From Pseudomonas baltica (GTDB lineage Bacteria; Pseudomonadota; Gammaproteobacteria; Pseudomonadales; Pseudomonadaceae): a stretch of DNA of 64,000 nt. The stretch spans positions 4,374,501 through 4,438,500 of the forward strand of contig NZ_CP134771.1 of assembly GCF_031880315.1 (NCBI RefSeq), written 5' to 3'. Positions 1-64,000 of the stretch are shown piece after piece. Below the pieces are notes generated by a model that worked only from the letters and a program-made list of their open reading frames with translations, was not told the DNA's origin and did no database searches. A program made the position numbers and the translations under genes. The first letter of the stretch is position 1. Every line of letters begins with the position of its first letter.

Positions 1-1
1 C

Positions 2-604
2 ATGAGCACTCCAAAGACACGCGAAACCACCGACGTCCGCCAGGGAATCCTTGATGTAGGCCAACGAATCATGGCCGCCAAGGGTTATTCCGCCGTGGGC
101 CTGAATGAAATCCTGGCCACGGCGGGTGTGCCCAAAGGGTCCTTCTACCATTACTTCGGGTCGAAGGACGCCTTTGGCGAGGCGCTGTTGGAGAGCTATT
201 TTTCCACCTATCTGGCCGAACTCGATCAGATCCTCGCCCTGCCTGGTCTGACGATGGCCCAGCGGCTGCTCAAGTATTGGGAAACCTGGCAGCACACCCA
301 GTCGTTCGAGGATTGCCAGGGCAAATGTCTGGCGGTGAAGCTTGGTGTGGAAGTCGCCGACCTATCCGAAGCGATGCGCGCGGTGCTCAAGCGCGGCACG
401 GCGGGGATCACCGATCGCCTTGCACAGGCAATCGAACTAGGGGTCGCCGAGGGTTCCCTTCAGGCCAGTGGCGACCCTTACGCCGTTGCTCAGAGCCTGT
501 ATCAATTGTGGGTCGGCGCCAGCGTGATGGTGAAAATCACCAAGAGCATTCAGCCGTTTGAAACGGCGGTATCCACGACTCGTCAGCTCCTCAACCTGTC
601 CTGA
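2..604 (+). CDS. nemR: NemR-like TetR-family transcriptional repressor
   Basis: Seen: 200 aa with an N-terminal TetR helix-turn-helix (about residues 15-60, including VPKGSFYHYF and SKDAF) and a ligand-binding C-terminal domain. It resembles E. coli NemR, a repressor of N-ethylmaleimide reductase that senses electrophiles and HOCl. By my alignment from memory, Cys109 (in GKCLAVKL) matches NemR Cys106 and Lys178 (in VMVKITKS) matches Lys175, the two residues proposed to form its redox switch. It stands 5' of a hydrolase, a DJ-1 protein, an Old Yellow Enzyme and an SDR, and TAGAC-N5-GTCTA palindromes lie before two of them. Inference: local repressor of this detoxification cluster. The ATG is at base 2, so its promoter is outside the window. 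Confidence 0.88.
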   Translation: MSTPKTRETTDVRQGILDVGQRIMAAKGYSAVGLNEILATAGVPKGSFYHYFGSKDAFGEALLESYFSTYLAELDQILALPGLTMAQRLLKYWETWQHTQSFEDCQGKCLAVKLGVEVADLSEAMRAVLKRGTAGITDRLAQAIELGVAEGSLQASGDPYAVAQSLYQLWVGASVMVKITKSIQPFETAVSTTRQLLNLS

Positions 605-794
605 TTCATGGCCGCAGCAAGGTAGCGCCCGTAAGGCGCTGCCTGGTGCGCGCTCCGTCCTGACCACCACGCCCAATAGCCGCCCATGGCCAGCGGATCC
701 ACGCGCTCAGCCCTCTAGCGAGCTCTTTTGCGCCTCGCCTTCGCCTGCGCGGGTGAGGCGCAATCAGCATCGACAAAAAGAATTCAAAAAACTG

Positions 795-809
795 TAGACG
801 ACTGGTCTA
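795..809. promoter_or_regulatory. Putative NemR-type operator 1
   Basis: The 15-bp inverted repeat TAGACGACTGGTCTA lies 50 bp before the start of the alpha/beta hydrolase gene. Its arms TAGAC/GTCTA match the E. coli NemR box as I remember it, and a near copy precedes the next gene. Binding by the adjacent TetR protein is inference. Confidence 0.7.
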
Positions 810-859
810 ATTGTAGTTAACGTAGTCACACATTAACCGCATCCACAGGGAGCACAGTG

Positions 860-1630
860 ATGAAGACTCGTACCAAGTTGGCCGCATTCATATCCACGCT
901 GGCATTCGCCGCGCATGTCGGTTTCGCCGCTGCGCAGGACGTATCTGCAAGTGCTCCTGCCAAGACGGTAGTGCTCGTGCACGGTGCCTTTGCAGATGGT
1001 TCGTCCTGGAACAAGGTCATTGCGCTGCTGCAACAGGTTGGGTTGAAAGTCGTCGCGGTGCAGAACCCGCTCGACTCCCTGGCCGGCGATGTGGCCTTCA
1101 CCAACCGTGCTATCGCTGATGCCGAAGGCCCCGTCGTATTGGTAGGGCATTCCTGGGGCGGGGCGGTGATCACTGACGCTGGCGCCAACGACAAGGTCCA
1201 CTCGCTCGTCTACGTAGCGGCCTACGCGCCGGATCAAGGCCAGTCCGTACTCGACACCGTCAAGGGCTATCCGCGTAGCGAAGGCCAGTCCTCCTTCGTG
1301 AAGGACCAGGCCGGTTACGTCAAAGTCAGCGACGAAGGTGTCGCCAAGTATTTCGCGGCGGATCTGCCGCGTCCCGAACAAGCCCTGTTGGCTGCCACAC
1401 AAGGCGCCTTGAATAGCCGCGCCCTGGCTGAGCCGGTCAAGCATGCGGCCTGGCACAACGTTCCTTCCTTTGCTGTGGTCGCCGGCAACGACGCGATCAT
1501 CTCCCCGCAACAACAGCGTGATCAGGTCAAGCGCATGCACGCCGTTTCAGTGCAGGTGCCGTCCAGCCACGTAGCGATGCTGGCTTACCCCCAGCAAGTG
1601 GCGGATCTGATCATTCAGGCAGCAAAGTAA
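860..1630 (+). CDS. Secreted alpha/beta hydrolase
   Basis: 256 aa with a signal peptide (positive MKTRTK, hydrophobic core, cleavage near AAAQ, about residue 25). The fold is shown by HGAFADGSSW (oxyanion region, about 41-50), nucleophile elbow GHSWGG with Ser98, an acidic residue in the AGNDAI segment and a late His in PSSHVAML. This pattern fits the small esterase/hydroxynitrile-lyase-like subgroup; the substrate is unknown. ATG 860 is preferred over GTG 857 because AGGGAG ends 7 nt before it. It lies between two operator-like palindromes and is probably derepressed with the cluster when reactive compounds are present (inference). Confidence 0.85.
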   Translation: MKTRTKLAAFISTLAFAAHVGFAAAQDVSASAPAKTVVLVHGAFADGSSWNKVIALLQQVGLKVVAVQNPLDSLAGDVAFTNRAIADAEGPVVLVGHSWGGAVITDAGANDKVHSLVYVAAYAPDQGQSVLDTVKGYPRSEGQSSFVKDQAGYVKVSDEGVAKYFAADLPRPEQALLAATQGALNSRALAEPVKHAAWHNVPSFAVVAGNDAIISPQQQRDQVKRMHAVSVQVPSSHVAMLAYPQQVADLIIQAAK

Positions 1631-1649
1631 TCCAGTTTTAGCTATTTTA

Positions 1650-1664
1650 TAGACGACCAGTCTA
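1650..1664. promoter_or_regulatory. Putative NemR-type operator 2
   Basis: TAGACGACCAGTCTA shares the TAGAC-N5-GTCTA layout and 13 of 15 bases with the site at 795-809. It lies 42 bp before the DJ-1-family start codon, so that gene probably has its own regulated promoter. Confidence 0.7.
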
Positions 1665-1706
1665 ATCAATAACGCTTTATCCAAAACTCAGACAGGAAGC
1701 ACTGAA

Positions 1707-2390
1707 ATGAAAATTCTCATGGTACTGACCTCACACGACACCCTCGGCAACACTGGCCGCAAAACCGGCTTCTGGCTCGAAGAGCTTGCCGCGCCGTACT
1801 ACGCCTTTCAGGATGCCAAGGCCGAAATCGTCCTGGCCTCGCCAGCCGGCGGCCAGCCGCCGCTGGATCCGAAGAGCAACGAGCCGTCCTTCCAGACTGA
1901 CCTGACCCGTCGCTTCGAAACCGACGCCGCAGCGACCGCGCAGTTGGCCAATACCGTGCGCCTGGACAGCGTCTCAGCAGCCGATTTTGATGCGGTGTTC
2001 TACCCAGGCGGCCACGGCCCCCTGTGGGATCTGGCCGAAAGCCCGGTGTCGATCCAGTTGATCGAGGCCTTCCTGGCTGCCGGCAAGCCCGCTGCCCTGG
2101 TGTGCCATGCGCCCGGCGTACTGCGCCACGTGAAAAAGCCTGACGGCACCCCGCTGGTGCAAGGCAAAAAAGTCGCTGGCTTCACCAACAGCGAAGAAGA
2201 GGCGGTCGGCCTGACCAATGTCGTGCCCTTCCTGGTCGAGGACATGCTCAAGGCCAACGGCGGCCTGTATTCCAAAGGCGCGGACTGGTCTTCCTACGTG
2301 GTCCGTGACGGCCTGCTGATCACGGGTCAGAACCCGGGCTCGTCCAGCGAAGCCGCGACCGTGCTGATCGACCTGCTCAACAACGGCTGA
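1707..2390 (+). CDS. DJ-1/PfpI (Hsp31-like) protein
   Basis: 227 aa, one DJ-1/PfpI domain of type 1 glutamine-amidotransferase fold. The nucleophile elbow ALVCHAPGVL places Cys133 next to His134; an early acidic pair in GFWLEEL (25-26) is the expected partner of the catalytic Cys. Length and the GRKTGFWLEE segment fit the Hsp31-like branch, some members of which are glutathione-independent glyoxalases or protein deglycases. In E. coli the nemRA operon is followed by gloA, so a methylglyoxal-handling role would suit the context, but that is inference. RBS ACAGGAAGC precedes the ATG. Confidence 0.82.
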   Translation: MKILMVLTSHDTLGNTGRKTGFWLEELAAPYYAFQDAKAEIVLASPAGGQPPLDPKSNEPSFQTDLTRRFETDAAATAQLANTVRLDSVSAADFDAVFYPGGHGPLWDLAESPVSIQLIEAFLAAGKPAALVCHAPGVLRHVKKPDGTPLVQGKKVAGFTNSEEEAVGLTNVVPFLVEDMLKANGGLYSKGADWSSYVVRDGLLITGQNPGSSSEAATVLIDLLNNG

Positions 2391-2621
2391 TCCGGCGCTC
2401 GGCGGGGGACGCAGCCGCGTCTCTCGCCTGAATTGAACCCCCTGTATCCGCACTTCACGCCATCGGCATGGGGCGGCGGATTGCGCCCTGATTTTCTGAC
2501 GTGCCCATCACGGCGTCACGGACATCAGCAGCGGCGGCGCAGGCTAGACCTGCGGCACCCACAAATTTCTCAGCCTCGGGGCTCGCCCGCCGAGTGACTC
2601 ACGCTTCAAGGAAACTGACTC

Positions 2622-3767
2622 ATGAAATATCCCGCACTGTTCGAACCCACCACGCTGGGCCCGCTGACCCTGAAAAACCGCATTGTCATGCCGCCGCTCA
2701 CCCGCCAGCGCAGCGCCCAGCCTGGCGACGTGCCCACGGCCCTGATGGCCACCTATTACCAGCAACGCGCCAGCGCCGCCTTCATCGTCAGCGAAGGCAC
2801 GCAGATCGAACCCCGCGGCAAGGGCTACGCCTGGACGCCGGGCATCTACAGCCAGGCGCAGATCGATGGCTGGCGCACCGTCACCGATGCCGTGCACGCT
2901 GAAGGCGGGGTGATCTTCGCCCAGCTGTGGCACGTCGGTCGCGTATCCCACAACGCCCTGCAACCCGACGACGGTGCGCCGATCGCACCCTCGGCAATCC
3001 AGGCGAAGAACGTCAAAGCCTTTATCGAAACCGGCCCAGGCACCGGCACCCTGATCGAGCCCTCGATGCCGCGTGAATCGAGCGTCGATGATATCCACGC
3101 ACTGGTCGAGCTCTACGCCCAAGCCGCGCGCAACGCCCTGAGCGCCGGCTTCGATGGCGTCGAGCTGCACTGCGCCAACGGCTACCTGGTCAACCAGTTC
3201 ATTTCGGCGCACGCCAACCAGCGCACCGATGAATACGGCGGCTCGCTACACAACCGCCTGCGCTTCTTGCGTGAAGTGGTGCAGGCCGTCAGCGCCGTGG
3301 TCGGGCCGGACCGCGTCGGCGTGCGCTTCGCGCCACTGTTCACCAGCACCGATGAGGACCGCGTGTACATCGGCTTCGTAGAGGAAAATCCGCACGAGAC
3401 CTATATCGAAGCCATCAAGGTGCTCGAGCAAGAGGGCATCGCCTACCTGTCGATCGCCGAAGCCGACTGGGCCAACGCCCCCGACCTGCCGGAAGATTTC
3501 CGCCGCGAGGTGAGAAGCACCTTCACTGGCCGGATCATCTACGCCGGGCTGTACACCGCTGAGCGCGGCGCACGCCTGATCGAGGCTGGCCTGGCGGACT
3601 TCATCGCTTTCGGTCGGCCGTTTATCGCCAACCCCGACCTGCCTCGGCGCATCGCCAACGGCTGGCCACTCAACCCGCTGAACGCCACCGGCCTGTATGG
3701 CGGGACCGAGCAAGGTTTTACCGATTACCCACGGTATGTCGCCGCTGAATTGGAGGTAGTGTCATGA
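2622..3767 (+). CDS. nemA: Old Yellow Enzyme family alkene reductase (NemA-like)
   Basis: 381 aa FMN-dependent TIM-barrel ene-reductase. Seen: N-terminal LGPLTLKNRIVMPPLTR, substrate-anion pair H183/N186 in VELHCANGY with Tyr188 as the expected proton donor, the NQRTDEYGGSL loop, and the C-terminal phosphate-binding segment DFIAFGRPFIANPDLP. The family reduces activated C=C bonds and nitro compounds with NAD(P)H. The link with a NemR-like regulator mirrors E. coli nemRA. It overlaps the next gene by 4 bp (ATGA), so the two are translationally coupled. A lone TAGACC half-site lies upstream at 2545; no full palindrome is seen. Confidence 0.92.
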   Translation: MKYPALFEPTTLGPLTLKNRIVMPPLTRQRSAQPGDVPTALMATYYQQRASAAFIVSEGTQIEPRGKGYAWTPGIYSQAQIDGWRTVTDAVHAEGGVIFAQLWHVGRVSHNALQPDDGAPIAPSAIQAKNVKAFIETGPGTGTLIEPSMPRESSVDDIHALVELYAQAARNALSAGFDGVELHCANGYLVNQFISAHANQRTDEYGGSLHNRLRFLREVVQAVSAVVGPDRVGVRFAPLFTSTDEDRVYIGFVEENPHETYIEAIKVLEQEGIAYLSIAEADWANAPDLPEDFRREVRSTFTGRIIYAGLYTAERGARLIEAGLADFIAFGRPFIANPDLPRRIANGWPLNPLNATGLYGGTEQGFTDYPRYVAAELEVVS

Positions 3768-4504
3768 GTCAAGGTATCGAAGGCAAAGTGGTGCTGATCA
3801 CCGGTGGCAGTACCGGCATCGGCGCCGAAGTTGCCCGCCTGCTTGCCGCCCGCGGCGCCAAGGTTGCCGTGGCCGCACGCCGCGCTGACAAACTGGATGC
3901 CGTGGTGGCCGAAATCACCACCCAGGGTGGGGCTGCCAAGGCCTACACCCTGGATGTCACCGACAAGCACCAGGTCGAAGCCGTCGTCGCTGCGGTGGTG
4001 GCTGATTTCGGCAAGCTCGACGTGTTGATCAACAACGCCGGCCTGATGCCGATCCGCCCGATGTCAGAGGTCAACACCGACGAATGGGACGCCATGATCG
4101 ACGTCAACCTCAAGGGTACGCTCTACGGCATCGCCGCAGTGCTGCCGCGCTTTCTGGCGCAATCGAGCGGGCACATCATCAACCTGAGCTCGGTGGCCGG
4201 GGTGAAAGTCTTCGCACCGGGCGGGACGGTGTATTCGGGCACCAAATTCGCTGTCAGCGCCATCTCCGAAGGCCTGCGCCAGGAAGTGGGCGACAAGGTG
4301 CGCGTGACCTCCATCGCCCCGGGCGCGGTGGACAGCGACCTCAAGCACAGCACCTCCGGCACAGCCAAGGACACGGTGCTGGATTTCTACAAGAAGGCGA
4401 TTCCGGCGGCTTCGGTGGCGCGTGCCATTGCGTTTGCGATCGAGCAGCCTGACGACGTGGATGTGAACGAAATCGTCATCCGCCCGACGCATCAAGAGTT
4501 TTGA
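3764..4504 (+). CDS. SDR family NAD(P)-dependent oxidoreductase
   Basis: 246 aa classical short-chain dehydrogenase. Seen: cofactor motif TGGSTGIG (13-20), NNAG (90-93), Ser142/143 in NLSSVAG, and the YxxxK pair Tyr157/Lys161 in YSGTK. ADKL after the second beta strand (RRADK) suggests NADP(H) preference. It is coupled by an ATGA overlap to the Old Yellow Enzyme gene and probably acts on the same class of carbonyl/enone compounds (inference). Specific substrate not predictable. Confidence 0.9.
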   Translation: MSQGIEGKVVLITGGSTGIGAEVARLLAARGAKVAVAARRADKLDAVVAEITTQGGAAKAYTLDVTDKHQVEAVVAAVVADFGKLDVLINNAGLMPIRPMSEVNTDEWDAMIDVNLKGTLYGIAAVLPRFLAQSSGHIINLSSVAGVKVFAPGGTVYSGTKFAVSAISEGLRQEVGDKVRVTSIAPGAVDSDLKHSTSGTAKDTVLDFYKKAIPAASVARAIAFAIEQPDDVDVNEIVIRPTHQEF

Positions 4505-4578
4505 GCTCATCGTGGGCGAGCCTGTCGCTTGGTGCTCGCCTGGCCTAAGCCGAATATCTGCACGCATCGCATGGGTGC

Positions 4579-4658
4579 GGCTGGCCGCTTCGCCGCTCCC
4601 ACACATGTACGAATCAGGCGCGGCGTGCATTGTGGGAGCGGGCCCTGCCAGCGAAAAG
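4579..4658. repeat. REP-type inverted pair (REPIN-like) in the 4505-4841 gap
   Basis: A reverse copy (GGCCGCTTCGCCGCTCCCACA region, about 4579-4603) faces a forward copy starting TGTGGGAGCGG (4631-4658, ending GCGAAAAGG). TGTGGGAGCGG...GCGAA is a REP type I know from P. putida/fluorescens genomes. It follows the SDR stop and may act as an attenuator or mRNA-stabilising end. The rest of the gap (4659-4841) carries the promoter region and RBS (AAGGAAAC) of the next gene. Confidence 0.65.
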
Positions 4659-4841
4659 GCCTGCACCGCTTGCATGGAATCTGTAGCAAGGACGCTTTTC
4701 CCCGAAAGAACCAACCCGCGCGGATTGTCTTTTTTGAGTTGACAGTAAAACGCTTTTCAGCCGATTTATCCCCTCGTGGCCACCTATTAATCTAGGCACC
4801 AATAGAACGCCGACCCCTGATTACCTCGTAAGGAAACACCC

Positions 4842-5861
4842 ATGAACATCATTCAAAAAGCCTTCGCCGCCAGCCTTCTCGCCCTGAGCGTAGGTACCGC
4901 CTTTGCTGCCGATGATCTGACGCCCGAGCACCAGACCCAGGGCTTTCTCAACGCCCTGGCCGCCGGCGGTGGCAAGCCCATCGAGCAACTCAGCCCGAAA
5001 GACGCCCGTGCCGTACTGACTGGTGCCCAGGCGTCCGTGAAGGTGGACATGTCCGGTATCGAAGTAAGTGATCGGACCATTTCGGTCAACGGCCAGGACA
5101 TCAAACTGAAAATTGTCCGCCCGGCCCATGTCAAAGGCGAGTTGCCGGTGTTCATGTTCTTCCACGGCGGTGGCTGGGTGCTGGGCGACTACCTGACTCA
5201 CGCCCGCTTGATCCGCGACCTGGTGGTAGGCTCCGGCGCGGTTGCGGTGTATGTCGACTACACGCCATCGCCAGAAGCGCATTACCCGACGGCAATCAAC
5301 CAGGCCTACGCCGCGACCCGTTGGGTGGCCGAGCATGGCAAAGCCCTCAACGTCGACAGCAGCCGCTTGGCAGTGGCGGGTAACAGCGTCGGCGGCAACA
5401 TGGCCGCGGTGGTCGCATTGATGGCGAAAGAGCAGGGCACGCCGAAACTGCGTTTTCAGCTGCTGCTGTGGCCGGTGACGGATGCCAACTTCGACACAGG
5501 CTCTTACCAGCAATTTGCCGAAGGGCATTTCCTGACCAAGAACATGATGACCTGGTTCTGGGACAACTACACCACCGATGCGGCGCAGCGGGCAGAGATT
5601 CACGCCTCGCCGTTACGGGCCACGGTCGAGCAGTTGAAGGGCTTGCCACCGGCGCTGGTGCAGACGGCGGGGTTGGATGTGCTGCGCGACGAGGGTGAGG
5701 CGTATGCGCGCAAGCTGGATGCGGCCGGGGTGGACGTGACTGCGGTTCGCTATAACGGAATGGTGCATGACTATGGGTTGCTGAACCCGTTGAGCGGGGT
5801 GCCGGAAGTGAAGGCAGCCATGCGCCAGGCGGCTGGGGAGTTGAAGGCGCATTTGAACTGA
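4842..5861 (+). CDS. Exported alpha/beta hydrolase, HSL (hormone-sensitive lipase-like) family
   Basis: 339 aa. Signal peptide residues 1-22 (MNIIQKA..., AxA site SVGTAFA). Oxyanion motif HGGGW at 108-112, nucleophile Ser182 in AGNSVGGN (usual GDSAGG, here GNSVGG), catalytic Asp in GLDVLRDEGEAY (about 278) and His in MVHDYG (about 309). These are the hallmarks of the bacterial HSL family (alpha/beta hydrolase fold 3), which cleave short-chain esters. The signal peptide indicates periplasmic or secreted activity. Monocistronic, closed by a strong terminator. Confidence 0.87.
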   Translation: MNIIQKAFAASLLALSVGTAFAADDLTPEHQTQGFLNALAAGGGKPIEQLSPKDARAVLTGAQASVKVDMSGIEVSDRTISVNGQDIKLKIVRPAHVKGELPVFMFFHGGGWVLGDYLTHARLIRDLVVGSGAVAVYVDYTPSPEAHYPTAINQAYAATRWVAEHGKALNVDSSRLAVAGNSVGGNMAAVVALMAKEQGTPKLRFQLLLWPVTDANFDTGSYQQFAEGHFLTKNMMTWFWDNYTTDAAQRAEIHASPLRATVEQLKGLPPALVQTAGLDVLRDEGEAYARKLDAAGVDVTAVRYNGMVHDYGLLNPLSGVPEVKAAMRQAAGELKAHLN

Positions 5862-5876
5862 GGGTGTTTTGTAGCT

Positions 5877-5906
5877 AAAAAAGCCCGGCATTGAGCCGGG
5901 TTTTTT
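5877..5906 (+). terminator. Rho-independent terminator
   Basis: Stem AGCCCGGC / GCCGGGTT with loop ATTGA, followed by a T run, 15 bp after the esterase stop codon. Confidence 0.9.
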
Positions 5907-6072
5907 GCATTTCGGGTTTGAGCGGGAAGGCGCGGGTTGATTGCTTTTCCGCCGGCCATTTCGAATCCCCCGCCCGTTCGCATCGTCATTCCTTTATATC
6001 GACTCAAGCTCGAGGATTTCTGGGATCTTCCTTTGCGGTTCCGCAGTCCAATCCTCCAAAGGAGGGATCTCC

Positions 6073-6501
6073 ATGCGAATTTTCATCGGAGCGTTGGCAG
6101 TCGCAGTATTGGCGGGCTGTTCATCCAACGCCATCACCATCAAACAGACCACGCCCGCCTCCGCAGATGAGGTCTATGCCTATCAGGCAAAACCTAGCGG
6201 CCCGAGCGGGCGAGTGACGGTGATGCGGGAGGGCGGGGTTTACGGCGCTGCCTGCGATGTAGTCGTCTACGTCAACGACAAACGCGCGGCCAAACTGGGC
6301 ATCAGCGAGCGAGCCACCTTCCATCTGCCTGTGGGCAAAGCCACTGTCGGCGTCGGATTGACCGACTCCGGGCTGTGCGGCGGCGCCGAGGTCAGGACGA
6401 TCCCGGCAGATGTCCCGCTCAACGGCGAAAAGCTCTACCGGATCAGCTCGGACATAAACGGCTGGTTGATCACCCCGTATGTCGAACATTCATCTGAGTG
6501 A
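6073..6501 (+). CDS. Small lipoprotein of unknown function
   Basis: 142 aa from ATG 6073, chosen because AAAGGAGGG ends 6 nt upstream and it gives a textbook lipoprotein signal: MRIFIGALAVAVLAGC with lipobox LAGC (Cys16). The frame is open further 5' but that part is not protein-like. The mature part contains two widely spaced Cys residues (in GAACDV and SGLCGG) that could form a disulfide. Probably an outer-membrane-anchored periplasmic protein. I do not recognise a domain. Confidence 0.78.
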   Translation: MRIFIGALAVAVLAGCSSNAITIKQTTPASADEVYAYQAKPSGPSGRVTVMREGGVYGAACDVVVYVNDKRAAKLGISERATFHLPVGKATVGVGLTDSGLCGGAEVRTIPADVPLNGEKLYRISSDINGWLITPYVEHSSE

Positions 6502-6592
6502 TGTCGACTGTTAGTAAATGCAACATCTGGCCCCATGGTTAGCAGCCTTGATTCGACCGGCAGCAACTGGCCACAAGCGGTATGCTTGCCCC

Positions 6593-7102
6593 ATGCGACC
6601 ACTAAGAGAAAGCCCATTGTCCTCTCCTTCAGAATCTCCCGGCGGTTACTCTGTGTCCTCTGAGAAGGCAACTGAACAGTTGGCCGAAGATCTGCGAAGA
6701 GTGGTCGGCAATCTTGTCCGGGAAGTGCGCAGTGGATCGCACACGCCGTCTTCAGCACAGTCTGAAACTCTAGGGCTGCTTGACCGCCATGGGCCTGCGA
6801 GCATAAGCGCGATTGCTGCGCGTCGTCACGTCAAGCATCAAAGCATGCGGCTGGTTATCGCCCAGTTGGAGCAGCAGCAACTGGTGACACGAGGTCTTGA
6901 TCCGAGCGATGCCCGAAAGCAGCTCTTCGAGCTGACCCACCAAGGCCGAGCTGCGCTCGAACACAGCCGTCATCAGCGCAGTGACTGGTTGGCTCGCCAG
7001 CTCAAGGAAAAAACCACAGCATCCCAGCTGCAAACGCTTGAAGCTGCGGTCAGAATTCTGGAGCAAATGATTGCCACCGCCTCAGACGGTCAATCAGTCT
7101 GA
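6593..7102 (+). CDS. MarR-family transcriptional regulator
   Basis: 169 aa from ATG 6593; TTG 6617 and GTG 6653 are alternative starts because no clear Shine-Dalgarno marks any of them. A winged helix-turn-helix spans about residues 50-115: SISAIAARRHVKHQSMRLVIAQLEQQQLV (recognition region), then wing DPSDARKQLFELT, as in MarR dimers. It is convergent with, and overlaps by 9 bp, the SnoaL-like gene, whose promoter has a perfect 19-bp palindrome of MarR-operator size. Inference: it represses that gene. Confidence 0.82.
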   Translation: MRPLRESPLSSPSESPGGYSVSSEKATEQLAEDLRRVVGNLVREVRSGSHTPSSAQSETLGLLDRHGPASISAIAARRHVKHQSMRLVIAQLEQQQLVTRGLDPSDARKQLFELTHQGRAALEHSRHQRSDWLARQLKEKTTASQLQTLEAAVRILEQMIATASDGQSV

Positions 7103-7504
7103 GCGCAAAGCTGCCAGCAAAGTGGGCAACGAATTGAGCCCCCAGTGCTCGACATATTGGCCATTATGGATGCGGACCATGTCGATGACATCAATGGACA
7201 CTGCACGCCCCGTTGCCGATATACCGAGAAGTACCCCGGAGTGGCAGCCGATAATGCGCTTTCGGGTCGTCACTTTGTCGTCTTCAGCAACCTGATCCAG
7301 CACCTCTACTTGGAGACCGGACAACCCCGGATGCAGAACATTGTGAAAGGTATGCCATAGACCTTCTCGCCCTTTGTCCTGACCGACCGCTGCCGAATGG
7401 TTGATGAAATCTTGCGCTACGAGCATTTCAAATTCGTGCCGGTTGCAGTTCTCAATAACCTCTTGATTGAAGCGGCGGACGATAGCTTTGTTCACTGCCG
7501 ACAT
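7094..7504 (-). CDS. SnoaL-like / NTF2-fold protein (ester-cyclase type)
   Basis: 136 aa. The pattern MSAVNKAIVRRFNQEVIENCN...FINHSA...GREGLWHTFHNVLHPGL...WGLNSLPTLL is typical of SnoaL-like polyketide cyclase/ester-cyclase proteins, cone-shaped NTF2-fold domains that bind small hydrophobic molecules. Real members are often uncharacterised in Pseudomonas. Its 3' end overlaps the convergent MarR gene. The 5' region holds a perfect palindrome, so it is probably induced by a MarR ligand. Confidence 0.8.
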   Translation of the reverse strand: MSAVNKAIVRRFNQEVIENCNRHEFEMLVAQDFINHSAAVGQDKGREGLWHTFHNVLHPGLSGLQVEVLDQVAEDDKVTTRKRIIGCHSGVLLGISATGRAVSIDVIDMVRIHNGQYVEHWGLNSLPTLLAALRSD

Positions 7505-7542
7505 AACGACCCCTGACGCCTGGATGCCTAGAAACCTGAATA

Positions 7543-7561
7543 TATACAGTTAGACTGTATA
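7543..7561. promoter_or_regulatory. Perfect 19-bp palindrome, putative MarR operator
   Basis: TATACAG-TTAGA-CTGTATA, 38 bp upstream of the SnoaL-like start codon on the minus strand. The two 7-bp arms are perfectly complementary. Size and place fit a MarR-family operator overlapping the promoter. Confidence 0.65.
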
Positions 7562-7821
7562 CATCCAGGGTCTTAGTGAGCGCTGTGCGCTGATGTGCTC
7601 TAGGCATTGAGCCATTGCTGCCAGTTTCGACCAACAGCTATGGGTTGAAAGCTTCCTCTAGCGATGGTCTCCAGAAGGGGCTCTAGCATCTTGGAGGCGG
7701 AAATCCGTAAGAGTGTTAGTAGAAATATCCAGTACAAAATCAGTAGCTTAAGGCCGACTAACGGTTAGCATCATTGAGTTACATCGCCGGGGCGATCGCG
7801 GCAGATCGAGCGGCCTGCAGG
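7562..7821. other. Intergenic gap without recognised gene
   Basis: Between the SnoaL-like promoter and the 3' end of the FtsH-like gene I see no convincing ORF, RNA or strong terminator. Confidence 0.5.
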
Positions 7822-9726
7822 TCAGTTCAGCGTCGAGTCCTCGCTGTAAGCCGCTCGTTCCAGGGCGGCATGCTCGCGCTCGGAGTTACGCACAGCACTC
7901 AGCCCCAGCGCCTCATAAACTTCCGCACCGTCAATGGTCTCGGCCTCCAGCAACCGCGCCACCACCGTATCCATCGCGACGCGATGCTCATGCAGCAGCC
8001 CATCACAGATCGCCTCTTGCTCGCGCAATAACGCATTCACCTGCAGCAGGGTAGGCGTCGGGTCAACTTCGATACCCGCATCGCGCATCACACTCAGCGT
8101 CGCCAGATCACTGTGCGGGCCCATGCCCAAGGCGCTGACCATCGACAAGGCAATACGGGTCGCCTCCTGCAAATCGGACGACGCCCCCGACGACACCTCA
8201 TGGAAATACAGCTTCTCCGCCGCCCGCCCCGCCAACAACATGACGATACGGTTCTGCAGTTCAGACTTGCGATGCAGGCGCTTGTCCTCGGTCGGGATCA
8301 CCAAGGTCACGCCGAGCGCCTGACCGCGCGGCAGGATAGTCACCTTGTCGACCTTGCCGATTTTCAACTGCGCGGCCGCGAGCGCGTGACCGGCCTCGTG
8401 CACGGCAATACAACGACGTTCCTGCTCGGTGAACGGCGTGACACCCATGGGCTTCTCGCCGATGCGCTGGGTCTCGATCGCATTCACCAGGTGATGCTCC
8501 TCGATGCTGGTGGCCGCTTCCCGGGCAGCGAAGATCGCCGCCTGATTAACCAGCGCCGCAATCGCCGCCGGAGTCAGGCCCATGCAAGTGCCGGCCAGAC
8601 GGTCGATGTCCATCTCGCCGACCTGCTTGAGCTTGCCCAGATACAGACGCAGCAAGGCCTTGCGGTCCTCCAGCGTCGGCAGCGGCACGGCGATGGTACG
8701 GTCGAAACGGCCCTCACGGCGCAGCGCCGGGTCCAGGGATTCCGCCAGGTTGGTAGCGCCGATCACCAGCACGCCATGGGCGGAGCTGAAGCCGTCCATC
8801 TCGGTGAGAAACTGGTTGACGATGCGATTCTGCTCGGCCTCGCCCATGCGCGGCTCGGCAGCGCGGCGGCCGATGCCGTCGATCTCGTCGATAAGAATGA
8901 TGCAGGGCGCCTTGCGCCGCGCCTGCCGGAACAGACTGCGGACCTTCATAATGCCGACGCCGTAGAACATGCTCGAGAAATCGCTGCCAGTAGCGGCGAT
9001 GAAGTTCACCCCGCATTCGGTGGCCAGCGCCTTGGCCAGATGCGTCTTGCCGGTGCCCGGCGACCCGGTCAGCAGCACCCCACGCGGCGGTCGCGCGCCC
9101 AGAGAGGTGAAGCGCTCGGGATAACGCTGGGCCATGGCGATGTCCAGCAACGCCTGCTTGGCCTCGCCGCAGCCGACCACGTCGTCGAAAGTGGTCGGCG
9201 TATGCTTGTTGCGGCGCAGATAGCCCATCACCCGCCCGGACACCGTCGGCCACGCGACGCTCAGCAACAAACCGATCACCAACAAGCGCATGGTCATGTC
9301 GATGGCAGCGCCGGCACTGATCGCGTCGCTTTCTTTAAGCTCGGAATACTGGAAGGTCGGCGTCGCATCGCTGGCCACGAACAAGTAGGCCTGACGCGCC
9401 ACGAAGCCAGAACCGTCGTACACGGCGTAATGGCTGCCGTCCTTGAGGGTGACGTACAACTGGTTGTTGCCGCTGATGGCCTCGGCCACTTTGTCGGCAC
9501 GCACGTCGTCGACGAAGCTGGAGAAGCGCGCAGGTTGAGCGCGCCATGGGCTGTCGTCGTGCTGGAGTTGCTCGGCCATGGTCGGGTTGGCGGAGACGGG
9601 GGAATCACTGTGGGATAGCCACATGCCGCCGGCCAATATCAGGGTGATGGCGATGCCCGCTGCGGACTGCCAGTAACGATTACGCAGCCGAGTGCGGATG
9701 CGCTGGATAAATGAAGGTCGGGCCAT
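7822..9726 (-). CDS. FtsH-like AAA ATP-dependent zinc metalloprotease (paralogue)
   Basis: 634 aa. Two N-terminal membrane segments (about 21-37 and 146-162) flank a short periplasmic domain. AAA module: Walker A GSPGTGKT (221-228), pore-loop MFYGVG (253-258), Walker B IILIDE (276-281), SRH ending REGRFDR (337-343). Zinc protease motif HEAGH at 443-447 with a third ligand probably in SSDLQEA (about 523). This is FtsH architecture, but the standard Pseudomonas ftsH sits with rrmJ/folP; here it is monocistronic next to unrelated genes and the periplasmic domain diverges. Probably an accessory membrane-protein quality-control protease. Confidence 0.9.
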   Translation of the reverse strand: MARPSFIQRIRTRLRNRYWQSAAGIAITLILAGGMWLSHSDSPVSANPTMAEQLQHDDSPWRAQPARFSSFVDDVRADKVAEAISGNNQLYVTLKDGSHYAVYDGSGFVARQAYLFVASDATPTFQYSELKESDAISAGAAIDMTMRLLVIGLLLSVAWPTVSGRVMGYLRRNKHTPTTFDDVVGCGEAKQALLDIAMAQRYPERFTSLGARPPRGVLLTGSPGTGKTHLAKALATECGVNFIAATGSDFSSMFYGVGIMKVRSLFRQARRKAPCIILIDEIDGIGRRAAEPRMGEAEQNRIVNQFLTEMDGFSSAHGVLVIGATNLAESLDPALRREGRFDRTIAVPLPTLEDRKALLRLYLGKLKQVGEMDIDRLAGTCMGLTPAAIAALVNQAAIFAAREAATSIEEHHLVNAIETQRIGEKPMGVTPFTEQERRCIAVHEAGHALAAAQLKIGKVDKVTILPRGQALGVTLVIPTEDKRLHRKSELQNRIVMLLAGRAAEKLYFHEVSSGASSDLQEATRIALSMVSALGMGPHSDLATLSVMRDAGIEVDPTPTLLQVNALLREQEAICDGLLHEHRVAMDTVVARLLEAETIDGAEVYEALGLSAVRNSEREHAALERAAYSEDSTLN

Positions 9727-9985
9727 CGGAACCTCTGCCTTGGGCGAATACCGGTAGAACGGGGAGCGTTGCTGCTCTCAAGGGGGTATCGGCCGGCGGA
9801 GTGGAGAGTGGAGCGCCGGAAAATTGTTCCCCGCTGGGTGTTAGCGAGAAATGGGCCAAGGTGGGATGGGCGGGGATGAAGGGCGACGGGCGGGTGTCCC
9901 AAGCCCTGCAAGGCGCAGGACTTTAGGTAGGGGCATTGAGAGGAGCAGGGAATGACTGGATTCAGCGTCAGCCATCGTTGAGGGG

Positions 9986-10234
9986 CTATTCCTCTGCGGG
10001 TAGCCTTTGCAACCGTTCCTGCACCGCGTCGTCGAAAATCATGTAAAGCGCTTCAATATCTGCTGGCTTCAATTTTTTGGCAGTTTCGAGGCCAAGGATC
10101 AATGCAATCTCCAGCGTACCCTCACGTTCGATGTCCTCCCGTGTGCTCGCTGCATTGAGTGCACGCACCAGGTCGTTGATCGGTCCACGGACAGGCTTGG
10201 GTAGCTTCAACAGGTCCAGTCGTTCTTGCGGCAT
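9986..10234 (-). CDS. Small hypothetical protein
   Basis: 82 aa from ATG 10234 (GGAG 11 nt upstream). The frame is open to 10564, but the upstream part (Pro/Asn-rich, MRLPLHLLCEP...) looks non-coding. The core is a helical, charged segment (DLLKLPKPVRGPINDLV, LETAKKLKPADIEALY). No family recognised. It is the last host-side gene before the att-like site. Confidence 0.45.
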   Translation of the reverse strand: MPQERLDLLKLPKPVRGPINDLVRALNAASTREDIEREGTLEIALILGLETAKKLKPADIEALYMIFDDAVQERLQRLPAEE

Positions 10235-10674
10235 GCAGTTGGCGCTCCGGCACAGGGGGTGAGCGCTGATCGCGTGCGTGGGCGCGGTTGGCACTGGGAG
10301 GATGACAATATGGGATTGTACAGGTATGCCTTGATTGATGCTGCGATTGGCGTTGAGGTTATTACCAGGCTGGCGTAGGGGCCTTACTAAATACGGGTGC
10401 GTTTGGGGCAGATTGCAGGGTTCGCAGAGTAAATGCAGAGGCAAGCGCATGGTCCCGCCGGTCTCCTTGGTGCTGGTCGGCATTTTTGTAGGCCGTCGCC
10501 TTTGTGAAACGTAACAGCTAATTCGTATCGCATGGCAGTGGTTCAACTGGCGAAATAGTCGCATCAGGATTTATGGTTTTGCTGCCCGGAGTTATGGAGC
10601 TGTCAGAGGTTTTCCTGTGGGCTTTGGGGGGGAGCTGTATGCGGGGTAGGCATATTGGCACGTGCTACTGTTTC
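10235..10674. other. 440-bp gap before the att-like site
   Basis: Apart from the unlikely 5' extension of the small minus-strand gene, I see no gene, terminator or repeat here. It probably contains that gene's promoter and old host DNA flanking the insertion. Confidence 0.4.
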
Positions 10675-10706
10675 GGTTGGGCCGGGGGGATTTGAACCCC
10701 CGTCCC
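10675..10706 (-). other. 3' fragment of a tmRNA/tRNA gene (att-like site)
   Basis: Read on the minus strand, GGGACGGGGGTTCAAATC continues into a perfect T-arm (GGGGG/CCCCC around TTCAAAT) and then CGGCCCAACC in place of an acceptor 3' end. No 5' half of a tRNA accompanies it, so it is a displaced 3' end as left by integration. From memory it resembles the 3' end of Pseudomonas tmRNA (ssrA), a common integration target. The gene body would then lie to the right, beyond the window. Confidence 0.55.
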
Positions 10707-10737
10707 TGACCCACTCCATAAGGCGTGCAGCCGGAAG

Positions 10738-10757
10738 GCTGTCATTTTGCTGTCATT
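10738..10757. repeat. Direct repeat pair GCTGTCATT (possible integrase arm sites)
   Basis: GCTGTCATT occurs twice with 11-bp periodicity, 32 bp from the tmRNA/tRNA fragment. On the minus strand it reads TGACAGCAAAATGACAGC, a layout resembling arm-type integrase sites. Confidence 0.5.
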
Positions 10758-11603
10758 CTAGGTCGATAGCTCGCCAGCCCCTACGAAATCTCCAGGTGGG
10801 GATTCTGAGAGGCTCACATACTCAAGCCGCCACTGGTCCACTTTGCGCAGATCGGCCAATGTCATAACCGTATCCGCTACTGCCGCGCAGCGCTCCAGAA
10901 TAATCGCACCACGATTTTCACCGGCCCCATAGGCATTGTGAAATAAATCGACCAACGCGGCAGCCGCGGCCTCCGCCGCCTCTCGAGCCGTTGGACCTCC
11001 GTCGTTTGCATCGTACAGAACGCTTATGGAGAGGAAGTAGGGGGTTTCTTCCCCTAATTCCTCTGTACGTTCTTCTCCGAGGTCAAAGAATACCCCGACC
11101 AAATGTTTCGCATGAGGCGTTACGATTTTTGTTATCTGTTTTTCAACGGGATTCTTTCCGACCAGCGTTCTGAGGCGTGTCTCAAACGAATTTGGGAAAG
11201 CAGGGCGGCCATAGCGTGCGGCTAACCATTGCTTGAAGGCTCTTTTCTGCTCGGAGTCTAGCGGTGACCCGGAGGCGCCTGTGGCACTCGCAATAAAGTC
11301 CTTTCGGGAGAGCGACCGTCTCCCTGAATGAGCTACCTCAATGTAAATCGGCCCATGATCCGTTGAAAACGTAAGATGAAGGCGCCGCGGGTTTCTAGCG
11401 TTCTCCAAGATGCCCTCTGGCTTATCTAGACCAATACCAATCAACACCTCAATGTCATTTTCGTGGTCGTTCGCCAGGTCACAGTCGTGTGTCGCCACGA
11501 CAACCTTGATATTTTCCGCCGCATCTAAAGCCAAGCCCAGCTTGAGAACGTGATCCTCGCTAAGCATTTGCCCTTGCCGCCATTCGGTATCACGTCCAAG
11601 CAT
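10758..11603 (-). CDS. Unknown protein, third gene of the TIGR04255-type cassette
   Basis: 281 aa, not recognised. It has a conserved-looking N-terminal segment VVVATHDCDLAND (about 34-46) with a His-Asp-Cys-Asp cluster, suggesting metal binding or catalysis. Basic RRLHLTF and HSGRRSLSRKDF segments follow, then an Ala-rich helix (AREAAEAAAAALVDLF) near the C-terminus. It is last in a tight minus-strand operon, 9 bp after the HTH gene stop. No signal peptide or membrane segment, so cytoplasmic. Inference: possible effector of an accessory or defence cassette. Confidence 0.6.
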   Translation of the reverse strand: MLGRDTEWRQGQMLSEDHVLKLGLALDAAENIKVVVATHDCDLANDHENDIEVLIGIGLDKPEGILENARNPRRLHLTFSTDHGPIYIEVAHSGRRSLSRKDFIASATGASGSPLDSEQKRAFKQWLAARYGRPAFPNSFETRLRTLVGKNPVEKQITKIVTPHAKHLVGVFFDLGEERTEELGEETPYFLSISVLYDANDGGPTAREAAEAAAAALVDLFHNAYGAGENRGAIILERCAAVADTVMTLADLRKVDQWRLEYVSLSESPPGDFVGAGELST

Positions 11604-11612
11604 CTTTATTAC

Positions 11613-12236
11613 CTACACTCGTTCGACGGCACCAGGAATGGACACATAGGTTTGCCACGAGTCAGAAGGCTTTGCCTTGGACTGCGGCAGACCGGACTTC
11701 GCATAATTTGTTTCCATTTTCCGCGCCTCAGTGATGAGAACAGAAATATGCTCTGAGCTATTGGTACCCAACCTCACTAGGTCAAGCAGGGAGCTTCCGT
11801 TAAACGCTTTCATTTTTACCAGGTTTCCGACTCGCTCGACCTGGGCGGACTTGAGCTCATCGGCGATGCGGCTTAGCGTCGCGAGTTTCGCCTGAGTTGC
11901 AGGCTCTGGCTCGGAGTCGCGGCTTATCCATTTGTAGATTGCCTGCCTAGAAACACCAAACACTGCCGAAAGATCCGCCATCGAGGGATTTAGGGTTTCT
12001 CGAATATTTTCGATGTGTGCCACCGGCGAGCGCACATCTATATGCTTATGCGGATCTTCTTTCGCGAGCGTAAAAGAAACCCGAGGCTTGACTGATTTCC
12101 ACCAGCTATCGGCCGCCGTGATCGGATAGGCGCTGCCTGTGCCAGTAACCAAAAGACTCATCACCGCCACTACAAGCTTGCTCTTGCTGCCGCTGGCTGA
12201 GGGTGAAAGGTAAGTAGAAGTCGGGCTTGCGTACAT
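11613..12236 (-). CDS. HTH protein of the three-gene cassette
   Basis: 207 aa from ATG 12236, chosen because AGGGGG ends 5 nt before it and it leaves 13 bp after the upstream stop. A helix-turn-helix lies at about 90-120: NPSMADLSAVFGVSRQAIYKWISRD. An N-terminal hydrophobic stretch (KLVVAVMSLLVTGTGSAY, about 19-36) could be a membrane anchor or buried helix, which is unusual for a DNA-binding protein. Middle gene of the operon. Either the regulator of the cassette or a membrane-tethered sensor. Confidence 0.65.
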   Translation of the reverse strand: MYASPTSTYLSPSASGSKSKLVVAVMSLLVTGTGSAYPITAADSWWKSVKPRVSFTLAKEDPHKHIDVRSPVAHIENIRETLNPSMADLSAVFGVSRQAIYKWISRDSEPEPATQAKLATLSRIADELKSAQVERVGNLVKMKAFNGSSLLDLVRLGTNSSEHISVLITEARKMETNYAKSGLPQSKAKPSDSWQTYVSIPGAVERV

Positions 12237-12249
12237 ATTTCCCCCTGAT

Positions 12250-13044
12250 TTAGGCCCAAACGCGATTGGCATGATCTGTAACGGTAGCAGCAAAGACTTG
12301 TTTAATTGCGGCGTGTAGATTTTTCATCTGCATTTCGATCGCTTCGAAATCAATTGGCATTTGCCCCGAGACGGAATGGTCGGTATCGATAACAGCATGA
12401 GTTATTTCCGGAGTCACGAATTTCGGCATCATGACTAAACCATGTGGTAGGAGATCTGGTGGAAACCCCACTACCCCACGAGCCTTGTAGACACGGCTCA
12501 GCAGCATCCCAGTGGGAACCAGAGGGCCGCATTCTGTATGGAAAACCGATTCCATCATGGACTGTAATCGTGGTGCGTCAAAATCCAATCCGTGTAGGCC
12601 GGGTGTTAGGTATTGCTCAATGCTTTCGCCTTCTGATGGCTGAACCGCATCTAGGTAGCGAAGGCCCACGCGACTCAGATGCGCCAGACCTACGACTTCG
12701 TGCACGGCTTTGAGCCCCATCAGGAGCGTAGGAATAAATTCCTGGCTCGTTTCGTAATGCGTCGTATGAAACGATAGAGAATTCGCGTTTAGGATGAAGC
12801 CTGAGCTTCGGTCCTGCTTTGTAAGCAGCCAGAGCGACGTCTGCGTAACCTGCGGTTCAGCGAACGCTGCTCCAGCCTCAGGAATCTGCAGCTGCATCTG
12901 TTGCTGCGGCTCGAACAGCGTGAACCCAACGCGTCGAAGCTGGTCCTGGATATCGACTACATATTTATGCATCGCCGGCACAGGATTGAATTGCGCTTGC
13001 GCTATCGCGTAGTAGACCGGGGCATTGGATAATTTGTCCGGCAC
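12250..13044 (-). CDS. TIGR04255-like protein
   Basis: 264 aa. The start LSNAPVYYAIAQAQFNPVPAMHKYV, then a LRRVGF element, and later GLAHLSRVGLRYLDAV match my memory of TIGR04255, a sporadically distributed family of unknown function that often starts with LSNAPV-like text and predicts as cytoplasmic beta-rich protein. First gene of the minus-strand trio, RBS AAGGAG. Its patchy occurrence, and its place between an att-like fragment and an integrase, fit a mobile accessory cassette. Confidence 0.72.
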   Translation of the reverse strand: MPDKLSNAPVYYAIAQAQFNPVPAMHKYVVDIQDQLRRVGFTLFEPQQQMQLQIPEAGAAFAEPQVTQTSLWLLTKQDRSSGFILNANSLSFHTTHYETSQEFIPTLLMGLKAVHEVVGLAHLSRVGLRYLDAVQPSEGESIEQYLTPGLHGLDFDAPRLQSMMESVFHTECGPLVPTGMLLSRVYKARGVVGFPPDLLPHGLVMMPKFVTPEITHAVIDTDHSVSGQMPIDFEAIEMQMKNLHAAIKQVFAATVTDHANRVWA

Positions 13045-13069
13045 CGTTGTGCTCCTTCGAATCGGGCTG

Positions 13070-13094
13070 GTTTACGTCTTGGTTTACAGTTTAC
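13070..13094. repeat. Three GTTTAC repeats beside the integrase 3' end
   Basis: GTTTAC at 13070-13075, 13082-13087 and 13089-13094, directly downstream of the integrase stop. Phage attP arm sites usually lie here, so the functional left attachment site may be at about 13.05 kb, not 10.7 kb. Confidence 0.45.
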
Positions 13095-13096
13095 AT

Positions 13097-14284
13097 CTAG
13101 GTTGTCGGCCTCACAACGCAATTCATTAGCTGAGTGTCGGCGGTTGCGAAAGCAATTTCAGCTTTCGAACCAGACGTCGAATGCTCATTTGGAAGCCATC
13201 GACCATACACTCTGGCGATCATCGTCCAATCCGTATGCCCCATCTGCTTCGCAACCCACATTGGGTGCTCGCCAGCGGATAGCATCATGGATGCGTAGGT
13301 ATGCCTGGTTTGGTAAGGCCGCCGATACCGAACACCCGCCTTCTTCATCGCCGGTACCCACATTGTCTTTCTGATCGGCTGATCACCAGTCCACCGCTCC
13401 CCTGTGCGCGGGTTCTGGAAGATCTCGCGATCGGCGAGGAACGTGTGCTCCTTCTGAGCTTTCAGTGCCTCAAGGGCAGGGCGCAGCAGTTTGACGCTCC
13501 GGCGCCCTGCGGATGTCTTGGGTACTTCGGCGATACCGCCTGATGCCTGGGTCATTGCCTTGGTGATCATCACCTCGCCGCGGAGCCAATCCACGTCGCC
13601 CCAGTCCAGGGCCACCAGCTCGCTGGTGCGCAGTCCTGTCCACAGCGCGAACTGCACCAGGTTACGGGCCTGACCTTGGAGGACACCCAGAATTGCGGCT
13701 TGTTCTTCGGGCGCGAATGGGTCGACGTCGTCTTCCTTCGGGGGCGCCTCTTTACGGGAGTAGGTCCAGCCAGCCAGCGGATTGAGCTCTATCAGCTCCT
13801 CCTCGCACGCGTCGTTCAGCGCCGAGCGCAAGCAGCTCTGGATGTTGCTCAACGTCTTGTTACCCACCAGCAGGGTGTCCAACCAGTCGCGGACGATCTT
13901 GCGCTTGAGGTCGACCAGCATGTGGTCGCCAAGGGCAGGGAGCAGGCGGAGCTCGACGATCTTTCGGTAGCCGTCGAAGCTGCTGCTCGCGAGGTGTTTC
14001 TTCTTGGCTGCCAGCCACCTAGTCAGGAAACCGTTAACTGTCTCCCGGCTCGCCTCTGGCGCGAATTGCGCAGCCCTGGGCGAGCCGGGGAAGGTCACCG
14101 CATAGTCGAAGGTCCCGATCGATATCGCGTGCTCGATCGCCGCCTTGTGCTGCTCTGCCTTTTTCAGATTAGTGGGGGAGGGCTTGAGCGTGATGCGCTC
14201 GCGGCACCGGACGCCCCGATACATGAACGTGATTTCGATGCTCGTATCGGAGACCGCCCGAACTCCCCGCCCGCCTCTACCCAT
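13097..14284 (-). CDS. int: Tyrosine site-specific integrase
   Basis: 395 aa. The N-terminal 60 residues (IEITFMYRGVRCRERI) are the DUF3596-type arm-binding domain. A SAM-like core-binding domain follows (80-165), then the catalytic domain: Arg219 in TGLRTSEL, Lys257 in VPKTSAG, Arg327 in YQTRHTY, His350 in QMGHTDW and Tyr360 in RVYGRW. The usual HxxR box reads YxxR, as is normal for this branch. It overlaps the excisionase gene by 121 bp in another frame, which ties their expression together. Confidence 0.95.
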   Translation of the reverse strand: MGRGGRGVRAVSDTSIEITFMYRGVRCRERITLKPSPTNLKKAEQHKAAIEHAISIGTFDYAVTFPGSPRAAQFAPEASRETVNGFLTRWLAAKKKHLASSSFDGYRKIVELRLLPALGDHMLVDLKRKIVRDWLDTLLVGNKTLSNIQSCLRSALNDACEEELIELNPLAGWTYSRKEAPPKEDDVDPFAPEEQAAILGVLQGQARNLVQFALWTGLRTSELVALDWGDVDWLRGEVMITKAMTQASGGIAEVPKTSAGRRSVKLLRPALEALKAQKEHTFLADREIFQNPRTGERWTGDQPIRKTMWVPAMKKAGVRYRRPYQTRHTYASMMLSAGEHPMWVAKQMGHTDWTMIARVYGRWLPNEHSTSGSKAEIAFATADTQLMNCVVRPTT

Positions 14285-14439
14285 GATTCATATCCCTCTA
14301 CGTCAATAATGGTCCGGCCATCCGGAGCCCTAACCCATATCTCTCCGAGCCGCCAGATGCCGTCACGGATCTTTGAGCGGATCGCGTCCTCTGTGTAGCC
14401 AGACTCGCTGGCGAACTTCCTGACGGTCACATAGCGCAT
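14164..14439 (-). CDS. xis: Excisionase-like DNA-binding protein
   Basis: 91 aa. MRYVTVRKFASESGYTEDAIRSKI is the winged-helix (MerR-like) fold used by phage excisionases, followed by WRLGEIWVRAPDGRTIIDVEGYESW. It overlaps the 5' end of int, the classic xis-int arrangement. Acts as directionality factor for excision. The C-terminal 25 residues are low-complexity Ser/Pro. Confidence 0.85.
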   Translation of the reverse strand: MRYVTVRKFASESGYTEDAIRSKIRDGIWRLGEIWVRAPDGRTIIDVEGYESWVEAGGEFGRSPIRASKSRSCIGASGAASASRSSPPPLI

Positions 14440-14580
14440 GTGCTCACCTTATCTCGGTCTAAGCTGGTGTCTGTGCCTTGGTGTACCTAGCCTGTCGGGG
14501 GGCTTAGGTATGTGGTTTGCCAGTGATAGGCTTGCCAACAAATGGCTCCTGAGATGTCCATCTGCGCTGGTAGTAGTTTT

Positions 14581-14874
14581 ATGAGAAAACGAGGCAACGA
14601 GTACGACGCATGGGTGAAGAGCGGAATGCATGGCGTCTCCTACCCCTCGATTGATCGTACCGGTGTTCAGATAGACGTTCGGATCCGGCTGAACGACATG
14701 AATTCGACCCAGGCTTTCATCGGCGTCTATCAGAGAAATGGGGGACTCATTTACGAAGAGTTTTTCCCAGTGATGCACACGATGTCGCTGTCCGTGGCTA
14801 CCGTATGGGCGGTCCGTAGGGCGCAACTCGTTGCTTCGAATTGGATAATGTTTGGGCCCTTTTCTATTTCCTAG
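14581..14874 (+). CDS. Small phage protein, paralogue of 15037-15363
   Basis: 97 aa from ATG 14581, chosen because MRKRGNEYDAW then aligns with MRRRGPKFWTW of the paralogue. The shared core is IDVRIRL...FIGVYQRNG...EEFFP...SVA..WAV.RAQLVAS. Probably a small alpha/beta cytoplasmic protein. I do not recognise the family. The Shine-Dalgarno is weak (GGTAGTAG). Confidence 0.6.
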   Translation: MRKRGNEYDAWVKSGMHGVSYPSIDRTGVQIDVRIRLNDMNSTQAFIGVYQRNGGLIYEEFFPVMHTMSLSVATVWAVRRAQLVASNWIMFGPFSIS

Positions 14875-15036
14875 GCGGAATTTCGCTCCTCTATAACCAC
14901 CGCAGGTCCTAAATTCCGAAAAAAGGCCCGAAAACACTGAATTTCGAGGTGCCTTCCGTTGACTTTCATCCGGGTCGCACTGATCCTTCGCGGATTGCTC
15001 CGTGGTTCCTTTTTCTCCTGTTAGAGAGGCTTCAAC

Positions 15037-15363
15037 ATGCGCCGTCGCGGCCCCAAGTTTTGGACATGGGCTGATTGCCAACTGCACTACAGGGAGCATG
15101 AAGAGCGGCTCTCCGACGGGGCCTTGATTGACGTTCAAGTTCGGCTTTCTCGAGACGCTGTCACTCAGCTCTTCATCGGCGTATATGCAAGCGATGGAAG
15201 ATGCTGCTTTGAAGAATTCTATCCAGCCCGGCTGAATGAGAGCATGACCGTGGCCCTCGCGTGGGGTGTAGAGCAGGCCAGAATTGCGGCGAGTAGGGAG
15301 AAGACGCAGCAGGGGAGGAGTACCAGTCGAGCACGAGCTCTTCGGCAGCCCCACTCGCGCTGA
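15037..15363 (+). CDS. Small phage protein, paralogue of 14581-14874
   Basis: 108 aa; RBS AGAGAGG 7-8 nt before ATG. The core IDVQVRL...FIGVYASDG...EEFYPA...TVALAWGVEQARIAAS matches the preceding plus-strand gene at about 40 percent by eye. The two lie 160 bp apart, a tandem duplication with divergence. The basic C-terminal tail (GRSTSRARALRQPHSR) is not shared. Function unknown. Confidence 0.65.
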   Translation: MRRRGPKFWTWADCQLHYREHEERLSDGALIDVQVRLSRDAVTQLFIGVYASDGRCCFEEFYPARLNESMTVALAWGVEQARIAASREKTQQGRSTSRARALRQPHSR

Positions 15364-15416
15364 AAGCGGCTTTGGCTGATCGTAGCGATCTGGGAGCTGA
15401 TAGGCGTTGTTCATGG

Positions 15417-15593
15417 CTAAGCCTCCAGGCTGCAGACGATTACCGCCGGCTGATTGAAGTGGTCGGCCAGCACCCGGCGCCCGTCGATGCCGCACTCGGC
15501 AGCCATGGCCATGACTTCGCCAAAAGTGCTCTCACGGCGCTGGAGCAGCTGCCACAACGCGATCAGGCGCTGTCCGAGGGATGAGTTGTTCAT
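15417..15593 (-). CDS. 58-aa small protein coupled to csrA
   Basis: Start ATG 15593 overlaps the csrA stop (ATGA), so it is translationally coupled. Sequence begins [20 protein letters not shown] and contains [17 protein letters not shown], mostly helical, two Cys. No family recognised. Position after csrA suggests a partner or modulator of CsrA, but this is inference. Confidence 0.6.
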
Positions 15594-15817
15594 GGCCGCA
15601 CCTTGGCTTCTGCCGCCATACGGCTGTAGTGCTCGAGCGGGGTTGTGTTCTGCAGCTCAGCCTGACGGCGCTGGTGGATTTCTTCGCGGTCGACCACCAC
15701 GTGAGCCGGCGCCTCAATGCCCAGGCGGACCTGCCCATGGTTGACGCCGATTACGGTCACGACGATGTTGTTGGCGATCACGAGGGATTCGCCGGCTTTA
15801 CGGGTGAGGATCAGCAT
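15590..15817 (-). CDS. csrA: Prophage-borne CsrA/RsmA translational regulator
   Basis: 75 aa. [14 protein letters not shown] and [18 protein letters not shown]...REEI are diagnostic CsrA sequences, including the Leu4 and Arg44-region RNA contacts. CsrA dimers bind GGA-containing mRNA leaders. Host pseudomonads encode their own rsmA/rsmE; this copy lies in the phage early-left region between small genes, so the prophage may rewire host secondary metabolism or keep its own mRNAs silent. RBS AAGGAAACC. Confidence 0.93.
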
Positions 15818-15936
15818 TGTGGTTTCCTTTCTCTAGGCCGAACGAATCCCGGCCGCGTTGTTGGCTTTCGCAAAAATCAGTTGGGTTTGGTGGTTACATC
15901 ACCGGACTGCGCCCGCGCACCGGCGCACGCCACTTC

Positions 15937-16254
15937 TTACGCCACGAACACGCCCTGATGGTCGTCGCTGTCTTCATGGTGCTGGGGCCCTGGGGTTGGC
16001 GCACCGCCGGCAAAGGCAATGATGCCTCGCTGGAATGCTGCTGCAACCAGAGCAGCACGCTTCACTACACCCAGCTTTACGCCAGCGGCCAGGATGCGCT
16101 TGTCGACGCCGTCCTTGCTGATGCCCAGATCGCGGGAGGCTTCCTTGGAGCTCATGCCGCACGCGACGGCCATGACGCACTCCAGCTCACGCTGGGACAG
16201 CCCGGCGCCGATCCGGCCGACGATACCGTTCGAGGTGATGGTGGGGTGGGTCAT
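15937..16254 (-). CDS. LuxR-type HTH regulator, short form
   Basis: 105 aa with a single GerE/LuxR helix-turn-helix (about 18-75): LSQRELECVMAVACGMSSKEASRDLGISKDGVDKRI. No receiver or autoinducer domain, so it is a stand-alone DNA-binding module. It lies upstream of csrA on the same strand, divergent from the LexA-box-preceded DUF1654 gene. The Pro/His/Asp-rich tail is not conserved-looking. Confidence 0.8.
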   Translation of the reverse strand: MTHPTITSNGIVGRIGAGLSQRELECVMAVACGMSSKEASRDLGISKDGVDKRILAAGVKLGVVKRAALVAAAFQRGIIAFAGGAPTPGPQHHEDSDDHQGVFVA

Positions 16255-16383
16255 GGCGTATTGCTCCGTGCTGGTTTCGATGGAGTAAATATAGGCTTGC
16301 CTTTATTGCGCTGTCAACAGTTATACCTTTATTTTGTGATATCTCTTTTACTGGCGGTTACAGAGGCGTTAGGCTTGCTTTTA

Positions 16384-16399
16384 CTGTACGGATATACAG
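16384..16399. promoter_or_regulatory. LexA (SOS) box
   Basis: CTGTACGGATATACAG matches CTGT-N8-ACAG exactly, flanked by TA as in strong sites, 16 bp before the DUF1654 start codon. Predicts DNA-damage induction of that gene, and possibly of the divergent LuxR-type gene. Confidence 0.8.
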
Positions 16400-16748
16400 C
16401 AGAAGGAAAGCAGTATGGTTAAGGCACTGAAGAAACCGGCAGAACGGATTGAGGTGAGCGGGGTTGAGCGGCTACGGCTCAGGGTGTCGAACATGATTAA
16501 TCACCCGATCGCCCAGGAACGGAAAAGCATAAAGATTCACCGCCTGGATTCAGACGGCGACCGCGAGTGGGAGGAGGTGATGGGGGCATTGTCGGAAGTC
16601 GATGGGATCGACATTACATTCAACGATGAGGACGAATCGGTCACGCTGAGCTGGGACGCGCCGTCAGACGACGGTAAGCGTCCAGCCCAGCCACCTATGA
16701 TTCCCCTCCGCCTCTCGCCACGCTGTGCCCTTCCACGAAGGAGCACAC

Positions 16749-17054
16749 ATGAAACCACCCGCCGGACTCACCGCACGGCGCGCATTCTGGGCCGAACATG
16801 TCCAGGCATGGCGCAACAGCGGCATGACCCAAGTTGCCTACTGCGAGCGGCACAAGATCAACACCAAATCATTTGGCTATTGGTTTCGAAGTCGCGAGCT
16901 GGAAAACGAGACCCTGACGATAGTGCCCATCGCCGTACGTGAAGTTGCCACGGCAAGCGAGCTGAAGCTAAGACATCCAAGCGGCTGGGAGCTGATATTG
17001 CCGTGCACGATAGATCCGGCGTGGCTGGCCCATCTGCTCCAGGAGATGCGCTGA
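16749..17054 (+). CDS. tnpA: IS66 accessory protein TnpA
   Basis: 101 aa: RRAFWAEHVQAWRNSGMTQVAYCERHKINTKSFGYW is the IS66 Orf1 helix-turn-helix type. Starts at ATG 16749 after GGAG. Ends in an ATG overlap with tnpB. Required with TnpB for transposition of this family. Confidence 0.92.
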   Translation: MKPPAGLTARRAFWAEHVQAWRNSGMTQVAYCERHKINTKSFGYWFRSRELENETLTIVPIAVREVATASELKLRHPSGWELILPCTIDPAWLAHLLQEMR

Positions 17055-17392
17055 TGCTATTGCCTGCACAGGTCTGGCTGATTCTTGAACCGATGGACAT
17101 GCGCCTTGGCATCGATGGTCTTTCGTCGCGCGTCCAACACGCGCTGGGAAGATCGCCGTGCGACGGCACCGCTTATGCTTTTCGTAATCGCCGAGGCAAC
17201 CGCCTCAAGCTTCTTCAATGGGACGGCACCGGTGTCTGGCTTAGCCAGCGCCGTCTGCATGAAGGCACTTTTGTATGGCCTGTCCCTGGCGAAACAGTCT
17301 TCACATTGACCCAGGCGCAATGGCAGTGGCTGATCACTGGCGTTGACTGGCAACGATTGGAAGCTCGTCCGATGAGTGACTGGAGAGTGTAG
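17054..17392 (+). CDS. tnpB: IS66 accessory protein TnpB
   Basis: 112 aa: VWLILEPMDMRLGIDGLSSRVQ and FRNRRGNRLKLLQWDGTGVWL are diagnostic IS66 Orf2 motifs. Start overlaps the tnpA stop (TGATG), indicating coupled translation. Intact. Confidence 0.94.
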   Translation: MLLPAQVWLILEPMDMRLGIDGLSSRVQHALGRSPCDGTAYAFRNRRGNRLKLLQWDGTGVWLSQRRLHEGTFVWPVPGETVFTLTQAQWQWLITGVDWQRLEARPMSDWRV

Positions 17393-17430
17393 AGAAATAC
17401 TCTTTCATATCGTTCGCAGATAACGATAGT

Positions 17431-17454
17431 GTGGATTTTTTCAGTAAAATCCAC
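17431..17454 (+). promoter_or_regulatory. Hairpin before tnpC start
   Basis: GTGGATTTT and AAAATCCAC form a 9-bp stem with a 6-nt loop, ending 2 nt before the tnpC ATG. It would bury the ribosome site in read-through transcripts and so limit transposase synthesis (inference). Confidence 0.55.
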
Positions 17455-17456
17455 GG

Positions 17457-18983
17457 ATGCCAGTCGCCGATGAAATCGCCGCCCTCAATCTTGATCCCGC
17501 CCTGCGGGAGAGGATCATGGCCGCGCTTTCACAGCAGGTCGATGTCGATAAGCTACGTGCCCAGGCTCAACATGACGCGTTGAAAATCCAGGCATTGACC
17601 CTCGAACTTGCTCATTACAAGCGTATTCGGTTCGGCGTCAGAAACGAGGCGTTGTCGCCCGAGCAGCGAGACTTATTTCAAGAAACCGCCGATGCCGACT
17701 GCGCCGCCATTGAAGTAGAAGTCGAGGCACTCGTGCCTCAACAGCGAGCGCAGCGCTCTCGCGCCGGCCGTCAACCACTGCCGGAACATCTGCCACGTAT
17801 TGAACATCGCCACAAGCCCGAGGCCTGCCGTTGCCCTGAATGCGGTGGTGAATGGGTAAAAGTGGGCGAAGACATCACCGAGCAACTGGATGTCGAGCCT
17901 GCCAAGTTCTTCGTGCATCGCCATATCCGTAGCAAATACGCCTGCCGACCCTGCGAACGTATTGTTTCAGCACAAGTGCCTCCCGCCATCATCGACGGCG
18001 GCCTGGCGGCTCCGGGACTGATTACCTGGGTGTTGATCAGCAAGTACCTCGATCATCTCCCGTTGTATCGCCTTGAACAGATCGCCCAGCGTGCGGGCGT
18101 CACACTGGCACGATCAACCTTGGCCGACTGGGTTGGCCGCTATGGATTTGCGCTGCAACCGCTGGCGGATCGATTGGCCGAGTTGTTGCGCCAACGCCTG
18201 ATCCTGCATGCTGACGAAACACCGGTACAGCAACTTGACCCTGGCAAAGGCAAAACCAAGCGAGCCTATTTGTGGGTTTATCGCAGTAACGACCTGGATC
18301 CCGGGCCGGGGATTACCGTATTTGATTACCAGACCGGGCGCAGCGGTGCGCATGCACGCGCTTTTCTGGATGACTGGAAAGGTCATTTGGTCGTTGACGA
18401 TTATGCGGGCTACAAAGCGCTATTTACTCAGGGCGTTACCGAAGTGGGTTGTATGGCACATGCACGGCGCAAGTTTTTTGAATTGCATGCGGCCAATCAA
18501 AGCGCGGTGGCTGCCGAGGCTTTACTACGGATCGCTCAATTGTACGAAATCGAATCACGGGGAAAAATGTTGACCTGTGATGCACGCAAACATCTGCGCA
18601 CCAGCGAGGCGCTGGCCAAGCTGCAAGACATGCATGAGTGGATGCTATCGACCCGCCAAGGGGTAGCGAACGGCAGCAGCTTGGCCAAGGCGATGGACTA
18701 CAGCCTCAAGCGCTGGGTGGCGTTGTCACGCTATGCCCGCAGCGGTGATTTACCTATCGATAACAACGCAGTTGAAAATGTGATCAGGCCTATAGCGGTG
18801 GGTAAGAAGAACTGGTTGTTTACTGGCTCTGAGCGAGCGGGATGCCGCGCAGCTGCGATCCAGAGCTTGCTGGCGACGGCGAAACTTAATGGGCTTGCCC
18901 CGTCGGCATGGCTGCGCGATACGTTGGAAAAGCTCCCGACATGGCCCAACAGCAGGATTGATGAGTTGTTGCCGTTGCGATGA
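17457..18983 (+). CDS. tnpC: IS66-family transposase TnpC
   Basis: 508 aa, full length. N-terminal leucine-rich helix, zinc-binding CRCPECGGEW...KYACRPCERI (about 124-165), then the DDE domain with Asp in LHADETPVQ, Asp in VVDDYAGYK and Glu in NNAVENVIRPI, plus the C-terminal TnpC tail AWLRDTLEKLPTWPNSRIDELLP. No stop or frameshift. Confidence 0.96.
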   Translation: MPVADEIAALNLDPALRERIMAALSQQVDVDKLRAQAQHDALKIQALTLELAHYKRIRFGVRNEALSPEQRDLFQETADADCAAIEVEVEALVPQQRAQRSRAGRQPLPEHLPRIEHRHKPEACRCPECGGEWVKVGEDITEQLDVEPAKFFVHRHIRSKYACRPCERIVSAQVPPAIIDGGLAAPGLITWVLISKYLDHLPLYRLEQIAQRAGVTLARSTLADWVGRYGFALQPLADRLAELLRQRLILHADETPVQQLDPGKGKTKRAYLWVYRSNDLDPGPGITVFDYQTGRSGAHARAFLDDWKGHLVVDDYAGYKALFTQGVTEVGCMAHARRKFFELHAANQSAVAAEALLRIAQLYEIESRGKMLTCDARKHLRTSEALAKLQDMHEWMLSTRQGVANGSSLAKAMDYSLKRWVALSRYARSGDLPIDNNAVENVIRPIAVGKKNWLFTGSERAGCRAAAIQSLLATAKLNGLAPSAWLRDTLEKLPTWPNSRIDELLPLR

Positions 18984-19201
18984 GCGGCTGTTTGCAAGGA
19001 GGCTGGGCTGGACGCTTACAGACGACGATCCGCGTGCCGAGATGCACGAGGAGTTCAATGCGCTGGATGAGCCAGCGCCTTTCTGACATGCACAAAAAAG
19101 CCCGCTCAGTGGCGGCCTGGCTCATCGCGTAGGGATTTCATTGGCTAGGTATTCTTTCTGCTTTCAGTGCTTTGCCAAGCGCCGTAGTTGCCAACCTGGG
19201 G

Positions 19202-19316
19202 ATTCCACGCGCACTTGGACACCCATTCCACGAACACTTGGACACCGATTCCACGCTGACTTGGACACTCACTCCACGGCCACTTGGACACTGATTCCAC
19301 GAGTACTTGGACAGTG
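19202..19316 (+). repeat. Five tandem 23-bp IS21 end repeats
   Basis: Units start at 19202, 19225, 19248, 19271 and 19294, each of the form ATTCCACG-N4-ACTTGGACA. They are transposase-binding end repeats of the IS, five copies being more than the usual two or three. Confidence 0.9.
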
Positions 19317-19407
19317 ATTTTCTACTGACCCACTCAAATCTCAGGCAGACAGCAACGCAGGTTTATTCACTACCATCGACCTCTTTTCTCGCAGCGAAGA
19401 GGTCGTC

Positions 19408-20936
19408 GTGGAGCGTATATCCATGCGTAAAATCCGAGAGGTACTACGCCTAAAGTTCGACGCCGGCCTGTCCGTGCGCAAGATCGCCGCCAGCCTGCGC
19501 ATCAGTAGCGGCAGTGCGGGCAACTACTTGCACCGCTTCAACGCCTGCGGACTGAGTTGGCCGACATCGTTGTCGGACGCCGAGTTGGAACGACGCTTGT
19601 TCCCGCCAACCCCAACAGTTCCAAGCGACCAAAGGCCGATGCCTGATTGGGCATGGGTACACGCCGAGTTGCGCCGCCCCGGCGTCACTCTGGCCTTGCT
19701 CTGGCAGGAATATCGACTCACGCACCCGCAAGGCTTCCAGTACAGCTGGTTCTGCGAGCACTACCGCCTCTGGGCCGCCAAGGTCGATGTGGTGATGCGC
19801 CAGGAACACCGTGCAGGCGAAAAGCTGTTCGTCGATTACGCCGGGCAGACCGTGCCGGTCATTGATCGGCGAACCGGCGAGATCCGCCAGGCGCAGATCT
19901 TCGTCGCCGTTCTCGGCGCGTCCAGCTACACCTTCGCCGAGCCACCTGGTCGCAGAAACTGCCCGACTGGCTGGGCTCGCACGTGCGCTGCTTCGCTTTT
20001 CTCGGGGGTACATCGCAGATCCTGGTGCCGGACAACCTACGCAGTGGCGTGACCAAAGCTCATCGCTACGAACCCGACATCAACCCCAGCTACCGCGACC
20101 TGGCCGAGCATTACGGCGTAGCCGTATTACCCGCTCGCTCGCGCAAGCCAAGGGACAAAGCCAAGGTCGAAGTCGGCGTCCAAGTCGTCGAGCGCTGGAT
20201 CCTGGCGGTGCTGCGCAACCGCCAGTTTTTTTCGCTCGGTGAACTCAATGCCGCCATCGCACTGCTGCTGGATCGCCTCAATCACAAGCCCTTCAAAAAG
20301 CTGCCCGGCTCACGCCGATCAGCCTTCGAGGCCCTCGACCAGCCGGCGCTGCAAGGGCTGCCGGAACACCCGTACGTCTATGCCGAATGGAAAAAAGTGC
20401 GCGTCCATATCGACTACCACGTCGAGGTCGATGGCCACTTCTACTCGGTGCCATACCAACTGGTGAAGCACCAACTCGAAGTACGGCTCACGGCTCAGAC
20501 GGTCGAGTGTTTCCACGCCAACCAACGCGTGGCCAGCCATCTGCGCTCGCTGCACAAGGGCCGGCACACCACCCAAACCGAGCACATGCCCAAGAGCCAC
20601 CGCGAGCACGCCGAATGGACTCCACAACGGTTGATCCGCTGGGCAGAGCAGACCGGGCCTAACACCGCTGGCGTCATCGCCTACATCCTCGAACGCCGAA
20701 TCCACCCACAGCACGGCTTCCGCGCCTGCCTGGGCATCCTGCGCCTGAGCAAACAGCACGGCGAAGCGCGGCTGGAAGCCGCGTGCCAGCGAGCGCTGGC
20801 ACTGGGCGCATGCAGCTACAAAAGCCTGGAATCGATCCTGCGCCAAAAGCTGGAGCGCCTGCCGCTGGCCCAGCAAAACCTGCCACTACTGCCCGACGAG
20901 CACATCAACCTACGTGGCCCGGGCTACTACCACTGA
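19408..20936 (+). pseudogene. istA: IS21 transposase IstA, frameshifted
   Basis: From GTG 19408: MRKIREVLRLKFDAG...SVRKIAASLRISSGSAG (HTH), then DDE-domain segments FVDYAGQTVPV. At about 19941 the text GAGCCACC lacks one G of the expected GAGGCCACC and the frame shifts. The second part resumes at about 19943 ([32 protein letters not shown]). Total 1529 nt, one short of 510 codons, consistent with a single-base deletion in a 509-aa protein. Confidence 0.9.
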
Positions 20937-20956
20937 CCTGAAAAAGGAGCTTCGAA

Positions 20957-21712
20957 ATGCTACCGAATCCAACGCTCGACAAGCTACAAACCCTGCGCCT
21001 GCACGGCATGATCAAGTCGCTGGGCGAGCAACACGCAACGCCCGATATCAATGATCTGAGCTTCGACGAACGCTTCGGTCTGATGGTCGATCGCGAGCTG
21101 ACCGAGCGCGAAGACGCCCGCCTGACCACTCGCCTCAAAGCCGCGCGACTGCGCCACAACGCCTGCCTGGAAGACATCGACTACCGCAGCCCACGTGGCC
21201 TGGACAAGGCCTTGATCCTGCAACTGGGCAGCGGCCAGTGGCTGCGCGATGGCCTGAACCTGATCATCGGCGGGCCAACTGGCGTAGGCAAAACCTGGCT
21301 CGCCTGCGCGCTGGCCCACAAGGCCTGCCGCGACGGCTACAGCGTCCGTTACCTGCGCCTGCCGCGCTTGATGGAGGAACTGGGCCTGGCCCATGGCGAC
21401 GGCCGCTTCGCCAAACTGATGGCTGGCTACGCCAAGACTGACCTGCTGATCTTGGACGACTGGGGCCTGGCACCGTTTACCGCCGCGCAACGGCGCGACA
21501 TGCTTGAACTGCTGGACGACCGCTACGGCAACCGCTCGACACTGGTTACCAGCCAGATGCCGGTGGACAAATGGCATGCGCTGATCGGCGATCCGACGTT
21601 GGGCGATGCGATCCTCGACCGTCTGGTGCACAACGCTTATCGAATCGAACTGAAGGGCGAATCGATGCGCAGGCGCGCAACGAAATTGACGGCGGCAGGG
21701 ACTTCAGACTAA
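20957..21712 (+). CDS. istB: IS21 helper ATPase IstB
   Basis: 251 aa AAA+ transposition helper. Walker A GPTGVGKTW (about 105-113), Walker B LLILDDWGL, sensor region LVTSQMPVDKWHALIGDPT. Starts at ATG 20957 after AAGGAG, 20 bp past the istA stop. Intact although its partner is frameshifted. Confidence 0.95.
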   Translation: MLPNPTLDKLQTLRLHGMIKSLGEQHATPDINDLSFDERFGLMVDRELTEREDARLTTRLKAARLRHNACLEDIDYRSPRGLDKALILQLGSGQWLRDGLNLIIGGPTGVGKTWLACALAHKACRDGYSVRYLRLPRLMEELGLAHGDGRFAKLMAGYAKTDLLILDDWGLAPFTAAQRRDMLELLDDRYGNRSTLVTSQMPVDKWHALIGDPTLGDAILDRLVHNAYRIELKGESMRRRATKLTAAGTSD

Positions 21713-21765
21713 CAATGCAAACCTGCGTCGCTGCGCTCCGACTGCCTGGCCAAGTGGATGTGGAT

Positions 21766-21834
21766 CAGATGTCCAAGTAAGCGTGGAACGAGTGTCCAAA
21801 TGATCGTGGGCTGAGTGTCCAAGTGTCATGGAAT
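21766..21834 (-). repeat. Three 23-bp IS21 end repeats (right end)
   Basis: Inverted copies of the left-end units at about 21766, 21789 and 21812, each with TGTCCAA; the outermost leads into the terminal TGGAATCCGCA. Confidence 0.85.
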
Positions 21835-22199
21835 CCGCAGCCAACCCCTCCAGGGTCGCTGCTTGGGCGCTCGTAATGTACGAGCTGAGGCGCATTGAGA
21901 CAATCATAGAATTTAGGCGCCAGTAATCGCGGCGGAATAAATGCGGAGCACTGCTTATGTGCAGTAACTCATATCGGACGAAACGCAAGAACCTGAGTTT
22001 GAGGTGACGCTCTGAATCGGTGAGCATGGCGTTCCCCTTGATGAGGATCAAGAGTGCGCGCATTGGGTGGACATGGGAAGGTTTAACTGAAAAGCCCGCT
22101 CAGTGGCGAGGACTGCGATTTGATCAGGCGGTGGCTTTATTCGAGCTATCCTACCCCGCAGCATACCCTGTCAATTCTCTGGGCCAGGAGGCTCATCGA

Positions 22200-22322
22200 A
22201 TGCGCAACTTTCTTCCGCCAGGTAGCGACAAAACGGCGTGGCTAATACTTGTTGGCCTTGTGGTCTGCATTGTAATTGCGGGCGTGAGCTGGAAAGCTTT
22301 GACAGCACTTGCCTGGGAGTAG
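22200..22322 (+). CDS. 40-aa single-span membrane protein
   Basis: MRNFLPPGSDKTAWLILVGL begins the protein; a clear transmembrane helix WLILVGLVVCIVIAGVSW spans about residues 14-31. A strong AGGAGG lies 9 nt before the ATG. It lies in the left arm of the immunity region. Short membrane proteins here can be superinfection-exclusion factors, but no family is recognised. Confidence 0.6.
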   Translation: MRNFLPPGSDKTAWLILVGLVVCIVIAGVSWKALTALAWE

Positions 22323-22325
22323 TAA

Positions 22326-22366
22326 CAAAAAGCCCGCCAGTGTCGGGGAGGATATTGGCGGGCTAG
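22326..22366 (-). terminator. Terminator of the leftward immunity-region operon
   Basis: 9-bp stem AGCCCGCCA / TGGCGGGCT (22331-22339 with 22356-22364), followed on the minus strand by TTTTTG. It can stop transcription coming from the repressor operon; the stem also directly follows the stop of the plus-strand 40-aa gene. Confidence 0.75.
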
Positions 22367-22436
22367 GTGCGTGACCGGCGTGGACTGCACCCAAGATCAT
22401 GATAGGCCATTGGATGGGGGTACACAAAAAAACCGC

Positions 22437-22806
22437 TCAGTGGCGGGCTACGGTGTCAGGCGGGGATGGCGGAAACGAAAAGCCCGGCGCTAGGGTGGGC
22501 CGAGCTGCTTGTTGTGGCTTGCCAAGAGCATTGACTGAGTAGGAAGCAATCGCCAGCAGGGCAACCGAAACAGGTAAAGCTTTGGCTTTCACTTTCGTGT
22601 TCAGATATGCCTCGAATTTACCCGCCTTCAGCCGCTCCGCCTGGCCTAGGCAATAACCCCACAGAGAATCTGCTGCAAAGCGCCCTGATCAGGGTCTCCC
22701 GGAGCCGTGGATTATTGTGGTTCGAGGCAATGATTCGCCTGGCATCATGCGCCAGGTAGCTCAGCTCATTGCGTTGCTGCTGCGCATTACGGTCTTTCAT
22801 CTGCAT
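22437..22806 (-). pseudogene. Frameshifted small phage gene
   Basis: From ATG 22806 (AGGGAG 6 nt upstream) the protein starts MQMKDRNAQQQRNELSYLAH and reads to ETLIRAL. There an extra base (near 22680) shifts the frame. The other frame continues convincingly as ADSLWGYCLGQAERLKAGKF, EAYLNTKVKAKALPVSVALL to a stop at 22437. The span is 370 nt, one more than 123 codons, as expected from one inserted base. A weak hairpin with T7 (22427-22447) overlaps the stop. Function unknown; a late hydrophobic segment (ALPVSVALLAIASYSV) could insert in the membrane. Confidence 0.55.
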
Positions 22807-22809
22807 CCG

Positions 22810-23028
22810 TCACTCCCTTGTGATTTTCCGATCCTTGATCTCTTCGACGTATCCGCCAATCCGATCAACGAGGTAATGCAATTTTGCGATCCTCGCCATT
22901 GCACCTGAAAACTCATCCGGCCCGGCAACGGTAGCTTGCCGAAACAATTCGCCAGCATAATCCTCAAGGTGCTGTAACGCTGCCTCCAGATCGTGGCGCA
23001 GCTCACGGTTAGCTCTTTTCATTGGCAT
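22810..23028 (-). CDS. 72-aa phage protein, related to the next gene
   Basis: Starts at ATG 23028 (AAGGA 11 nt upstream), overlapping the end of 23009-23275. MKRANRELRHDLEAALQHLEDYAGELF resembles NQDLRRDLKGIASDLKWSAVEL of its neighbour, so the pair are diverged paralogues. Helical and acidic. No known function. Confidence 0.6.
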   Translation of the reverse strand: MPMKRANRELRHDLEAALQHLEDYAGELFRQATVAGPDEFSGAMARIAKLHYLVDRIGGYVEEIKDRKITRE

Positions 23029-23275
23029 CTGGAGGTTTCCTTTTGCTGAAGCGTTCAATCGCGCCGGATTCTACCTCGTCCGCATACCCCGACAGCCGAT
23101 CCTCACCATCTTGGCATACCTGGCACATCCTCTGCACGGCCTGGGCATCCGCCTCGTTGCCGGCCAGGCTCAGCCGCTCAGCGATTCGCATCAGCTCGAC
23201 CGCCGACCACTTGAGGTCCGAAGCGATGCCCTTGAGGTCGCGGCGTAGATCTTGGTTGGGCTTGGTGAGAGACAT
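23009..23275 (-). CDS. 88-aa helical phage protein
   Basis: MSLTKPNQDLRRDLKGIASD then alternating charged helices, with a CQVCQ motif (about 51-55) and a basic C-terminus (ERFSKRKPPDANEKS). It starts 3 bp after the repressor stop, so it is co-transcribed with cI in the lysogen. Function unknown; a lysogenic-conversion role is possible. Confidence 0.65.
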   Translation of the reverse strand: MSLTKPNQDLRRDLKGIASDLKWSAVELMRIAERLSLAGNEADAQAVQRMCQVCQDGEDRLSGYADEVESGAIERFSKRKPPDANEKS

Positions 23276-23278
23276 TTT

Positions 23279-24106
23279 TCAAGCCTTCCTACCATTCCAG
23301 ATGTAGAGAACCTTCGCGTGAATTGTCACATCGTCGATCCGGGCCGTCTGGTTCTCATAATGCTTATTGTCCGAGATCAGGCGATAGTTTTCTTCATCGA
23401 GGCGCATCACCCGTTTGATGTAGAGCTCTTGGTGCCAGGTCATGACGTAGATTCCCTCGCCAATAAAATCCTTCACTCCTCGATCAACGATCACCAAATC
23501 CTTGTCATTGATCGTGCCTTCCATCGACTGCCCCCAACCGTTGATCATCGCTAGGGCTGAGGCTGAGGTGTAGGTAACGCCCTTCTCGCGTAGCAATTCC
23601 TCGCGCACTACCAGATTGCGAACGACCTCGGTGTAATCAGGTGGCACTTGCCCATCCCCCATGGCAGCGCGAATGTCGTACTGGGGGATGACTATTTCTT
23701 CGTTGCGCGGGTGTAATGAGCTGTATTCGGAGGGAAGAAAGTCGGTTTGAGACTCATCGGCCGCGGCCAGTAAGCGGGCGCGTGTTTCTTCAGCGATTCC
23801 TTTACCACTTTTCGCAAGCATCTCCTTTACCAAATCCGCAGCTGACGCACCTGGCGTCACCTTACCTGCCTGCGATTCAGTAACTGCTGGGTTGCCAACC
23901 GAATCAACAGGGCCGACCCCTTCCGCAAGCCATACCGGGCTCACTCCGCAGATTTGCGCTATTTTTACAAGATAACCACTTGTCCGGGACAGTCCCCTTT
24001 CGATTTCGGAAACAGACGCCTGCTTGATGCCGGCGCGTTCCGCAAGCTCAACCTGGGTGAGGTTGGCCATTTTACGGGCATGTTTGAGGCGATCTTTAAG
24101 TTCCAT
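23279..24106 (-). CDS. cI: CI-like phage repressor (XRE + S24 peptidase)
   Basis: 275 aa. N-terminal XRE helix-turn-helix (about 5-62: LTQVELAERAGIKQASVSEIERG), linker, then a C-terminal LexA/S24 peptidase-like domain with Ser194 in GQSMEG and Lys231 in ELYIKRV. These are the self-cleavage dyad used on RecA activation. The expected Ala-Gly cleavage pair is not obvious; RAAMGDG (146-152) is the nearest candidate. Divergent from the Cro-like gene across the operators at 24123-24179. Maintains lysogeny. Confidence 0.93.
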   Translation of the reverse strand: MELKDRLKHARKMANLTQVELAERAGIKQASVSEIERGLSRTSGYLVKIAQICGVSPVWLAEGVGPVDSVGNPAVTESQAGKVTPGASAADLVKEMLAKSGKGIAEETRARLLAAADESQTDFLPSEYSSLHPRNEEIVIPQYDIRAAMGDGQVPPDYTEVVRNLVVREELLREKGVTYTSASALAMINGWGQSMEGTINDKDLVIVDRGVKDFIGEGIYVMTWHQELYIKRVMRLDEENYRLISDNKHYENQTARIDDVTIHAKVLYIWNGRKA

Positions 24107-24122
24107 AGCTGCTCAATCTAAT

Positions 24123-24179
24123 GGGATACCTTTTTTCTTGCAAAAAGGTATCCCTTTAAAATATATTAAAGGTATACCT
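24123..24179. promoter_or_regulatory. cI/cro operator region
   Basis: GGGATACCTTTTT (24123-24135) is the exact inverse of AAAAAGGTATCCC (24142-24154), and AGGTATACCT (24170-24179) is a third related palindrome. The common half-site GGTATCCC/GGTATACC supports repressor operators covering the divergent promoters. Confidence 0.75.
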
Positions 24180-24196
24180 CTAAATGGTTTAGGCAG

Positions 24197-24496
24197 ATGA
24201 CCAGTATTTTTAACGACCTCGTGGCCTTTTTCGGTGGGCAAGTCGCTACCGCAAAAGCTCTCGGTGTAACGCAAGGCACCGTTAGTGGATGGATTCGAGG
24301 ACTCCACGGATGTTCGGCAGATGTTGCTCTGGTGGCGCAGAACAAAACCGGTGGCCATTTCACCGCTGCGCAACTGCGTCCATCGTTAGCAAAGTCGCTG
24401 CCGACCATGGAGCAAAATTTACTCGCAAAAGCTGCTACTCAGCAGCCCCATGAATCTGCTGTGAATCCATCCAGTACGAAGCAGGTATCTCTATGA
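24197..24496 (+). CDS. cro: Cro-like regulator (YdaS type)
   Basis: 99 aa. MTSIFNDLVAFFGGQVATAKALGVTQGTVSGWIRG is the YdaS/Cro-like HTH, first gene rightward from the operators. Expected to block cI and favour lytic growth. The second half (after residue 60) is low in structure. Confidence 0.85.
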   Translation: MTSIFNDLVAFFGGQVATAKALGVTQGTVSGWIRGLHGCSADVALVAQNKTGGHFTAAQLRPSLAKSLPTMEQNLLAKAATQQPHESAVNPSSTKQVSL

Positions 24497-24547
24497 CCGC
24501 CTGCCAATCCTTATTTTTGCTGTCCGGCTGACTTTATTCCAGGCAAC

Positions 24548-24575
24548 AAAAAGCCCGCTCGTAGGCGGGCCTTTT
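24548..24575 (+). terminator. Early rightward terminator
   Basis: Stem GCCCGC / GCGGGC with a 6-nt loop, then CTTTT; A run on the left makes it bidirectional. It lies between cro and the replication operon, where lambdoid phages use antitermination. Confidence 0.8.
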
Positions 24576-24631
24576 AACCACTCCCTTGCCGGGGAGCTTA
24601 TCAAATCTTCGTTCTATAGGAGGACGAATTA

Positions 24632-25057
24632 ATGCACCCGAAAAATACCACTGCTCCTCCAAGAGCACAAGAGTCCTCGGACATTCAAGTCGAGGCAGAC
24701 ATGCCGCTCGGCCTCATTTGGTTCACCGTCGATCAGGTCCTGCCAAACATTAGGATTCAAGGCATGCCCATTCTCGACAAGAATTTGGCGCTCGAACTTC
24801 GGCCTGCAATCGCATCTGCGGTACCCGACGTCAGGGTGATTGTCCAGACCTGCGCGGGCGATGCCGAGGACTTCGAGATCGTAACCCCGCGCGCTGCGCG
24901 CAACCGGGACCTCATTATCTCGTGCCGATCCGCAGATCGTCCGGGCCACGAATACTTGGCCCGCCTCGGCCAATTCGGCCGGTACGACCCGCGCCAGTCG
25001 GCGCCACAAAACGAAGAGGTGCCATTTCGTGGCGCGCAACTGGAGAACGGGCAATGA
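24632..25057 (+). CDS. Phage early protein of unknown function
   Basis: 141 aa; strong RBS AGGAGG. Contains MPLGLIWFTVDQVLPNI and DLIISCRSADRPGHEYLARLGQFG; no motif recognised. First gene of an operon in which each gene overlaps the next by a few bases, ending with the helicase. Possibly a phage single-strand binding or recombination accessory factor, but nothing proves it. Confidence 0.7.
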   Translation: MHPKNTTAPPRAQESSDIQVEADMPLGLIWFTVDQVLPNIRIQGMPILDKNLALELRPAIASAVPDVRVIVQTCAGDAEDFEIVTPRAARNRDLIISCRSADRPGHEYLARLGQFGRYDPRQSAPQNEEVPFRGAQLENGQ

Positions 25058-25344
25058 ACACATATCCATCCGTTCTGGAAATCGAAGGCGAACTGCTCGC
25101 CGAGGTCAATCTTACCGCCGAGCAAATGGCCAAGATGAACCATGCGCGCGCGGTGTTCCGCGAGCTGCACTCGATCCTGATGTTCCAGATCATCCCGTCG
25201 CTCGATGGCGGTTGGACCAATCCGCTCGCCTCGCAGATCGAGTGCCGCCTCGAAGCGATCAGCTTTGACAGCTGCAATTTTCTTTGGAAAAAGCGTCATG
25301 TCGGTGCCGCGCACGACGCGGTGAATGTTGGGGGTGTCCAGTGA
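25054..25344 (+). CDS. Phage early protein of unknown function
   Basis: 96 aa from ATG 25054, overlapping the previous stop (ATGA). Mostly helical: LLAEVNLTAEQMAKMNHARAVF. Two Cys residues in IECRL and DSCNF. Unrecognised. Ends in a GTGA overlap with the ORF6N gene. Confidence 0.68.
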   Translation: MNTYPSVLEIEGELLAEVNLTAEQMAKMNHARAVFRELHSILMFQIIPSLDGGWTNPLASQIECRLEAISFDSCNFLWKKRHVGAAHDAVNVGGVQ

Positions 25345-26117
25345 ACCTGATCACCATCCACAACACCACCATGCCAGTCGTCGAGTACCGCGGCCAGCGT
25401 GTCGTGACCTTGGCGATGATCGACCAGGTGCATGAGAGGCCAGAAGGGACTGCGCGCCGCAACTTCAATGAACACCGAGATCGCTTTGTTGAGGGCCGCG
25501 ACTGCTTCGAAGTGACTGCGGACGATATTCGTACGCAGTCGATTGCCCAAGCATTCGCGCCTCGCACCGCGAAAGGGGTCTTGCTGACTGAGCGCGGCTA
25601 CATGCTGCTCACCAAGCCGTTCAACGACGATCTCGCGTGGGATGTTCAGTCTCGACTGGTTGACGAGTACTTCCGAACCGCATCGCCCCCCGCACTTCCC
25701 GGCGACTACATCACCGCTCTTGAGCACCTGCTGGCCACCAAACGCTCCGAGCAACTCGCGATTGAACAGCGAGACCACGCGGTAGCGACCAAGGCAGAGA
25801 TCGGCACTAGGCGCGAAGCCACTGCCATGGCCACTGCTTCCGCAGCAGTGCGGCAAGTCCGCACTCTTCAGGCCGAACTTGGCCGTGGCTGTCTCCAGGC
25901 GACCGTCTCCGCCGTTGAGAAGGCCGCCAAGCGCAAGTTCGGCAAGCAGGGGTTTCGCCCGCTTAAAAATTGGTGCGCTTTACACGGCGTCGCCGCGCCG
26001 AAGGTTCTCGACTCTCGTTATGGCTGGGTTCGCTCCTGGCCCGCTGCCGCCTGGGAGGCCGTTTACCAAATTGATCTGGCTGACCTGTTCGGCGCCGATG
26101 GAGATTCGCAATGCTGA
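25341..26117 (+). CDS. ORF6N-domain protein (antirepressor-like)
   Basis: 258 aa from GTG 25341 (GTGA overlap); ATG 25371 is an alternative. MPVVEYRGQRVVTLAMIDQVH...RRNFNEHRDRFVEGRDCFEV is the ORF6N DNA-binding domain of phage antirepressors. A coiled region with QLAIEQRDHAVATKAEIG follows, then a KilA-C-like C-terminus (GRGCLQATVSAVEKAAKRKFG). May counteract the CI repressor or control early genes. Confidence 0.82.
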   Translation: MNLITIHNTTMPVVEYRGQRVVTLAMIDQVHERPEGTARRNFNEHRDRFVEGRDCFEVTADDIRTQSIAQAFAPRTAKGVLLTERGYMLLTKPFNDDLAWDVQSRLVDEYFRTASPPALPGDYITALEHLLATKRSEQLAIEQRDHAVATKAEIGTRREATAMATASAAVRQVRTLQAELGRGCLQATVSAVEKAAKRKFGKQGFRPLKNWCALHGVAAPKVLDSRYGWVRSWPAAAWEAVYQIDLADLFGADGDSQC

Positions 26118-26734
26118 AAATGACTGTTGAAAAAGCTCAGAAGATCGCCGACATCGCAGCCAAGCCGGGCTGCAGCGCCAGCACCCACTTCATCCTCATC
26201 CAGCACGTGACCCGCAACCTGTTGCGCCACCGCAAGGAGATTTTTTCTGAGCGTCGAGCGTTCCACCGCCAGGCGGCGAAGCTCAAGCCATACCTGCCAT
26301 TCGCCAGAAAGGCGATCGATGAGCTCAACGCGCGGGGCGACGGCCATCGCGCTCAAGAGTTGGAAGGTAACGACCATGTCCTAACGGGTATCGGCCATAT
26401 GCTAATGCGCGATCGCGAAGGGGCCTATGAGGCACTGGGGTTCGAAAAACTCTGTGACCTGCTCAGCATCAACCCGGTCCACCGGGCTGAGGCTAGGCTC
26501 CGCCAAGAAGAGCGCAGCCTGGCAGGGCTGATCTACGTCTCTCGCCTCGAGAACAGCGTGAGCCCGCGGCTCGACAACTGGGGCGATGGTGGACCGCTGT
26601 TCGAAGCCTGCTTCGCCACCTTGGTGGAGTGGTTGAAGACCGCGCCCAAAGAAGATCTCCCGGACCTCTTCGGCCCCGGGTCGCCGTTCGACGGCGTGCG
26701 GCTGGTTGAAGTCAAAGCGGAGACCCTGCAATGA
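26111..26734 (+). CDS. Phage early protein of unknown function
   Basis: 207 aa; overlaps its neighbours at both ends (7 and 4 bp). N-terminal helical region with RNLLRHRKEIFSERRAFHRQ is strongly basic, the C-terminus acidic (APKEDLPDLFGPGSPFDG). The HFILIQHVTRN segment and general place suggest DNA metabolism, but no family is recognised. Confidence 0.7.
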   Translation: MLKMTVEKAQKIADIAAKPGCSASTHFILIQHVTRNLLRHRKEIFSERRAFHRQAAKLKPYLPFARKAIDELNARGDGHRAQELEGNDHVLTGIGHMLMRDREGAYEALGFEKLCDLLSINPVHRAEARLRQEERSLAGLIYVSRLENSVSPRLDNWGDGGPLFEACFATLVEWLKTAPKEDLPDLFGPGSPFDGVRLVEVKAETLQ

Positions 26735-27222
26735 GCCTGGAATCAGTAGTTTGGGCGCTGGCGCAGACCAGTCTTGAGCCTATCGATAAGTTCGTCTTGA
26801 TGTGCATGTGTGACAGTGCGCAGGAAAACCAGGCGACGATCGCCGACGCCAGCATCGCTCGCTATACCAACTTGTCCGAAGATGAAGTGCTTCTGGCTGT
26901 CGAACGGCTGGTACGTCGAGGGCTTATCCGGCGACATGCCGTTGGACAGTACTTCCTCGCCATTCCGGTAGATCCGCCGTTGAAGCGGACATATCGCAAG
27001 AAAGTGATCAACTCGCGCATGCGTCTCGCGGTATTCGAGCGAGACGGCTACGCCTGCCTCCGCTGCAAAAGCCAGAAGGACCTCAGAGCAGATCACGTTT
27101 TTCCTGAAAGCTATGGGGGAGAAACTTCGCTGGGGAATCTCCAAACTCTTTGCGCCTTGTGCAACAGCTGGAAGGGCACCAAGACGATTGATTTCCGTAA
27201 GGTGCCGGAGGTATCCGCATGA
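26731..27222 (+). CDS. Winged-helix / HNH endonuclease protein
   Basis: 163 aa. Residues 1-80 resemble a winged helix (IARYTNLSEDEVLLAVERLVRRGLIRR). Residues 90-155 hold an HNH nuclease: VFERDGYACLRC, DHVFPESYGGETSLGNLQTLCALCN, with CxxC-type zinc ligands and the catalytic His of DHVFP. HNH proteins of this size occur in phage early regions and can act in replication, packaging or homing. Confidence 0.82.
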   Translation: MSLESVVWALAQTSLEPIDKFVLMCMCDSAQENQATIADASIARYTNLSEDEVLLAVERLVRRGLIRRHAVGQYFLAIPVDPPLKRTYRKKVINSRMRLAVFERDGYACLRCKSQKDLRADHVFPESYGGETSLGNLQTLCALCNSWKGTKTIDFRKVPEVSA

Positions 27223-28007
27223 GCATCATCCGCGCCCCTCGCCCTGAGGGGAATTTCTACCTGTTGAACAAGGCGATCAGCGAAGACCGGCGCCTGAGCT
27301 GGGCTGCTCGGGGTGTTCTCGTGTTCCTGCTGGGCAAGCCTGACCACTGGCGTGTGTCGCCTGCGCATCTTCGTGGGGAGACCGCGACATCAGTCAAGCC
27401 GACCGGCCGCGATGGCATCTACGGTCTCTTGGACGAGCTGATCAAGGCGGGCTATGTCCGCCGTGAACAACCGCGCACAGAGGCCGGTGTGCTAGGGGAA
27501 GTCACTTACATGGTGTCCGAAACACCGCTTCCGGATTCACCGTATCCGGCTGGACCGCATACGGCTCAACCGCATCCGGCAAATCCGACACTAGTAAGTA
27601 TTGAAGGTAAGCAAGGACTGAGTGAAGCAGCAAGCACTGAAAACCCTTCGGGCAAACCGGACCCAATGGAAGGCTTTGAAATGTTCTGGAAGCTTTACCC
27701 GAACGGGAAGGGCAAGCAGGAAGCAGCAACAGCATGGAAGCGCCTCAAGCCTGACGCCGATCTTCGCCAAACGTTGATGACTGCCCTTGGGCAACATTCC
27801 GTCTCCCGCGACTGGACCAAGGACGATGGGCAATACGTCCCCATGGCTTCGACCTGGCTCAACAAGAAACGCTACCTGGATGACCTGAAGCCGGCACGAG
27901 CTGGCACTGGTAACTCCCGCCACACCGGCCTGGACAAGATCGACCACACCGCCGGCCTTGAGACGGACGAGCACGGCAATTACCGAATCGGGGAGGCAGC
28001 GCAATGA
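27219..28007 (+). CDS. Replication initiator, phage O-like
   Basis: 262 aa. N-terminal winged helix (MSIIRAPRPEGNFYLLNKAIS...LSWAARGVLVFLLGKPDHW, about 1-95) of the phage replication protein O / helix-turn-helix type. A Pro-rich linker (PYPAG PHTAQ PHPAN, about 103-121) follows, then a C-terminal helicase-loader-binding-type domain (FEMFWKLYPNGKGKQEAATAW). The linker DNA is made of four 15-bp iterons, as in lambda where the origin lies inside gene O. Lies directly before the DnaC-like and DnaB-like genes. Confidence 0.85.
   Translation: MSIIRAPRPEGNFYLLNKAISEDRRLSWAARGVLVFLLGKPDHWRVSPAHLRGETATSVKPTGRDGIYGLLDELIKAGYVRREQPRTEAGVLGEVTYMVSETPLPDSPYPAGPHTAQPHPANPTLVSIEGKQGLSEAASTENPSGKPDPMEGFEMFWKLYPNGKGKQEAATAWKRLKPDADLRQTLMTALGQHSVSRDWTKDDGQYVPMASTWLNKKRYLDDLKPARAGTGNSRHTGLDKIDHTAGLETDEHGNYRIGEAAQ
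27524..27583. repeat. Four 15-bp iterons, candidate phage replication origin
   Basis: Units start at 27524, 27539, 27554 and 27569 with exact 15-bp spacing. Each holds ACCG-N-(A/T)T-N-CGG, a near-palindromic core. They encode a five-residue repeat of the O-like protein. Number, spacing and location mimic the lambda ori iterons. A moderately AT-richer stretch follows (27584-27620). Confidence 0.75.
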
Positions 28008-28792
28008 CCACACGACCACGCTTCACAATCGAAACCCGCGCTGGCCAGTGTACCGAGCACGGTCAGTACCCTAACGCGCTGGTGGAACAGTTCGGCGCCG
28101 ATCCGGTCTGGTATGGCTGCCCCCGTTGTCACTTTGACCGCCGCCACGCCGCTGACCTCACTGTCCGCGCTGGCGGTGCTCTGGAGCACACCAAGCGTCA
28201 ACTGAACAACCAACTACTCGATGCTGCCATTCCGCTGCGCTTCCAGCAGGCCACGCTAGAGAACTGGGTTGCCGGGAATGACCAAGCCAAGGTGCGCGTC
28301 TGGAACGTCGTCTGCGGCTTCGTAGAGGCCTTCGCTGAAAACTTCGAAGTGGGTCGCTGTGTGATGCTACTGGGCAAGGTCGGAACCGGCAAAACCCATT
28401 TGGCCACCGCGATGCTTCAGCAGAGCCTTCGGTACTTCGGTACCCAGGGGATGCGCGGCCTGTACACAACGGCCGGCGGAATTATCCGCTCAGTGAAGTC
28501 CACGTTTGGCGCTCAGGGCAAAACAGAGGCGCAGGTCTACGCCGGGATGATCGCCCCGCACCTACTGGTGATTGATGAGGTAGGCCTGCAGAACGGTACG
28601 GACTTCGAGCGCCAGGTGCTTTTCGAGGTCATCAACGGCCGATACGAGCAGACCAAGCCGACCATCGTGGTCTCGAACCTGTCGGTTCCTCAACTGCGCG
28701 AGTGCCTGGGTGACCGGGCCGTCGACCGGCTTCGCGACCGTGGTGGACTGGTTGAGGTATTCGGCTGGGCATCGGCGCGGGGTGCAGCATGA
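28004..28792 (+). CDS. DnaC-like helicase loader ATPase
   Basis: 262 aa. N-terminal zinc-type motif CTEHGQY...CPRCHF (16-43), then AAA+ ATPase: Walker A GKVGTGKT (124-131), Walker B LLVIDEVG (about 187-194), sensor 1 TIVVSNLS, Arg finger region DRAVDRLRDRGG. Family: DnaC/IstB-like loaders. Follows the O-like initiator with an ATGA overlap and precedes the helicase with another. Confidence 0.9.
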   Translation: MTTRPRFTIETRAGQCTEHGQYPNALVEQFGADPVWYGCPRCHFDRRHAADLTVRAGGALEHTKRQLNNQLLDAAIPLRFQQATLENWVAGNDQAKVRVWNVVCGFVEAFAENFEVGRCVMLLGKVGTGKTHLATAMLQQSLRYFGTQGMRGLYTTAGGIIRSVKSTFGAQGKTEAQVYAGMIAPHLLVIDEVGLQNGTDFERQVLFEVINGRYEQTKPTIVVSNLSVPQLRECLGDRAVDRLRDRGGLVEVFGWASARGAA

Positions 28793-30165
28793 GAGAGCTC
28801 TTTTCGATTGAGGCTGAGCACGCGTTGCTGGGCGCTTTGATGCTGAACGCCACCCTGTTCGACGACATCACCAGCAAAGTGAACAGCCGGGATTTCAGCG
28901 ACTTGGAAAACGCGGCGCTGTACGAAGCCATCCTCGAAACGCACGCCTCTGGCCAGCCCATTGATCCGGTGACTGTGGGTATCGAGCGGCCTACGCTGCC
29001 CAGTGGCAACCGGACGATCGCCTACGCCGGCGAGATCGCGGCGAATACGCCCAGCATTGCGAACTGGAAGGCTTATCGCCGCACCGTGCTTGAACGGTCG
29101 GCGCTGCGCAAGGTGATCGAAGTAGCGGAAGTGATCCGCGACAGCGCGAGCGAGGATAAGCCGGTCTCCGAGATTATTGCCATGGCCCAGCAGGCCACCG
29201 CCGACTTGCGCAATCTCGATGACGATGCCCCGCGGTATCGCCGTCTCGATGAATTCATGGGTGATGCAAGCCAGGCCATCGACGACAAGGCCAACGGCCG
29301 GGCGCCTACCTGGCCCGACACCGGGCTCAAGGATTTGGACGAGCTGGTCCAAGGAATCAGGCCGAAGAAAGTCACGGTCATCGCGGGGTTGCCAGGTAGC
29401 GGCAAGACCACGCTGGGCCTGCAAATCGCACAGCACAATGCGATTCGGACGCACAAACCGTGGCTGATCTTTTCCATCGAGATGCCCGGGGAGGAACTGG
29501 GCGTCCGAGCCATAGCTTCGCTTGGAGGCATCGACCTGCGGCGCTTGGATAATCCGGAGCGGATGAAGACCGAGGACTGGGCGAATATGGTCAACGCAGT
29601 TGCGCAAGCGGTTGGTGCGCCGCTGTTCATCTGTGAAGACGCAGTGCAAACCCCGGCGTCCATCCGTGCTACCGCCCGCCAGTGCGAGCGCGAGCACGGG
29701 CTGGCTGGGATCATGGTCGACTACCTCGGACTGATCAAAGCGGAGCAAAAGGGACGGACGCGAAGCGAGGAGGTCGGCACCATCAGCAAGGCGCTACTGC
29801 GTCTGGCCAAGGAGATGAACATCCCGGTGATCGAGCTGGCCCAGTTGAACCGGGACTCCACGAAGCGCGTCGGCAAGAAGCCGCAATCCAGCGACTTGCG
29901 CGACTCTGGAGAGATCGAGGCCGATGCCTCCTGCATTCTGATGGTTCATCGGGACATGGACACCGAGGAAGGCCAGAACGGTGTCACCGAAATCCTGATG
30001 ACTAAGTGTCGTCACGCGAAGGTCGGCAGTTGCGTGCTCCAGCAGCAGGGCGAGTACGGCCGGTTCGTCAACTTCATCGGCAACCCTTACCCGTCAGACG
30101 AAGAGGTCGAGATGGGTCGAGTGGTCAAGTTCACGAGCCGGAAGGGGAGAAGAGACTATGAGTAA
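28789..30165 (+). CDS. DnaB-like replicative helicase
   Basis: 458 aa. N-terminal DnaB domain (EAEHALLGALMLN...) about 1-100, linker helix, RecA-like ATPase with Walker A GLPGSGKT (200-207), H1a/Walker B region GIMVDYLGLI, and LAQLNRDSTKR and DSGEIEADASCILMVHR motifs. Phage-encoded 5'-3' helicase that recruits the replisome at the iteron origin (inference). Confidence 0.93.
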   Translation: MRELFSIEAEHALLGALMLNATLFDDITSKVNSRDFSDLENAALYEAILETHASGQPIDPVTVGIERPTLPSGNRTIAYAGEIAANTPSIANWKAYRRTVLERSALRKVIEVAEVIRDSASEDKPVSEIIAMAQQATADLRNLDDDAPRYRRLDEFMGDASQAIDDKANGRAPTWPDTGLKDLDELVQGIRPKKVTVIAGLPGSGKTTLGLQIAQHNAIRTHKPWLIFSIEMPGEELGVRAIASLGGIDLRRLDNPERMKTEDWANMVNAVAQAVGAPLFICEDAVQTPASIRATARQCEREHGLAGIMVDYLGLIKAEQKGRTRSEEVGTISKALLRLAKEMNIPVIELAQLNRDSTKRVGKKPQSSDLRDSGEIEADASCILMVHRDMDTEEGQNGVTEILMTKCRHAKVGSCVLQQQGEYGRFVNFIGNPYPSDEEVEMGRVVKFTSRKGRRDYE

Positions 30166-30766
30166 GGTGACCGTGATGGCATCCCGCAAAATGCTGGCGG
30201 ACTTCAGCCCGGCTATTTACCGCAACGTCATGTCGGCGATCGTCCGGGTGTTGGCGGCCGACAGCATCGACAACTCAACCAAGCAGAGCTGGCAGAAGCT
30301 GATCGACTCAGGGGCCAGTTCGGGAGGCTTCAGGGCGCTTCTGTCTGCCCGCGACCAATTCGATTACGACTGCTGCCTTCACGCGCTGTTGCACCGCGAG
30401 TTGAGCCCGGCGCACTGGGATGTGCTGGTGGGCCGATACTCGACCAGCAAGGGCAATCGGGTGGGTGCGATATCCCGGACAATCCCGCGCATCACCTCGC
30501 CAGCCCCGGCGCTGTTCATCTACAAGGCGACCACCGTGTGGTTCATTCCCAAGATGAAGGGCAAGCAAGGCAAGCGCTCGACTGATGTGGCTGTCCTTCC
30601 CGACGAGTTCTACGACATCAACACCTGGGACACGGAAGCGCGTCCAGATTCGACCAGGGGCCGCTGGCGGCTTGGAATCCATAAATGCTTGGCCGCAATG
30701 GAGGAGGCAGCAGTGGTCCATGTGACGGAGCTGCTGGACAGGGAGCAGTTATTGGACGGGACTTGA
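30158..30766 (+). CDS. Phage protein in antiterminator-Q position
   Basis: 202 aa, overlapping the helicase by 8 bp. HRELSPAHWDVLVGRYSTSK is reminiscent of HTH regions of late antiterminators, and RRWRLGI-like text comes near the C-terminus (RGRWRLGIHKCLAAMEEA). Last gene of the early operon, where lambdoid phages place Q, but I cannot identify the family with certainty. Confidence 0.6.
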   Translation: MSKVTVMASRKMLADFSPAIYRNVMSAIVRVLAADSIDNSTKQSWQKLIDSGASSGGFRALLSARDQFDYDCCLHALLHRELSPAHWDVLVGRYSTSKGNRVGAISRTIPRITSPAPALFIYKATTVWFIPKMKGKQGKRSTDVAVLPDEFYDINTWDTEARPDSTRGRWRLGIHKCLAAMEEAAVVHVTELLDREQLLDGT

Positions 30767-30903
30767 TAGATAGGGCAGTAGTAAACCGTCTCTGCATGCG
30801 GCCCATCCAGCCGCATGGAAATAAAGAGAACATAAGCATCGTTTCACGGTCACTCGAAGGGCGAGGGGTTTTTCATGCTACCGAAGCTTTTGAGGGACAT
30901 ACC

Positions 30904-31314
30904 ATGCTGAATATCGTCTCAATCTCTCTTGCTGATGCGAAGCGGGTAATTGGAGCCGCAGAATCCAAAGCATCGTCCATTGGATCGCCAAGCAATATTG
31001 CGGTGGTAGACGCGGGCGGGAATCTGGTAGCTCACGTCCGGATGGACGGGGCTCAGTTAGCAAGTATTACCCATTCGATCAATAAGGCCTTCACGAGTCT
31101 TGCTTGCAAAACGGCGACTGGTGATCTCGCGTCTGACGCAAAGCCGGGCGGGCAATTTTACGGAATTTCCAATTCGGTCGATGGGCGGATCATCACTTTC
31201 GCAGGCGGCATTCCATTAATCGATGGAGACGCTTACGTTGGCGCGGTTGGCGTCAGTGGAGGAACGGGGGAGCAGGATCAGGCCGTGGCGGAAGCCGCAG
31301 TTGCCGCGCTCTAA
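30904..31314 (+). CDS. GlcG/HbpS-family protein (cargo)
   Basis: 136 aa from ATG 30904 (GAGGGA 7 nt upstream). SLADAKRVIGAAESKA, NIAVVDAGGNLVAHVRMDGA, GGIPLIDGDAYVGAVGVSGG are characteristic of the GlcG/HbpS (heme-degrading/cobalamin-adenosyltransferase-like) family. It is not a phage structural or replication function. Next to an SDR gene it forms a small metabolic cargo unit between the early operon and the late genes. Confidence 0.88.
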   Translation: MLNIVSISLADAKRVIGAAESKASSIGSPSNIAVVDAGGNLVAHVRMDGAQLASITHSINKAFTSLACKTATGDLASDAKPGGQFYGISNSVDGRIITFAGGIPLIDGDAYVGAVGVSGGTGEQDQAVAEAAVAAL

Positions 31315-31346
31315 CCTTGAAAATCTCATTTATTTAGGAAAAACTC

Positions 31347-32186
31347 ATGACAGTTCTCGTAACAGGAGCAGGCACTGGATTTGGCTACGAAGTGGCTTTG
31401 AGGCTCGCTGCCAAGGGCATTGACGTCATTGCGGGAGTGGAGATCGTTGCGCAGGTACACGGCTTGGAACAGGAGGCCCGCCGACGTGGCGTGAGTCTTC
31501 AGATCGAAAAACTGGACGTCACTGACGACGGCGACCGTCGCAAGGCCGCGGAGTGGGACGTGGACGTACTTCTGAACAATGCGGGAATCTCTGAGGGCGG
31601 AGCGACGGTGGATATTCCTGCCGAAAACCTTCGCCGCCAGTATGAGGTCAATGTGATTGGCCCTTTGATGCTGACTCAGCTTGTCGTCAAAAAAATGGTC
31701 AAAAAGCAACGTGGCAAAGTCGTTTTTATGTCCTCAGTGGCTGGCTTGACCACAGATCCGTTTGCAGGAGCTTATGCATCCTCTAAGCATGCAATCGAGG
31801 CGATCGCTGATGCGATGAGCCAGGAACTTAAAGAGTTCGGAATTGAAGTCGCAACCGTCAATCCCGGCCCATTCCTCACAGGATTCAATGACCGGATGTT
31901 CGAAAGCTGGAAAAGCTGGACGGATGACGTTTCAAGCCGCCTCTTCGATTATAGTAACCTTGCCTTCCCACATGGGCAGTATGACCCCGAGCCGGTTTTC
32001 GAGACCACGATCGGTGTGATCACTGGGGCGATTGGCACTTACCGAAACGTAGAACCCAAAGAGATTATTACCCAACAACGGGAGCAGTTAGACGCAGTTT
32101 GGTCTCGGAAAAGTAATGAAGGATTGGGCCGACGTGCTGAATTGGTCCAGAAGGCGTATGACATCAAGCCAGGTACGTCAGTCTGA
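31347..32186 (+). CDS. SDR family oxidoreductase (cargo)
   Basis: 279 aa. TGAGTGFGYE cofactor loop (6-15), NNAG (77-80), Ser in VFMSSVAG and YASSK (Tyr/Lys pair, about 147-151). Extended C-terminus versus classical SDRs. Lies 32 bp after the GlcG-like gene and shares its terminator. Substrate unknown. The pair probably gives the lysogen a metabolic trait. Confidence 0.9.
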   Translation: MTVLVTGAGTGFGYEVALRLAAKGIDVIAGVEIVAQVHGLEQEARRRGVSLQIEKLDVTDDGDRRKAAEWDVDVLLNNAGISEGGATVDIPAENLRRQYEVNVIGPLMLTQLVVKKMVKKQRGKVVFMSSVAGLTTDPFAGAYASSKHAIEAIADAMSQELKEFGIEVATVNPGPFLTGFNDRMFESWKSWTDDVSSRLFDYSNLAFPHGQYDPEPVFETTIGVITGAIGTYRNVEPKEIITQQREQLDAVWSRKSNEGLGRRAELVQKAYDIKPGTSV

Positions 32187-32276
32187 TGCCAAAACATTTG
32201 GCGGCTTGACAATGATGGGTAAATGAGCGAAATTGCCATCCATCAATTGATCCCTGCGCGTTAAGGGGATCGATAG

Positions 32277-32307
32277 AAAGCCCGGCCATTGAGTCGGGCT
32301 TTTTTGT
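32277..32307 (+). terminator. Terminator after the cargo pair
   Basis: AAAGCCCGGC-CATTGA-GTCGGGCTTTTTT: stem with one mismatch and a T6 tail. Confidence 0.88.
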
Positions 32308-32359
32308 GCGCGAAAAACCGCTATCATCCTCCGACATGGAGAAATTGATAGGTGCGAAC

Positions 32360-32560
32360 ATGGCCGTGTATTCGGTAAAGAGTAAGCTGACCCCTGGCGG
32401 CAGGCGATGGGCAGTTTTTGTAGGCGCCAAGAAAGTCTCCGAAACGTTCGATGGCGAAGAGGCAGCTAATGCATGGGCTAAGCGCCTCGAAGAAGAATTC
32501 AACGCTCGGAAATCCACGATAGATCCTCCTTCTGAGGAAGATGATTCTCCGAATCCTTGA
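32360..32560 (+). CDS. 66-aa phage protein
   Basis: From ATG 32360 (ATAGGTG 7 nt upstream; ATG 32336 is possible but lacks a Shine-Dalgarno). MAVYSVKSKLTPGGRRWAVF then VSETFDGEEAANAWAKRLEE: short beta hairpin plus helix, like an Arm/AP2-type DNA-binding fold, acidic tail. Unrecognised. Confidence 0.6.
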   Translation: MAVYSVKSKLTPGGRRWAVFVGAKKVSETFDGEEAANAWAKRLEEEFNARKSTIDPPSEEDDSPNP

Positions 32561-32562
32561 AG

Positions 32563-32597
32563 TTAGGCCCTGCCATTGAGTGGGGCTTTGTGTTTTT
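32563..32597 (+). terminator. Weak terminator before the tRNA-like sequence
   Basis: AGGCCC and GGGGCTT form a short stem around TGCCATTGAGT, with a later TTTTTT at 32593-32598. It repeats the CATTGAGT loop of the previous terminator. Confidence 0.5.
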
Positions 32598-32674
32598 TGC
32601 GGGGTGGAGCAGCCTGGTAGCTCGTTGAGCTCAAAACCCAAAGGTCGCTGGTTCGAACCCACCTATTGCGGCCG
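32598..32674 (+). tRNA. Degenerate initiator-tRNA-like sequence, anticodon CAA
   Basis: 77 nt, the length of tRNA-fMet. The D-arm GGAGCAGCCTGGTAGCTC differs from the fMet D-arm I remember by one base. T-arm GCTGG-TTCGAAC-CCACC has one mismatch. The anticodon stem TTGAG/CCCAA has an A-C mismatch where initiators have three G-C pairs, and the loop CTCAAAA gives CAA in place of CAT. The acceptor stem is poor (two Watson-Crick pairs, several G-T, one G-A) and the end reads GCCG. Probably a decayed initiator-type tRNA; function doubtful. Confidence 0.6.
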
Positions 32675-32826
32675 AACCCCCCGACTGGCCGCGGTTAAAT
32701 GTCGCGCTAAAAATATCTCTATATCTTCGTTTAGGTAGGGTTCCATACCATTCAGCTGTGCACGGCCACCGAAGTCGCCGTCTTCTGCTATAAAATGAAA
32801 TGGACCTCGTACGGCGGGCAGTCATC

Positions 32827-33126
32827 ATGAGCAAGCGCCTTCATCAAGAAGTCAACGACATGTTTGTCAAGATCTGTGAAACCGTCGATGCGCAGGATCG
32901 AGGGGGCGACTGCGTGTCCGCAGAGCTCTCCCTAAGCCTGGCACACGGGGACTTAGATCGGATCGAGTGCTTGGCGAAGGGGCTCAAGTGGCGGCTCGAA
33001 GAAAACTATCCCGATAAAGTTATCGAGGTCACTGTTCCACCCACTCAAGTCGCGTTGGTTGTATCGGTGAGAGCCTCGATGTGCTCAGTGCAGCTTTCGG
33101 CAGCTGTGATGGACGAGCTCCTGTAG
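32827..33126 (+). CDS. Phage protein of unknown function
   Basis: 99 aa from ATG 32827; ATG 32800 is an alternative, neither with a clear Shine-Dalgarno. MSKRLHQEVNDMFVKICETV then an acidic helix and a beta-rich end (VIEVTVPPTQVALVVSVRA). No family recognised. Confidence 0.5.
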   Translation: MSKRLHQEVNDMFVKICETVDAQDRGGDCVSAELSLSLAHGDLDRIECLAKGLKWRLEENYPDKVIEVTVPPTQVALVVSVRASMCSVQLSAAVMDELL

Positions 33127-33266
33127 CTGCCCACGTATTGCTCGCTGGCCATGCGACGTTCCCTGGCCATTTCAGCCACTTCACCTTTGTCCTTTTTGCG
33201 GTGACGTGTCCGCCTCGGATTACACGTATCTCGCACGGACTGCGTACTGCAATGTGATCTGGGTTT

Positions 33267-33292
33267 AGCCCAGCCTCCGTGCCGGGCTTTTT
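33267..33292 (+). terminator. Probable terminator
   Basis: AGCCC (33267-33271) pairs with GGGCT (33284-33288), followed by TTTTT. The surrounding stretch 33127-33400 holds no other feature I can support. Confidence 0.6.
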
Positions 33293-33400
33293 CGTATTGC
33301 AATCCAGTCGCCCCAAGTCATGGGCATCCGTCAATAGCCTTTTCCAGATTCGACATTTGGCCTATGATTTGACGGAGTTTTGGGTCAATCAAGGAGTTGA

Positions 33401-33706
33401 ATGTTGAGGATCGACAATAGGTTGCTTTATTCCATACTGGATCGTTGTATCAGTCCAGAATGTTGGTCATTTCGAATGACTGCGGCAGACCTGAACGCGG
33501 AGCTCGCAAATCAAGATGAGGTTAGGTGGCCTGAAGTGACTATAGAAGGGCACATTGAGCTGCTCGTAGATGGTGGTTACATCGAGATTCATCCACGTAT
33601 CAGCGGTTTGGCTATCTCCAGAGTTACGTTGTCTGGCCATATCTATCATCGTGATACGGCAAAAACGATCGCGATGCGAACTAATCCATTTGTACCATCT
33701 GAATAG
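33401..33706 (+). CDS. DUF2513-like phage protein
   Basis: 101 aa; RBS AAGGAG. MTAADLNAELANQD...IEGHIELLVDGGYIEI...ISRVTLSGHIYHR resembles DUF2513 (winged-helix-like phage proteins with a ...LT..GHxF element). Probably binds nucleic acid. Plus-strand, before the lysis cassette. Confidence 0.55.
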   Translation: MLRIDNRLLYSILDRCISPECWSFRMTAADLNAELANQDEVRWPEVTIEGHIELLVDGGYIEIHPRISGLAISRVTLSGHIYHRDTAKTIAMRTNPFVPSE

Positions 33707-33753
33707 ACATCTGTCATAGCGCGGCATTGTGCATTTAAACGAATTTATGTGAA

Positions 33754-34008
33754 CTAAGCTTCCGCGGCTACGTCCGGATCAACATAGTCAACCCAGACGG
33801 TGGCCGAGTAAGCTATGACATCTTCCAGCTTCATCTTGGCGTCGTACTGCAGTCGATTGACTTCTTCGGCGCCCTCCACTCCGATTGAATTACGGAAATC
33901 ATCAAGTGCTAACAGCGCCTCGCTCTGAAGCCTTGCACACTGATCTAGTCGTTCCAGCAAAGGCACTTCATTTGTAACTTCGACTGAAAGCAGATTTTTT
34001 TTCACCAT
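33754..34008 (-). CDS. 84-aa minus-strand phage protein
   Basis: Start ATG 34008 chosen for the perfect CAGGAGGT 8 nt upstream. MVKKNLLSVEVTNEVPLLER then helical text with LLALDDFRNSIGVEGAEEVN. Small, acidic, soluble. It opposes the late genes, as lysogenic cargo genes do. Unrecognised. Confidence 0.65.
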   Translation of the reverse strand: MVKKNLLSVEVTNEVPLLERLDQCARLQSEALLALDDFRNSIGVEGAEEVNRLQYDAKMKLEDVIAYSATVWVDYVDPDVAAEA

Positions 34009-34197
34009 ACGGTCTACCTCCTGATAGCTATGACCGTATGACACTCGAGCTCGCCGATCATTCAATGACGCCTTGGTCAAGGGCCGCAAGCGGGCCCGAT
34101 TAAGACTTCACGTTCCTGCGCTGCTCCTTACTGGGCGCCTAGGCTTTGTCTTTCCAGCCTTTTTTATCTCCAGCTCCCCGGAAGGGAAAACATTCGG

Positions 34198-34524
34198 ATG
34201 AATTCGATGCCTGAGAAAAATCCTGACTTCTGGGCTCAGGTCTGGCTGGCCCTTTCGAACCCACTATGGCAGGGCGCAATCATGGCCGCCGTCGTATCCC
34301 TTCTGCGTGTTCTCTACGATGCCAAAGAAACCAGCAAACGCCGTGTTCTCTTCGAGTCGCTGATCTGCGGCGCGCTGAGCCTGGTAGCGTCCAGCATCAT
34401 CGAATGGATGGCTTGGCCTTCCAGTTTATCGGTCGCTGCCGGCGGCACGATCGGCTTCCTTGGCGTAGCGGCCATTCGCGAGCTGGTGACACGTTTCCTT
34501 GGCCGCAAGGTGGATTCGATATGA
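34198..34524 (+). CDS. Phage holin, lambda-family type
   Basis: 108 aa. Three hydrophobic spans (about 24-41, 55-70, 76-93): GAIMAAVVSLLRVLYDA, LICGALSLVASSIIEWMA, SVAAGGTIGFLGVAAIREL, with a charged C-terminus. This is the HP1/lambda-type holin pattern of Pseudomonas phages. It overlaps Rz by an ATGA. The dual start (ATG 34198 and 34207) may allow holin/antiholin forms. Confidence 0.85.
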   Translation: MNSMPEKNPDFWAQVWLALSNPLWQGAIMAAVVSLLRVLYDAKETSKRRVLFESLICGALSLVASSIIEWMAWPSSLSVAAGGTIGFLGVAAIRELVTRFLGRKVDSI

Positions 34525-34946
34525 CGGCTCTTCGAGCACTGGCTATCGCGGCGATCATCAGCCTGGTCGGCATCCTGCTGGTGGGAATTCAGCAATACCG
34601 CCTTATCGCGCTACAGGGTGACCTGACGATCCAGGCAAAGGCCACCAAGGACGCTGTCGTCGCTAATAAAGAAAGCGAAGCCACGATCACCACCTTGCGT
34701 GCTGAGGCCAAGCGCAATGCCGACTACTCGGTCGACCTGAGTAAGCGACTCAAGGCCAGCGAAGATAAGGCCAAACAAGCGAGGAAAGACTTTGAAGAAC
34801 TCAAGCGCAACAGTAAGCCTGTTCGTGATTGGGCTGCTCAGCCTTTGCCTGACGGGCTGCGCGGGAAAGCCCCAGCCGGTAGTGGTAAAGACGACGGCGG
34901 TAAGGCTGGAGTCGCCCGAGATGGTGCCGTGCGAACGGGTCAGTGA
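34521..34946 (+). CDS. Rz: Rz-like inner-membrane spanin subunit
   Basis: 141 aa. N-terminal anchor LAIAAIISLVGILLVGI (about 7-23), long periplasmic coiled coil rich in Lys/Ala/Asp (SKRLKASEDKAKQARKDFEE), Pro-containing tail. Rz1 starts inside it in another frame. Together they fuse inner and outer membranes at lysis. Confidence 0.88.
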   Translation: MTALRALAIAAIISLVGILLVGIQQYRLIALQGDLTIQAKATKDAVVANKESEATITTLRAEAKRNADYSVDLSKRLKASEDKAKQARKDFEELKRNSKPVRDWAAQPLPDGLRGKAPAGSGKDDGGKAGVARDGAVRTGQ

Positions 34947-35067
34947 AACAGAGGACGACCTAGCCCTGAACGGCGATTTGTGGGCGTTGAAAGACCGGGC
35001 TATCAACCTGCTCGATACCTGCGCTGACCAGGTAGACGCACAGATCAAACGGAGCCACGAGCCTTAA
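34792..35067 (+). CDS. Rz1: Rz1-like outer-membrane spanin lipoprotein, nested start
   Basis: 91 aa from TTG 34792, inside Rz in the +1 frame. Signal sequence SLFVIGLLSLCLTGC with lipobox LTGC (Cys23), then Pro-containing mature protein (GKPQPVVVKTT). The stop TAA (35065-35067) coincides with the TTAA target duplication of the IS5 element, which did not alter the protein. Confidence 0.85.
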   Translation: MKNSSATVSLFVIGLLSLCLTGCAGKPQPVVVKTTAVRLESPEMVPCERVSETEDDLALNGDLWALKDRAINLLDTCADQVDAQIKRSHEP

Positions 35068-36259
35068 GGATGGTCTGAAGTAGGCAGCTATTTCTCAACT
35101 GCTGAGCCATAGCGGTTTCAAAAAACGGCAGCCGTTCAAAATCGATCAAGTCTGCCGCTTATTTCATGCATTTTTTCCGCAGCAAGCACCTTGCAGCGGC
35201 TATTTCCCTCATTACGGGCGCACCTCTCCCGCGCCAGAAAGCAACTGTCGACGTGCCATCCACAGGTTCGACAGGGCGAACAACGTCACCATCTGAGCAG
35301 TGTTTTTCACCAAGCCTCGGAAGCGCACTTTCGTATAACCAAACTGACGCTTGATCACCCGAAATGGATGCTCAACCTTGGAGCGAACCTGAGCCTTGGC
35401 TCTCTCGATCTTGCGTATTGCTTTGTACAACACGCTGCGTTTTCCGTGCTTCTTGTAGGTGCTGCGCCGGGCTGCAACCTGCCAGATGACTTGGCGTCCA
35501 GCATGCTCTTTGCGCTTCTCGACACCGGTATAGCCTGCATCGGCGCAGACCACGTTCTCAGAACCGTGTAGCAGTTTGTCGACTTGGGTCACGTCCGCCA
35601 CGTTGGCCGCAGTGACCACCACGCTGTGCACCAGCCCCGAGTCATCGTCGACACCAATGTGCGCTTTGGCGCCGAAGTAATACTGGTTGCCCTTCTTCGT
35701 TTGGTGCATTTCCGGGTCGCGTTTACTGTCCTTGTTCTTTGTCGAAGTGGGCGCATGAATCAGCGTGGCATCGACGATGGTGCCTTGTCGCAGTGACAGG
35801 CCACGCTCGCCCAGATAGCCATTGATCACGCCGAGAATGCCAGTGGCCAACTCGTGTTTTTCCAGCAGGCGACGGAAGTTGAGAATGGTGGTTTCGTCCG
35901 GGATTCGCTCCAGGCTCAGGCCGGAAAACTGGCGCAAGATCGTCGTCTCGTACAGCGCCTCTTCCATCGCCGGATCACTGTAACCAAACCAGTTCTGCAT
36001 GAGATGAACCCGCAGCATCGCCATCAACGGATACGCCGGACGACCGCCTTCGCCCTTCGGGTAATGGGGTTCGATCAGAGCGATCAAACCCTTCCAGGGC
36101 ACGACCCGATCCATCTCGATCAGGAACAATTCCTTACGGGTCTGCTTGCGCTTACCGGCGTACTCGGCGTCGGCGAAGGTCATTTGCTTCATCATCGAAA
36201 AGCTCGGCGATTGGTGTCCGGGGATTCTGCCAAATCAGGAAGTCTTTTTCAGAATTTCC
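35068..36259 (-). mobile_element. IS5-family insertion sequence, complete
   Basis: 1192 bp; imperfect ends GGATGGTCTGAAGTAG and (complement) GGAAATTCTGAAAAAG. Flanked by TTAA at 35064-35067 and 36260-36263, the 4-bp duplication of IS5 elements. One full transposase gene. Confidence 0.9.
35212..36195 (-). CDS. IS5-family transposase
   Basis: 327 aa. N-terminal DUF772-type domain (MTFADAEYAGKRKQTRKELF, YPLMAMLRVHLMQNWFGYSD), then DDE: Asp in GTIVDATLIHAP, Asp in VVCADAGYTG, Glu in VRSKVEHPFRVIKRQFG, with the IS5-typical YREK-like helix. Uninterrupted. Confidence 0.96.
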   Translation of the reverse strand: MMKQMTFADAEYAGKRKQTRKELFLIEMDRVVPWKGLIALIEPHYPKGEGGRPAYPLMAMLRVHLMQNWFGYSDPAMEEALYETTILRQFSGLSLERIPDETTILNFRRLLEKHELATGILGVINGYLGERGLSLRQGTIVDATLIHAPTSTKNKDSKRDPEMHQTKKGNQYYFGAKAHIGVDDDSGLVHSVVVTAANVADVTQVDKLLHGSENVVCADAGYTGVEKRKEHAGRQVIWQVAARRSTYKKHGKRSVLYKAIRKIERAKAQVRSKVEHPFRVIKRQFGYTKVRFRGLVKNTAQMVTLFALSNLWMARRQLLSGAGEVRP

Positions 36260-36264
36260 TTAAG

Positions 36265-36513
36265 TTAAGGAGCTGGCCGATCTGATCCTACTAATCGAAG
36301 ATGCGGTTTCTTGGCTACCTCAGGCCGTATTGATGATTGAATACTAATTAATTTTTCGATCTTCCCCTGAAGCGCTGCAATGGCGTCAGCTAGTTCTAAG
36401 AGAGCTTCCGAAACCACTGGGTCGAGCTCACCCGACACTTTCTTCAGTTCTTTAAGCGCTCGAAGAATCAACAGAGATTCTTGGGTTAAATTGTGAATAG
36501 ATGAGATTGTCAA
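36265..36513 (-). CDS. 82-aa minus-strand protein
   Basis: MTISSIHNLTQESLLILRAL, then LKKVSGELDPVVSEALLELADAI: amphipathic helices with leucine heptads, likely a coiled-coil oligomer; basic-Pro tail. Its stop lies 2 bp from the IS5 target duplication, so before the insertion it converged almost end to end with Rz1. Unrecognised. Confidence 0.6.
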   Translation of the reverse strand: MTISSIHNLTQESLLILRALKELKKVSGELDPVVSEALLELADAIAALQGKIEKLISIQSSIRPEVAKKPHLRLVGSDRPAP

Positions 36514-36722
36514 TGTTCACCTCGAGGCAGTGAGTCACTACGGAGAAATCAAAAAGTCAGGGAGTCCGATGTGTCAGTTTTCCAGCGTTTTTGTTTTATA
36601 AAGGGTGAGAAGCAAGCTCTGGGCCAATAGTCGTATAGACCACATGCCGACATGATTGGAATGGTTCAGGGGACGCCTCAAGACACAGGTAAACGTGCCG
36701 CACTCCACACCTAGGGACGATC

Positions 36723-37448
36723 ATGATCACAGTTCAAGCTCGCGGCCTCGCCGACAATCTGTCTGAGTTGACCGACATCGAGCTGCGCCAGATACCGTTC
36801 GCCACAGTGCTGGCTCTTACCGAGACAGCCAAACTGGTCAAGGCCAGGCTCGAAGATGAGATGCGGTCGGTTTTCGACAGGCCCACCCCCTACACCATGA
36901 ACAGCCTGCGCCTGATCCCTGCCACCAAGCAGCGGATGGAGGCCAGGGTGTGGATCAAGGACGAAGCTGACGGCGCCCAACCAGCTACTAAGTGGCTGAC
37001 CCCCGAGGTGTACGGCGGACCACGGAACAACAAGCGTAGCGAGGCACTACTGAGGTCTCGCGGCATTCTGTCCGAGGGCAAGTTCCTGGTGCCCGGCAGG
37101 GGCGCGGCGCTCGATAGCTACGGCAACATCGGGCGCGGCCAACTGCAGAAGATCTTGTCTGGCCTTGGTGCCCAAGGCGATCGGCTGCAGAACAGTACGA
37201 CAAGCAGGCGCAGCGTGGGCAACCTGACACGCTACTTCGTGTTGAGGAAAGGCCGTAATGCGATCGGCATTGCCGAACGGATCGGCAAGAAGCGAACCGA
37301 TATCCGTATGGTGCTGGCATTCGTCAGCAAGCCCGGCTATGCACGGGCTCTCGACTTCTTCGGCATCGGCGAGCGTGAGGCAGATGCCCAGCTTGCAGCT
37401 CAGTTTGAGAAAGCCTTCGACCGTGCACTCGCTACTCGTCGTCGTTGA
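36723..37448 (+). CDS. Phage morphogenesis-type protein, unrecognised
   Basis: 241 aa; RBS AGGGAC. ELRQIPFATVLALTETAKLVKARLEDEM (helical) then a Gly/Arg-rich middle (EVYGGPRNNKRSEALLRSRG) and KAFDRALATRRR at the end. The text resembles minor tail/virion-associated proteins of Pseudomonas phages. It sits ahead of terminase, apart from the tail module. Overlaps the convergent small gene by 17 bp. Confidence 0.6.
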   Translation: MITVQARGLADNLSELTDIELRQIPFATVLALTETAKLVKARLEDEMRSVFDRPTPYTMNSLRLIPATKQRMEARVWIKDEADGAQPATKWLTPEVYGGPRNNKRSEALLRSRGILSEGKFLVPGRGAALDSYGNIGRGQLQKILSGLGAQGDRLQNSTTSRRSVGNLTRYFVLRKGRNAIGIAERIGKKRTDIRMVLAFVSKPGYARALDFFGIGEREADAQLAAQFEKAFDRALATRRR

Positions 37449-37767
37449 GTTCATCGCGCTCTTTCTGAATTCGTCTCAGGTGAGCAATCTGTCCGCGAAT
37501 CCGGTTCGGCAGGTCGTAGGCAATTTCTATGAGTAAAGCTGAAGTGCCGCCCTGGTGCGTTGCATGGTTTCGATCGCTGTAGAAGATGCCAGCCAACGCC
37601 GAAATTCGGGCTGCTTCTGCTGACACATAGGAGTCGTAGCCTGCCATTTGTGCCGCAAGCAAGCGCACACGGCTTAGTGCGCTGGGGTTCGGTTCTGGGC
37701 AGTCGTGCTCCGTGAGAATTGACTCGAGTTCACCCAGCGAAGCGAGTATCTGTTGGAGATCATCCAT
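37432..37767 (-). CDS. 111-aa minus-strand phage protein
   Basis: MDDLQQILASLGELESILTE... helical, acidic, with QMAGYDSYVSAEAARISAL. Start codon shares CCATGG with the start of the plus-strand small gene at 37766. No known domain. Probably expressed in the lysogen because it opposes the late genes. Confidence 0.55.
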   Translation of the reverse strand: MDDLQQILASLGELESILTEHDCPEPNPSALSRVRLLAAQMAGYDSYVSAEAARISALAGIFYSDRNHATHQGGTSALLIEIAYDLPNRIRGQIAHLRRIQKERDELNDDE

Positions 37768-37995
37768 GGCTATTCCTTTGCATATCCCTCCCTCGCGGGC
37801 GGAGTTGATTCAAGTCATACACGTTGCCGCAAGTCGGGGGGACGGATCAAGCGCCAATCCGGAGCGGATCATTGAGCTGTACTTCTCGCCATCGGCGAGC
37901 TGCTCGCTTGCAACGAACCGTTGAATGGGCCGGCCGATGGATTCAATCCTGTTGAGCCATACGAAGTGTTACGGCGTGACGGCTCGGGGGCTTGA
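37766..37995 (+). pseudogene. Small pre-terminase gene, frameshifted
   Basis: MAIPLHIPPSRAELIQVIHV...ANPERIIELYFSPS is followed in another frame by GELLACNEPLNGPADGFNPV, EPYEVLRRDGSGA and a stop at 37995. One base is missing near 37895. 230 nt plus one base is exactly 77 codons. Such short proteins commonly precede terminase genes; function unknown. Confidence 0.6.
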
Positions 37996-38115
37996 CGTGC
38001 CACAAAGGGTCCTTTGCCCCCGCCCCCCGGGTTGCGGGTAATTCGAACCCCGGTCTTCCACTATTTGTGACTTTTTTTGAGGGCGGGGCGGTTCCGGTTC
38101 CGGTTCGGGTGAAAA
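37996..38115. other. Candidate cos region
   Basis: Non-coding, very GC-rich stretch directly before the terminase genes: CCCCCGCCCCCCGGG (about 38020-38034), a TTTTTTT run at 38072-38078, then GGGCGGGGCG and three tandem CGGTTC units (38089-38106). Lambda-type phages keep cos and terminase-binding repeats here. The cut site itself is not identified. Confidence 0.5.
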
Positions 38116-38649
38116 ATGGCGAGTCAGGTCGAAGTAGCGGCCCATTTGGACCTGAGCGACCGTCAGATCAGAAATCTGATCACAGACGGCGTATTACCGG
38201 CATCTAAGGGGCGAGGCGGGATGGACGTTGACGCCTGTCGCAGCGCTTATATCGCATATTTAAGGGGCGTTGGCAGCGGTCAGGTGAAGGTGGAACCCAC
38301 CCCGCCTAATATTGAGGGTTTAGACCCGCTGCTCGAGTACAAACTGATGGAAGAGCGGCGCGGTTTAACCGCTGCTCAGCGGATCGCCCAAGAAAAGAAA
38401 AACCAAGTTGCCGATAAAACACTCGTCCCCGTCGAGTTCAGCACTTTTGCTCTCGCCAAAGTTTCTGCACAAATCGGCTCGGTGCTCGACACCGTAGCCT
38501 TGAAGGTCAAGCGTAAACATCCCGATATCGATGTGCGTCATGTCGAGGCGTTACAGCGTGAGGTCGCGCTTGCGAGAAATATAGCCGCCGAACTGGGCGA
38601 CCAACTGCCGGAGATACTTGATGAATACCTCGCATCCTTGGATGAGTGA
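38116..38649 (+). CDS. Terminase small subunit (Nu1-like)
   Basis: 177 aa. N-terminal winged helix MASQVEVAAHLDLSDRQIRNLI binds cos; middle QRIAQEKKNQVADKTLVPVE and helical C-terminus (LPEILDEYLASL) contacts the large subunit. Overlaps the large-subunit gene by 32 bp. Partner of the GpA-like motor. Confidence 0.9.
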   Translation: MASQVEVAAHLDLSDRQIRNLITDGVLPASKGRGGMDVDACRSAYIAYLRGVGSGQVKVEPTPPNIEGLDPLLEYKLMEERRGLTAAQRIAQEKKNQVADKTLVPVEFSTFALAKVSAQIGSVLDTVALKVKRKHPDIDVRHVEALQREVALARNIAAELGDQLPEILDEYLASLDE

Positions 38650-40528
38650 CCTGAAAAAGGCATTTAAAAAAGGGTTGCAGGCGCTGTTTAAAGAACCTCC
38701 ACTGACGTGTGTTGCCTGGGCAGACACGCATTTCTATCTTTCGTCCGAGTCTTCCTATCAGGAGGGGAAGTGGGAAACCGCCCCCTTCCAGATTGCCCCA
38801 CTGAATGCTATGGGCAACGACCTGATTCGCGTCGTCAACATGATGAAGTCCGCGCGGGTCGGTTACACAAAGATGCTCATGGCCAATGTTGGCTTCAAAA
38901 TTCAGCACAAACGTCGGAGTGTAGTGGTTTATTCGCCAACAGATGACGACGCCGAAGACCTCATGAAGCAAGACGTCGAGACCATGGTGCGAGATGTGCC
39001 GACCCTACTCGAGCTTGCCCCCTGGTACGGCAAAAAGCACCGGGATAGCTCTCTAAGCTCGAAGCGATTTCAGAACAGCAAGATGTTCTGGTGCCGCGGG
39101 GGCAAGGCCAGTCGGAACTATCGCCGAATTTCCGCCGATGAAGTCATCTACGATGAATTATCGAACTTTGATCAGAACATTGAAGGCGAAGGCGCGCCGA
39201 CATTCTTGGGGGATAAGCGCCTTGAGGGCGCAACGTTCCCTAAGTCAATTCGTGGCTCTACGCCCAAGATCAAAGGCACATGCCAGATCGAAAAAGCTGC
39301 TGCAGAATCATCGTATCTTCTGCGGTATCACATCCCATGTCCCCACTGCGGAAAAGAGCAACATCTGAAGTGGGGCGGCAAAGACTGCGAGTTCGGAATT
39401 AAGTGGGACCGCGACGAGCAGGGCGAGATTGTAAAGGCCTGGTACGTGTGCGAACACACCAAATGCGTGGTTCTTTACCATGAGATGGTCGAAGCCGCTC
39501 AGTGCGGGCGGTGGATATGCGAAAACACCGGCATCTGGACTCGGGATGGCATCGAATGGCTTAACTCCCTGGACCAAGTACGCCAGTCGCCTGTTGTCGT
39601 GAGCTTTCATGTCTGGACTGCTTACAGCACCTTCACAACTTGGCTGGACATGGTCCTTGAGTTCGACAAGGTCAAGGACAACCGCGAAAACCTGATTGCC
39701 TTCGTCAACACCACTCTGGGCGAGACGTGGGAAGACGATCAAGGCGAAAAAGTGGATTGGGAGCTGCTGTACGGACGCCGCGAGGTGTATCCGCAGGTGC
39801 CCGTGCGCGGTTTGACTCTGATGGGCGCCATCGACACCCAGGACGACCGTTACGAAGGTCGTGTTTGGGCCATCGGTCTGGGGGAAGAGGCCTGGTTGGT
39901 GGATAAGTGGGTGCTCATGGGGGACCCGGCCAGCGAAGAGCTGCGAAAAAAGGTCCGGCTTAGAGTTCGCCACCAGTACGTACGTGGAGACGGCGCGAAG
40001 ATGGGCGTCGAGAGGTGGTGCTGGGACTCCGGCGGACACTACACCGATGAGGTTTACGCCGAAAGCCGGGCTTTGGGCGATACCTGGGTGATCCCGGTGA
40101 AAGGCGCGAACGTGCCAGGAAAGCCGGTTGCCACTTGGCCAAAATCCCGCAACGCGAAAAAGGTGTACCTGGTAGAGGTCGGTACCGAGAACGCCAAGGA
40201 ATTGATCTACAGCCGACTGAAAATTCAGCCCGATACCTCCGGCAAGCCGGTACCTGGCTGCGTCCACCTGCCGGCCAACGACGATGTCTGCGGCGAAGAC
40301 GAACTGAAGCAACTCACCGCTGAAACCAAAGAATTGAAGATCGTGAAAGGTCGGCGGGAGTATCGCTGGACCGCTAAGGGCCGGCGAAACGAGGCGCTCG
40401 ACTGCTTTGTATACGCCCTAGCCGCACTGCGCATCAGCCAGCAACGGTTCGGCCTTGATCTTGAACTGCTCGCCGGCGCCAAGCGCGCTTTACCACAACG
40501 AGGCACCCGCAGCCGGGTAAGAGGATGA
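38618..40528 (+). CDS. Terminase large subunit (lambda GpA-like)
   Basis: About 633-636 aa (TTG 38618 or ATG 38621). Packaging ATPase region near SARVGYTKMLMANVGF (about 88-103), a Walker B-type acidic motif ISADEVIYDEL (about 170-180), zinc-like CPHCGKE, nuclease domain with GAIDTQDDRYEGRVWAIG and the final NEALDCFVYALAALR. GpA family means cos-site cutting, so virion DNA has cohesive ends. Confidence 0.95.
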   Translation: MMNTSHPWMSDLKKAFKKGLQALFKEPPLTCVAWADTHFYLSSESSYQEGKWETAPFQIAPLNAMGNDLIRVVNMMKSARVGYTKMLMANVGFKIQHKRRSVVVYSPTDDDAEDLMKQDVETMVRDVPTLLELAPWYGKKHRDSSLSSKRFQNSKMFWCRGGKASRNYRRISADEVIYDELSNFDQNIEGEGAPTFLGDKRLEGATFPKSIRGSTPKIKGTCQIEKAAAESSYLLRYHIPCPHCGKEQHLKWGGKDCEFGIKWDRDEQGEIVKAWYVCEHTKCVVLYHEMVEAAQCGRWICENTGIWTRDGIEWLNSLDQVRQSPVVVSFHVWTAYSTFTTWLDMVLEFDKVKDNRENLIAFVNTTLGETWEDDQGEKVDWELLYGRREVYPQVPVRGLTLMGAIDTQDDRYEGRVWAIGLGEEAWLVDKWVLMGDPASEELRKKVRLRVRHQYVRGDGAKMGVERWCWDSGGHYTDEVYAESRALGDTWVIPVKGANVPGKPVATWPKSRNAKKVYLVEVGTENAKELIYSRLKIQPDTSGKPVPGCVHLPANDDVCGEDELKQLTAETKELKIVKGRREYRWTAKGRRNEALDCFVYALAALRISQQRFGLDLELLAGAKRALPQRGTRSRVRG

Positions 40529-40743
40529 GCATGAACACACCAGCGCAGGCGCGCCTGGCTGCCGTACAGGATGCGATCGGCAAGATCCTGAAGGGCGGCC
40601 AGAGCGTTCGATATGGCGAGCGCCAAGTAACCAGGGCTGACCTTGGGGCGCTGCGCAAGCTTGAAGTGGCCTATACGGCGGATGTAGCCGCAGAAGCCAA
40701 CCGCGCTCGAGGCCGCAACCGAATCAGCTACATGAGGATCTGA
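40525..40743 (+). CDS. gpW-like head-tail joining protein
   Basis: 72 aa. LAAVQDAIGKILKGGQSVRY and GERQVTRADLGALRKLE are the gpW fold signature. Overlaps terminase by ATGA. Stabilises packaged DNA and forms the neck. Confidence 0.88.
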   Translation: MSMNTPAQARLAAVQDAIGKILKGGQSVRYGERQVTRADLGALRKLEVAYTADVAAEANRARGRNRISYMRI

Positions 40744-40744
40744 C

Positions 40745-42358
40745 ATGGCTTGGTGGACACGTACCACTCCAGAAGAGCGGATGGTGCGTGAAGCCACGCG
40801 CACAGTCTCTAACCTGGTGCAGAGCCAGCCCCGCGCTCAGGGTGGCGGTGGCGGCAGTGAAACACGCTGGCGCGGCGCTTCGCGCATGTTGCGCAGCATG
40901 TCGAGCTGGATCCCGTTCCTGGGTAGCCCGAACCGCGATTTGAGTTCGCCAGAGCGCAAAACTCTGGTGGCTCGTTCGCGGGATGCCATGCGCAACCACT
41001 TGATTGCCCGCGCGGCCATCGTGCGCACCCGAACCAACGTGGTGGGTACCGGGCTCATTTGCCGGCCACAGATCGACCATGAAGCCTTGGGCATCACCGA
41101 AGAGCAGGCTGATATCCTCAACGCACAGATTCAGCGGGAGTGGGAACTTTATGCTGGCGACCCTCGCGAGTGCGATGCAGAAGCGACCTTGAATCACTAC
41201 CAGCAGCAGGCTCTGGCGCTGGTCTCGGCCATGACGGGGGGGGACTGCTTTGTGGCCACGCCGTGGATAGAACGCCCGGGCACGGTCTACAACACCAGGT
41301 TGCAGCTAATCGAGACTGATCGGGTCAGCAATCCCTATGGTTGCTCGGACAATGAAAGGCTCGTTGAGGGTGTTGAATTCGACGACTACGGCGCCCCGGT
41401 GGCCTACCACATCTGCAACGGCTATCCCGACGACAAGTTTTTGAAGTACCCGCTACGCTGGGAGCGCATCGAGGTATTTGGCGCCGAGACGGGCCGACGT
41501 CGCGTGCTGCAGATCTGGTGCGATAAGGAACGCCCTGGGCTAAAGCGCGGCGCCCCCTACCTGGCGCCGATCCTTGAGCCGCTGCAGAAGCTCGAGCGTT
41601 ACGCCAGCGCCGAGCTGATGGCGGCTGTTATTTCGGCTATGTTCACCGTGTTCATCAAGAAGGGCGACAGCTTCAACAGCGGTGGGCAGGGCCAGCCGGT
41701 GTTCGGCGATGAAGACGGCATAGTCGGCGGTGACGCCGGACCAGCGCCGCTGGAGCTTGGAGAGGGTGCAATCGTCGACCTTGCCCAGGGCGAAGAGCCG
41801 ATGGTGGCCAACCCAGCCCGGCCGAACGCGCAGTTCGATCCCTTCTTCTCGGCGATCGTGAAGGAAATCGGTGCGGCACTGGAGCTGCCGCTTGAAGAGT
41901 TGATGCTGCACTACAGCAGCAGCTACAGCGCAGCGCGTGCCGCGATGCTTCAGGCCTGGCGGTTCTACACAATGCGCCGCTGGTGGCTGGTGTGCGATTT
42001 CTGCCAGCCGAGCTATGAACTGATGTTCGACGAAGCGGTGGCTGCCGGCCGAATCCGGGCGCCCGGCTACCGTGACCCGGCACTTCGCCGTGCCTACACC
42101 CAGGCCATCTGGATCGGCCCGGCGCGTGGTGCCATCGACGAGCTCAAGGAAGCGAAGGCGGCCCGCGAGCGCATCGATGTGGGTATCAGCAACGAAACCA
42201 TGGAAACCGCGGCCATGTCAGGCGAGACCTGGCAACAGGTCAACCGCCAGCGGGCCCGGGAGATCAAGCAGCGGCAGCAGAACGGCACGACAGCAACACC
42301 AGTAGCCGCCTTGGCGCCGAAAGCCCCTGAGCCCGAACTACCTGAAGACGAGGAATGA
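40745..42358 (+). CDS. Phage portal protein (lambda GpB type)
   Basis: 537 aa. N-terminal SMSSWIPFLGSPNRDL, RDAMRNHLIARAAIVRTRTNVVG, GLICRPQIDHEALG and LQLIETDRVSNPYG are lambda-family portal motifs; LPLEELMLHYSSSYSAARAAMLQAWRF is the stem region. Forms the dodecameric ring for DNA entry. Overlaps the protease gene by ATGA. Confidence 0.95.
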   Translation: MAWWTRTTPEERMVREATRTVSNLVQSQPRAQGGGGGSETRWRGASRMLRSMSSWIPFLGSPNRDLSSPERKTLVARSRDAMRNHLIARAAIVRTRTNVVGTGLICRPQIDHEALGITEEQADILNAQIQREWELYAGDPRECDAEATLNHYQQQALALVSAMTGGDCFVATPWIERPGTVYNTRLQLIETDRVSNPYGCSDNERLVEGVEFDDYGAPVAYHICNGYPDDKFLKYPLRWERIEVFGAETGRRRVLQIWCDKERPGLKRGAPYLAPILEPLQKLERYASAELMAAVISAMFTVFIKKGDSFNSGGQGQPVFGDEDGIVGGDAGPAPLELGEGAIVDLAQGEEPMVANPARPNAQFDPFFSAIVKEIGAALELPLEELMLHYSSSYSAARAAMLQAWRFYTMRRWWLVCDFCQPSYELMFDEAVAAGRIRAPGYRDPALRRAYTQAIWIGPARGAIDELKEAKAARERIDVGISNETMETAAMSGETWQQVNRQRAREIKQRQQNGTTATPVAALAPKAPEPELPEDEE

Positions 42359-43593
42359 CCATGCCAAGAGCCTTTGAGCTGGCCACGGCTCAGCCTTGGC
42401 TGATGCTGCCGGACGCACTGGAAAACCTGCTGGCGATTTCCGAGCGCATGGGTGACCCGGTAGCGCTTGAAACGCGGCTGGGCCGCAAGCTGGACAACAG
42501 CCAGTCAGTCAGCATCCGCAACGGCGTGGCCGTGGTGCCGGTGATTGGCCCGATCTTTCGCTACGCGAACCTCTTCACGGAAATCAGCGGCGCTACCAGT
42601 ACTCAGGTGCTTGCCACTGACATCCGCGAAGCGTTGGACAACCCGGCGGTTCAGTCGATCGTGCTGAATATCGATAGCCCTGGTGGCGTGGCTAGCGGGA
42701 TAAACGAGCTGGCCGAGATGATTCACACCGGCCGGGCGCAGAAGCGCATCGTTGCCTACATCGGCGGTAGCGGGGCCAGTGGCGCTTACTGGATCGCATC
42801 AGCCGCACACGAAATCGTGATCGATGAAACCGGCATTGCCGGTAGCGTCGGAGTCGTCGTCGAGGCGGTGGTTGATAGTGAAAAGGCGGCTGGTCGCAAG
42901 AGCTACCAGATCGTCAGCCGCAACGCGCCGAACAAACGCCCGGACATTTCCACGGAAGAGGGCCGGGCCAAGGTCGCGGAGACAGTGGATGCCCTGGAGG
43001 ATGTGTTCGTGGCGAAGGTCGCGCGCAACCTCGGCGTGGAAGCAGAGCACGTACCTGGCATGGGCGACCATGGCGGGCTTCGAGTGGGGGGGGCGGCGGT
43101 TAACGCTGGGCTGGCCCACCGACTGGGCTCCCTTGAGGGCCTGATCACCGAGCTGTCCAAGCCGGCAGCGAACATCACGAGGAAACAGACCATGACGAAA
43201 GTCAGCACCACCGCTGAGTTGCAGGCGGCCATCGCTGCCGGCGGCGACCTCACTGCCATCGAAATCAGCGTACCGGAAAAGGTCGATGTCGACGCGATCC
43301 GCAAGGAGTCGGCAGCAACTGCAGCTGCCAGCGAAAAGGATCGCATCACCGGCATCCAGGCGCTGGCATCGCCAGGCTTTGAGACCGAAGTGCAGGCCGC
43401 CATCGACGGTGGCCTCACTGTGGAAGCCGCAGGCCTGAGCCTGTTCCAGGCGGCCAAAGATCGGGGCGTCACGCTGGACAGCATCAAGCGTGATGCCAAG
43501 AAGGTCGACCCTGCTTCCGCTTCTGCGGGCAAAGGTAAGGCAGAGTTCTCCACCAAATCCATTTGGGCCTCTCGCAAAGGAGCGAAAGCATGA
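42355..43593 (+). CDS. S49 (ClpP-fold) head maturation protease with C-terminal scaffold
   Basis: 412 aa. Residues about 55-280 are an SppA-type S49 peptidase: VLNIDSPGGVASG oxyanion loop, nucleophile Ser142 in GGSGASGAYWIAS, and the later segment QIVSRNAPNKRPD. Residues 280-412 (helical, Ala-rich, ending KSIWASRKGAKA) form a scaffold domain also made from an internal start (43192), as lambda C/Nu3. Confidence 0.93.
   Translation: MTMPRAFELATAQPWLMLPDALENLLAISERMGDPVALETRLGRKLDNSQSVSIRNGVAVVPVIGPIFRYANLFTEISGATSTQVLATDIREALDNPAVQSIVLNIDSPGGVASGINELAEMIHTGRAQKRIVAYIGGSGASGAYWIASAAHEIVIDETGIAGSVGVVVEAVVDSEKAAGRKSYQIVSRNAPNKRPDISTEEGRAKVAETVDALEDVFVAKVARNLGVEAEHVPGMGDHGGLRVGGAAVNAGLAHRLGSLEGLITELSKPAANITRKQTMTKVSTTAELQAAIAAGGDLTAIEISVPEKVDVDAIRKESAATAAASEKDRITGIQALASPGFETEVQAAIDGGLTVEAAGLSLFQAAKDRGVTLDSIKRDAKKVDPASASAGKGKAEFSTKSIWASRKGAKA
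43192..43593 (+). CDS. Nested in-frame scaffold protein (Nu3-like)
   Basis: 133 aa. ATG 43192 is preceded by GAGGAAACAGACC, a good Shine-Dalgarno 8 nt away inside the protease gene. It encodes MTKVSTTAELQAAIAAGGDL to the common C-terminus. Placement equals lambda Nu3 within C. Acts in procapsid assembly, then is removed by the protease (family knowledge). Confidence 0.75.
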   Translation: MTKVSTTAELQAAIAAGGDLTAIEISVPEKVDVDAIRKESAATAAASEKDRITGIQALASPGFETEVQAAIDGGLTVEAAGLSLFQAAKDRGVTLDSIKRDAKKVDPASASAGKGKAEFSTKSIWASRKGAKA

Positions 43594-43940
43594 AATACGA
43601 CATCGTCACCCAGGGTGCCCGCATCGCCGCCTTCCTCCTGAACGAGGCCAGTGGCGAGCGCTCCCGCGAGCAGATTCTGCTCCTGAAGAGCGCCACTGCT
43701 TTCCCAGCAGGCCAGATCCTTTCCAAGAATGCCGCGGGCAAGTTTGTGGCATTCACCGCTCCGGCCGACGGCGCAACTGTCGAGGTAGCGATTCTTTACG
43801 AAGGTCGTGCCGCCGACAACACCGCTGACCGCTACGCAACTGGCGTGGTGCGCGACTGTGAAGTGATCGAAAGCCTCTTGGTCGGGCTCACCGATCCAGC
43901 ACGCTCGGCCCTGGCTGCCGCCGGCATCATCCTGCGCTGA
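43590..43940 (+). CDS. Head decoration protein (gpD-like)
   Basis: 116 aa from ATG 43590 (ATGA overlap with the protease). KSATAFPAGQILSKNAAGKF and GVVRDCEVIESLLVGL are typical of gpD-like decoration proteins, trimers that stabilise the expanded capsid. Followed by a terminator-like hairpin. Confidence 0.88.
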   Translation: MKYDIVTQGARIAAFLLNEASGERSREQILLLKSATAFPAGQILSKNAAGKFVAFTAPADGATVEVAILYEGRAADNTADRYATGVVRDCEVIESLLVGLTDPARSALAAAGIILR

Positions 43941-43961
43941 TTCTTCAGCACCCCATTTTTC

Positions 43962-43985
43962 AACCGCCTATTGGCGGTTTTTTCA
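43962..43985 (+). terminator. Attenuator between decoration protein and capsid genes
   Basis: ACCGCC-TATT-GGCGGT stem and T run. A partial terminator inside the head operon could adjust the ratio of upstream to capsid transcripts. Confidence 0.75.
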
Positions 43986-44000
43986 TTTCTGGAGATCGGA

Positions 44001-45005
44001 ATGGCCGATTTGAGCATTTTCGCTGGCGATGAGTTCGGTACCATCGCCATGACCACCGCTATCAACCAGCCGGTTGAAGGGCAAGCGGTACCAACCCGCC
44101 TGGATACCCTCTTCGAAGAAGAGGGCGTGACTACCACGGCCGTGTTCATTGAACGGGAACAAGATAGCCTGACCTTGGTGCCCGCGGCCGAGCGCGGCGC
44201 GCCGAGCGATCCGACCACCGGGCCTGGCCGGGATATGATCCCGTTCCAGACCATTCACCTGCCGACCCGCGCCGTTATCCGCGCCGACGAGGTCCAAGGC
44301 ATTCGCGCCTTTGGTAGCGATAGCGAACTGGAGACCGTGCAGGCCATGGTCGAAAAGCGCCTGCTGAAGATGCGCAAGCGCCTGGAAGCCACCATTCGCT
44401 ACCAGCGAGTGGGCGCGATCACTGGCAAGGTTTACGACGCCGACGGCACCCGCGTGCTGCTCGACCTGTACGCGCGCTTCGGTATCGAGCAGCAAACCGT
44501 GGCATTCGCTATGAACGCCACCGAGACTAAGCTGCTGGCTAAAGTCACCGAGGCTAAACGCAAGGCAGAAGACGCCATTGGCGGTACCGGCATCATCGCA
44601 GGCTGGTTGGGCATTGCTGGCCGCAACTGGTTCGACGCGTTCACCAACCACGACTCCGTCCAGAAGGCGTTCGATCGCTGGAACGATGGCCAATTCTTGC
44701 GCGATGACCACCGCCGCGACGGCTTCAGCTTCGGGGGCGTGAACTGGGAAGAGTTCTACGGCAACCTGGGCGGCGTTCAGTTCATGGACCCCGATACCGC
44801 GTACCTGGTCCCCGTCGGTGTAGATGGCCTATTCATCACCAACTACGCCCCGGCGGACTACATGGAAACGGTGAACACCACCGGCGTGCCGTTCTACGCC
44901 AGCCAGGAAGCACTGCGCCATAACAAGGGCGTCGACATGGAGGCCCAGTCCAATCCGCTGAGCCTCTGCACCCTGCCACGCGCCATCATCAAGCTGACCA
45001 AGTAA
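44001..45005 (+). CDS. Major capsid protein (lambda gpE-like)
   Basis: 334 aa from ATG 44001 (GGAG upstream). MADLSIFAGDEFGTIAMTTA, TRLDTLFEEEGVTTTAVFIE, FQTIHLPTRAVIRADEVQGI, and KRLEATIRYQRVGAITGKVYDADG are the phage major capsid protein E family. HK97 fold. Confidence 0.95.
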   Translation: MADLSIFAGDEFGTIAMTTAINQPVEGQAVPTRLDTLFEEEGVTTTAVFIEREQDSLTLVPAAERGAPSDPTTGPGRDMIPFQTIHLPTRAVIRADEVQGIRAFGSDSELETVQAMVEKRLLKMRKRLEATIRYQRVGAITGKVYDADGTRVLLDLYARFGIEQQTVAFAMNATETKLLAKVTEAKRKAEDAIGGTGIIAGWLGIAGRNWFDAFTNHDSVQKAFDRWNDGQFLRDDHRRDGFSFGGVNWEEFYGNLGGVQFMDPDTAYLVPVGVDGLFITNYAPADYMETVNTTGVPFYASQEALRHNKGVDMEAQSNPLSLCTLPRAIIKLTK

Positions 45006-45331
45006 TGGGCGGCTCGGAGTTCGATGAGGCCTTCGCGGATGCGGATGACGAGCTGTTCGAGACTTTCGGCGAGAAAGGCGGGGCGCTGTACGACGCCAGG
45101 GAGGGTGCGCACCCCTGCGCAGTGGGCGCGGTGCTACAGCGCAACGTGGGCTCTCCGGATGGTGGCGGATTCACCGTTGTCGAGTTGGCGGTCGATTTGC
45201 GAATCCGCGAGGTGCCTACCCCCTGCAAGGGCGACCTGCTCACCATTGGCCGCAAGCGCTACGTGCTCAACGAGTACATGGGCGCTGACGGGTTGATCAA
45301 TCGTTTCTCGCTGATGCCGTCGGAGGGCTGA
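45005..45331 (+). CDS. Head-tail joining protein (gpFII-like)
   Basis: 108 aa; TAATG overlap with the capsid gene. Acidic N-terminus (FDEAFADADDELFETF), beta-rich core (VELAVDLRIREVPTPCKGD), RFSLMPSEG end. Position and size fit the FII/head-tail connector that completes the head. Confidence 0.72.
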   Translation: MGGSEFDEAFADADDELFETFGEKGGALYDAREGAHPCAVGAVLQRNVGSPDGGGFTVVELAVDLRIREVPTPCKGDLLTIGRKRYVLNEYMGADGLINRFSLMPSEG

Positions 45332-45804
45332 TGAATAACATCATCACGTTGGGCCGTCGCGCGCTGATTGACCGGCTCACCACCATCATGCCGGCCGCAG
45401 GATATTTCACCGCTGCTGGCGCGAATGTCAGAGGTGGGTGGTTCAACGAGGTGCTGCACGAAAAGGGCGTCGCGTTTCCGCTGATCGTGGTCCAGAAGGC
45501 CAAGGGGCTGCCGCCCCAGCCTGGCCCTCACGCAATGAAGGTTTTCTCCGGTTTCAACGTCGTCGGGGCAGTCAACGTCGACCTCGACAACTACGAAGAT
45601 GCCGCAGAAGAAATGGAGCACGACCTGCTGCGCTGCCTGATGCCTCAACTGGCCAATCTCCCCGATTGGCTTCCCAGAGGCATTTCCGGAATCACGGTGG
45701 GTGCCCCCGAGTCTTTCCCTCCCGCCGAGGGCGTGCGCGCTGCGAGCGTGCTCATCCCGGTGCATCTGCACACCATCATCCAGGAGCCACGTAATGGCCG
45801 ATAA
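45331..45804 (+). CDS. Tail terminator-like protein
   Basis: 157 aa. LGRRALIDRLTTIMPAAGYF...PLIVVQKAKGLPPQPGPHAM...VIPVHLHTIIQEP: alpha-beta protein of the minor tail/terminator (gpU-like) type between connector and tail tube. Overlaps the next gene by 11 bp. Confidence 0.65.
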   Translation: MNNIITLGRRALIDRLTTIMPAAGYFTAAGANVRGGWFNEVLHEKGVAFPLIVVQKAKGLPPQPGPHAMKVFSGFNVVGAVNVDLDNYEDAAEEMEHDLLRCLMPQLANLPDWLPRGISGITVGAPESFPPAEGVRAASVLIPVHLHTIIQEPRNGR

Positions 45805-45985
45805 AACTGAAACCACAGTCGTCGAGGTTGAGCGCGCAGCGCCACGCTTCGAGGTCAAGCTGCTCAAGCCGCACACCCACGAACGGGTGGACCTGCAACC
45901 AGGTGCCACCATCAAAGTCACCGCAGAGCAACGCGCCTGGCTGAAGAGCTTGGGCGTCATCGCTGGCGACATGCAGGAGAAGTAA
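45794..45985 (+). CDS. Small DUF7210-type protein
   Basis: 63 aa. Single beta-rich unit FEVKLLKPHTHERVDLQPGA then AEQRAWLKSLGVI, a pattern of DUF7210-type phage proteins as I recall. Just before the tail tube gene. Confidence 0.6.
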   Translation: MADKTETTVVEVERAAPRFEVKLLKPHTHERVDLQPGATIKVTAEQRAWLKSLGVIAGDMQEK

Positions 45986-45988
45986 AAC

Positions 45989-46741
45989 ATGGCACGCGAT
46001 ATCGAAACGTTCGTGGTCGGCGGCTTGGTCAAGATGCGCCCGTATGGCGTCGGCGGCGCTTTCACCCCGGTGGGCCTGGTGTCCACGCTGGTCCAGGCAA
46101 TCGAGAAATCCGACATCACACTGGCCGACACCACCACTCCGCAGGGTGGCGAGTATGACGCGCTCAGCCGTATCACCAGCATGAGCCTGACCATGAACTG
46201 GCGGGAGCTGTACACCTCCAACCTGGCGGCCATGTATTGGGGCGACGTCACTAAGGTTCCTGCTGCGACAGTGACGGACGAGACCCACGTTGCGACCAAA
46301 GGCGGCACCATCCTGCTCGATAAGATGCCGCTGATCATCACCAGCGTGACTGCCTCCACCGGTGGCACCACTTACGTGGACGGTGACGATTACCAGATGA
46401 CCGGCGCCGGCCTGGAAATCCTTGAGGCGGGCGCAATCGCTGATGACGCCGAAATCAAGGTCACCTACAGCGCCGCCGCCGTCGACGTCATCGAGGCGCT
46501 TACCAACAGCGGCAAGGTGTACGAAATCCTGTTCGAGGGCGCCAACGCCGCGGGCACCAAGCTGCGCATGAACCTGCAGTACTTCCGTTGCCAGTTGAGC
46601 CCGGCTGCGTCCGCTGACTGGATCAGCACCGACGACTTCATGGGGTCCGAAGTGGTCGCCAAGGTGCTTTCCGACCCGGCCAAGGTTGGCGCCGGCAAGT
46701 CGAAGTACATGAAGATCATGAAGGAAACCGCCAGCGTTTAA
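45989..46741 (+). CDS. Major tail tube protein
   Basis: 250 aa. MARDIETFVVGGLVKMRPYG..., DITLADTTTPQGGEYDALSR, GGTTYVDGDDYQMTGAGLEI, RMNLQYFRCQLSPA. Typical phage tail tube of the phi-type Pseudomonas siphoviruses. Followed by a hairpin that may tune downstream expression. Confidence 0.85.
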   Translation: MARDIETFVVGGLVKMRPYGVGGAFTPVGLVSTLVQAIEKSDITLADTTTPQGGEYDALSRITSMSLTMNWRELYTSNLAAMYWGDVTKVPAATVTDETHVATKGGTILLDKMPLIITSVTASTGGTTYVDGDDYQMTGAGLEILEAGAIADDAEIKVTYSAAAVDVIEALTNSGKVYEILFEGANAAGTKLRMNLQYFRCQLSPAASADWISTDDFMGSEVVAKVLSDPAKVGAGKSKYMKIMKETASV

Positions 46742-46748
46742 CACGTGC

Positions 46749-46776
46749 CGGCCCGCTCCGGCGGGCTGGGCCTTTT
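46749..46776 (+). terminator. Hairpin after tail tube gene
   Basis: GCCCGC-TCCG-GCGGGC stem, extended by GG/CC, then CCTTTT. Probable attenuator: the tube is needed in far more copies than the chaperone. Confidence 0.7.
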
Positions 46777-46789
46777 GGAGAGACGCTGC

Positions 46790-47104
46790 ATGATTCAAGA
46801 AACGAATTCCAAGGAGCTGCTGATAGGTGATTTGCGGGTTATCTGCCGCGAACTCACGGTTATGCAGGTTCGCAAATGGCTTGAGGAAGCCAGTCAGCCG
46901 ACCTCGCTGGATACCGTATCAGCAGTGCTTTTCAAGGATTGCACCATCAGTGACATCCTGCGAATGACTGACCTCACGGATGAGGCGATCGACCAATTGA
47001 GGCCTTCCCAGGTGGAGGTTGTGATTGACACCTGCAAGGGGCTGAACCCGCATTTTTTCGGCCTACTGGGGTGTCTGACAAATGCCCTCCAGGCCAGAGC
47101 CTGA
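46790..47104 (+). CDS. Tail assembly chaperone (G-like)
   Basis: 104 aa from ATG 46790 (TTGGAGAG upstream). LLIGDLRVICRELTVMQVRK and helical body. Lambda-type phages encode here the tail assembly chaperone pair G and GT. A slippery heptamer at 47053-47059 allows a longer product. Binds the tape measure protein. Confidence 0.8.
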   Translation: MIQETNSKELLIGDLRVICRELTVMQVRKWLEEASQPTSLDTVSAVLFKDCTISDILRMTDLTDEAIDQLRPSQVEVVIDTCKGLNPHFFGLLGCLTNALQARA

Positions 47105-47208
47105 AAAACCTCGACAGGTCACTGAATGCGTTGATCAAGCTGGGCCACTCCAACGCGTTTTACTACCCATGGTCCTATTACAGAGCAGCCATCGACGCCG
47201 CTAAGTGA
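46790..47208 (+). CDS. Tail chaperone GT-type -1 frameshift product
   Basis: T TTT TTC at 47053-47059 is in the zero-frame phase required for -1 slipping. From there the -1 frame is open to TGA 47206-47208 and encodes RPTGVSDKCPPGQSLKNLDR, then LIKLGHSNAFYYPWSYYRAA, protein-like and missing a start codon of its own. Product 139 aa. Position between tail tube and tape measure equals lambda G/T. Confidence 0.75.
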
Positions 47209-47214
47209 GTACTC

Positions 47215-50200
47215 GTGCGCGACATCGAACTGAAACTGACGGCGGATCTGGACTCGGCGACCAAGAATGTCGGCGGCTTCCGGAAAGAGTATGCCGAAAT
47301 GGTTCGGGCGGTAGAAAAGCCCCTTCGCCAGATCAATTCTTTCCGAGAGCTCGAAAGCACTCTTATGAAAACTGGCAGAGGCATCACTACTGCGCGCGAT
47401 GCTGTTCGGGCGTTGGGCGATCAGATGGCCGCCACGGTCTCACCGACTCGGCAGTTGCAGAACGAATATCGGGACTCCGTGAACCAGCTGAAAGTCCTGG
47501 AGCGCCAGGAGCAAAGCCAGACGACTCAGTTGGGGCGGATGCGCAAGGAGCTTCAGGCCGCGGGAGTCGATACCCGGAATCTCTCTGGGGAACAGCGTCG
47601 GCTGCAGTCGGATCTTTCGCAAAAGCTTGTTGTTGGCCAGCGTGACAAGGGCATCCAGGATGCGCAGGTCAATCTGGGTATTGCCAAGTTCTCGAGCACC
47701 AGCGCTGAGATTGCGCGCTTACAATCCGACTTTCAGTTGTTGCGTTCAACCGGGAAGCTTTCCAGCACGGAAATCGCGATCGCGCAGAACACGCTGCGCC
47801 AAAGTTTGGCTGCGGCGTCCGCGCAGACGGCCGAGCTCACTGGCGCCACCAAGAGCTGGAACACCAGCTTGAGCGATGTCCGGGGGCAGATCCTTGCCGG
47901 TGCCGTTGCTTTTGGAGGCTTTGCGCTTGCGGCCTCGAAAGGTTTCTCGACCTATGCTGATTTTCAACAGCAGATCACTGCTATCGGTACCATTACCGAT
48001 TTGAGCGACAAGCAGCTGTCGGGGCTTTCCCAAAGCATCCGTGGGCTGAGCCTGGACATGGGCAAATCCGCCAAGGAAAGCGCCTCAGCGGTCTACGACT
48101 TGCTCGGTAGCGGCGTAGCAACAGCTGATGCGATGAAGGTGCTCGAGCAGTCGACCAAGGCCGCTGTAGCAGGGATGAGCGACACGAAAACCGCCGCAGG
48201 CGTAGGTGTGTCGATCATCAACGCCTATGGCGAAAGCATGGACAACCTGGGCCTACGCTACGATCAGTTGTTCGTCGCAATCAAAGACGGTGTTGTCAGC
48301 TTCGACCAGCTCGCCGCTGGTCTTGGCCAGGTTCTGCCGACGGCGGCCGCCGCAGGCGTTAGCTTCTCCGAGGTAGGCGCAGCTATTGCCAGGATGACTG
48401 TTCAAGGCATTCAGGCGCCGATCGCGATTACTGCCTTGCGTAGCGCCATCAACCAGCTTGCTTCGCCGGCCGTGGAAGCCAGAAAAGCCATGGGCAAGCT
48501 TGGGATTGAGTGGAAAGGCCTTTCCGCAACGCTTGAGCAGATTGCATCCAAGAAGCTTGGTTTCGATGCTCTGGCGCAGATAATCCCCGAAACGGAAGGT
48601 CGAACTGCGATCCTGGCCTTGACCAAAGACTATGCGGGCTTCATGGGCCAAGTGAAAAACATGGAGGCAGCGGGAGGGACCACGGAACGCGCCTACGAGA
48701 AGATGAGCAAGACGCCCCAGGCACAAGTTGAAAAATTCAACGCTGCCTTGGGTGATCTGAATATAGCGTTTGGCCAGGCCATCGCTGCCGGCCTTCCTCT
48801 GGTAGCGCTGGCGCGAGACATCATTAATGCGTTCAACGGATTGAACGATAACCTGAAAACGGGGATTTTGAGCTTCGTTGCTTTTGGTGTTGGTGCAAAA
48901 GCTGTGGGTGCGGCTCTTTCTGCCGCGCGTTTGGCGTTCTCGGTTCTTTCCGGTGGTACGGCGGTGGCGGCTGCGCAGCTGGGGCTGGCGGGGGCTGCGA
49001 TGGATTCAACGGCCGCAAAAGCAGGCAAGATGAATGGCGTGCTGAGTTCTGCAGGCGGCATCCTCAGGGGAGGGCTGTACGGAATTTTGATATCACAGCT
49101 CAGCCAGCTCTATGGCATGTATCAAGAAATGGAGCAGTTCAATAGCGAGCAGAAAAAAACAGCGCAGAACATCGTTGACCTCATCGCAAAAAACCTGCAA
49201 TACAAGGACACCATCATCTCGCAGCCGGCTGTGATTCAGGCGATGACGGAAGCCGAGAGGAAGTCCTACGTCGAGCGCCTGAGAAATGCGCAGACCTATT
49301 ATTCGAAGCTTGCTGAACAAATAAGCAGGGCCGACGCAGAAAAAAATGGTGGTTCTGGACCAGTCGATCCTGATGCCCTCGCCGCTGCAAAAAAAGCGCG
49401 CGAGTATGGCAAGGCGCTTGAGCAGGAAACATCGTATGAGAAAGAACGCGTCGCGGCCGCTGAGGCCAATAGCAAAGAACTGGTGACGATCCAGACCAAC
49501 CTGCAAACAGATCTGAAAACCCAGCTTGATAAGCAGGTAGCCGCCGAAAGGACTGCGTTGGCCGCGGTGAAAAAGGCCAAGAAAGATCAGCTCGATACGC
49601 AGAAAAAATATGCTGCAGCTATTGCGGATCTCAATTCGTCTGGCGATAAAGAAGCAAGCTACGGCGCAGCGCAGGACCTAAAGGTTAGCGCTCAGCAGTC
49701 TCTGCGCGCTGGCGATACCACTGCCGCGAAAAAGAAAGCCGATGATGCCCTGAAAATGCTTCAAAGCCTGGCCCAATCAGGTGAAAACACCTATGGGTTT
49801 GAAGGCTTCATGAAGGAGCTTCAGAGTATTGAAACTGCGGCTGACAAAATCAATTTGGATAAGGCCGAAGACAGTTTCAAAACTGCTACGGACAAGGTCA
49901 AGGCTCTAAAGGCGGAAATTGCCGACCTGAAAGTAATCACGATCACGCCGCAGTTATCAGAGGAGGCCTTGGCCAAGGTCAAAAAGCAGCTCAGGGACCT
50001 CCAGCTGTCGCTTGGCCAACAGCCATCTCCCGAGCTCGGGGGAGCGACAGGAACCAACTTGGCCAATGATTTGGTCAAAAAGGTAAGCAGCACGACTTCG
50101 ACTGATCAAACGGCTACGCCAGTGACGGCGGTTCAGCCGAAGAAACTTTCTTATGTGCCTGGCAAAGATAGCTACTCGCAGGATGAGCTGGGAGTTGAGG

Positions 50201-50853
50201 TCCAACCGGTTGTGGCTCCTGGCGCGCCAGCCTCCATCGAGGATCAAATCGACGATCAGGGCGATATCCCGGTTGAAGTCGATCCGGTGGCGCCGGCTGA
50301 CTCCACCGACGACCTTGATGTTCCGGTGCAGACGGAACTTGATCAAAGCTCCGTTTCCGAGACGCAGGCCGCTGTTTCAGTAATGGCTGAGGACCTTCGG
50401 AAGCGGTTGACGGTGCCCGTAAGCGTTGTCGCTACCTCGTCCGGGGATCTGGCTTCGAACACCTCAAGCGATTCGACTGTGCCGGGGTTTGCCTCCGGTG
50501 ACATGGTTCGCGGTCCCGGTACCGGCACAAGCGATAGCATTCTCGCCAGGTTATCCAATGGTGAGTTTGTGGTTCGAGCTGCAGCAGTCCGGCATTACGG
50601 TACCGACCTGCTGCGCTCGATAAACCAGCGGAGCCTGCCGGGTTTTGCGACTGGCGGTGAGGTCGGTGCTCGTCTCGCGCCTAGCGTTTCTGCGCCAAGC
50701 CAAGCGCTTCTCGATATGGCAAATCCCCAAGCCTCCGAATCTCTTGGAAGCTTTACGCTGAACATGGGTGGGGAGACGTACCAGCTGCAGGCCCCACAGC
50801 AAGATTTCCAGCGGTTGATACGGAATCAGCGGATCAAGTACGGAAAGTCTTGA
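47215..50853 (+). CDS. Tail tape measure protein
   Basis: 1212 aa from GTG 47215. Long helical N-terminus, a phage-TMP domain with QQITAIGTITDLSDKQLSGL and KESASAVYDLLGSGVATADAM (about 245-305), hydrophobic segments at about 222-240 and 565-600, coiled coil of Lys/Asp repeats (700-900), acidic linker rich in Val/Pro/Asp (about 985-1045), and a Gly-rich C-terminus (GFASGDMVRGPGTGTSDSIL). Sets tail length; about 1200 residues suggests a tail near 180 nm. Confidence 0.95.
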   Translation: MRDIELKLTADLDSATKNVGGFRKEYAEMVRAVEKPLRQINSFRELESTLMKTGRGITTARDAVRALGDQMAATVSPTRQLQNEYRDSVNQLKVLERQEQSQTTQLGRMRKELQAAGVDTRNLSGEQRRLQSDLSQKLVVGQRDKGIQDAQVNLGIAKFSSTSAEIARLQSDFQLLRSTGKLSSTEIAIAQNTLRQSLAAASAQTAELTGATKSWNTSLSDVRGQILAGAVAFGGFALAASKGFSTYADFQQQITAIGTITDLSDKQLSGLSQSIRGLSLDMGKSAKESASAVYDLLGSGVATADAMKVLEQSTKAAVAGMSDTKTAAGVGVSIINAYGESMDNLGLRYDQLFVAIKDGVVSFDQLAAGLGQVLPTAAAAGVSFSEVGAAIARMTVQGIQAPIAITALRSAINQLASPAVEARKAMGKLGIEWKGLSATLEQIASKKLGFDALAQIIPETEGRTAILALTKDYAGFMGQVKNMEAAGGTTERAYEKMSKTPQAQVEKFNAALGDLNIAFGQAIAAGLPLVALARDIINAFNGLNDNLKTGILSFVAFGVGAKAVGAALSAARLAFSVLSGGTAVAAAQLGLAGAAMDSTAAKAGKMNGVLSSAGGILRGGLYGILISQLSQLYGMYQEMEQFNSEQKKTAQNIVDLIAKNLQYKDTIISQPAVIQAMTEAERKSYVERLRNAQTYYSKLAEQISRADAEKNGGSGPVDPDALAAAKKAREYGKALEQETSYEKERVAAAEANSKELVTIQTNLQTDLKTQLDKQVAAERTALAAVKKAKKDQLDTQKKYAAAIADLNSSGDKEASYGAAQDLKVSAQQSLRAGDTTAAKKKADDALKMLQSLAQSGENTYGFEGFMKELQSIETAADKINLDKAEDSFKTATDKVKALKAEIADLKVITITPQLSEEALAKVKKQLRDLQLSLGQQPSPELGGATGTNLANDLVKKVSSTTSTDQTATPVTAVQPKKLSYVPGKDSYSQDELGVEVQPVVAPGAPASIEDQIDDQGDIPVEVDPVAPADSTDDLDVPVQTELDQSSVSETQAAVSVMAEDLRKRLTVPVSVVATSSGDLASNTSSDSTVPGFASGDMVRGPGTGTSDSILARLSNGEFVVRAAAVRHYGTDLLRSINQRSLPGFATGGEVGARLAPSVSAPSQALLDMANPQASESLGSFTLNMGGETYQLQAPQQDFQRLIRNQRIKYGKS

Positions 50854-50884
50854 TCCATAACGGAGTGATTACTTCGCTCAGCAG

Positions 50885-50904
50885 ACCCGCTTCGGCGGGG
50901 TTTT
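50885..50904 (+). terminator. UUCG hairpin after tape measure gene
   Basis: CCCGC-TTCG-GCGGG then TTTTC; the tetraloop is especially stable. The same TTTTCATTTCTGGAG string follows the hairpins before the capsid gene and here, so the unit may be duplicated. Confidence 0.75.
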
Positions 50905-50921
50905 CATTTCTGGAGTAATGG

Positions 50922-51431
50922 ATGAGCCTTCCATTGGTGACCTTGGGCGGTATCCCCATTGTTCTGCACGCTGGCGCGCCGGACCAGTCAGACACGCCGC
51001 TACTGGGCGAATCTGTCATCCGCTTGTCCGGCGGTGCCGGCGTCAAGATGACCCACTGGGGCAAGTCGGCCGGAACCATCAGCGGCCAAGGCTGGATGCC
51101 CCCCGGGCTTGATGGCCTCGACTACAGCCAGCCGCTTGAGCTTCGGCTCACCTCGCAGGAAAGCATCGTCGGCGATGCGCGGGAGTTCACGCTCACCAGC
51201 ACGCCTCGCGATGATCAGGCGCCTTGGGCATTTGCCCTGGTCGGGACGCAGTGGATGGAAACGGGTTGCAGCTTTGTTTCTGGCGTGGCCACTGCCGATC
51301 TGGTGGTGGGCGCCTCGAAGTACATGGTGCACTGGATGCCGATTTATAGCGTGTTCGCCAGCAAGCCCCCGAAAACACAGAGTTCAGGCCAAGGCAGTTT
51401 CGGCTGGACCATCACCTGGGAGGAAGTCTGA
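50922..51431 (+). CDS. Minor tail protein, tail tip
   Basis: 169 aa; starts ATG 50922 with TGGAG upstream. VTLGGIPIVLHAGAPDQSDT, LIRLSGGAGVKMTHWGKSAG, LELRLTSQESIVGDA: beta-rich, like distal-tail proteins. Overlaps the next gene by TGATG. Confidence 0.65.
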   Translation: MSLPLVTLGGIPIVLHAGAPDQSDTPLLGESVIRLSGGAGVKMTHWGKSAGTISGQGWMPPGLDGLDYSQPLELRLTSQESIVGDAREFTLTSTPRDDQAPWAFALVGTQWMETGCSFVSGVATADLVVGASKYMVHWMPIYSVFASKPPKTQSSGQGSFGWTITWEEV

Positions 51432-53176
51432 TGCATAACGGCGGTCCCCTCAACTCCGGCCCGCTCAATGGGCTGGGCAGCCAGGCTTCTGGCTCGGGCG
51501 TCACTCAGCCGATCGTGCCCGGACTCGCATTCCGCTGGCAGCTTCGTGTCATGGTCGGCGAGGTCGATATGAGCAGCAGGCTCTCGGGTCAGGTCACTGT
51601 CGATCGGGAGCGGGGCGCCGCCGGCGTGGCCAGCTTCACGTTGCAGCTCACTGCGGGCGCGGTCCTGCCCATGGACTGGGTTGGGCGGGTCGTGACGATA
51701 GATTACGTGACCACCTCTTCGGGTGTGTCCACCGCGAAGCGGCGGTTCACCGGCCGCATCGTCACGACCGAATGGGGCTCGCTGACACGCCTGCTGGTGT
51801 GCAACTGTGGCGACCAGCTGCAGCAGCGCATCGAGAAACTCAGCGTGGCGGCGGTGGACGAGCTCATCCCGTCCTACTGGTCTTTGGAAGTGTTCGAAGA
51901 TCCTGAAGGCCGTAGCCGATGGGACTATGCGCAAGAGCGTTTAACCGCGGTGCAATCCAGCCTCGACTCATCCGCCGATGGCGATCTGCGGCTGAGCACC
52001 TGGTATGCATCAGATGCCGCTGACTTCACCTTCGGCGCCGGCACCACCGTGTATGACTCAGTTCAGGTGAGCTACGCGGATTTGACCAGCCTCACCAACA
52101 CAGTGATCGTCGATGCGAGCTATCGGTTCTCGCGCCTCAAGCAGCTGAATCAGCTTTACAGCTGGAGGCACCCTGATACGGATGGCTTCACCGGCACCCA
52201 GGGCTTTTGCTTATGGCGTCCGGACAGCACCGAGTTGCCCGACGTGGCGATGATCAAAGAGGCGTCCAGCAGCGCGGGGCTCACGATCGCGAGCGTGCCA
52301 GACTGGTACCGCGTGATTCTCAGCACGCCCGATCCCTGCGGCAACGGCCAACCTTGGGTCAACAACTACGCAGATCTCCTGCTGGGCTTCACCCTGACCG
52401 GTGCGCGCCGCTGGGCCCAGGCGGTGACCGAGAACTACACCATGACGGTGGTGGCGCAGACCAGCGTCGACCAGGCCGGCGAGGTGATCAGCCGCGAATC
52501 GCTGTCGATCGAGTACACCAACGATCTGGCCGACAACTGGGAAAGCACGGCCTTCGGAATTGATGCCACCGGCGCGGACCCGGGCAGCAATGGCCACGTC
52601 GATGAACGGGACGAGGTTCAGCGGGCGTCGGCCTTTGAGTGCCTGCTGGCGCAGGCCAAGACAACGATCATCGCAGCGCACAGCGCCACGAAGATCAGTT
52701 GGGAGGTGCCCACCAGCATGGCCATGGATATCGACCTGGTGCACACGCTGGCTATCGCGGATCAAGGTATAGGTGCCCGCGCGCGTTGCTGCCACGTGTA
52801 CGACACGTTCGACCTTGCCGCCGGCACAGCCCTCACCACGCTGACTATCGCGGTCATGCGCGGCGGTGGCGACGTCAGTGATCCACTGGCAGCGCCGGCC
52901 TTCGTGGTGGAGCCGCAACCTGAACCGGAAGCGGCGAACCCGCCAGGCGCGAACCTACCGACCCAGCTCGGCGGCAAGAAAAGTTCGCCGGTGTATGACG
53001 ACGCTGTCGATGGCTTCGCCGGCAACTACGACAACGCTGACCCGACGCTTCCGGTCTTCACGCGACGGTTTCAGATCACCGCTACCGAGATCGCCGACGT
53101 GGACCGGGACGAAAAGACGGTTCCCATCGCCACGACTTATCGCGTCGCGGTGCCGAACGATTACCTGGAGCTCTAG
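51431..53176 (+). CDS. Tail tip / hub protein
   Basis: 581 aa. RWQLRVMVGEVDMSSRLSGQ, TVDRERGAAGVASFTLQL, and RRFTGRIVTTEWGSLTRLLV are features of tail hub or gp27-like baseplate proteins. Acidic C-terminal segment PEPEAANPPGANLPTQL is linker-like. No lambda J-type protein is found, so this may form the tip centre. Confidence 0.68.
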   Translation: MHNGGPLNSGPLNGLGSQASGSGVTQPIVPGLAFRWQLRVMVGEVDMSSRLSGQVTVDRERGAAGVASFTLQLTAGAVLPMDWVGRVVTIDYVTTSSGVSTAKRRFTGRIVTTEWGSLTRLLVCNCGDQLQQRIEKLSVAAVDELIPSYWSLEVFEDPEGRSRWDYAQERLTAVQSSLDSSADGDLRLSTWYASDAADFTFGAGTTVYDSVQVSYADLTSLTNTVIVDASYRFSRLKQLNQLYSWRHPDTDGFTGTQGFCLWRPDSTELPDVAMIKEASSSAGLTIASVPDWYRVILSTPDPCGNGQPWVNNYADLLLGFTLTGARRWAQAVTENYTMTVVAQTSVDQAGEVISRESLSIEYTNDLADNWESTAFGIDATGADPGSNGHVDERDEVQRASAFECLLAQAKTTIIAAHSATKISWEVPTSMAMDIDLVHTLAIADQGIGARARCCHVYDTFDLAAGTALTTLTIAVMRGGGDVSDPLAAPAFVVEPQPEPEAANPPGANLPTQLGGKKSSPVYDDAVDGFAGNYDNADPTLPVFTRRFQITATEIADVDRDEKTVPIATTYRVAVPNDYLEL

Positions 53177-53179
53177 ACC

Positions 53180-53569
53180 ATGTCCCTGGAAAGCGAACGC
53201 CGTGCGATTGGCACGGCCATTGAGGCCGAGCGCCGCGGCTCGGGCAACCAAATTGCCAGCGACCTCGATCGCCTTAGCGGGGTCACCCGCAAGCTCACGG
53301 CCCTGTCGCTGCTCCCGTCCAAGGGCACGCTCGCGGCAAAGAAAGGTGTAGGGACGTGGGACCCAGCCAACGTACCGAGCACGGGCGGCGGCATTGCCAG
53401 CCCGCTGTCCGAAACGGATTACACGGTGCGCGAGTACTGGCCCAAAGGGCTGTTGAGCAGCGACGGCTTGTTCAATATCCCCGCCCTGAAAACACTGAAG
53501 ATGACCGACAACGACGGCGCCGAGGTGATCTTGAACTTTGCGCAGCCGGTCACGGCCTCGACGCCATAG
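53180..53569 (+). CDS. Small tail protein
   Basis: 129 aa; helix-rich N-terminus (RRAIGTAIEAERRGSGNQIA, SDLDRLSGVTRKLTAL) then LSETDYTVREYWPKGLLSSD. Unrecognised but in the tail module, 3 bp after the hub stop. Confidence 0.6.
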   Translation: MSLESERRAIGTAIEAERRGSGNQIASDLDRLSGVTRKLTALSLLPSKGTLAAKKGVGTWDPANVPSTGGGIASPLSETDYTVREYWPKGLLSSDGLFNIPALKTLKMTDNDGAEVILNFAQPVTASTP

Positions 53570-53578
53570 GAGCTGTGA

Positions 53579-54016
53579 ATGCGCTTTATCAACAACTGGA
53601 TCACTCAGCTTTCGAACCCTATGACGGCCGCCACGGCGTCGCTGCCTATCCCGGCGGCAGCGCTGGAACGCCTCGGCGATGGGGAGTACCTGCTGACGCT
53701 GGTGAACTCTGCCAACCCGGTACAGCAGAACGACTGGGAGGTCGTGAAGGCGACGGTGGCCGGTGGGGCGGTGACTGTTGCTCGCGGGCAAGAGGGCACC
53801 ACTGCCCAGTCATGGCCGCCGGCAACGATTGTCTATTGCGGGATCACGGCGGGAACGCTGACGCAGATCAACGCGGCGATCGAGGCCTTGTCTGCTCGGG
53901 TGACGGCGCTCGAAGGCGACGGTGGGGGCGGAACGCCTTCGCCGGACGGCGGCCTGGTGGATTCGGATGGCAACACCTTGGTCGATGACCAGGGCAATCA
54001 ACTTTCAGGGGCATAG
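53579..54016 (+). CDS. Tail fibre-like protein
   Basis: 145 aa. RFINNWITQLSNPMTAATAS, VVKATVAGGAVTVARGQEGT, helix TLTQINAAIEALSARVTALE (trimeric coiled coil) and a glycine-rich linker GDGGGGTPSPDGG. These are fibre features. Confidence 0.65.
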   Translation: MRFINNWITQLSNPMTAATASLPIPAAALERLGDGEYLLTLVNSANPVQQNDWEVVKATVAGGAVTVARGQEGTTAQSWPPATIVYCGITAGTLTQINAAIEALSARVTALEGDGGGGTPSPDGGLVDSDGNTLVDDQGNQLSGA

Positions 54017-54017
54017 C

Positions 54018-54830
54018 ATGGCAAGCGTTCAACACATCGTCACTGGTATTACCAACCCCACCAGCTCGCCCCCAAGCGTAGGCGCGCACTACATCAACAC
54101 CTCGACCGGGCAAAAGTGGCTTGCTTCGGGTACCAACCTGGTGGCCGATTGGGGACTGCCGTTGCCTGGCACTGCGCAGATCTCCGGCACCGACGTGAGC
54201 GAGTTCACCTTGCCCACCGACGGCACCGTGTCGATTTGGCGTGTCACCGGTGCGCTGGACCGGGTTTTAATCTTTCCAGCCCTACAGACGCCCGGGCTTT
54301 ATACAGTCGAGCTGATTGCCGAGAACGTACAAGCCTCTGCGCTTTCATTGATCGTGGCCCACCCCGATGGGGGCGGGCTGGTCAATTTCAGCAATCTGCC
54401 GGTGAAGCCCGCCGAGAGCAAATATTTCAAGTTTCATTGCTGGGTGGGCGCTGACGGATACCCCTATTGGACGTTGGTGGAAAGCGGCTCGCTCAGTGCC
54501 TCGTATGAGGCGGTGACGGATGTTACCAACGCGACCGTAGATCTTGTCTACGATGCCTCTCAGCCGCTGACGTACTGGACTATCTCAGACGCCACGGCGC
54601 GTTCGATCTCGTTTCCGTCGTTGAGTACCTACTACACCGCAACGCGTGATTTGGTGATAAGGAACGACTCTAGCAGCGCGGTGACAATCACCGTTTCCGG
54701 CAATGGGCAACCGCTGAAGGACAACACGTCGTTGAACATTCCAGCCAACAGCGCGGTCATGTATCGCCTGGCGTATTACACCGGCTCGGGTGTCCGGCGC
54801 TGGAGCATTATGTCCACAACCGTTCTGTAG
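54018..54830 (+). CDS. Tail fibre/tip protein
   Basis: 270 aa from ATG 54018. PPSVGAHYINTSTGQKW, then beta-rich text (SALSLIVAHPDGGGLVNFSN, SLSTYYTATRDLVIRNDSSS). Carbohydrate-binding-like beta structure is possible. Follows the small fibre gene directly. Confidence 0.62.
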   Translation: MASVQHIVTGITNPTSSPPSVGAHYINTSTGQKWLASGTNLVADWGLPLPGTAQISGTDVSEFTLPTDGTVSIWRVTGALDRVLIFPALQTPGLYTVELIAENVQASALSLIVAHPDGGGLVNFSNLPVKPAESKYFKFHCWVGADGYPYWTLVESGSLSASYEAVTDVTNATVDLVYDASQPLTYWTISDATARSISFPSLSTYYTATRDLVIRNDSSSAVTITVSGNGQPLKDNTSLNIPANSAVMYRLAYYTGSGVRRWSIMSTTVL

Positions 54831-54837
54831 GTGACCT

Positions 54838-56367
54838 ATGCAGCGCACTCTGGTCTGGCCCTGGCACGGACGCATAAAGAACGGATCGCTCGTCCTGCCG
54901 AACGGTGAGGAGCGGCAGTATGCGGGGCTTTCTACTTCCGTTACGGCGGCCTTTGGCCCGGGCGACAACCATCGGATCGTCGTAACGGGTATCGAGCCGC
55001 TCAGCGCCGAGGAGGAAGCACGTACGCCGATAGGCGGCGAGTACTGGGCAGGGCGGGCATTGTCCACAGCGGGCATTTTGTACAACCAGCAAATCGGTTG
55101 GATTTACCAGGCGAAAGATGGCAACCGCTGGGCTGTGAACTTCGGCACCCGGACGATATCTGCCGCGTCGTCAACGTTTTCGCTGGTGTTCACCCGCTTC
55201 GGCGAGTTCGGGAGTCCGGCGGAGACCTTTACCCGGTCGTTCAGCGCGCCGATCGGCCAGTTGTCGGCCAAGGACCGAGCCAAGTTTTCTGTAGAGCTTG
55301 GTGGTCAGAGCAACGTCACTATGCGGCTCCATGCTGTCAGCGATACAGGGCAGAACGTGGTGCTTGCCTGGATGGCCTACAACAACGAAGGACAGGCCAG
55401 TATCGACTCGATGCCGCGGGCCTATGCATTCCTGAAGCTCTCTCTAGATGGAAGCATGGAAGGGCTGCTGGTTACCCAGGATCTGCTCTACGGGCCCGAT
55501 CAAGTTCGTGTGGATGGCGATTACCCAAACCAGTCCTATTACTCGATCGAGTCAGCTGGCAGCACCATGATTGAAAAGGATCGCGAGCCTATTCTTGATG
55601 AAAACGGCGCGGAGGTTGGCCATACGGTCACCTACGAATACAGCACCGAGGTCACGCTCAAGTCTCAGCCGAACGCAGGGCTGTACTTCTTCCCCGGGCC
55701 GGTAGAGTTCACGCGCTTGCAATCGTGGATCGTGGCTGTGGGGTTTGTGGGCGAGGAGCCTATGCCGTGCACGCTGAAATGTTCGCTCTCCGCTTCACGG
55801 TCGATGGTGAGCCTTAACTTGGTCACTGATACGGATCAAATCCAGCGCGAGTTCAACACGGGGCATATCGATATCGTACAGCCTGGCTCGGGGCATATTG
55901 CCGGTGGCGGCAGTAGTGGCGGATCACTCAACGTGTCGTGGGAGTCGGCTGGGACGACCTGGGCAAAGTCCATAACGTTCTCGACAGTTAGCCAGGTGGA
56001 AAACGATACCGTCACGAATTTGCAGATCTTCGACGGTGAAGAAAACACTTACCCCAACCAGGGATATGGCGCCGTTGGTTTCTTGGGAGACGGCAGCCTC
56101 TGGACGGATGAGGCCAACAAAGTGTTGGTCTCGGGTGGGCTTGGCATTTCCATCCGCCAATGGAAATTCGATTTTTACAGCAACAATCTGCTGGGCCTTT
56201 CATACCGCAAGAATACTGAGGCCTACCAGTTCATTGGGGGGCTGACCATCGACGGCCTGGTCGCACAGCCCGGCGCGTACCCATCGGCCGTGCGCAACTA
56301 CGGCAGTTATCACCCCTTTTCTCAGCAGTTGGTTATCGGTTCAAGCACACCGGTCAACTGGGTCTAA
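54838..56367 (+). CDS. Large tail tip / adhesin-like protein
   Basis: 509 aa, beta-rich throughout (WAVNFGTRTISAASSTFSLV, FSVELGGQSNVTMRL, VTYEYSTEVTLKSQPNAGLY). A Gly/Ser break HIAGGGSSGGSLN at about 356-368. No enzymatic motif. Likely receptor-binding or tip shell. Confidence 0.6.
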   Translation: MQRTLVWPWHGRIKNGSLVLPNGEERQYAGLSTSVTAAFGPGDNHRIVVTGIEPLSAEEEARTPIGGEYWAGRALSTAGILYNQQIGWIYQAKDGNRWAVNFGTRTISAASSTFSLVFTRFGEFGSPAETFTRSFSAPIGQLSAKDRAKFSVELGGQSNVTMRLHAVSDTGQNVVLAWMAYNNEGQASIDSMPRAYAFLKLSLDGSMEGLLVTQDLLYGPDQVRVDGDYPNQSYYSIESAGSTMIEKDREPILDENGAEVGHTVTYEYSTEVTLKSQPNAGLYFFPGPVEFTRLQSWIVAVGFVGEEPMPCTLKCSLSASRSMVSLNLVTDTDQIQREFNTGHIDIVQPGSGHIAGGGSSGGSLNVSWESAGTTWAKSITFSTVSQVENDTVTNLQIFDGEENTYPNQGYGAVGFLGDGSLWTDEANKVLVSGGLGISIRQWKFDFYSNNLLGLSYRKNTEAYQFIGGLTIDGLVAQPGAYPSAVRNYGSYHPFSQQLVIGSSTPVNWV

Positions 56368-56395
56368 AACATCCCTGAACAAGGAGCAGCCAGCC

Positions 56396-57382
56396 ATGCA
56401 GCCGGCCCGCCAAGACCTGCCCGTTATTCCGGGAGCGACGTACCGCGACACCATTCGAATCATGCAGCCGGTCTGGGTTTATCGAGACATCACGGGTATC
56501 AGCGGTTCCCCGGTGGTCTTCACTGTGCCCGGCCACGGTCTAGAATCCGCCTGGCCCGTCTGGGTGCGTGGCGTCCAGGGGATGCCCGACGCCAACCGTG
56601 AACCCGACCGCCAGCTACCGCATATCGCCAAGCTCCTGACCGCCGAGACGCTGGAGATCAACACGCTATCGGCGGCAGGACTCCGGCCCACCGGTGGGCA
56701 GCTGATCTACCGCAGGCCGGTCGACCTTTCCGAGTCGTTGGCAGCTATGACGATCTGGCGCGGTGATGAGCCCGTGCTGGTGTTGACGCAAGACGATGGC
56801 CTGTCGGTGACCGCCGCCGGAACCATCGAGCGCGTGCTCACCGCCGAGCAAACCGCGTTGCTGGTAGGCGACGACCTCACCTACACCCTCGACATCACCT
56901 TCGTGGGCCCGACGGTTACGCGGTACTTCATCGGCGCCGTGGGTGGCCTGAGCAACAGTTGCCGTGGCGATGCCGTGATTGTCACCGCCGGCGAGCAAGG
57001 CCCGCCCGGAATTGGCATACCTGGTCCTGCTGGTGGTTCTGCCTTGCAGCGCACCGCCGGCGAAACCCTGAGCGCGCTGCGGGCCGTTTACGAGGTGGAC
57101 GGGCAGGTATTGCTGCTGGATCAGGCGGACGCCGTCCACATCGACTTTCTGCTGGGTATCACGCTTAACGCAGCTGATATCTCGACGCCGGTCAACGTTC
57201 AGCGCAGCGGTGTGCTTGATGACGCCAGTTGGCGCTGGCTGCCTGGCCGGATCTGGCTGGGTGCTGATGGAGCGCTCACACAAACACCCCCGACATCCGG
57301 CTTCGATCTGCTGATCGGCACCGCGGTGTCACCCACCCGCATCACCCTAAACCTGCAAGACCCCATAGAGCTCGAGGAGTAA
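56396..57382 (+). CDS. Tail fibre protein with collagen-like segment
   Basis: 328 aa. Beta-rich N-terminal domain, a short collagen-like triple-repeat GEQGPPGIGIPGPAG (about 202-216) and a C-terminal beta domain (LQRTAGETLSALRAVYE). RBS AAGGAG. Collagen motifs in phage fibres mediate trimerisation. Confidence 0.7.
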   Translation: MQPARQDLPVIPGATYRDTIRIMQPVWVYRDITGISGSPVVFTVPGHGLESAWPVWVRGVQGMPDANREPDRQLPHIAKLLTAETLEINTLSAAGLRPTGGQLIYRRPVDLSESLAAMTIWRGDEPVLVLTQDDGLSVTAAGTIERVLTAEQTALLVGDDLTYTLDITFVGPTVTRYFIGAVGGLSNSCRGDAVIVTAGEQGPPGIGIPGPAGGSALQRTAGETLSALRAVYEVDGQVLLLDQADAVHIDFLLGITLNAADISTPVNVQRSGVLDDASWRWLPGRIWLGADGALTQTPPTSGFDLLIGTAVSPTRITLNLQDPIELEE

Positions 57383-57388
57383 CACACC

Positions 57389-57904
57389 ATGGCTGCACAA
57401 GGTTTCATTGCCCGCGTAGGCGGGAAACTCAAACAAGTATTCGCGATCCTTTCTTCCGCCGGCGCCGCTGACAGCGGCAAAATTCCAGCGCTAGACGGGT
57501 CGGGTAAGCTCGACGCGAGCTTTCTGCCCACAGGGATTGGGGCCAACAGTGCGGTGGCGGTGGCTTCGGAAGCCATCGCGGCCGGCAAGTTCGTCAACTT
57601 CTACGGCAATGCGGGCGCACTGGGCATGCGCCTGGCGGACAACTCCAACAACCGCGAGGCTCACGGCTACGTAACCGCTGCAGTTGCCTCTGGTGCTTCG
57701 GGCACTGCCTACCGTCTAAACACAGTGAACGCCAACCTCACCGCGCTTACCCCAGGTACCAGCTACTACCTGGGGCTCGCGGGTGGAGTGATTGCCGCGC
57801 CGCTCGATCCAGCCGTCGACATCGGCAAGACCGATCAGTATCTGGGTATCGCCAAGTCGGCCACGGAATTGGTGACCAGCGAAGTTGACGCGGTCCTTCT
57901 GTAA
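57389..57904 (+). CDS. Fibre-associated / cement-like protein
   Basis: 171 aa. SGKIPALDGSGKLDASFLPT is the fibre linker motif seen in many phages. Then SEAIAAGKFVNFYGNAGALG and ANLTALTPGTSYYLGLAGGV resemble capsid-cement-type beta domains. TAATG overlap with the next gene. Confidence 0.68.
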   Translation: MAAQGFIARVGGKLKQVFAILSSAGAADSGKIPALDGSGKLDASFLPTGIGANSAVAVASEAIAAGKFVNFYGNAGALGMRLADNSNNREAHGYVTAAVASGASGTAYRLNTVNANLTALTPGTSYYLGLAGGVIAAPLDPAVDIGKTDQYLGIAKSATELVTSEVDAVLL

Positions 57905-58422
57905 TGGGCGTCCGTCGCCCTCTGGCCAGGGTTAACGGTCGCATCACCGCCTTGCCTGCGGGCGACACCATTGATAAGGCATCGGTCGGGCTTGGTAACG
58001 TCGACAATACCGCCGATACAAACAAGCCCGTCAGTGTCGCGCAGCAGACCGCCCTTAACCTGAAAGCTGACAAGAGCGCCCTCACGTTCAGTAAAGAGTA
58101 TGTCATCGACACCACCTATGCGAACGGTGGGGCTATCACGCTTTCACACGGTTTGGGCGTGGTGCCCAAATTCATTCAGTTCCAGGCCGTGTGTGTAACT
58201 GATGAGGGGGGTTGGTCTGCCGGCCTGGTAGCTGATCTTTCCCATGAGATCCAATTCGCCGGCGCTCCCAGCAACTCTGTAGGTTTAGGCGCAGCATTTA
58301 ACGACGTGACCGTGTTTGTCCGGATCGCTGCAGCCGGCCTTTACACCATCAATTACGGCAATTTCCAGGCTTTCGCGCTGACGCCTACAAGTTGGCGCCT
58401 GCGGATCCGTGTATTCGCTTGA
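57904..58422 (+). CDS. Tail fibre protein
   Basis: 172 aa. IDKASVGLGNVDNTADTNKPVS is the phage-fibre repeat motif (IDKASVGLGNVDNTADTNKP in part). The C-terminal domain TYANGGAITLSHGLGVVPKF is a receptor-binding-type domain. Confidence 0.78.
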   Translation: MGVRRPLARVNGRITALPAGDTIDKASVGLGNVDNTADTNKPVSVAQQTALNLKADKSALTFSKEYVIDTTYANGGAITLSHGLGVVPKFIQFQAVCVTDEGGWSAGLVADLSHEIQFAGAPSNSVGLGAAFNDVTVFVRIAAAGLYTINYGNFQAFALTPTSWRLRIRVFA

Positions 58423-58434
58423 TAGGATAAGAAC

Positions 58435-58953
58435 ATGCCTGAAGTAGTGCATTACGCTGATAGGACTACCGGTGCCTACCTTTACGCGACTGACGAGGAT
58501 CCCCCTTCAAATTCGGTCGTTGTTACCGCGCCCCTCAGTTCGACTTACATCTGGGATGGTACGGTTTGGGTTTCTCCTGGACCCACTAGTGATGAAATCG
58601 AGGCTGAGCGCGATCGCCGGGTATCTGCCGGCTTCGAGTTCACTGTCGACGGCGCCAGCTACACCATCCAGTCGCGATCCAGCGACCGAGAAAATATCCT
58701 CGGCGCAGCTGGCGCGGCATTCCGAGCCCAGGTGGGAGGAAAAGGCGCTGGCGACTATCTGTGGGATGGCACCGGCGAGGAATTCGCCTGGATCACTGCC
58801 GACAATCAGCGGGTCAAGATGGATGCGCCCACAGTGGTCGCATTGGGGGATGCCGCAATCGCCACCAAACAGCGACTGATCTACAAGGCTCGGGGGATCA
58901 AGGATATGTCACCCCTTCCTAGCAATTACACCGATGACAAGTGGTGGGGTTAA
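58435..58953 (+). CDS. DUF4376-type tail fibre assembly protein
   Basis: 172 aa. ERDRRVSAGFEFTVDGASYT and ILGAAGAAFRAQVGG...FAWITADNQRVKMDAPTV are DUF4376 features. Usually last gene of the fibre block. A 12-bp palindrome CATGCCGGCATG follows at 58961-58972 and may end late transcription. Confidence 0.82.
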   Translation: MPEVVHYADRTTGAYLYATDEDPPSNSVVVTAPLSSTYIWDGTVWVSPGPTSDEIEAERDRRVSAGFEFTVDGASYTIQSRSSDRENILGAAGAAFRAQVGGKGAGDYLWDGTGEEFAWITADNQRVKMDAPTVVALGDAAIATKQRLIYKARGIKDMSPLPSNYTDDKWWG

Positions 58954-58981
58954 CCCTGATCATGCCGGCATGGGGCGGACA

Positions 58982-59812
58982 TCACATGCGATGTCTATCA
59001 ATCACTTCCCTTGCGATCGCCGTCCCAATTAGGTCTTCAGATGCTTGGTAATCCGTGGCCGGGCCTAGGCCCCATAGAGATATTCCGATAATGGCGTCTC
59101 TGATTTTTGAGCCGCTGAATTGGAATCTGGCTTCGCTACCCACATGAACTATCGTGTCATTAAATATTTCGAGTTTTGTAGATTTGTATCCCAGGACTCC
59201 CCTGGTGATATGTATCTTGTTAGGTGGGGTAAATACCATTGATATTAATATTGAGCCTTTGGCTTCTCGCACTGTTAACGTTGTGCCGGAAAACTCAATA
59301 TCCCAGGGTGATATACAGTATTCTAAAGAGTTTTCATATATTTCTAGTATGCAAGCCCCTGCGGAGTCAAAGGCGATCAGGCTGAGGAAAAGATTGCCTT
59401 CTCTTATGGAGAAATCTAAAAGCGATAAGCCATCTATTACTATTGCGGAGAATTTCTGAGTGTTGGAGAAATTCGTGGTGTATACGTCTCCGCCTATTCG
59501 CACTTCGACTTCATCTCCCGAATAGTGTAAGTCGAAAGGGCTTGAAATCCCATTTTTTACGCTGTAAGGCGATCGATCAGCCTCTCTAACTTTTTCTATG
59601 GGTAATAATTTATTAGTTCTTTGTCTATGGTGGGAGTCACAAAGTAATGTTATTTCTTCAGCAACGTGTCTTCTGACCTTTGCCCACTCTTCCATGTGTT
59701 CGTATTCATAGAGCGGCATTCCGCAAATTACGCACCCGAAGCCACAGCGCTGTCTAACTTCCCGTTTTATAGCAGACGGGATCGCTGGTCTGGAGCAGGG
59801 GATATCTTCCAT
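58982..59812 (-). CDS. HNH-type protein, AT-rich cargo gene
   Basis: 276 aa. CGFGCVICGMPLYEYEHMEE and LLCDSHHRQRTNKLL form an HNH-like zinc motif with CxxC, HM and CxxHH. The C-terminal 180 residues (IGGDVYTTNFSNTQKFSAIV...) are beta-rich and unrecognised. AT-rich codon use sets it apart from the tail genes. It opposes the late operon, so it is likely expressed in the lysogen. Nuclease-plus-sensor layout fits an antiphage cargo gene (inference). Confidence 0.72.
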   Translation of the reverse strand: MEDIPCSRPAIPSAIKREVRQRCGFGCVICGMPLYEYEHMEEWAKVRRHVAEEITLLCDSHHRQRTNKLLPIEKVREADRSPYSVKNGISSPFDLHYSGDEVEVRIGGDVYTTNFSNTQKFSAIVIDGLSLLDFSIREGNLFLSLIAFDSAGACILEIYENSLEYCISPWDIEFSGTTLTVREAKGSILISMVFTPPNKIHITRGVLGYKSTKLEIFNDTIVHVGSEARFQFSGSKIRDAIIGISLWGLGPATDYQASEDLIGTAIAREVIDRHRM

Positions 59813-59933
59813 GAAAACTTCCTCGGCAATTTAGCTTTTGCCGGGATGGCTTGAGCGCTTGCGCTTCGATCATGAGCCAACAATAACTTTCTGACAATCC
59901 TGCTTTGAGCAGATGTTTTTCCCGGAGAAAAGC

Positions 59934-60359
59934 ATGACCGTTACCGACAAAGACCGCGATGTGCTCGCGCGCACCACCTGGGGCGAAGCTCGTGGCGAGG
60001 GGATGGCCGGCATGATTGCCGTGGCCTGGACGATCCGCAACCGCGTGAACGATGGCAAGGATAAGTCGTGGTGGGGCGAGGGCTATGCCGGCGTGTGCCA
60101 GGCGCCGTATCAGTTCAGCTGCTGGAACAAGAACGACCCGAACTACCCGTACCTCAGTGGTGCCAAGCCGATCCCGAAAGCCGAGTTTGCCAAGTGCCAG
60201 GCCGCAGCGAAGGCGGTGATCGACGGCACCATGGCCGATCCCACCGGCGGCGCGACCCACTACTACGCCGCGACCATGCCCCGGCCGCCTGGCTGGACCG
60301 GCGCCGCCACGAAGACTGTGGTAATCGGCCAGCACATTTTCTACAAGGACGTGCCCTGA
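59934..60359 (+). CDS. Endolysin: SleB-type cell wall hydrolase
   Basis: 141 aa from ATG 59934 (CGGAG 7 nt upstream). TTWGEARGEGMAGMIAVAWT then NRV, with catalytic Glu in WGEARGE, and THYYAATMPRPPGW are Hydrolase_2 (SleB) motifs. No signal peptide, so holin-dependent. It lies about 25 kb from the holin/Rz genes. Confidence 0.9.
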   Translation: MTVTDKDRDVLARTTWGEARGEGMAGMIAVAWTIRNRVNDGKDKSWWGEGYAGVCQAPYQFSCWNKNDPNYPYLSGAKPIPKAEFAKCQAAAKAVIDGTMADPTGGATHYYAATMPRPPGWTGAATKTVVIGQHIFYKDVP

Positions 60360-60859
60360 TGCGGAACCTGGCCACCCCGTGGCATCTCCCCTATGTAGGC
60401 AATGGCTCTGGCCAGTTCTCCATGGTCCCACCGTTGCTGCCGTACAAGGTGGGCGAGTGGATGCTCATGGATGATCTGGTTTACACGGACAAGACCGGCA
60501 AGCAGCACACCATCCCGAAGTACTTCGTCACCGATCTGGCGTCGATCCCTTGGATCGCTGAGCCGATATTCAACTCAGTCGATTCCCGCATTCCAGGCGT
60601 GGGCCATGACGGATTTTATTGTTTCAACGCCATGCCTCGCGCCGAGTGCGACGACCTCCTGAAGGAAATGCTGCTGGTCACCGGCTGCGACCCCGTGCGC
60701 GCGGACCTGATCTACGCAGGCGTCCGCGTGGGCGGATCGAGTCGGTACCGGGCATGCAACGGCGGCCCCAAGCGCGAGGACTTCGCCTGGGAATACATGA
60801 CCCCGCAGGAAGTGTTGCTCTATGAGTCTGCTTACAAGCTGGGCGGCGTTCACGTCTGA
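60359..60859 (+). CDS. DUF1353 phage protein
   Basis: 166 aa, TGATG overlap with endolysin. YFVTDLASIPWIAEPIF, GVGHDGFYCFN and RADLIYAGVRVGGSSRY are DUF1353 hallmarks. Common next to phage lysis genes; role unknown. Confidence 0.85.
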   Translation: MRNLATPWHLPYVGNGSGQFSMVPPLLPYKVGEWMLMDDLVYTDKTGKQHTIPKYFVTDLASIPWIAEPIFNSVDSRIPGVGHDGFYCFNAMPRAECDDLLKEMLLVTGCDPVRADLIYAGVRVGGSSRYRACNGGPKREDFAWEYMTPQEVLLYESAYKLGGVHV

Positions 60860-60989
60860 GAACGGCCTGCCCGATCTCTACTGCCGGTTCAACGTCGACG
60901 CCTGGGGCACGCCCGTGGCGGTCACCGGCAAGGCCTGGCTCGCCACTGGCGCCGTCCAACTTCTGATTTCCCTCAACTGGGCGTTCTAG
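60822..60989 (+). CDS. 55-aa phage protein
   Basis: ATG 60822 lies inside the DUF1353 gene in another frame. Begins MSLLTSWAAFTSENGLPDLY and ends AVQLLISLNWAF. Coding-like third positions and coupled position support it; no family known. Confidence 0.55.
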   Translation: MSLLTSWAAFTSENGLPDLYCRFNVDAWGTPVAVTGKAWLATGAVQLLISLNWAF

Positions 60990-61022
60990 CCCGAAACCGC
61001 TGTACCCAACTGGAGAAACACC

Positions 61023-61211
61023 ATGAGCATCATCAGCAAAATCAGCGAAGCCGTGACCATCCTGAACACCGTCGTGGCCTTTGCCGAGAAGGTGAAGACA
61101 ATCTTCGGCGTGACCGACAGCGACGACCTGACCGCCAAGCTGGCCGAGGCCGAAGCCGTACTGACCGCAACCCAGGAAGCGCTCGGCGCTGCCACCCCGG
61201 TCGCTCAGTAA
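61023..61211 (+). CDS. 62-aa helical phage protein
   Basis: RBS TGGAG 7 nt upstream. MSIISKISEAVTILNTVVAF, then AKLAEAEAVLTATQEALGAA, amphipathic helices. Last rightward late gene; a CCGACC/GGTCGG stem follows at 61214-61240. Function unknown. Confidence 0.65.
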   Translation: MSIISKISEAVTILNTVVAFAEKVKTIFGVTDSDDLTAKLAEAEAVLTATQEALGAATPVAQ

Positions 61212-61251
61212 CACCGACCTTGCCGGCCTCATGGGGTCGGCTCCTTTCGAT

Positions 61252-62196
61252 CTATAGCTGATCAAGATCGATTTTTGATCTCGCGAAAAGTTGCTCATGA
61301 TGCTGCGCAAGCACATGTTGATTGTAAGCGGACGCTCGCTCAGGTGTGATGAAGGAAGTATAGCTGCCGGACCTACCATTGCCTTTGTCGATCAGTATTG
61401 CCTTGCTAGGTGTAATTGGATAATAAACTGCGTATTCATCCGGAATATCGAACCTATCCAGTCCCGTGCCAAATAAATTGAACGCTGGCTGGTCTGATGT
61501 GATAAATCTGGTGGAAGTTTCATTTAGTAGTAGCGTTATTTCGAATCGAGAATTAAATATATTGCTGGCTATATTGGTGGCTAGCATATGCCTCAGAGGG
61601 TTCCATATCTTCATGAGGCTGTCACTGTGCGCGGGCATTTTTTCAATAGTCATTTCCGAAAGATTTTGCTGTATTTTTTTGGTCCGTAATAGCTGCAAGG
61701 AAATGAATTGCAGGAAATTAAGACGGCTCGACGGGTCGTGCCAGAACTCGAACGTCTCCGATTTTAGGTCTTCTAAATAGTCAACTGACTTAGATTCTAT
61801 GTCCGAATGTAACTCTTCTTCCAAATTGTTTATCATTACGTCGAAGGTCTTTTTTGCAAGAGCGTTACCCTCTTCCGTCGCTCCATTAATTTCTGAAAAT
61901 AGTTTAATTGTCTCCTGAGCGGAATGCGGCAAAGAAAATAGCTCTACTATCTTTCGGTGGATGTCTTTAAGGTCTTCTGATACTTGGAACTTATTTATGC
62001 ATTCGTTTAAAAGAGCAATCTCTATTTTGCCTAGCTTATGTATTTTATAAAAATTACGCTGCTGGGCTACGTCTTTAATGTTTGACTGATAATATTTATT
62101 CGAGCGCTTGCACCATACTAGGTCTTCGACAGCCCATGCTGATAAGTAATAACGCCATACATAATGTTGCTTGTGCTTCATGTTCTCATAAGACAT
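61252..62196 (-). CDS. DUF4238 protein, AT-rich cargo gene
   Basis: 314 aa. KHKQHYVWRYYLSAWAVEDLVW at the N-terminus and TSTRFITSDQPAFNLFG plus YYPITPSKAILI later define DUF4238. RBS GGAG before ATG 62196. AT-rich codon use unlike neighbours, minus strand, at the phage end: typical lysogenic cargo. DUF4238 proteins have no known reaction; several occur in prophage accessory loci. Confidence 0.85.
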   Translation of the reverse strand: MSYENMKHKQHYVWRYYLSAWAVEDLVWCKRSNKYYQSNIKDVAQQRNFYKIHKLGKIEIALLNECINKFQVSEDLKDIHRKIVELFSLPHSAQETIKLFSEINGATEEGNALAKKTFDVMINNLEEELHSDIESKSVDYLEDLKSETFEFWHDPSSRLNFLQFISLQLLRTKKIQQNLSEMTIEKMPAHSDSLMKIWNPLRHMLATNIASNIFNSRFEITLLLNETSTRFITSDQPAFNLFGTGLDRFDIPDEYAVYYPITPSKAILIDKGNGRSGSYTSFITPERASAYNQHVLAQHHEQLFARSKIDLDQL

Positions 62197-62369
62197 CAGC
62201 TACTCCTTAGCTTTTCTATTAGCTGATGCTGACAGGATGCCGGCGTTATGCCAACCTTCGAAATAGTCAACTCGTACCACTTTTTGTACCAAATGAGGGG
62301 TTTCCAGGGGGGATCAGGGGGTTAATACACCCGTGTGGCCCCGTAAAGACCCCATCACGAATACTCCAG

Positions 62370-62636
62370 CTAATCCGCACATCCATCCTTCGGCGGCAGC
62401 CAGGCTGGATGCGTCTCTGTAGGAAGGGGCAGGTCGGCGTAGTGCACCATCTTCAGCACTTCGAGCAATTCGATGTACGGATACTGGCCCGGTCCCTCGC
62501 TGGAGCAGGTCGGCCTGTGGACGAATGCCAGCTCGCGGTGCGCCTGGTGCTGGCCTGCATGACATTCCTTGCAGTTGACCATATCGCTGGATAGCTTCCA
62601 GATGTCTGTCCACAAGGGTCGTTTCGAATCGGTCAT
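62370..62636 (-). CDS. 88-aa protein with Cys/His cluster
   Basis: AAGGAG 5-6 nt before ATG 62636. MTDSKRPLWTDIWKLSSDMV then NCKECHAGQHQAHRELAFVH: CxxC followed by His residues, probably zinc binding. Unrecognised; minus strand beside the element end. Confidence 0.65.
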   Translation of the reverse strand: MTDSKRPLWTDIWKLSSDMVNCKECHAGQHQAHRELAFVHRPTCSSEGPGQYPYIELLEVLKMVHYADLPLPTETHPAWLPPKDGCAD

Positions 62637-62783
62637 ATCTGCTCCTTGGGTGGAGCAGAGAGTATAGCGGGGAGGGTGTCTCCAGCCAGGACGGCGGGGA
62701 CGCTGCTGGGCGGCGGCAGGTCTTGAGCGATAACCAATTGCTATGGTATGAATGGATTTCTCAAATACCTACGGATTACGGAC

Positions 62784-63134
62784 ATGGCAGTCGACTTCAT
62801 TACCAATAGGCCACACAGTTTGCTTGACAGCTTCAAAGCTAGAATCGATCAGGCTGATCCCAGCGGAAGGGTGAATACTTGGGAATACGATGCTGATGGC
62901 GACTTCACTCACAAAGCGCCTCAGTGGCATCTAAAAGCATGGATGAGGCCAAATATTAGAGAAGGGAAGCTTACCTTTGGAATAATTGGTCCCGAAGGCA
63001 AAGAGATGCCATACGAGGTTTATGGCTATTATCATGGGCATTTGACTGAAACATTTCTGAATCACTTTGATCTAGAATTTAGTAGTGCCCAGTCCACTGC
63101 CCTGCCAACCGGCGACGACTACGTTAGGCCTTGA
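62784..63134 (+). CDS. 116-aa protein of unknown function
   Basis: From ATG 62784 (ACGGA upstream; ATG 62748 possible). FITNRPHSLLDSFKARIDQA, HKAPQWHLKAWMRPNI, YEVYGYYHGHLTETFLNHFD. Soluble alpha/beta protein. Slightly AT-rich. Ends 16 bp before the right-end repeats. Confidence 0.6.
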   Translation: MAVDFITNRPHSLLDSFKARIDQADPSGRVNTWEYDADGDFTHKAPQWHLKAWMRPNIREGKLTFGIIGPEGKEMPYEVYGYYHGHLTETFLNHFDLEFSSAQSTALPTGDDYVRP

Positions 63135-63149
63135 GGCGAGTCGCAAGAC

Positions 63150-63170
63150 TTAGGGCAAATTTAGGGCAAA
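63150..63170. repeat. Direct repeat pair TTAGGGCAAA (possible integrase arm sites)
   Basis: Two copies with 11-bp periodicity (63150-63159, 63161-63170). Same period and a similar (T)AxxGCAAA pattern as the minus-strand repeats at 10738-10757, in opposite orientation. Confidence 0.5.
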
Positions 63171-63249
63171 ACTGGGGCCATCGGTGGCCCTGATAGGCCC
63201 ATACGGCTTTGATAAACGCCAGCAAATACGGGCCTGTGAGGGCCGGCCG

Positions 63250-63285
63250 GTTTCATCGGTAGGGTTCAAATCCCTAGCTCTCCGC
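63250..63285 (+). other. tRNA-Ser-like 3' fragment (att-like site)
   Basis: TAGGG-TTCAAAT-CCCTA T-arm followed by acceptor end GCTCTCCGC, as in tRNA-Ser 3' ends (GGAGAG partner). No tRNA 5' half precedes it, so it is a displaced 3' end. Sequence departs from a tRNA after GC (GATC replaces CA). The rest of 63286-63408 shows no convincing gene. Confidence 0.6.
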
Positions 63286-63408
63286 GATCATCGGGCACGT
63301 GAACGGCGGTAACCCCTACGCGCCGGCGATCGTTGCCGACCTGCACTACGGAGCGATGCAGGCCGGTGCGCCGGCGCCGCTTCTTCAGCATACCGGCGCC
63401 GGCCAATC

Positions 63409-63783
63409 TCATGTCTGCGCTTCTGCGGCATACTGCCCGTCTCGACTCTTGATGGCCTTTGCTATAAGAGGGATTGCCATCGAACACCCTAGATAAGCGA
63501 TGCTGTTCCAGAGGTTTGCAATCACGAGCAGCACGTCATGGCGCGTCATCGGTGCGTTAGAGGCGCCGAATAGTATGATCTCCCATATGCTCAAAATTGC
63601 GACCATAAGCGAAAGAGCTGTCCCCAGAATCATGCTGGTTTTGCCCAGCCACGTTTTGATCTTGTCTAGCATTTTCCGATGATCTTCGGGCGGCGTCAGT
63701 ATGAATTCCTTCAGTCCTTTGTAGACGCCAAACACCGACACAATTACTGCGAGAATTACGCCGATATTTTTAACCGTTTCCAT
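63409..63783 (-). CDS. Small multi-span membrane protein
   Basis: 124 aa; GGAGG 4-5 nt before ATG 63783. Hydrophobic spans at about 6-22 (IGVILAVIVSVFGVYKG), 50-72 (MILGTALSLMVAILSIWEII) and 85-108 (LLVIANLWNSIAYLGCSMAI). Directly follows, and abuts, the stop of the upstream partial gene (TGAATG), so coupled. Unrecognised. Confidence 0.7.
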   Translation of the reverse strand: METVKNIGVILAVIVSVFGVYKGLKEFILTPPEDHRKMLDKIKTWLGKTSMILGTALSLMVAILSIWEIILFGASNAPMTRHDVLLVIANLWNSIAYLGCSMAIPLIAKAIKSRDGQYAAEAQT

Positions 63784-64000
63784 TCATTCCTCCAGGCAGG
63801 ATTGCGCTAGATGTTCGAGCGATTGCTCCAAGGGCGCGTCGTTGAGGTCATCATCCGGTTCTCTCCAGCCCGGTGGGTCTCGCAGGTAGAGGGGTTCGAG
63901 AGCAACTCCTGCCAATAGCGGCGCAATACTTTCTTGCGTCGCTATCCCCTTTGTGAGGCGTTTTCCGGGCGCGAGGTGGTCAGAATGCGTCGGAGATCTT
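63784..64000 (-). CDS. Partial gene, C-terminal end only
   Basis: Open from the window edge to TGA at 63784-63786; 71 codons seen. Contains GKRLTKGIATQESIAPLLAG, ALEPLYLRDPPGWREPDDDL and ends HLAQSCLEE. Its stop touches the start of the membrane-protein gene, so the two form an operon. No family recognised from this part. Confidence 0.55.
   Translation of the reverse strand, partial: RSPTHSDHLAPGKRLTKGIATQESIAPLLAGVALEPLYLRDPPGWREPDDDLNDAPLEQSLEHLAQSCLEE

Follow-up and report, generated by a model that had tools for sequence, protein, structure and literature searches.

A three-gene cassette (A-B-C) carried by a prophage of Pseudomonas baltica was found to be a cohesive, mobile unit which recurs on other prophages, on plasmids and in distant genomes, is preceded by conserved direct repeats and, in E. 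coli, lies in the hotspot of P2-like prophages. It is proposed that the cassette is a mobile, autoregulated, toxin-antitoxin-like anti-phage module, a reading which is given an even chance of being right; an anti-phage role taken by itself is regarded as reasonably probable. Two features are newly found here, namely a four-box repeat 5′ of gene A and a predicted MazF/CcdB fold in the N-terminal half of the product of gene C.

The window (the whole stretch of DNA that was analysed, 64,000 nucleotides) holds the cassette and the adjacent features as follows.

10681..10705, strand not applicable: attachment-site core, a 25-bp copy of the ssrA 3′ end, at the cassette-proximal end of the prophage (sequence identity)
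10758..11603, minus strand: gene C, 281 aa, residues ~3–135 with a predicted MazF/CcdB-like fold, followed by a C-terminal alpha/beta part (alignment and predicted structure)
11613..12236, minus strand: gene B, HTH protein with a hydrophobic N-terminal stretch, 207 aa from ATG (weak HTH_3 match)
12250..13044, minus strand: gene A, TIGR04255 family protein, 264 aa, GTG start (NCBIfam match, E 6.9e-44)
13069..13107, minus strand: operator-like four-box direct repeat 5′ of gene A, overlapping the last integrase codons (pattern search)
13097..14284, minus strand: tyrosine integrase of the carrier prophage (Arm-DNA-bind_2 E 1.1e-20; Phage_integrase E 1.2e-15; phrog_1 E 1e-60)

The first-pass annotation had described a tight minus-strand cluster of three genes, and this was confirmed. 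In the open reading frame list, A, B and C together fill 10758–13044, with the gaps of 13 bp (A-B) and 9 bp (B-C) that had been noted. A chance run of open reading frames is ruled out, as the A-B-C arrangement is conserved across other loci and is therefore a real gene unit.

A search with C returned seven genome contigs together with eight plasmid and two phage records, and A-B-C was found in the same order and on the same strand in all seven genome contigs and in all eight of the plasmid and phage records examined (of the ten matched, H7 and H9 were left out). The corresponding search with A returned 12 plasmid records, and the cassette was present in each of the 11 examined (H17 left out), seven of which are shared with the C search. 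In two rhizobial plasmid copies the matches to B and C were weak (E 3e-6 to 6e-11). Among viral sequences in IMG/VR, 27 loci were obtained with C and 46 with A, giving 50 unique contigs, of which 45 carry A-B-C in order, although some of these contigs are near-identical and the viral counts are not independent. Four of the five exceptions (L033, L063, L098, and L099) are cut by the contig end and the fifth (L059) is a lone C-like open reading frame. The hosts named in the records include Pseudomonas, Klebsiella, Acinetobacter, Vibrio, Robbsia, Rhizobium, Mesorhizobium, Meiothermus, and Gloeocapsa, with Nitrospirae and Chloroflexi added by the labels of metagenome-assembled genomes. The range of the cassette includes Deinococcota and Cyanobacteria. 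The occurrence of A-B-C on prophages, on plasmids and in distant genomes supports the earlier view of a mobile three-gene unit.

The TIGR04255 family is broader than the cassette, being found in 30 of 398 genomes of a phylum-wide sample compared with eight of 398 for C. It is nevertheless present in seven of the eight genomes with C (hypergeometric P 5e-8, both counts being taken as the same 398 genomes). In six of these it is adjacent, and in G085 the genes are split between two contig ends. Distances between A, B and C proteins over 52 loci were correlated at r 0.96–0.97 (0 of 1000 permutations), values which are inflated by common descent. The cassette is a cohesive group even though TIGR04255 reaches beyond it. 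Wherever the sequence was long enough, C was accompanied by A and B, except in the viral contig L059 and in G057, which lacks A. The co-occurrence which had been proposed as a check was thereby observed: the three families are not mostly apart, and C has no housekeeping or structural match. In G057 (L139, 6280–7784), the sole such case among the eight genomes with C, a B-C pair occurs with no detectable A, which suggests that A may be dispensable.

The att-like fragment reported beside the cassette was also borne out, as it holds an exact 25-bp copy (10681–10705) of the 3′ end of ssrA (tmRNA). The intact ssrA gene is located at genome position 4439634–4440033, about 54.46 kb from this copy, and the 25 identical bases at both ssrA 3′ ends indicate an element of ~54.46 kb which extends ~1.1 kb past the window. 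It spans window position 10681 to genome position 4439641; its far end, like the intact tmRNA gene, falls just outside the window. The element, inserted in ssrA, is identified as a prophage on the basis of its genes for a repressor-like protein (HTH and S24 peptidase), a DnaB helicase, a GpA terminase, a lambda-type portal, a capsid E protein and a PhageMin_Tail protein, and the cassette forms the outermost part of its cargo, flanked by the integrase and the attachment site. Transposase-like genes lie inside the prophage at 16725–21712 and 35212–36195, and comprise presumably IS66-like and IS21-like genes as well as a DDE_Tnp_1 transposase identified by profile match. A 163-aa protein (26731–27222, plus strand) has a C-terminal part with weak PADLOC matches to DpdF (E 1.6e-6) and type II restriction (E 4e-6). 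Near the opposite end of the prophage a DUF4238 protein is encoded (61252–62196, minus strand; Pfam E 7.7e-22). Protection against T7 is described for a DUF4238 protein from the P2 hotspot (PMC9122126), which suggests that a second defence gene may be present on the prophage.

The copy in the window is found at the integrase-attachment end of a different phage and not at the P2 hotspot. All three E. coli copies examined are in P2-like prophages, where the replication endonuclease/DinI genes flank them on one side and the portal gene on the other; this is the interval from replication gene A to the portal gene Q, in which the anti-phage cargo of the P2 hotspot lies. Copies that match one of these three at 99% identity or more were present in 18 of 5426 E. 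coli genomes, and a more distant search gave 19 genomes, one of them with a divergent copy, indicating that the cassette is rare in E. coli. Among the 50 unique viral contigs, 25 have a P2-type portal gene directly downstream of and convergent with C, and in 21 of those 25 a replication gene is also found upstream. This P2-prophage interval is described as a hotspot rich in anti-phage systems (Rousset et al., PMC9122126) and was also met by Vassallo et al. (PMC9519451); non-defence genes have been described there as well, with a partition system and a toxin being named (PMC9122126). Open reading frames near 21 other copies (110 of 160–900 aa) included, among the PADLOC matches listed (25 of 352 models), AbiE, type I specificity, Septu PtuA, retron I-A, RmrA, and ZorD-like proteins, each in one or two open reading frames at E <= 1e-10, a tally which has no background rate. 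In L002, for example, an AbiEi gene is located ~1.7 kb upstream of gene A. The phage defence that had been surmised for the cassette is suggested by its place, namely by the hotspot location and, in an uncontrolled tally, by these neighbours.

PADLOC-DB 2.0.0 gave no family for A or C in the window, two E. coli copies and one Klebsiella copy, and only weak HTH matches for B. This silence carries little weight, since the same library gave no name to the clear DUF4238 protein of the window; a PADLOC-made table is described as listing both 3HP and DUF4238 (PMC10855318). Among the matches listed in a search of titles and abstract openings on tripartite toxin-antitoxin, MazF and P2-hotspot topics, no account of the cassette was found.

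Gene A is preceded by a four-box direct repeat (TGTMAACC-N4-TGTAAACT...), in which TGTMAAC boxes are placed 12 bp apart, and which was found from E. coli to Meiothermus. The fixed pattern was present in 51 of 73 regions 5′ of cassette-type A genes (including L098 and L099, both cut off after A) and in none of 13 regions 5′ of other TIGR04255 genes, a set in which two loci are counted twice and which is limited to genes within reach of the A profile. In 500 shuffles per region the pattern appeared in at most 0.2%. Of the 22 regions without the exact pattern, L004 and L007 are variants by eye and L045 is a cut region; the others are L054, L089, L122 and a set of distant groups, made up of the Acinetobacter-type L014, L015, L057, L058, L101 and L102 and those of Gloeocapsa, Vibrio, the rhizobia and five G genomes. 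When TGTCAACCN4TGTAAACT alone was sought in all viral contigs, 50 stretches were obtained, with A at most 200 nt downstream in 37; the other 13 comprise two too short to judge and 11 without A, at least three of which (L195, L202, and L230) lie inside long open reading frames. At two places on viral contigs, L207 6594–6613 and L226 165–184, TGTCAACC-N4-TGTAAACT is found with similar boxes alongside and no TIGR04255 gene downstream.

The full four-box form has one match in the window (13069–13107, minus strand) and none in 100 shuffles of it. The strict two-box pattern has no site in the host genome because the copy in the window has C for T in the outer boxes. A relaxed two-box form occurs at two places in the host genome, that of the cassette and one other, which may be due to chance given that a reversed control pattern gave five matches. 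An ordinary sigma-70 promoter just 5′ of A was considered and dropped, since none of the three promoter-like sites in 10600–13300 lies there. The conserved repeat lends indirect support to the proposal that the HTH protein is a regulator, and B would be its natural reader.

Gene B was reported as an HTH protein with a hydrophobic N-terminus, and both traits are seen in the copy in the window. Its HTH match is weak, with HTH_3 at E 3e-4 and 21.2 bits, just below the curated cut-off of 23, and HTH_3 was matched by 30 of 32 aligned B proteins (E <= 0.1). The hydrophobic stretch (best 17-residue mean 1.68) is shared by a part of the family only, with a mean of at least 1.6 in 18 of the 32 proteins and a lower one in 14. 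The L069 copy matched phrog_8 (E 9.3e-16) and so resembles phage regulators. A reading of B as an MbcA/ParS-type antitoxin was dropped, the MbcA match being only E 0.033.

TIGR04255 takes its name from its sporadic distribution. The assignment of gene A to this family is clear, with a score of 150.6 bits against a curated NCBIfam cut-off of 30 over model positions 1–249 of 252, and the model was matched by all 26 aligned A members (E <= 1). Residues invariant among the 26 sequences include R37, Y97, R125, G127, R129, E165, R184, D220, and D222. In contrast to cassette A, neither R184 nor E165 is conserved among 22 other aligned members of TIGR04255, taken from loci without recognised B and C. 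The predicted structure of A (pLDDT 90.9) has a duplicated beta-alpha-beta-alpha fold, with guanido kinases and TBP as the nearest among the Foldseek matches listed, the best of which all fell short of E 1e-3. SecB is absent from the matches listed, which does not by itself disprove a resemblance, and a reading of A as a SecB-like chaperone was set aside.

The product of gene C had no Pfam, NCBIfam or PADLOC match at E <= 1, and its best PHROG is phrog_34320, of unassigned function (E 0.0038 for the window and 2e-6 for the L069 copy). The HDCD cluster remarked upon earlier is present at residues 39–42, of which C41 and D42 alone do not vary among relatives; the conserved residues also include W8, Q10, G11, R73, W126, Y131, and R133. 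Residues ~3–135 are predicted to adopt the MazF/Kid/CcdB toxin fold, in a Foldseek search where none of the matches reached E 1e-3 and unrelated proteins stand near the top (a secretion needle protein at rank 4). Plain MazF membership was rejected on sequence: PemK is absent from the 13 families matched by 31 C members (E <= 1), and comparison of the C profile with MazF/PemK (PF02452) gave an hhalign probability of 0.2, like the A5 and A6 comparisons (0.1 and 0.3). The conserved MazF columns R24, P25 and T46 (17 sequences) have no conserved counterpart in C that could be recognised by eye. The proposal that the third protein is an effector is thus favoured by the predicted fold, with no sequence similarity to MazF to accompany it. 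A phage structural role was dropped, as no structural family was matched and as the cassette genes at the P2 site lie beside, not among, the structural genes. The C gene on a Meiothermus plasmid (L010, 4968–5789) contains an in-frame stop close to its N-terminus if translation is taken to begin in the usual start region; this copy may be disrupted or have a later start.

Taken as a whole, the earlier interpretation is supported in part: mobility stands, and the roles of regulator, effector and defence are approached through indirect or predicted evidence. In the proposed mechanism, B would bind the four direct repeats 5′ of gene A and repress the operon and, alone or with A, would keep C silent, acting as repressor and antitoxin. 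C would be the effector, with its MazF/Kid/CcdB-fold N-terminal domain; as it has conserved residues of its own, the usual MazF RNA site is probably not what it acts on. A, with its two beta-alpha-beta-alpha repeats and conserved Arg/Asp set, might read a signal produced by the phage, either a protein or a nucleotide-like ligand, and release C in response, the outcome probably being abortive infection. A more specific version is offered tentatively and may well not hold, namely that the cassette is an undescribed anti-phage class in which a guanido-kinase/TBP-like A senses a phage signal and triggers C, MazF chemistry having been lost in favour of a new invariant Cys-Asp site, and a possibly membrane-anchored HTH antitoxin acts on the four-box repeat.

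The autoregulation suggested by the conserved upstream repeats, the toxin-like predicted fold of C and the presence of the cassette on plasmids and prophages would be expected of an addiction-only toxin-antitoxin module which stabilises these elements and has no anti-phage role. This is considered unlikely, because in P2-like phages the site of the cassette is precisely the variable hotspot for defence, defence genes surround other copies (in the uncontrolled tally) and three genes with a large A exceed the needs of addiction. The cassette could also be a regulatory or superinfection-immunity moron without a toxin, in which B represses related phages and is modulated by A and C, as the resemblance of B to phage regulators and the adjacent integrase in the window would allow. 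It is found on plasmids too, however, and the repeat stands mostly 5′ of gene A of the cassette itself (37 of 50 viral stretches), with the relaxed two-box form at only one other place in the host genome against five matches of the reversed control, so that this explanation appears highly improbable.

The hotspot location and gene number are shared with the published 3HP system (PMC9122126), described as three genes without clear domains which protect against P1 and, if identical with it, the cassette would already be validated as defence. Identity is judged quite improbable, given that B has a recognisable HTH and that no PADLOC v2.0.0 family beyond weak HTH matches was obtained, while 3HP is listed in the PADLOC-made table (PMC10855318). 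The latter point is weak evidence, as DUF4238 is in that table too and the DUF4238 protein of the window went unnamed. The cassette proteins had no PADLOC 3HP match, and the two were compared by description. As a toxin-antitoxin-like anti-phage module, the cassette would resemble type II systems of the MazF/Kid/CcdB kind in the predicted fold of C residues ~3–135 and in the antitoxin-like gene directly upstream of C. It differs from them in that C has no sequence similarity, does not keep the MazF-conserved residues by eye and has an extension of ~150 aa, and in the third gene A. With CmdTAC and MqsRAC, as described in PMC9519451, it would have in common three genes, a toxin-like effector, an antitoxin-like partner and a third control protein, although A is not a recognised SecB-like chaperone as judged from its predicted structure. 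PD-lambda-2, from the same account, likewise has three components, one of them an Xre HTH, and toxin-antitoxin-like abortive infection, which is proposed for the cassette; its HigB-like toxin and HTH-peptidase fusion are not recognised in the cassette. By analogy, the TAC systems and PD-lambda-2 are the nearest to the cassette in working, not in sequence.

An orphan family is in this way given a place in a three-gene system which is well delimited and widely mobile, and which has both a DNA control element that can be recognised and a candidate effector. TIGR04255 was not named in any paper of the literature searched, and the proposed mechanism, if true, would provide its first function; it would also add a tripartite toxin-antitoxin-like defence, found in P2-like prophages of E. 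coli, which is not named by PADLOC 2.0.0 for the copies scanned. The repeat pattern and the three profiles together constitute a ready search model. TIGR04255 genes outside the cassette group were observed at L143–L145 (G058, G356, and G302), and at L143 and L144 other uncharacterised open reading frames of ~150–230 aa come after them, a hint of further TIGR04255-based operons.
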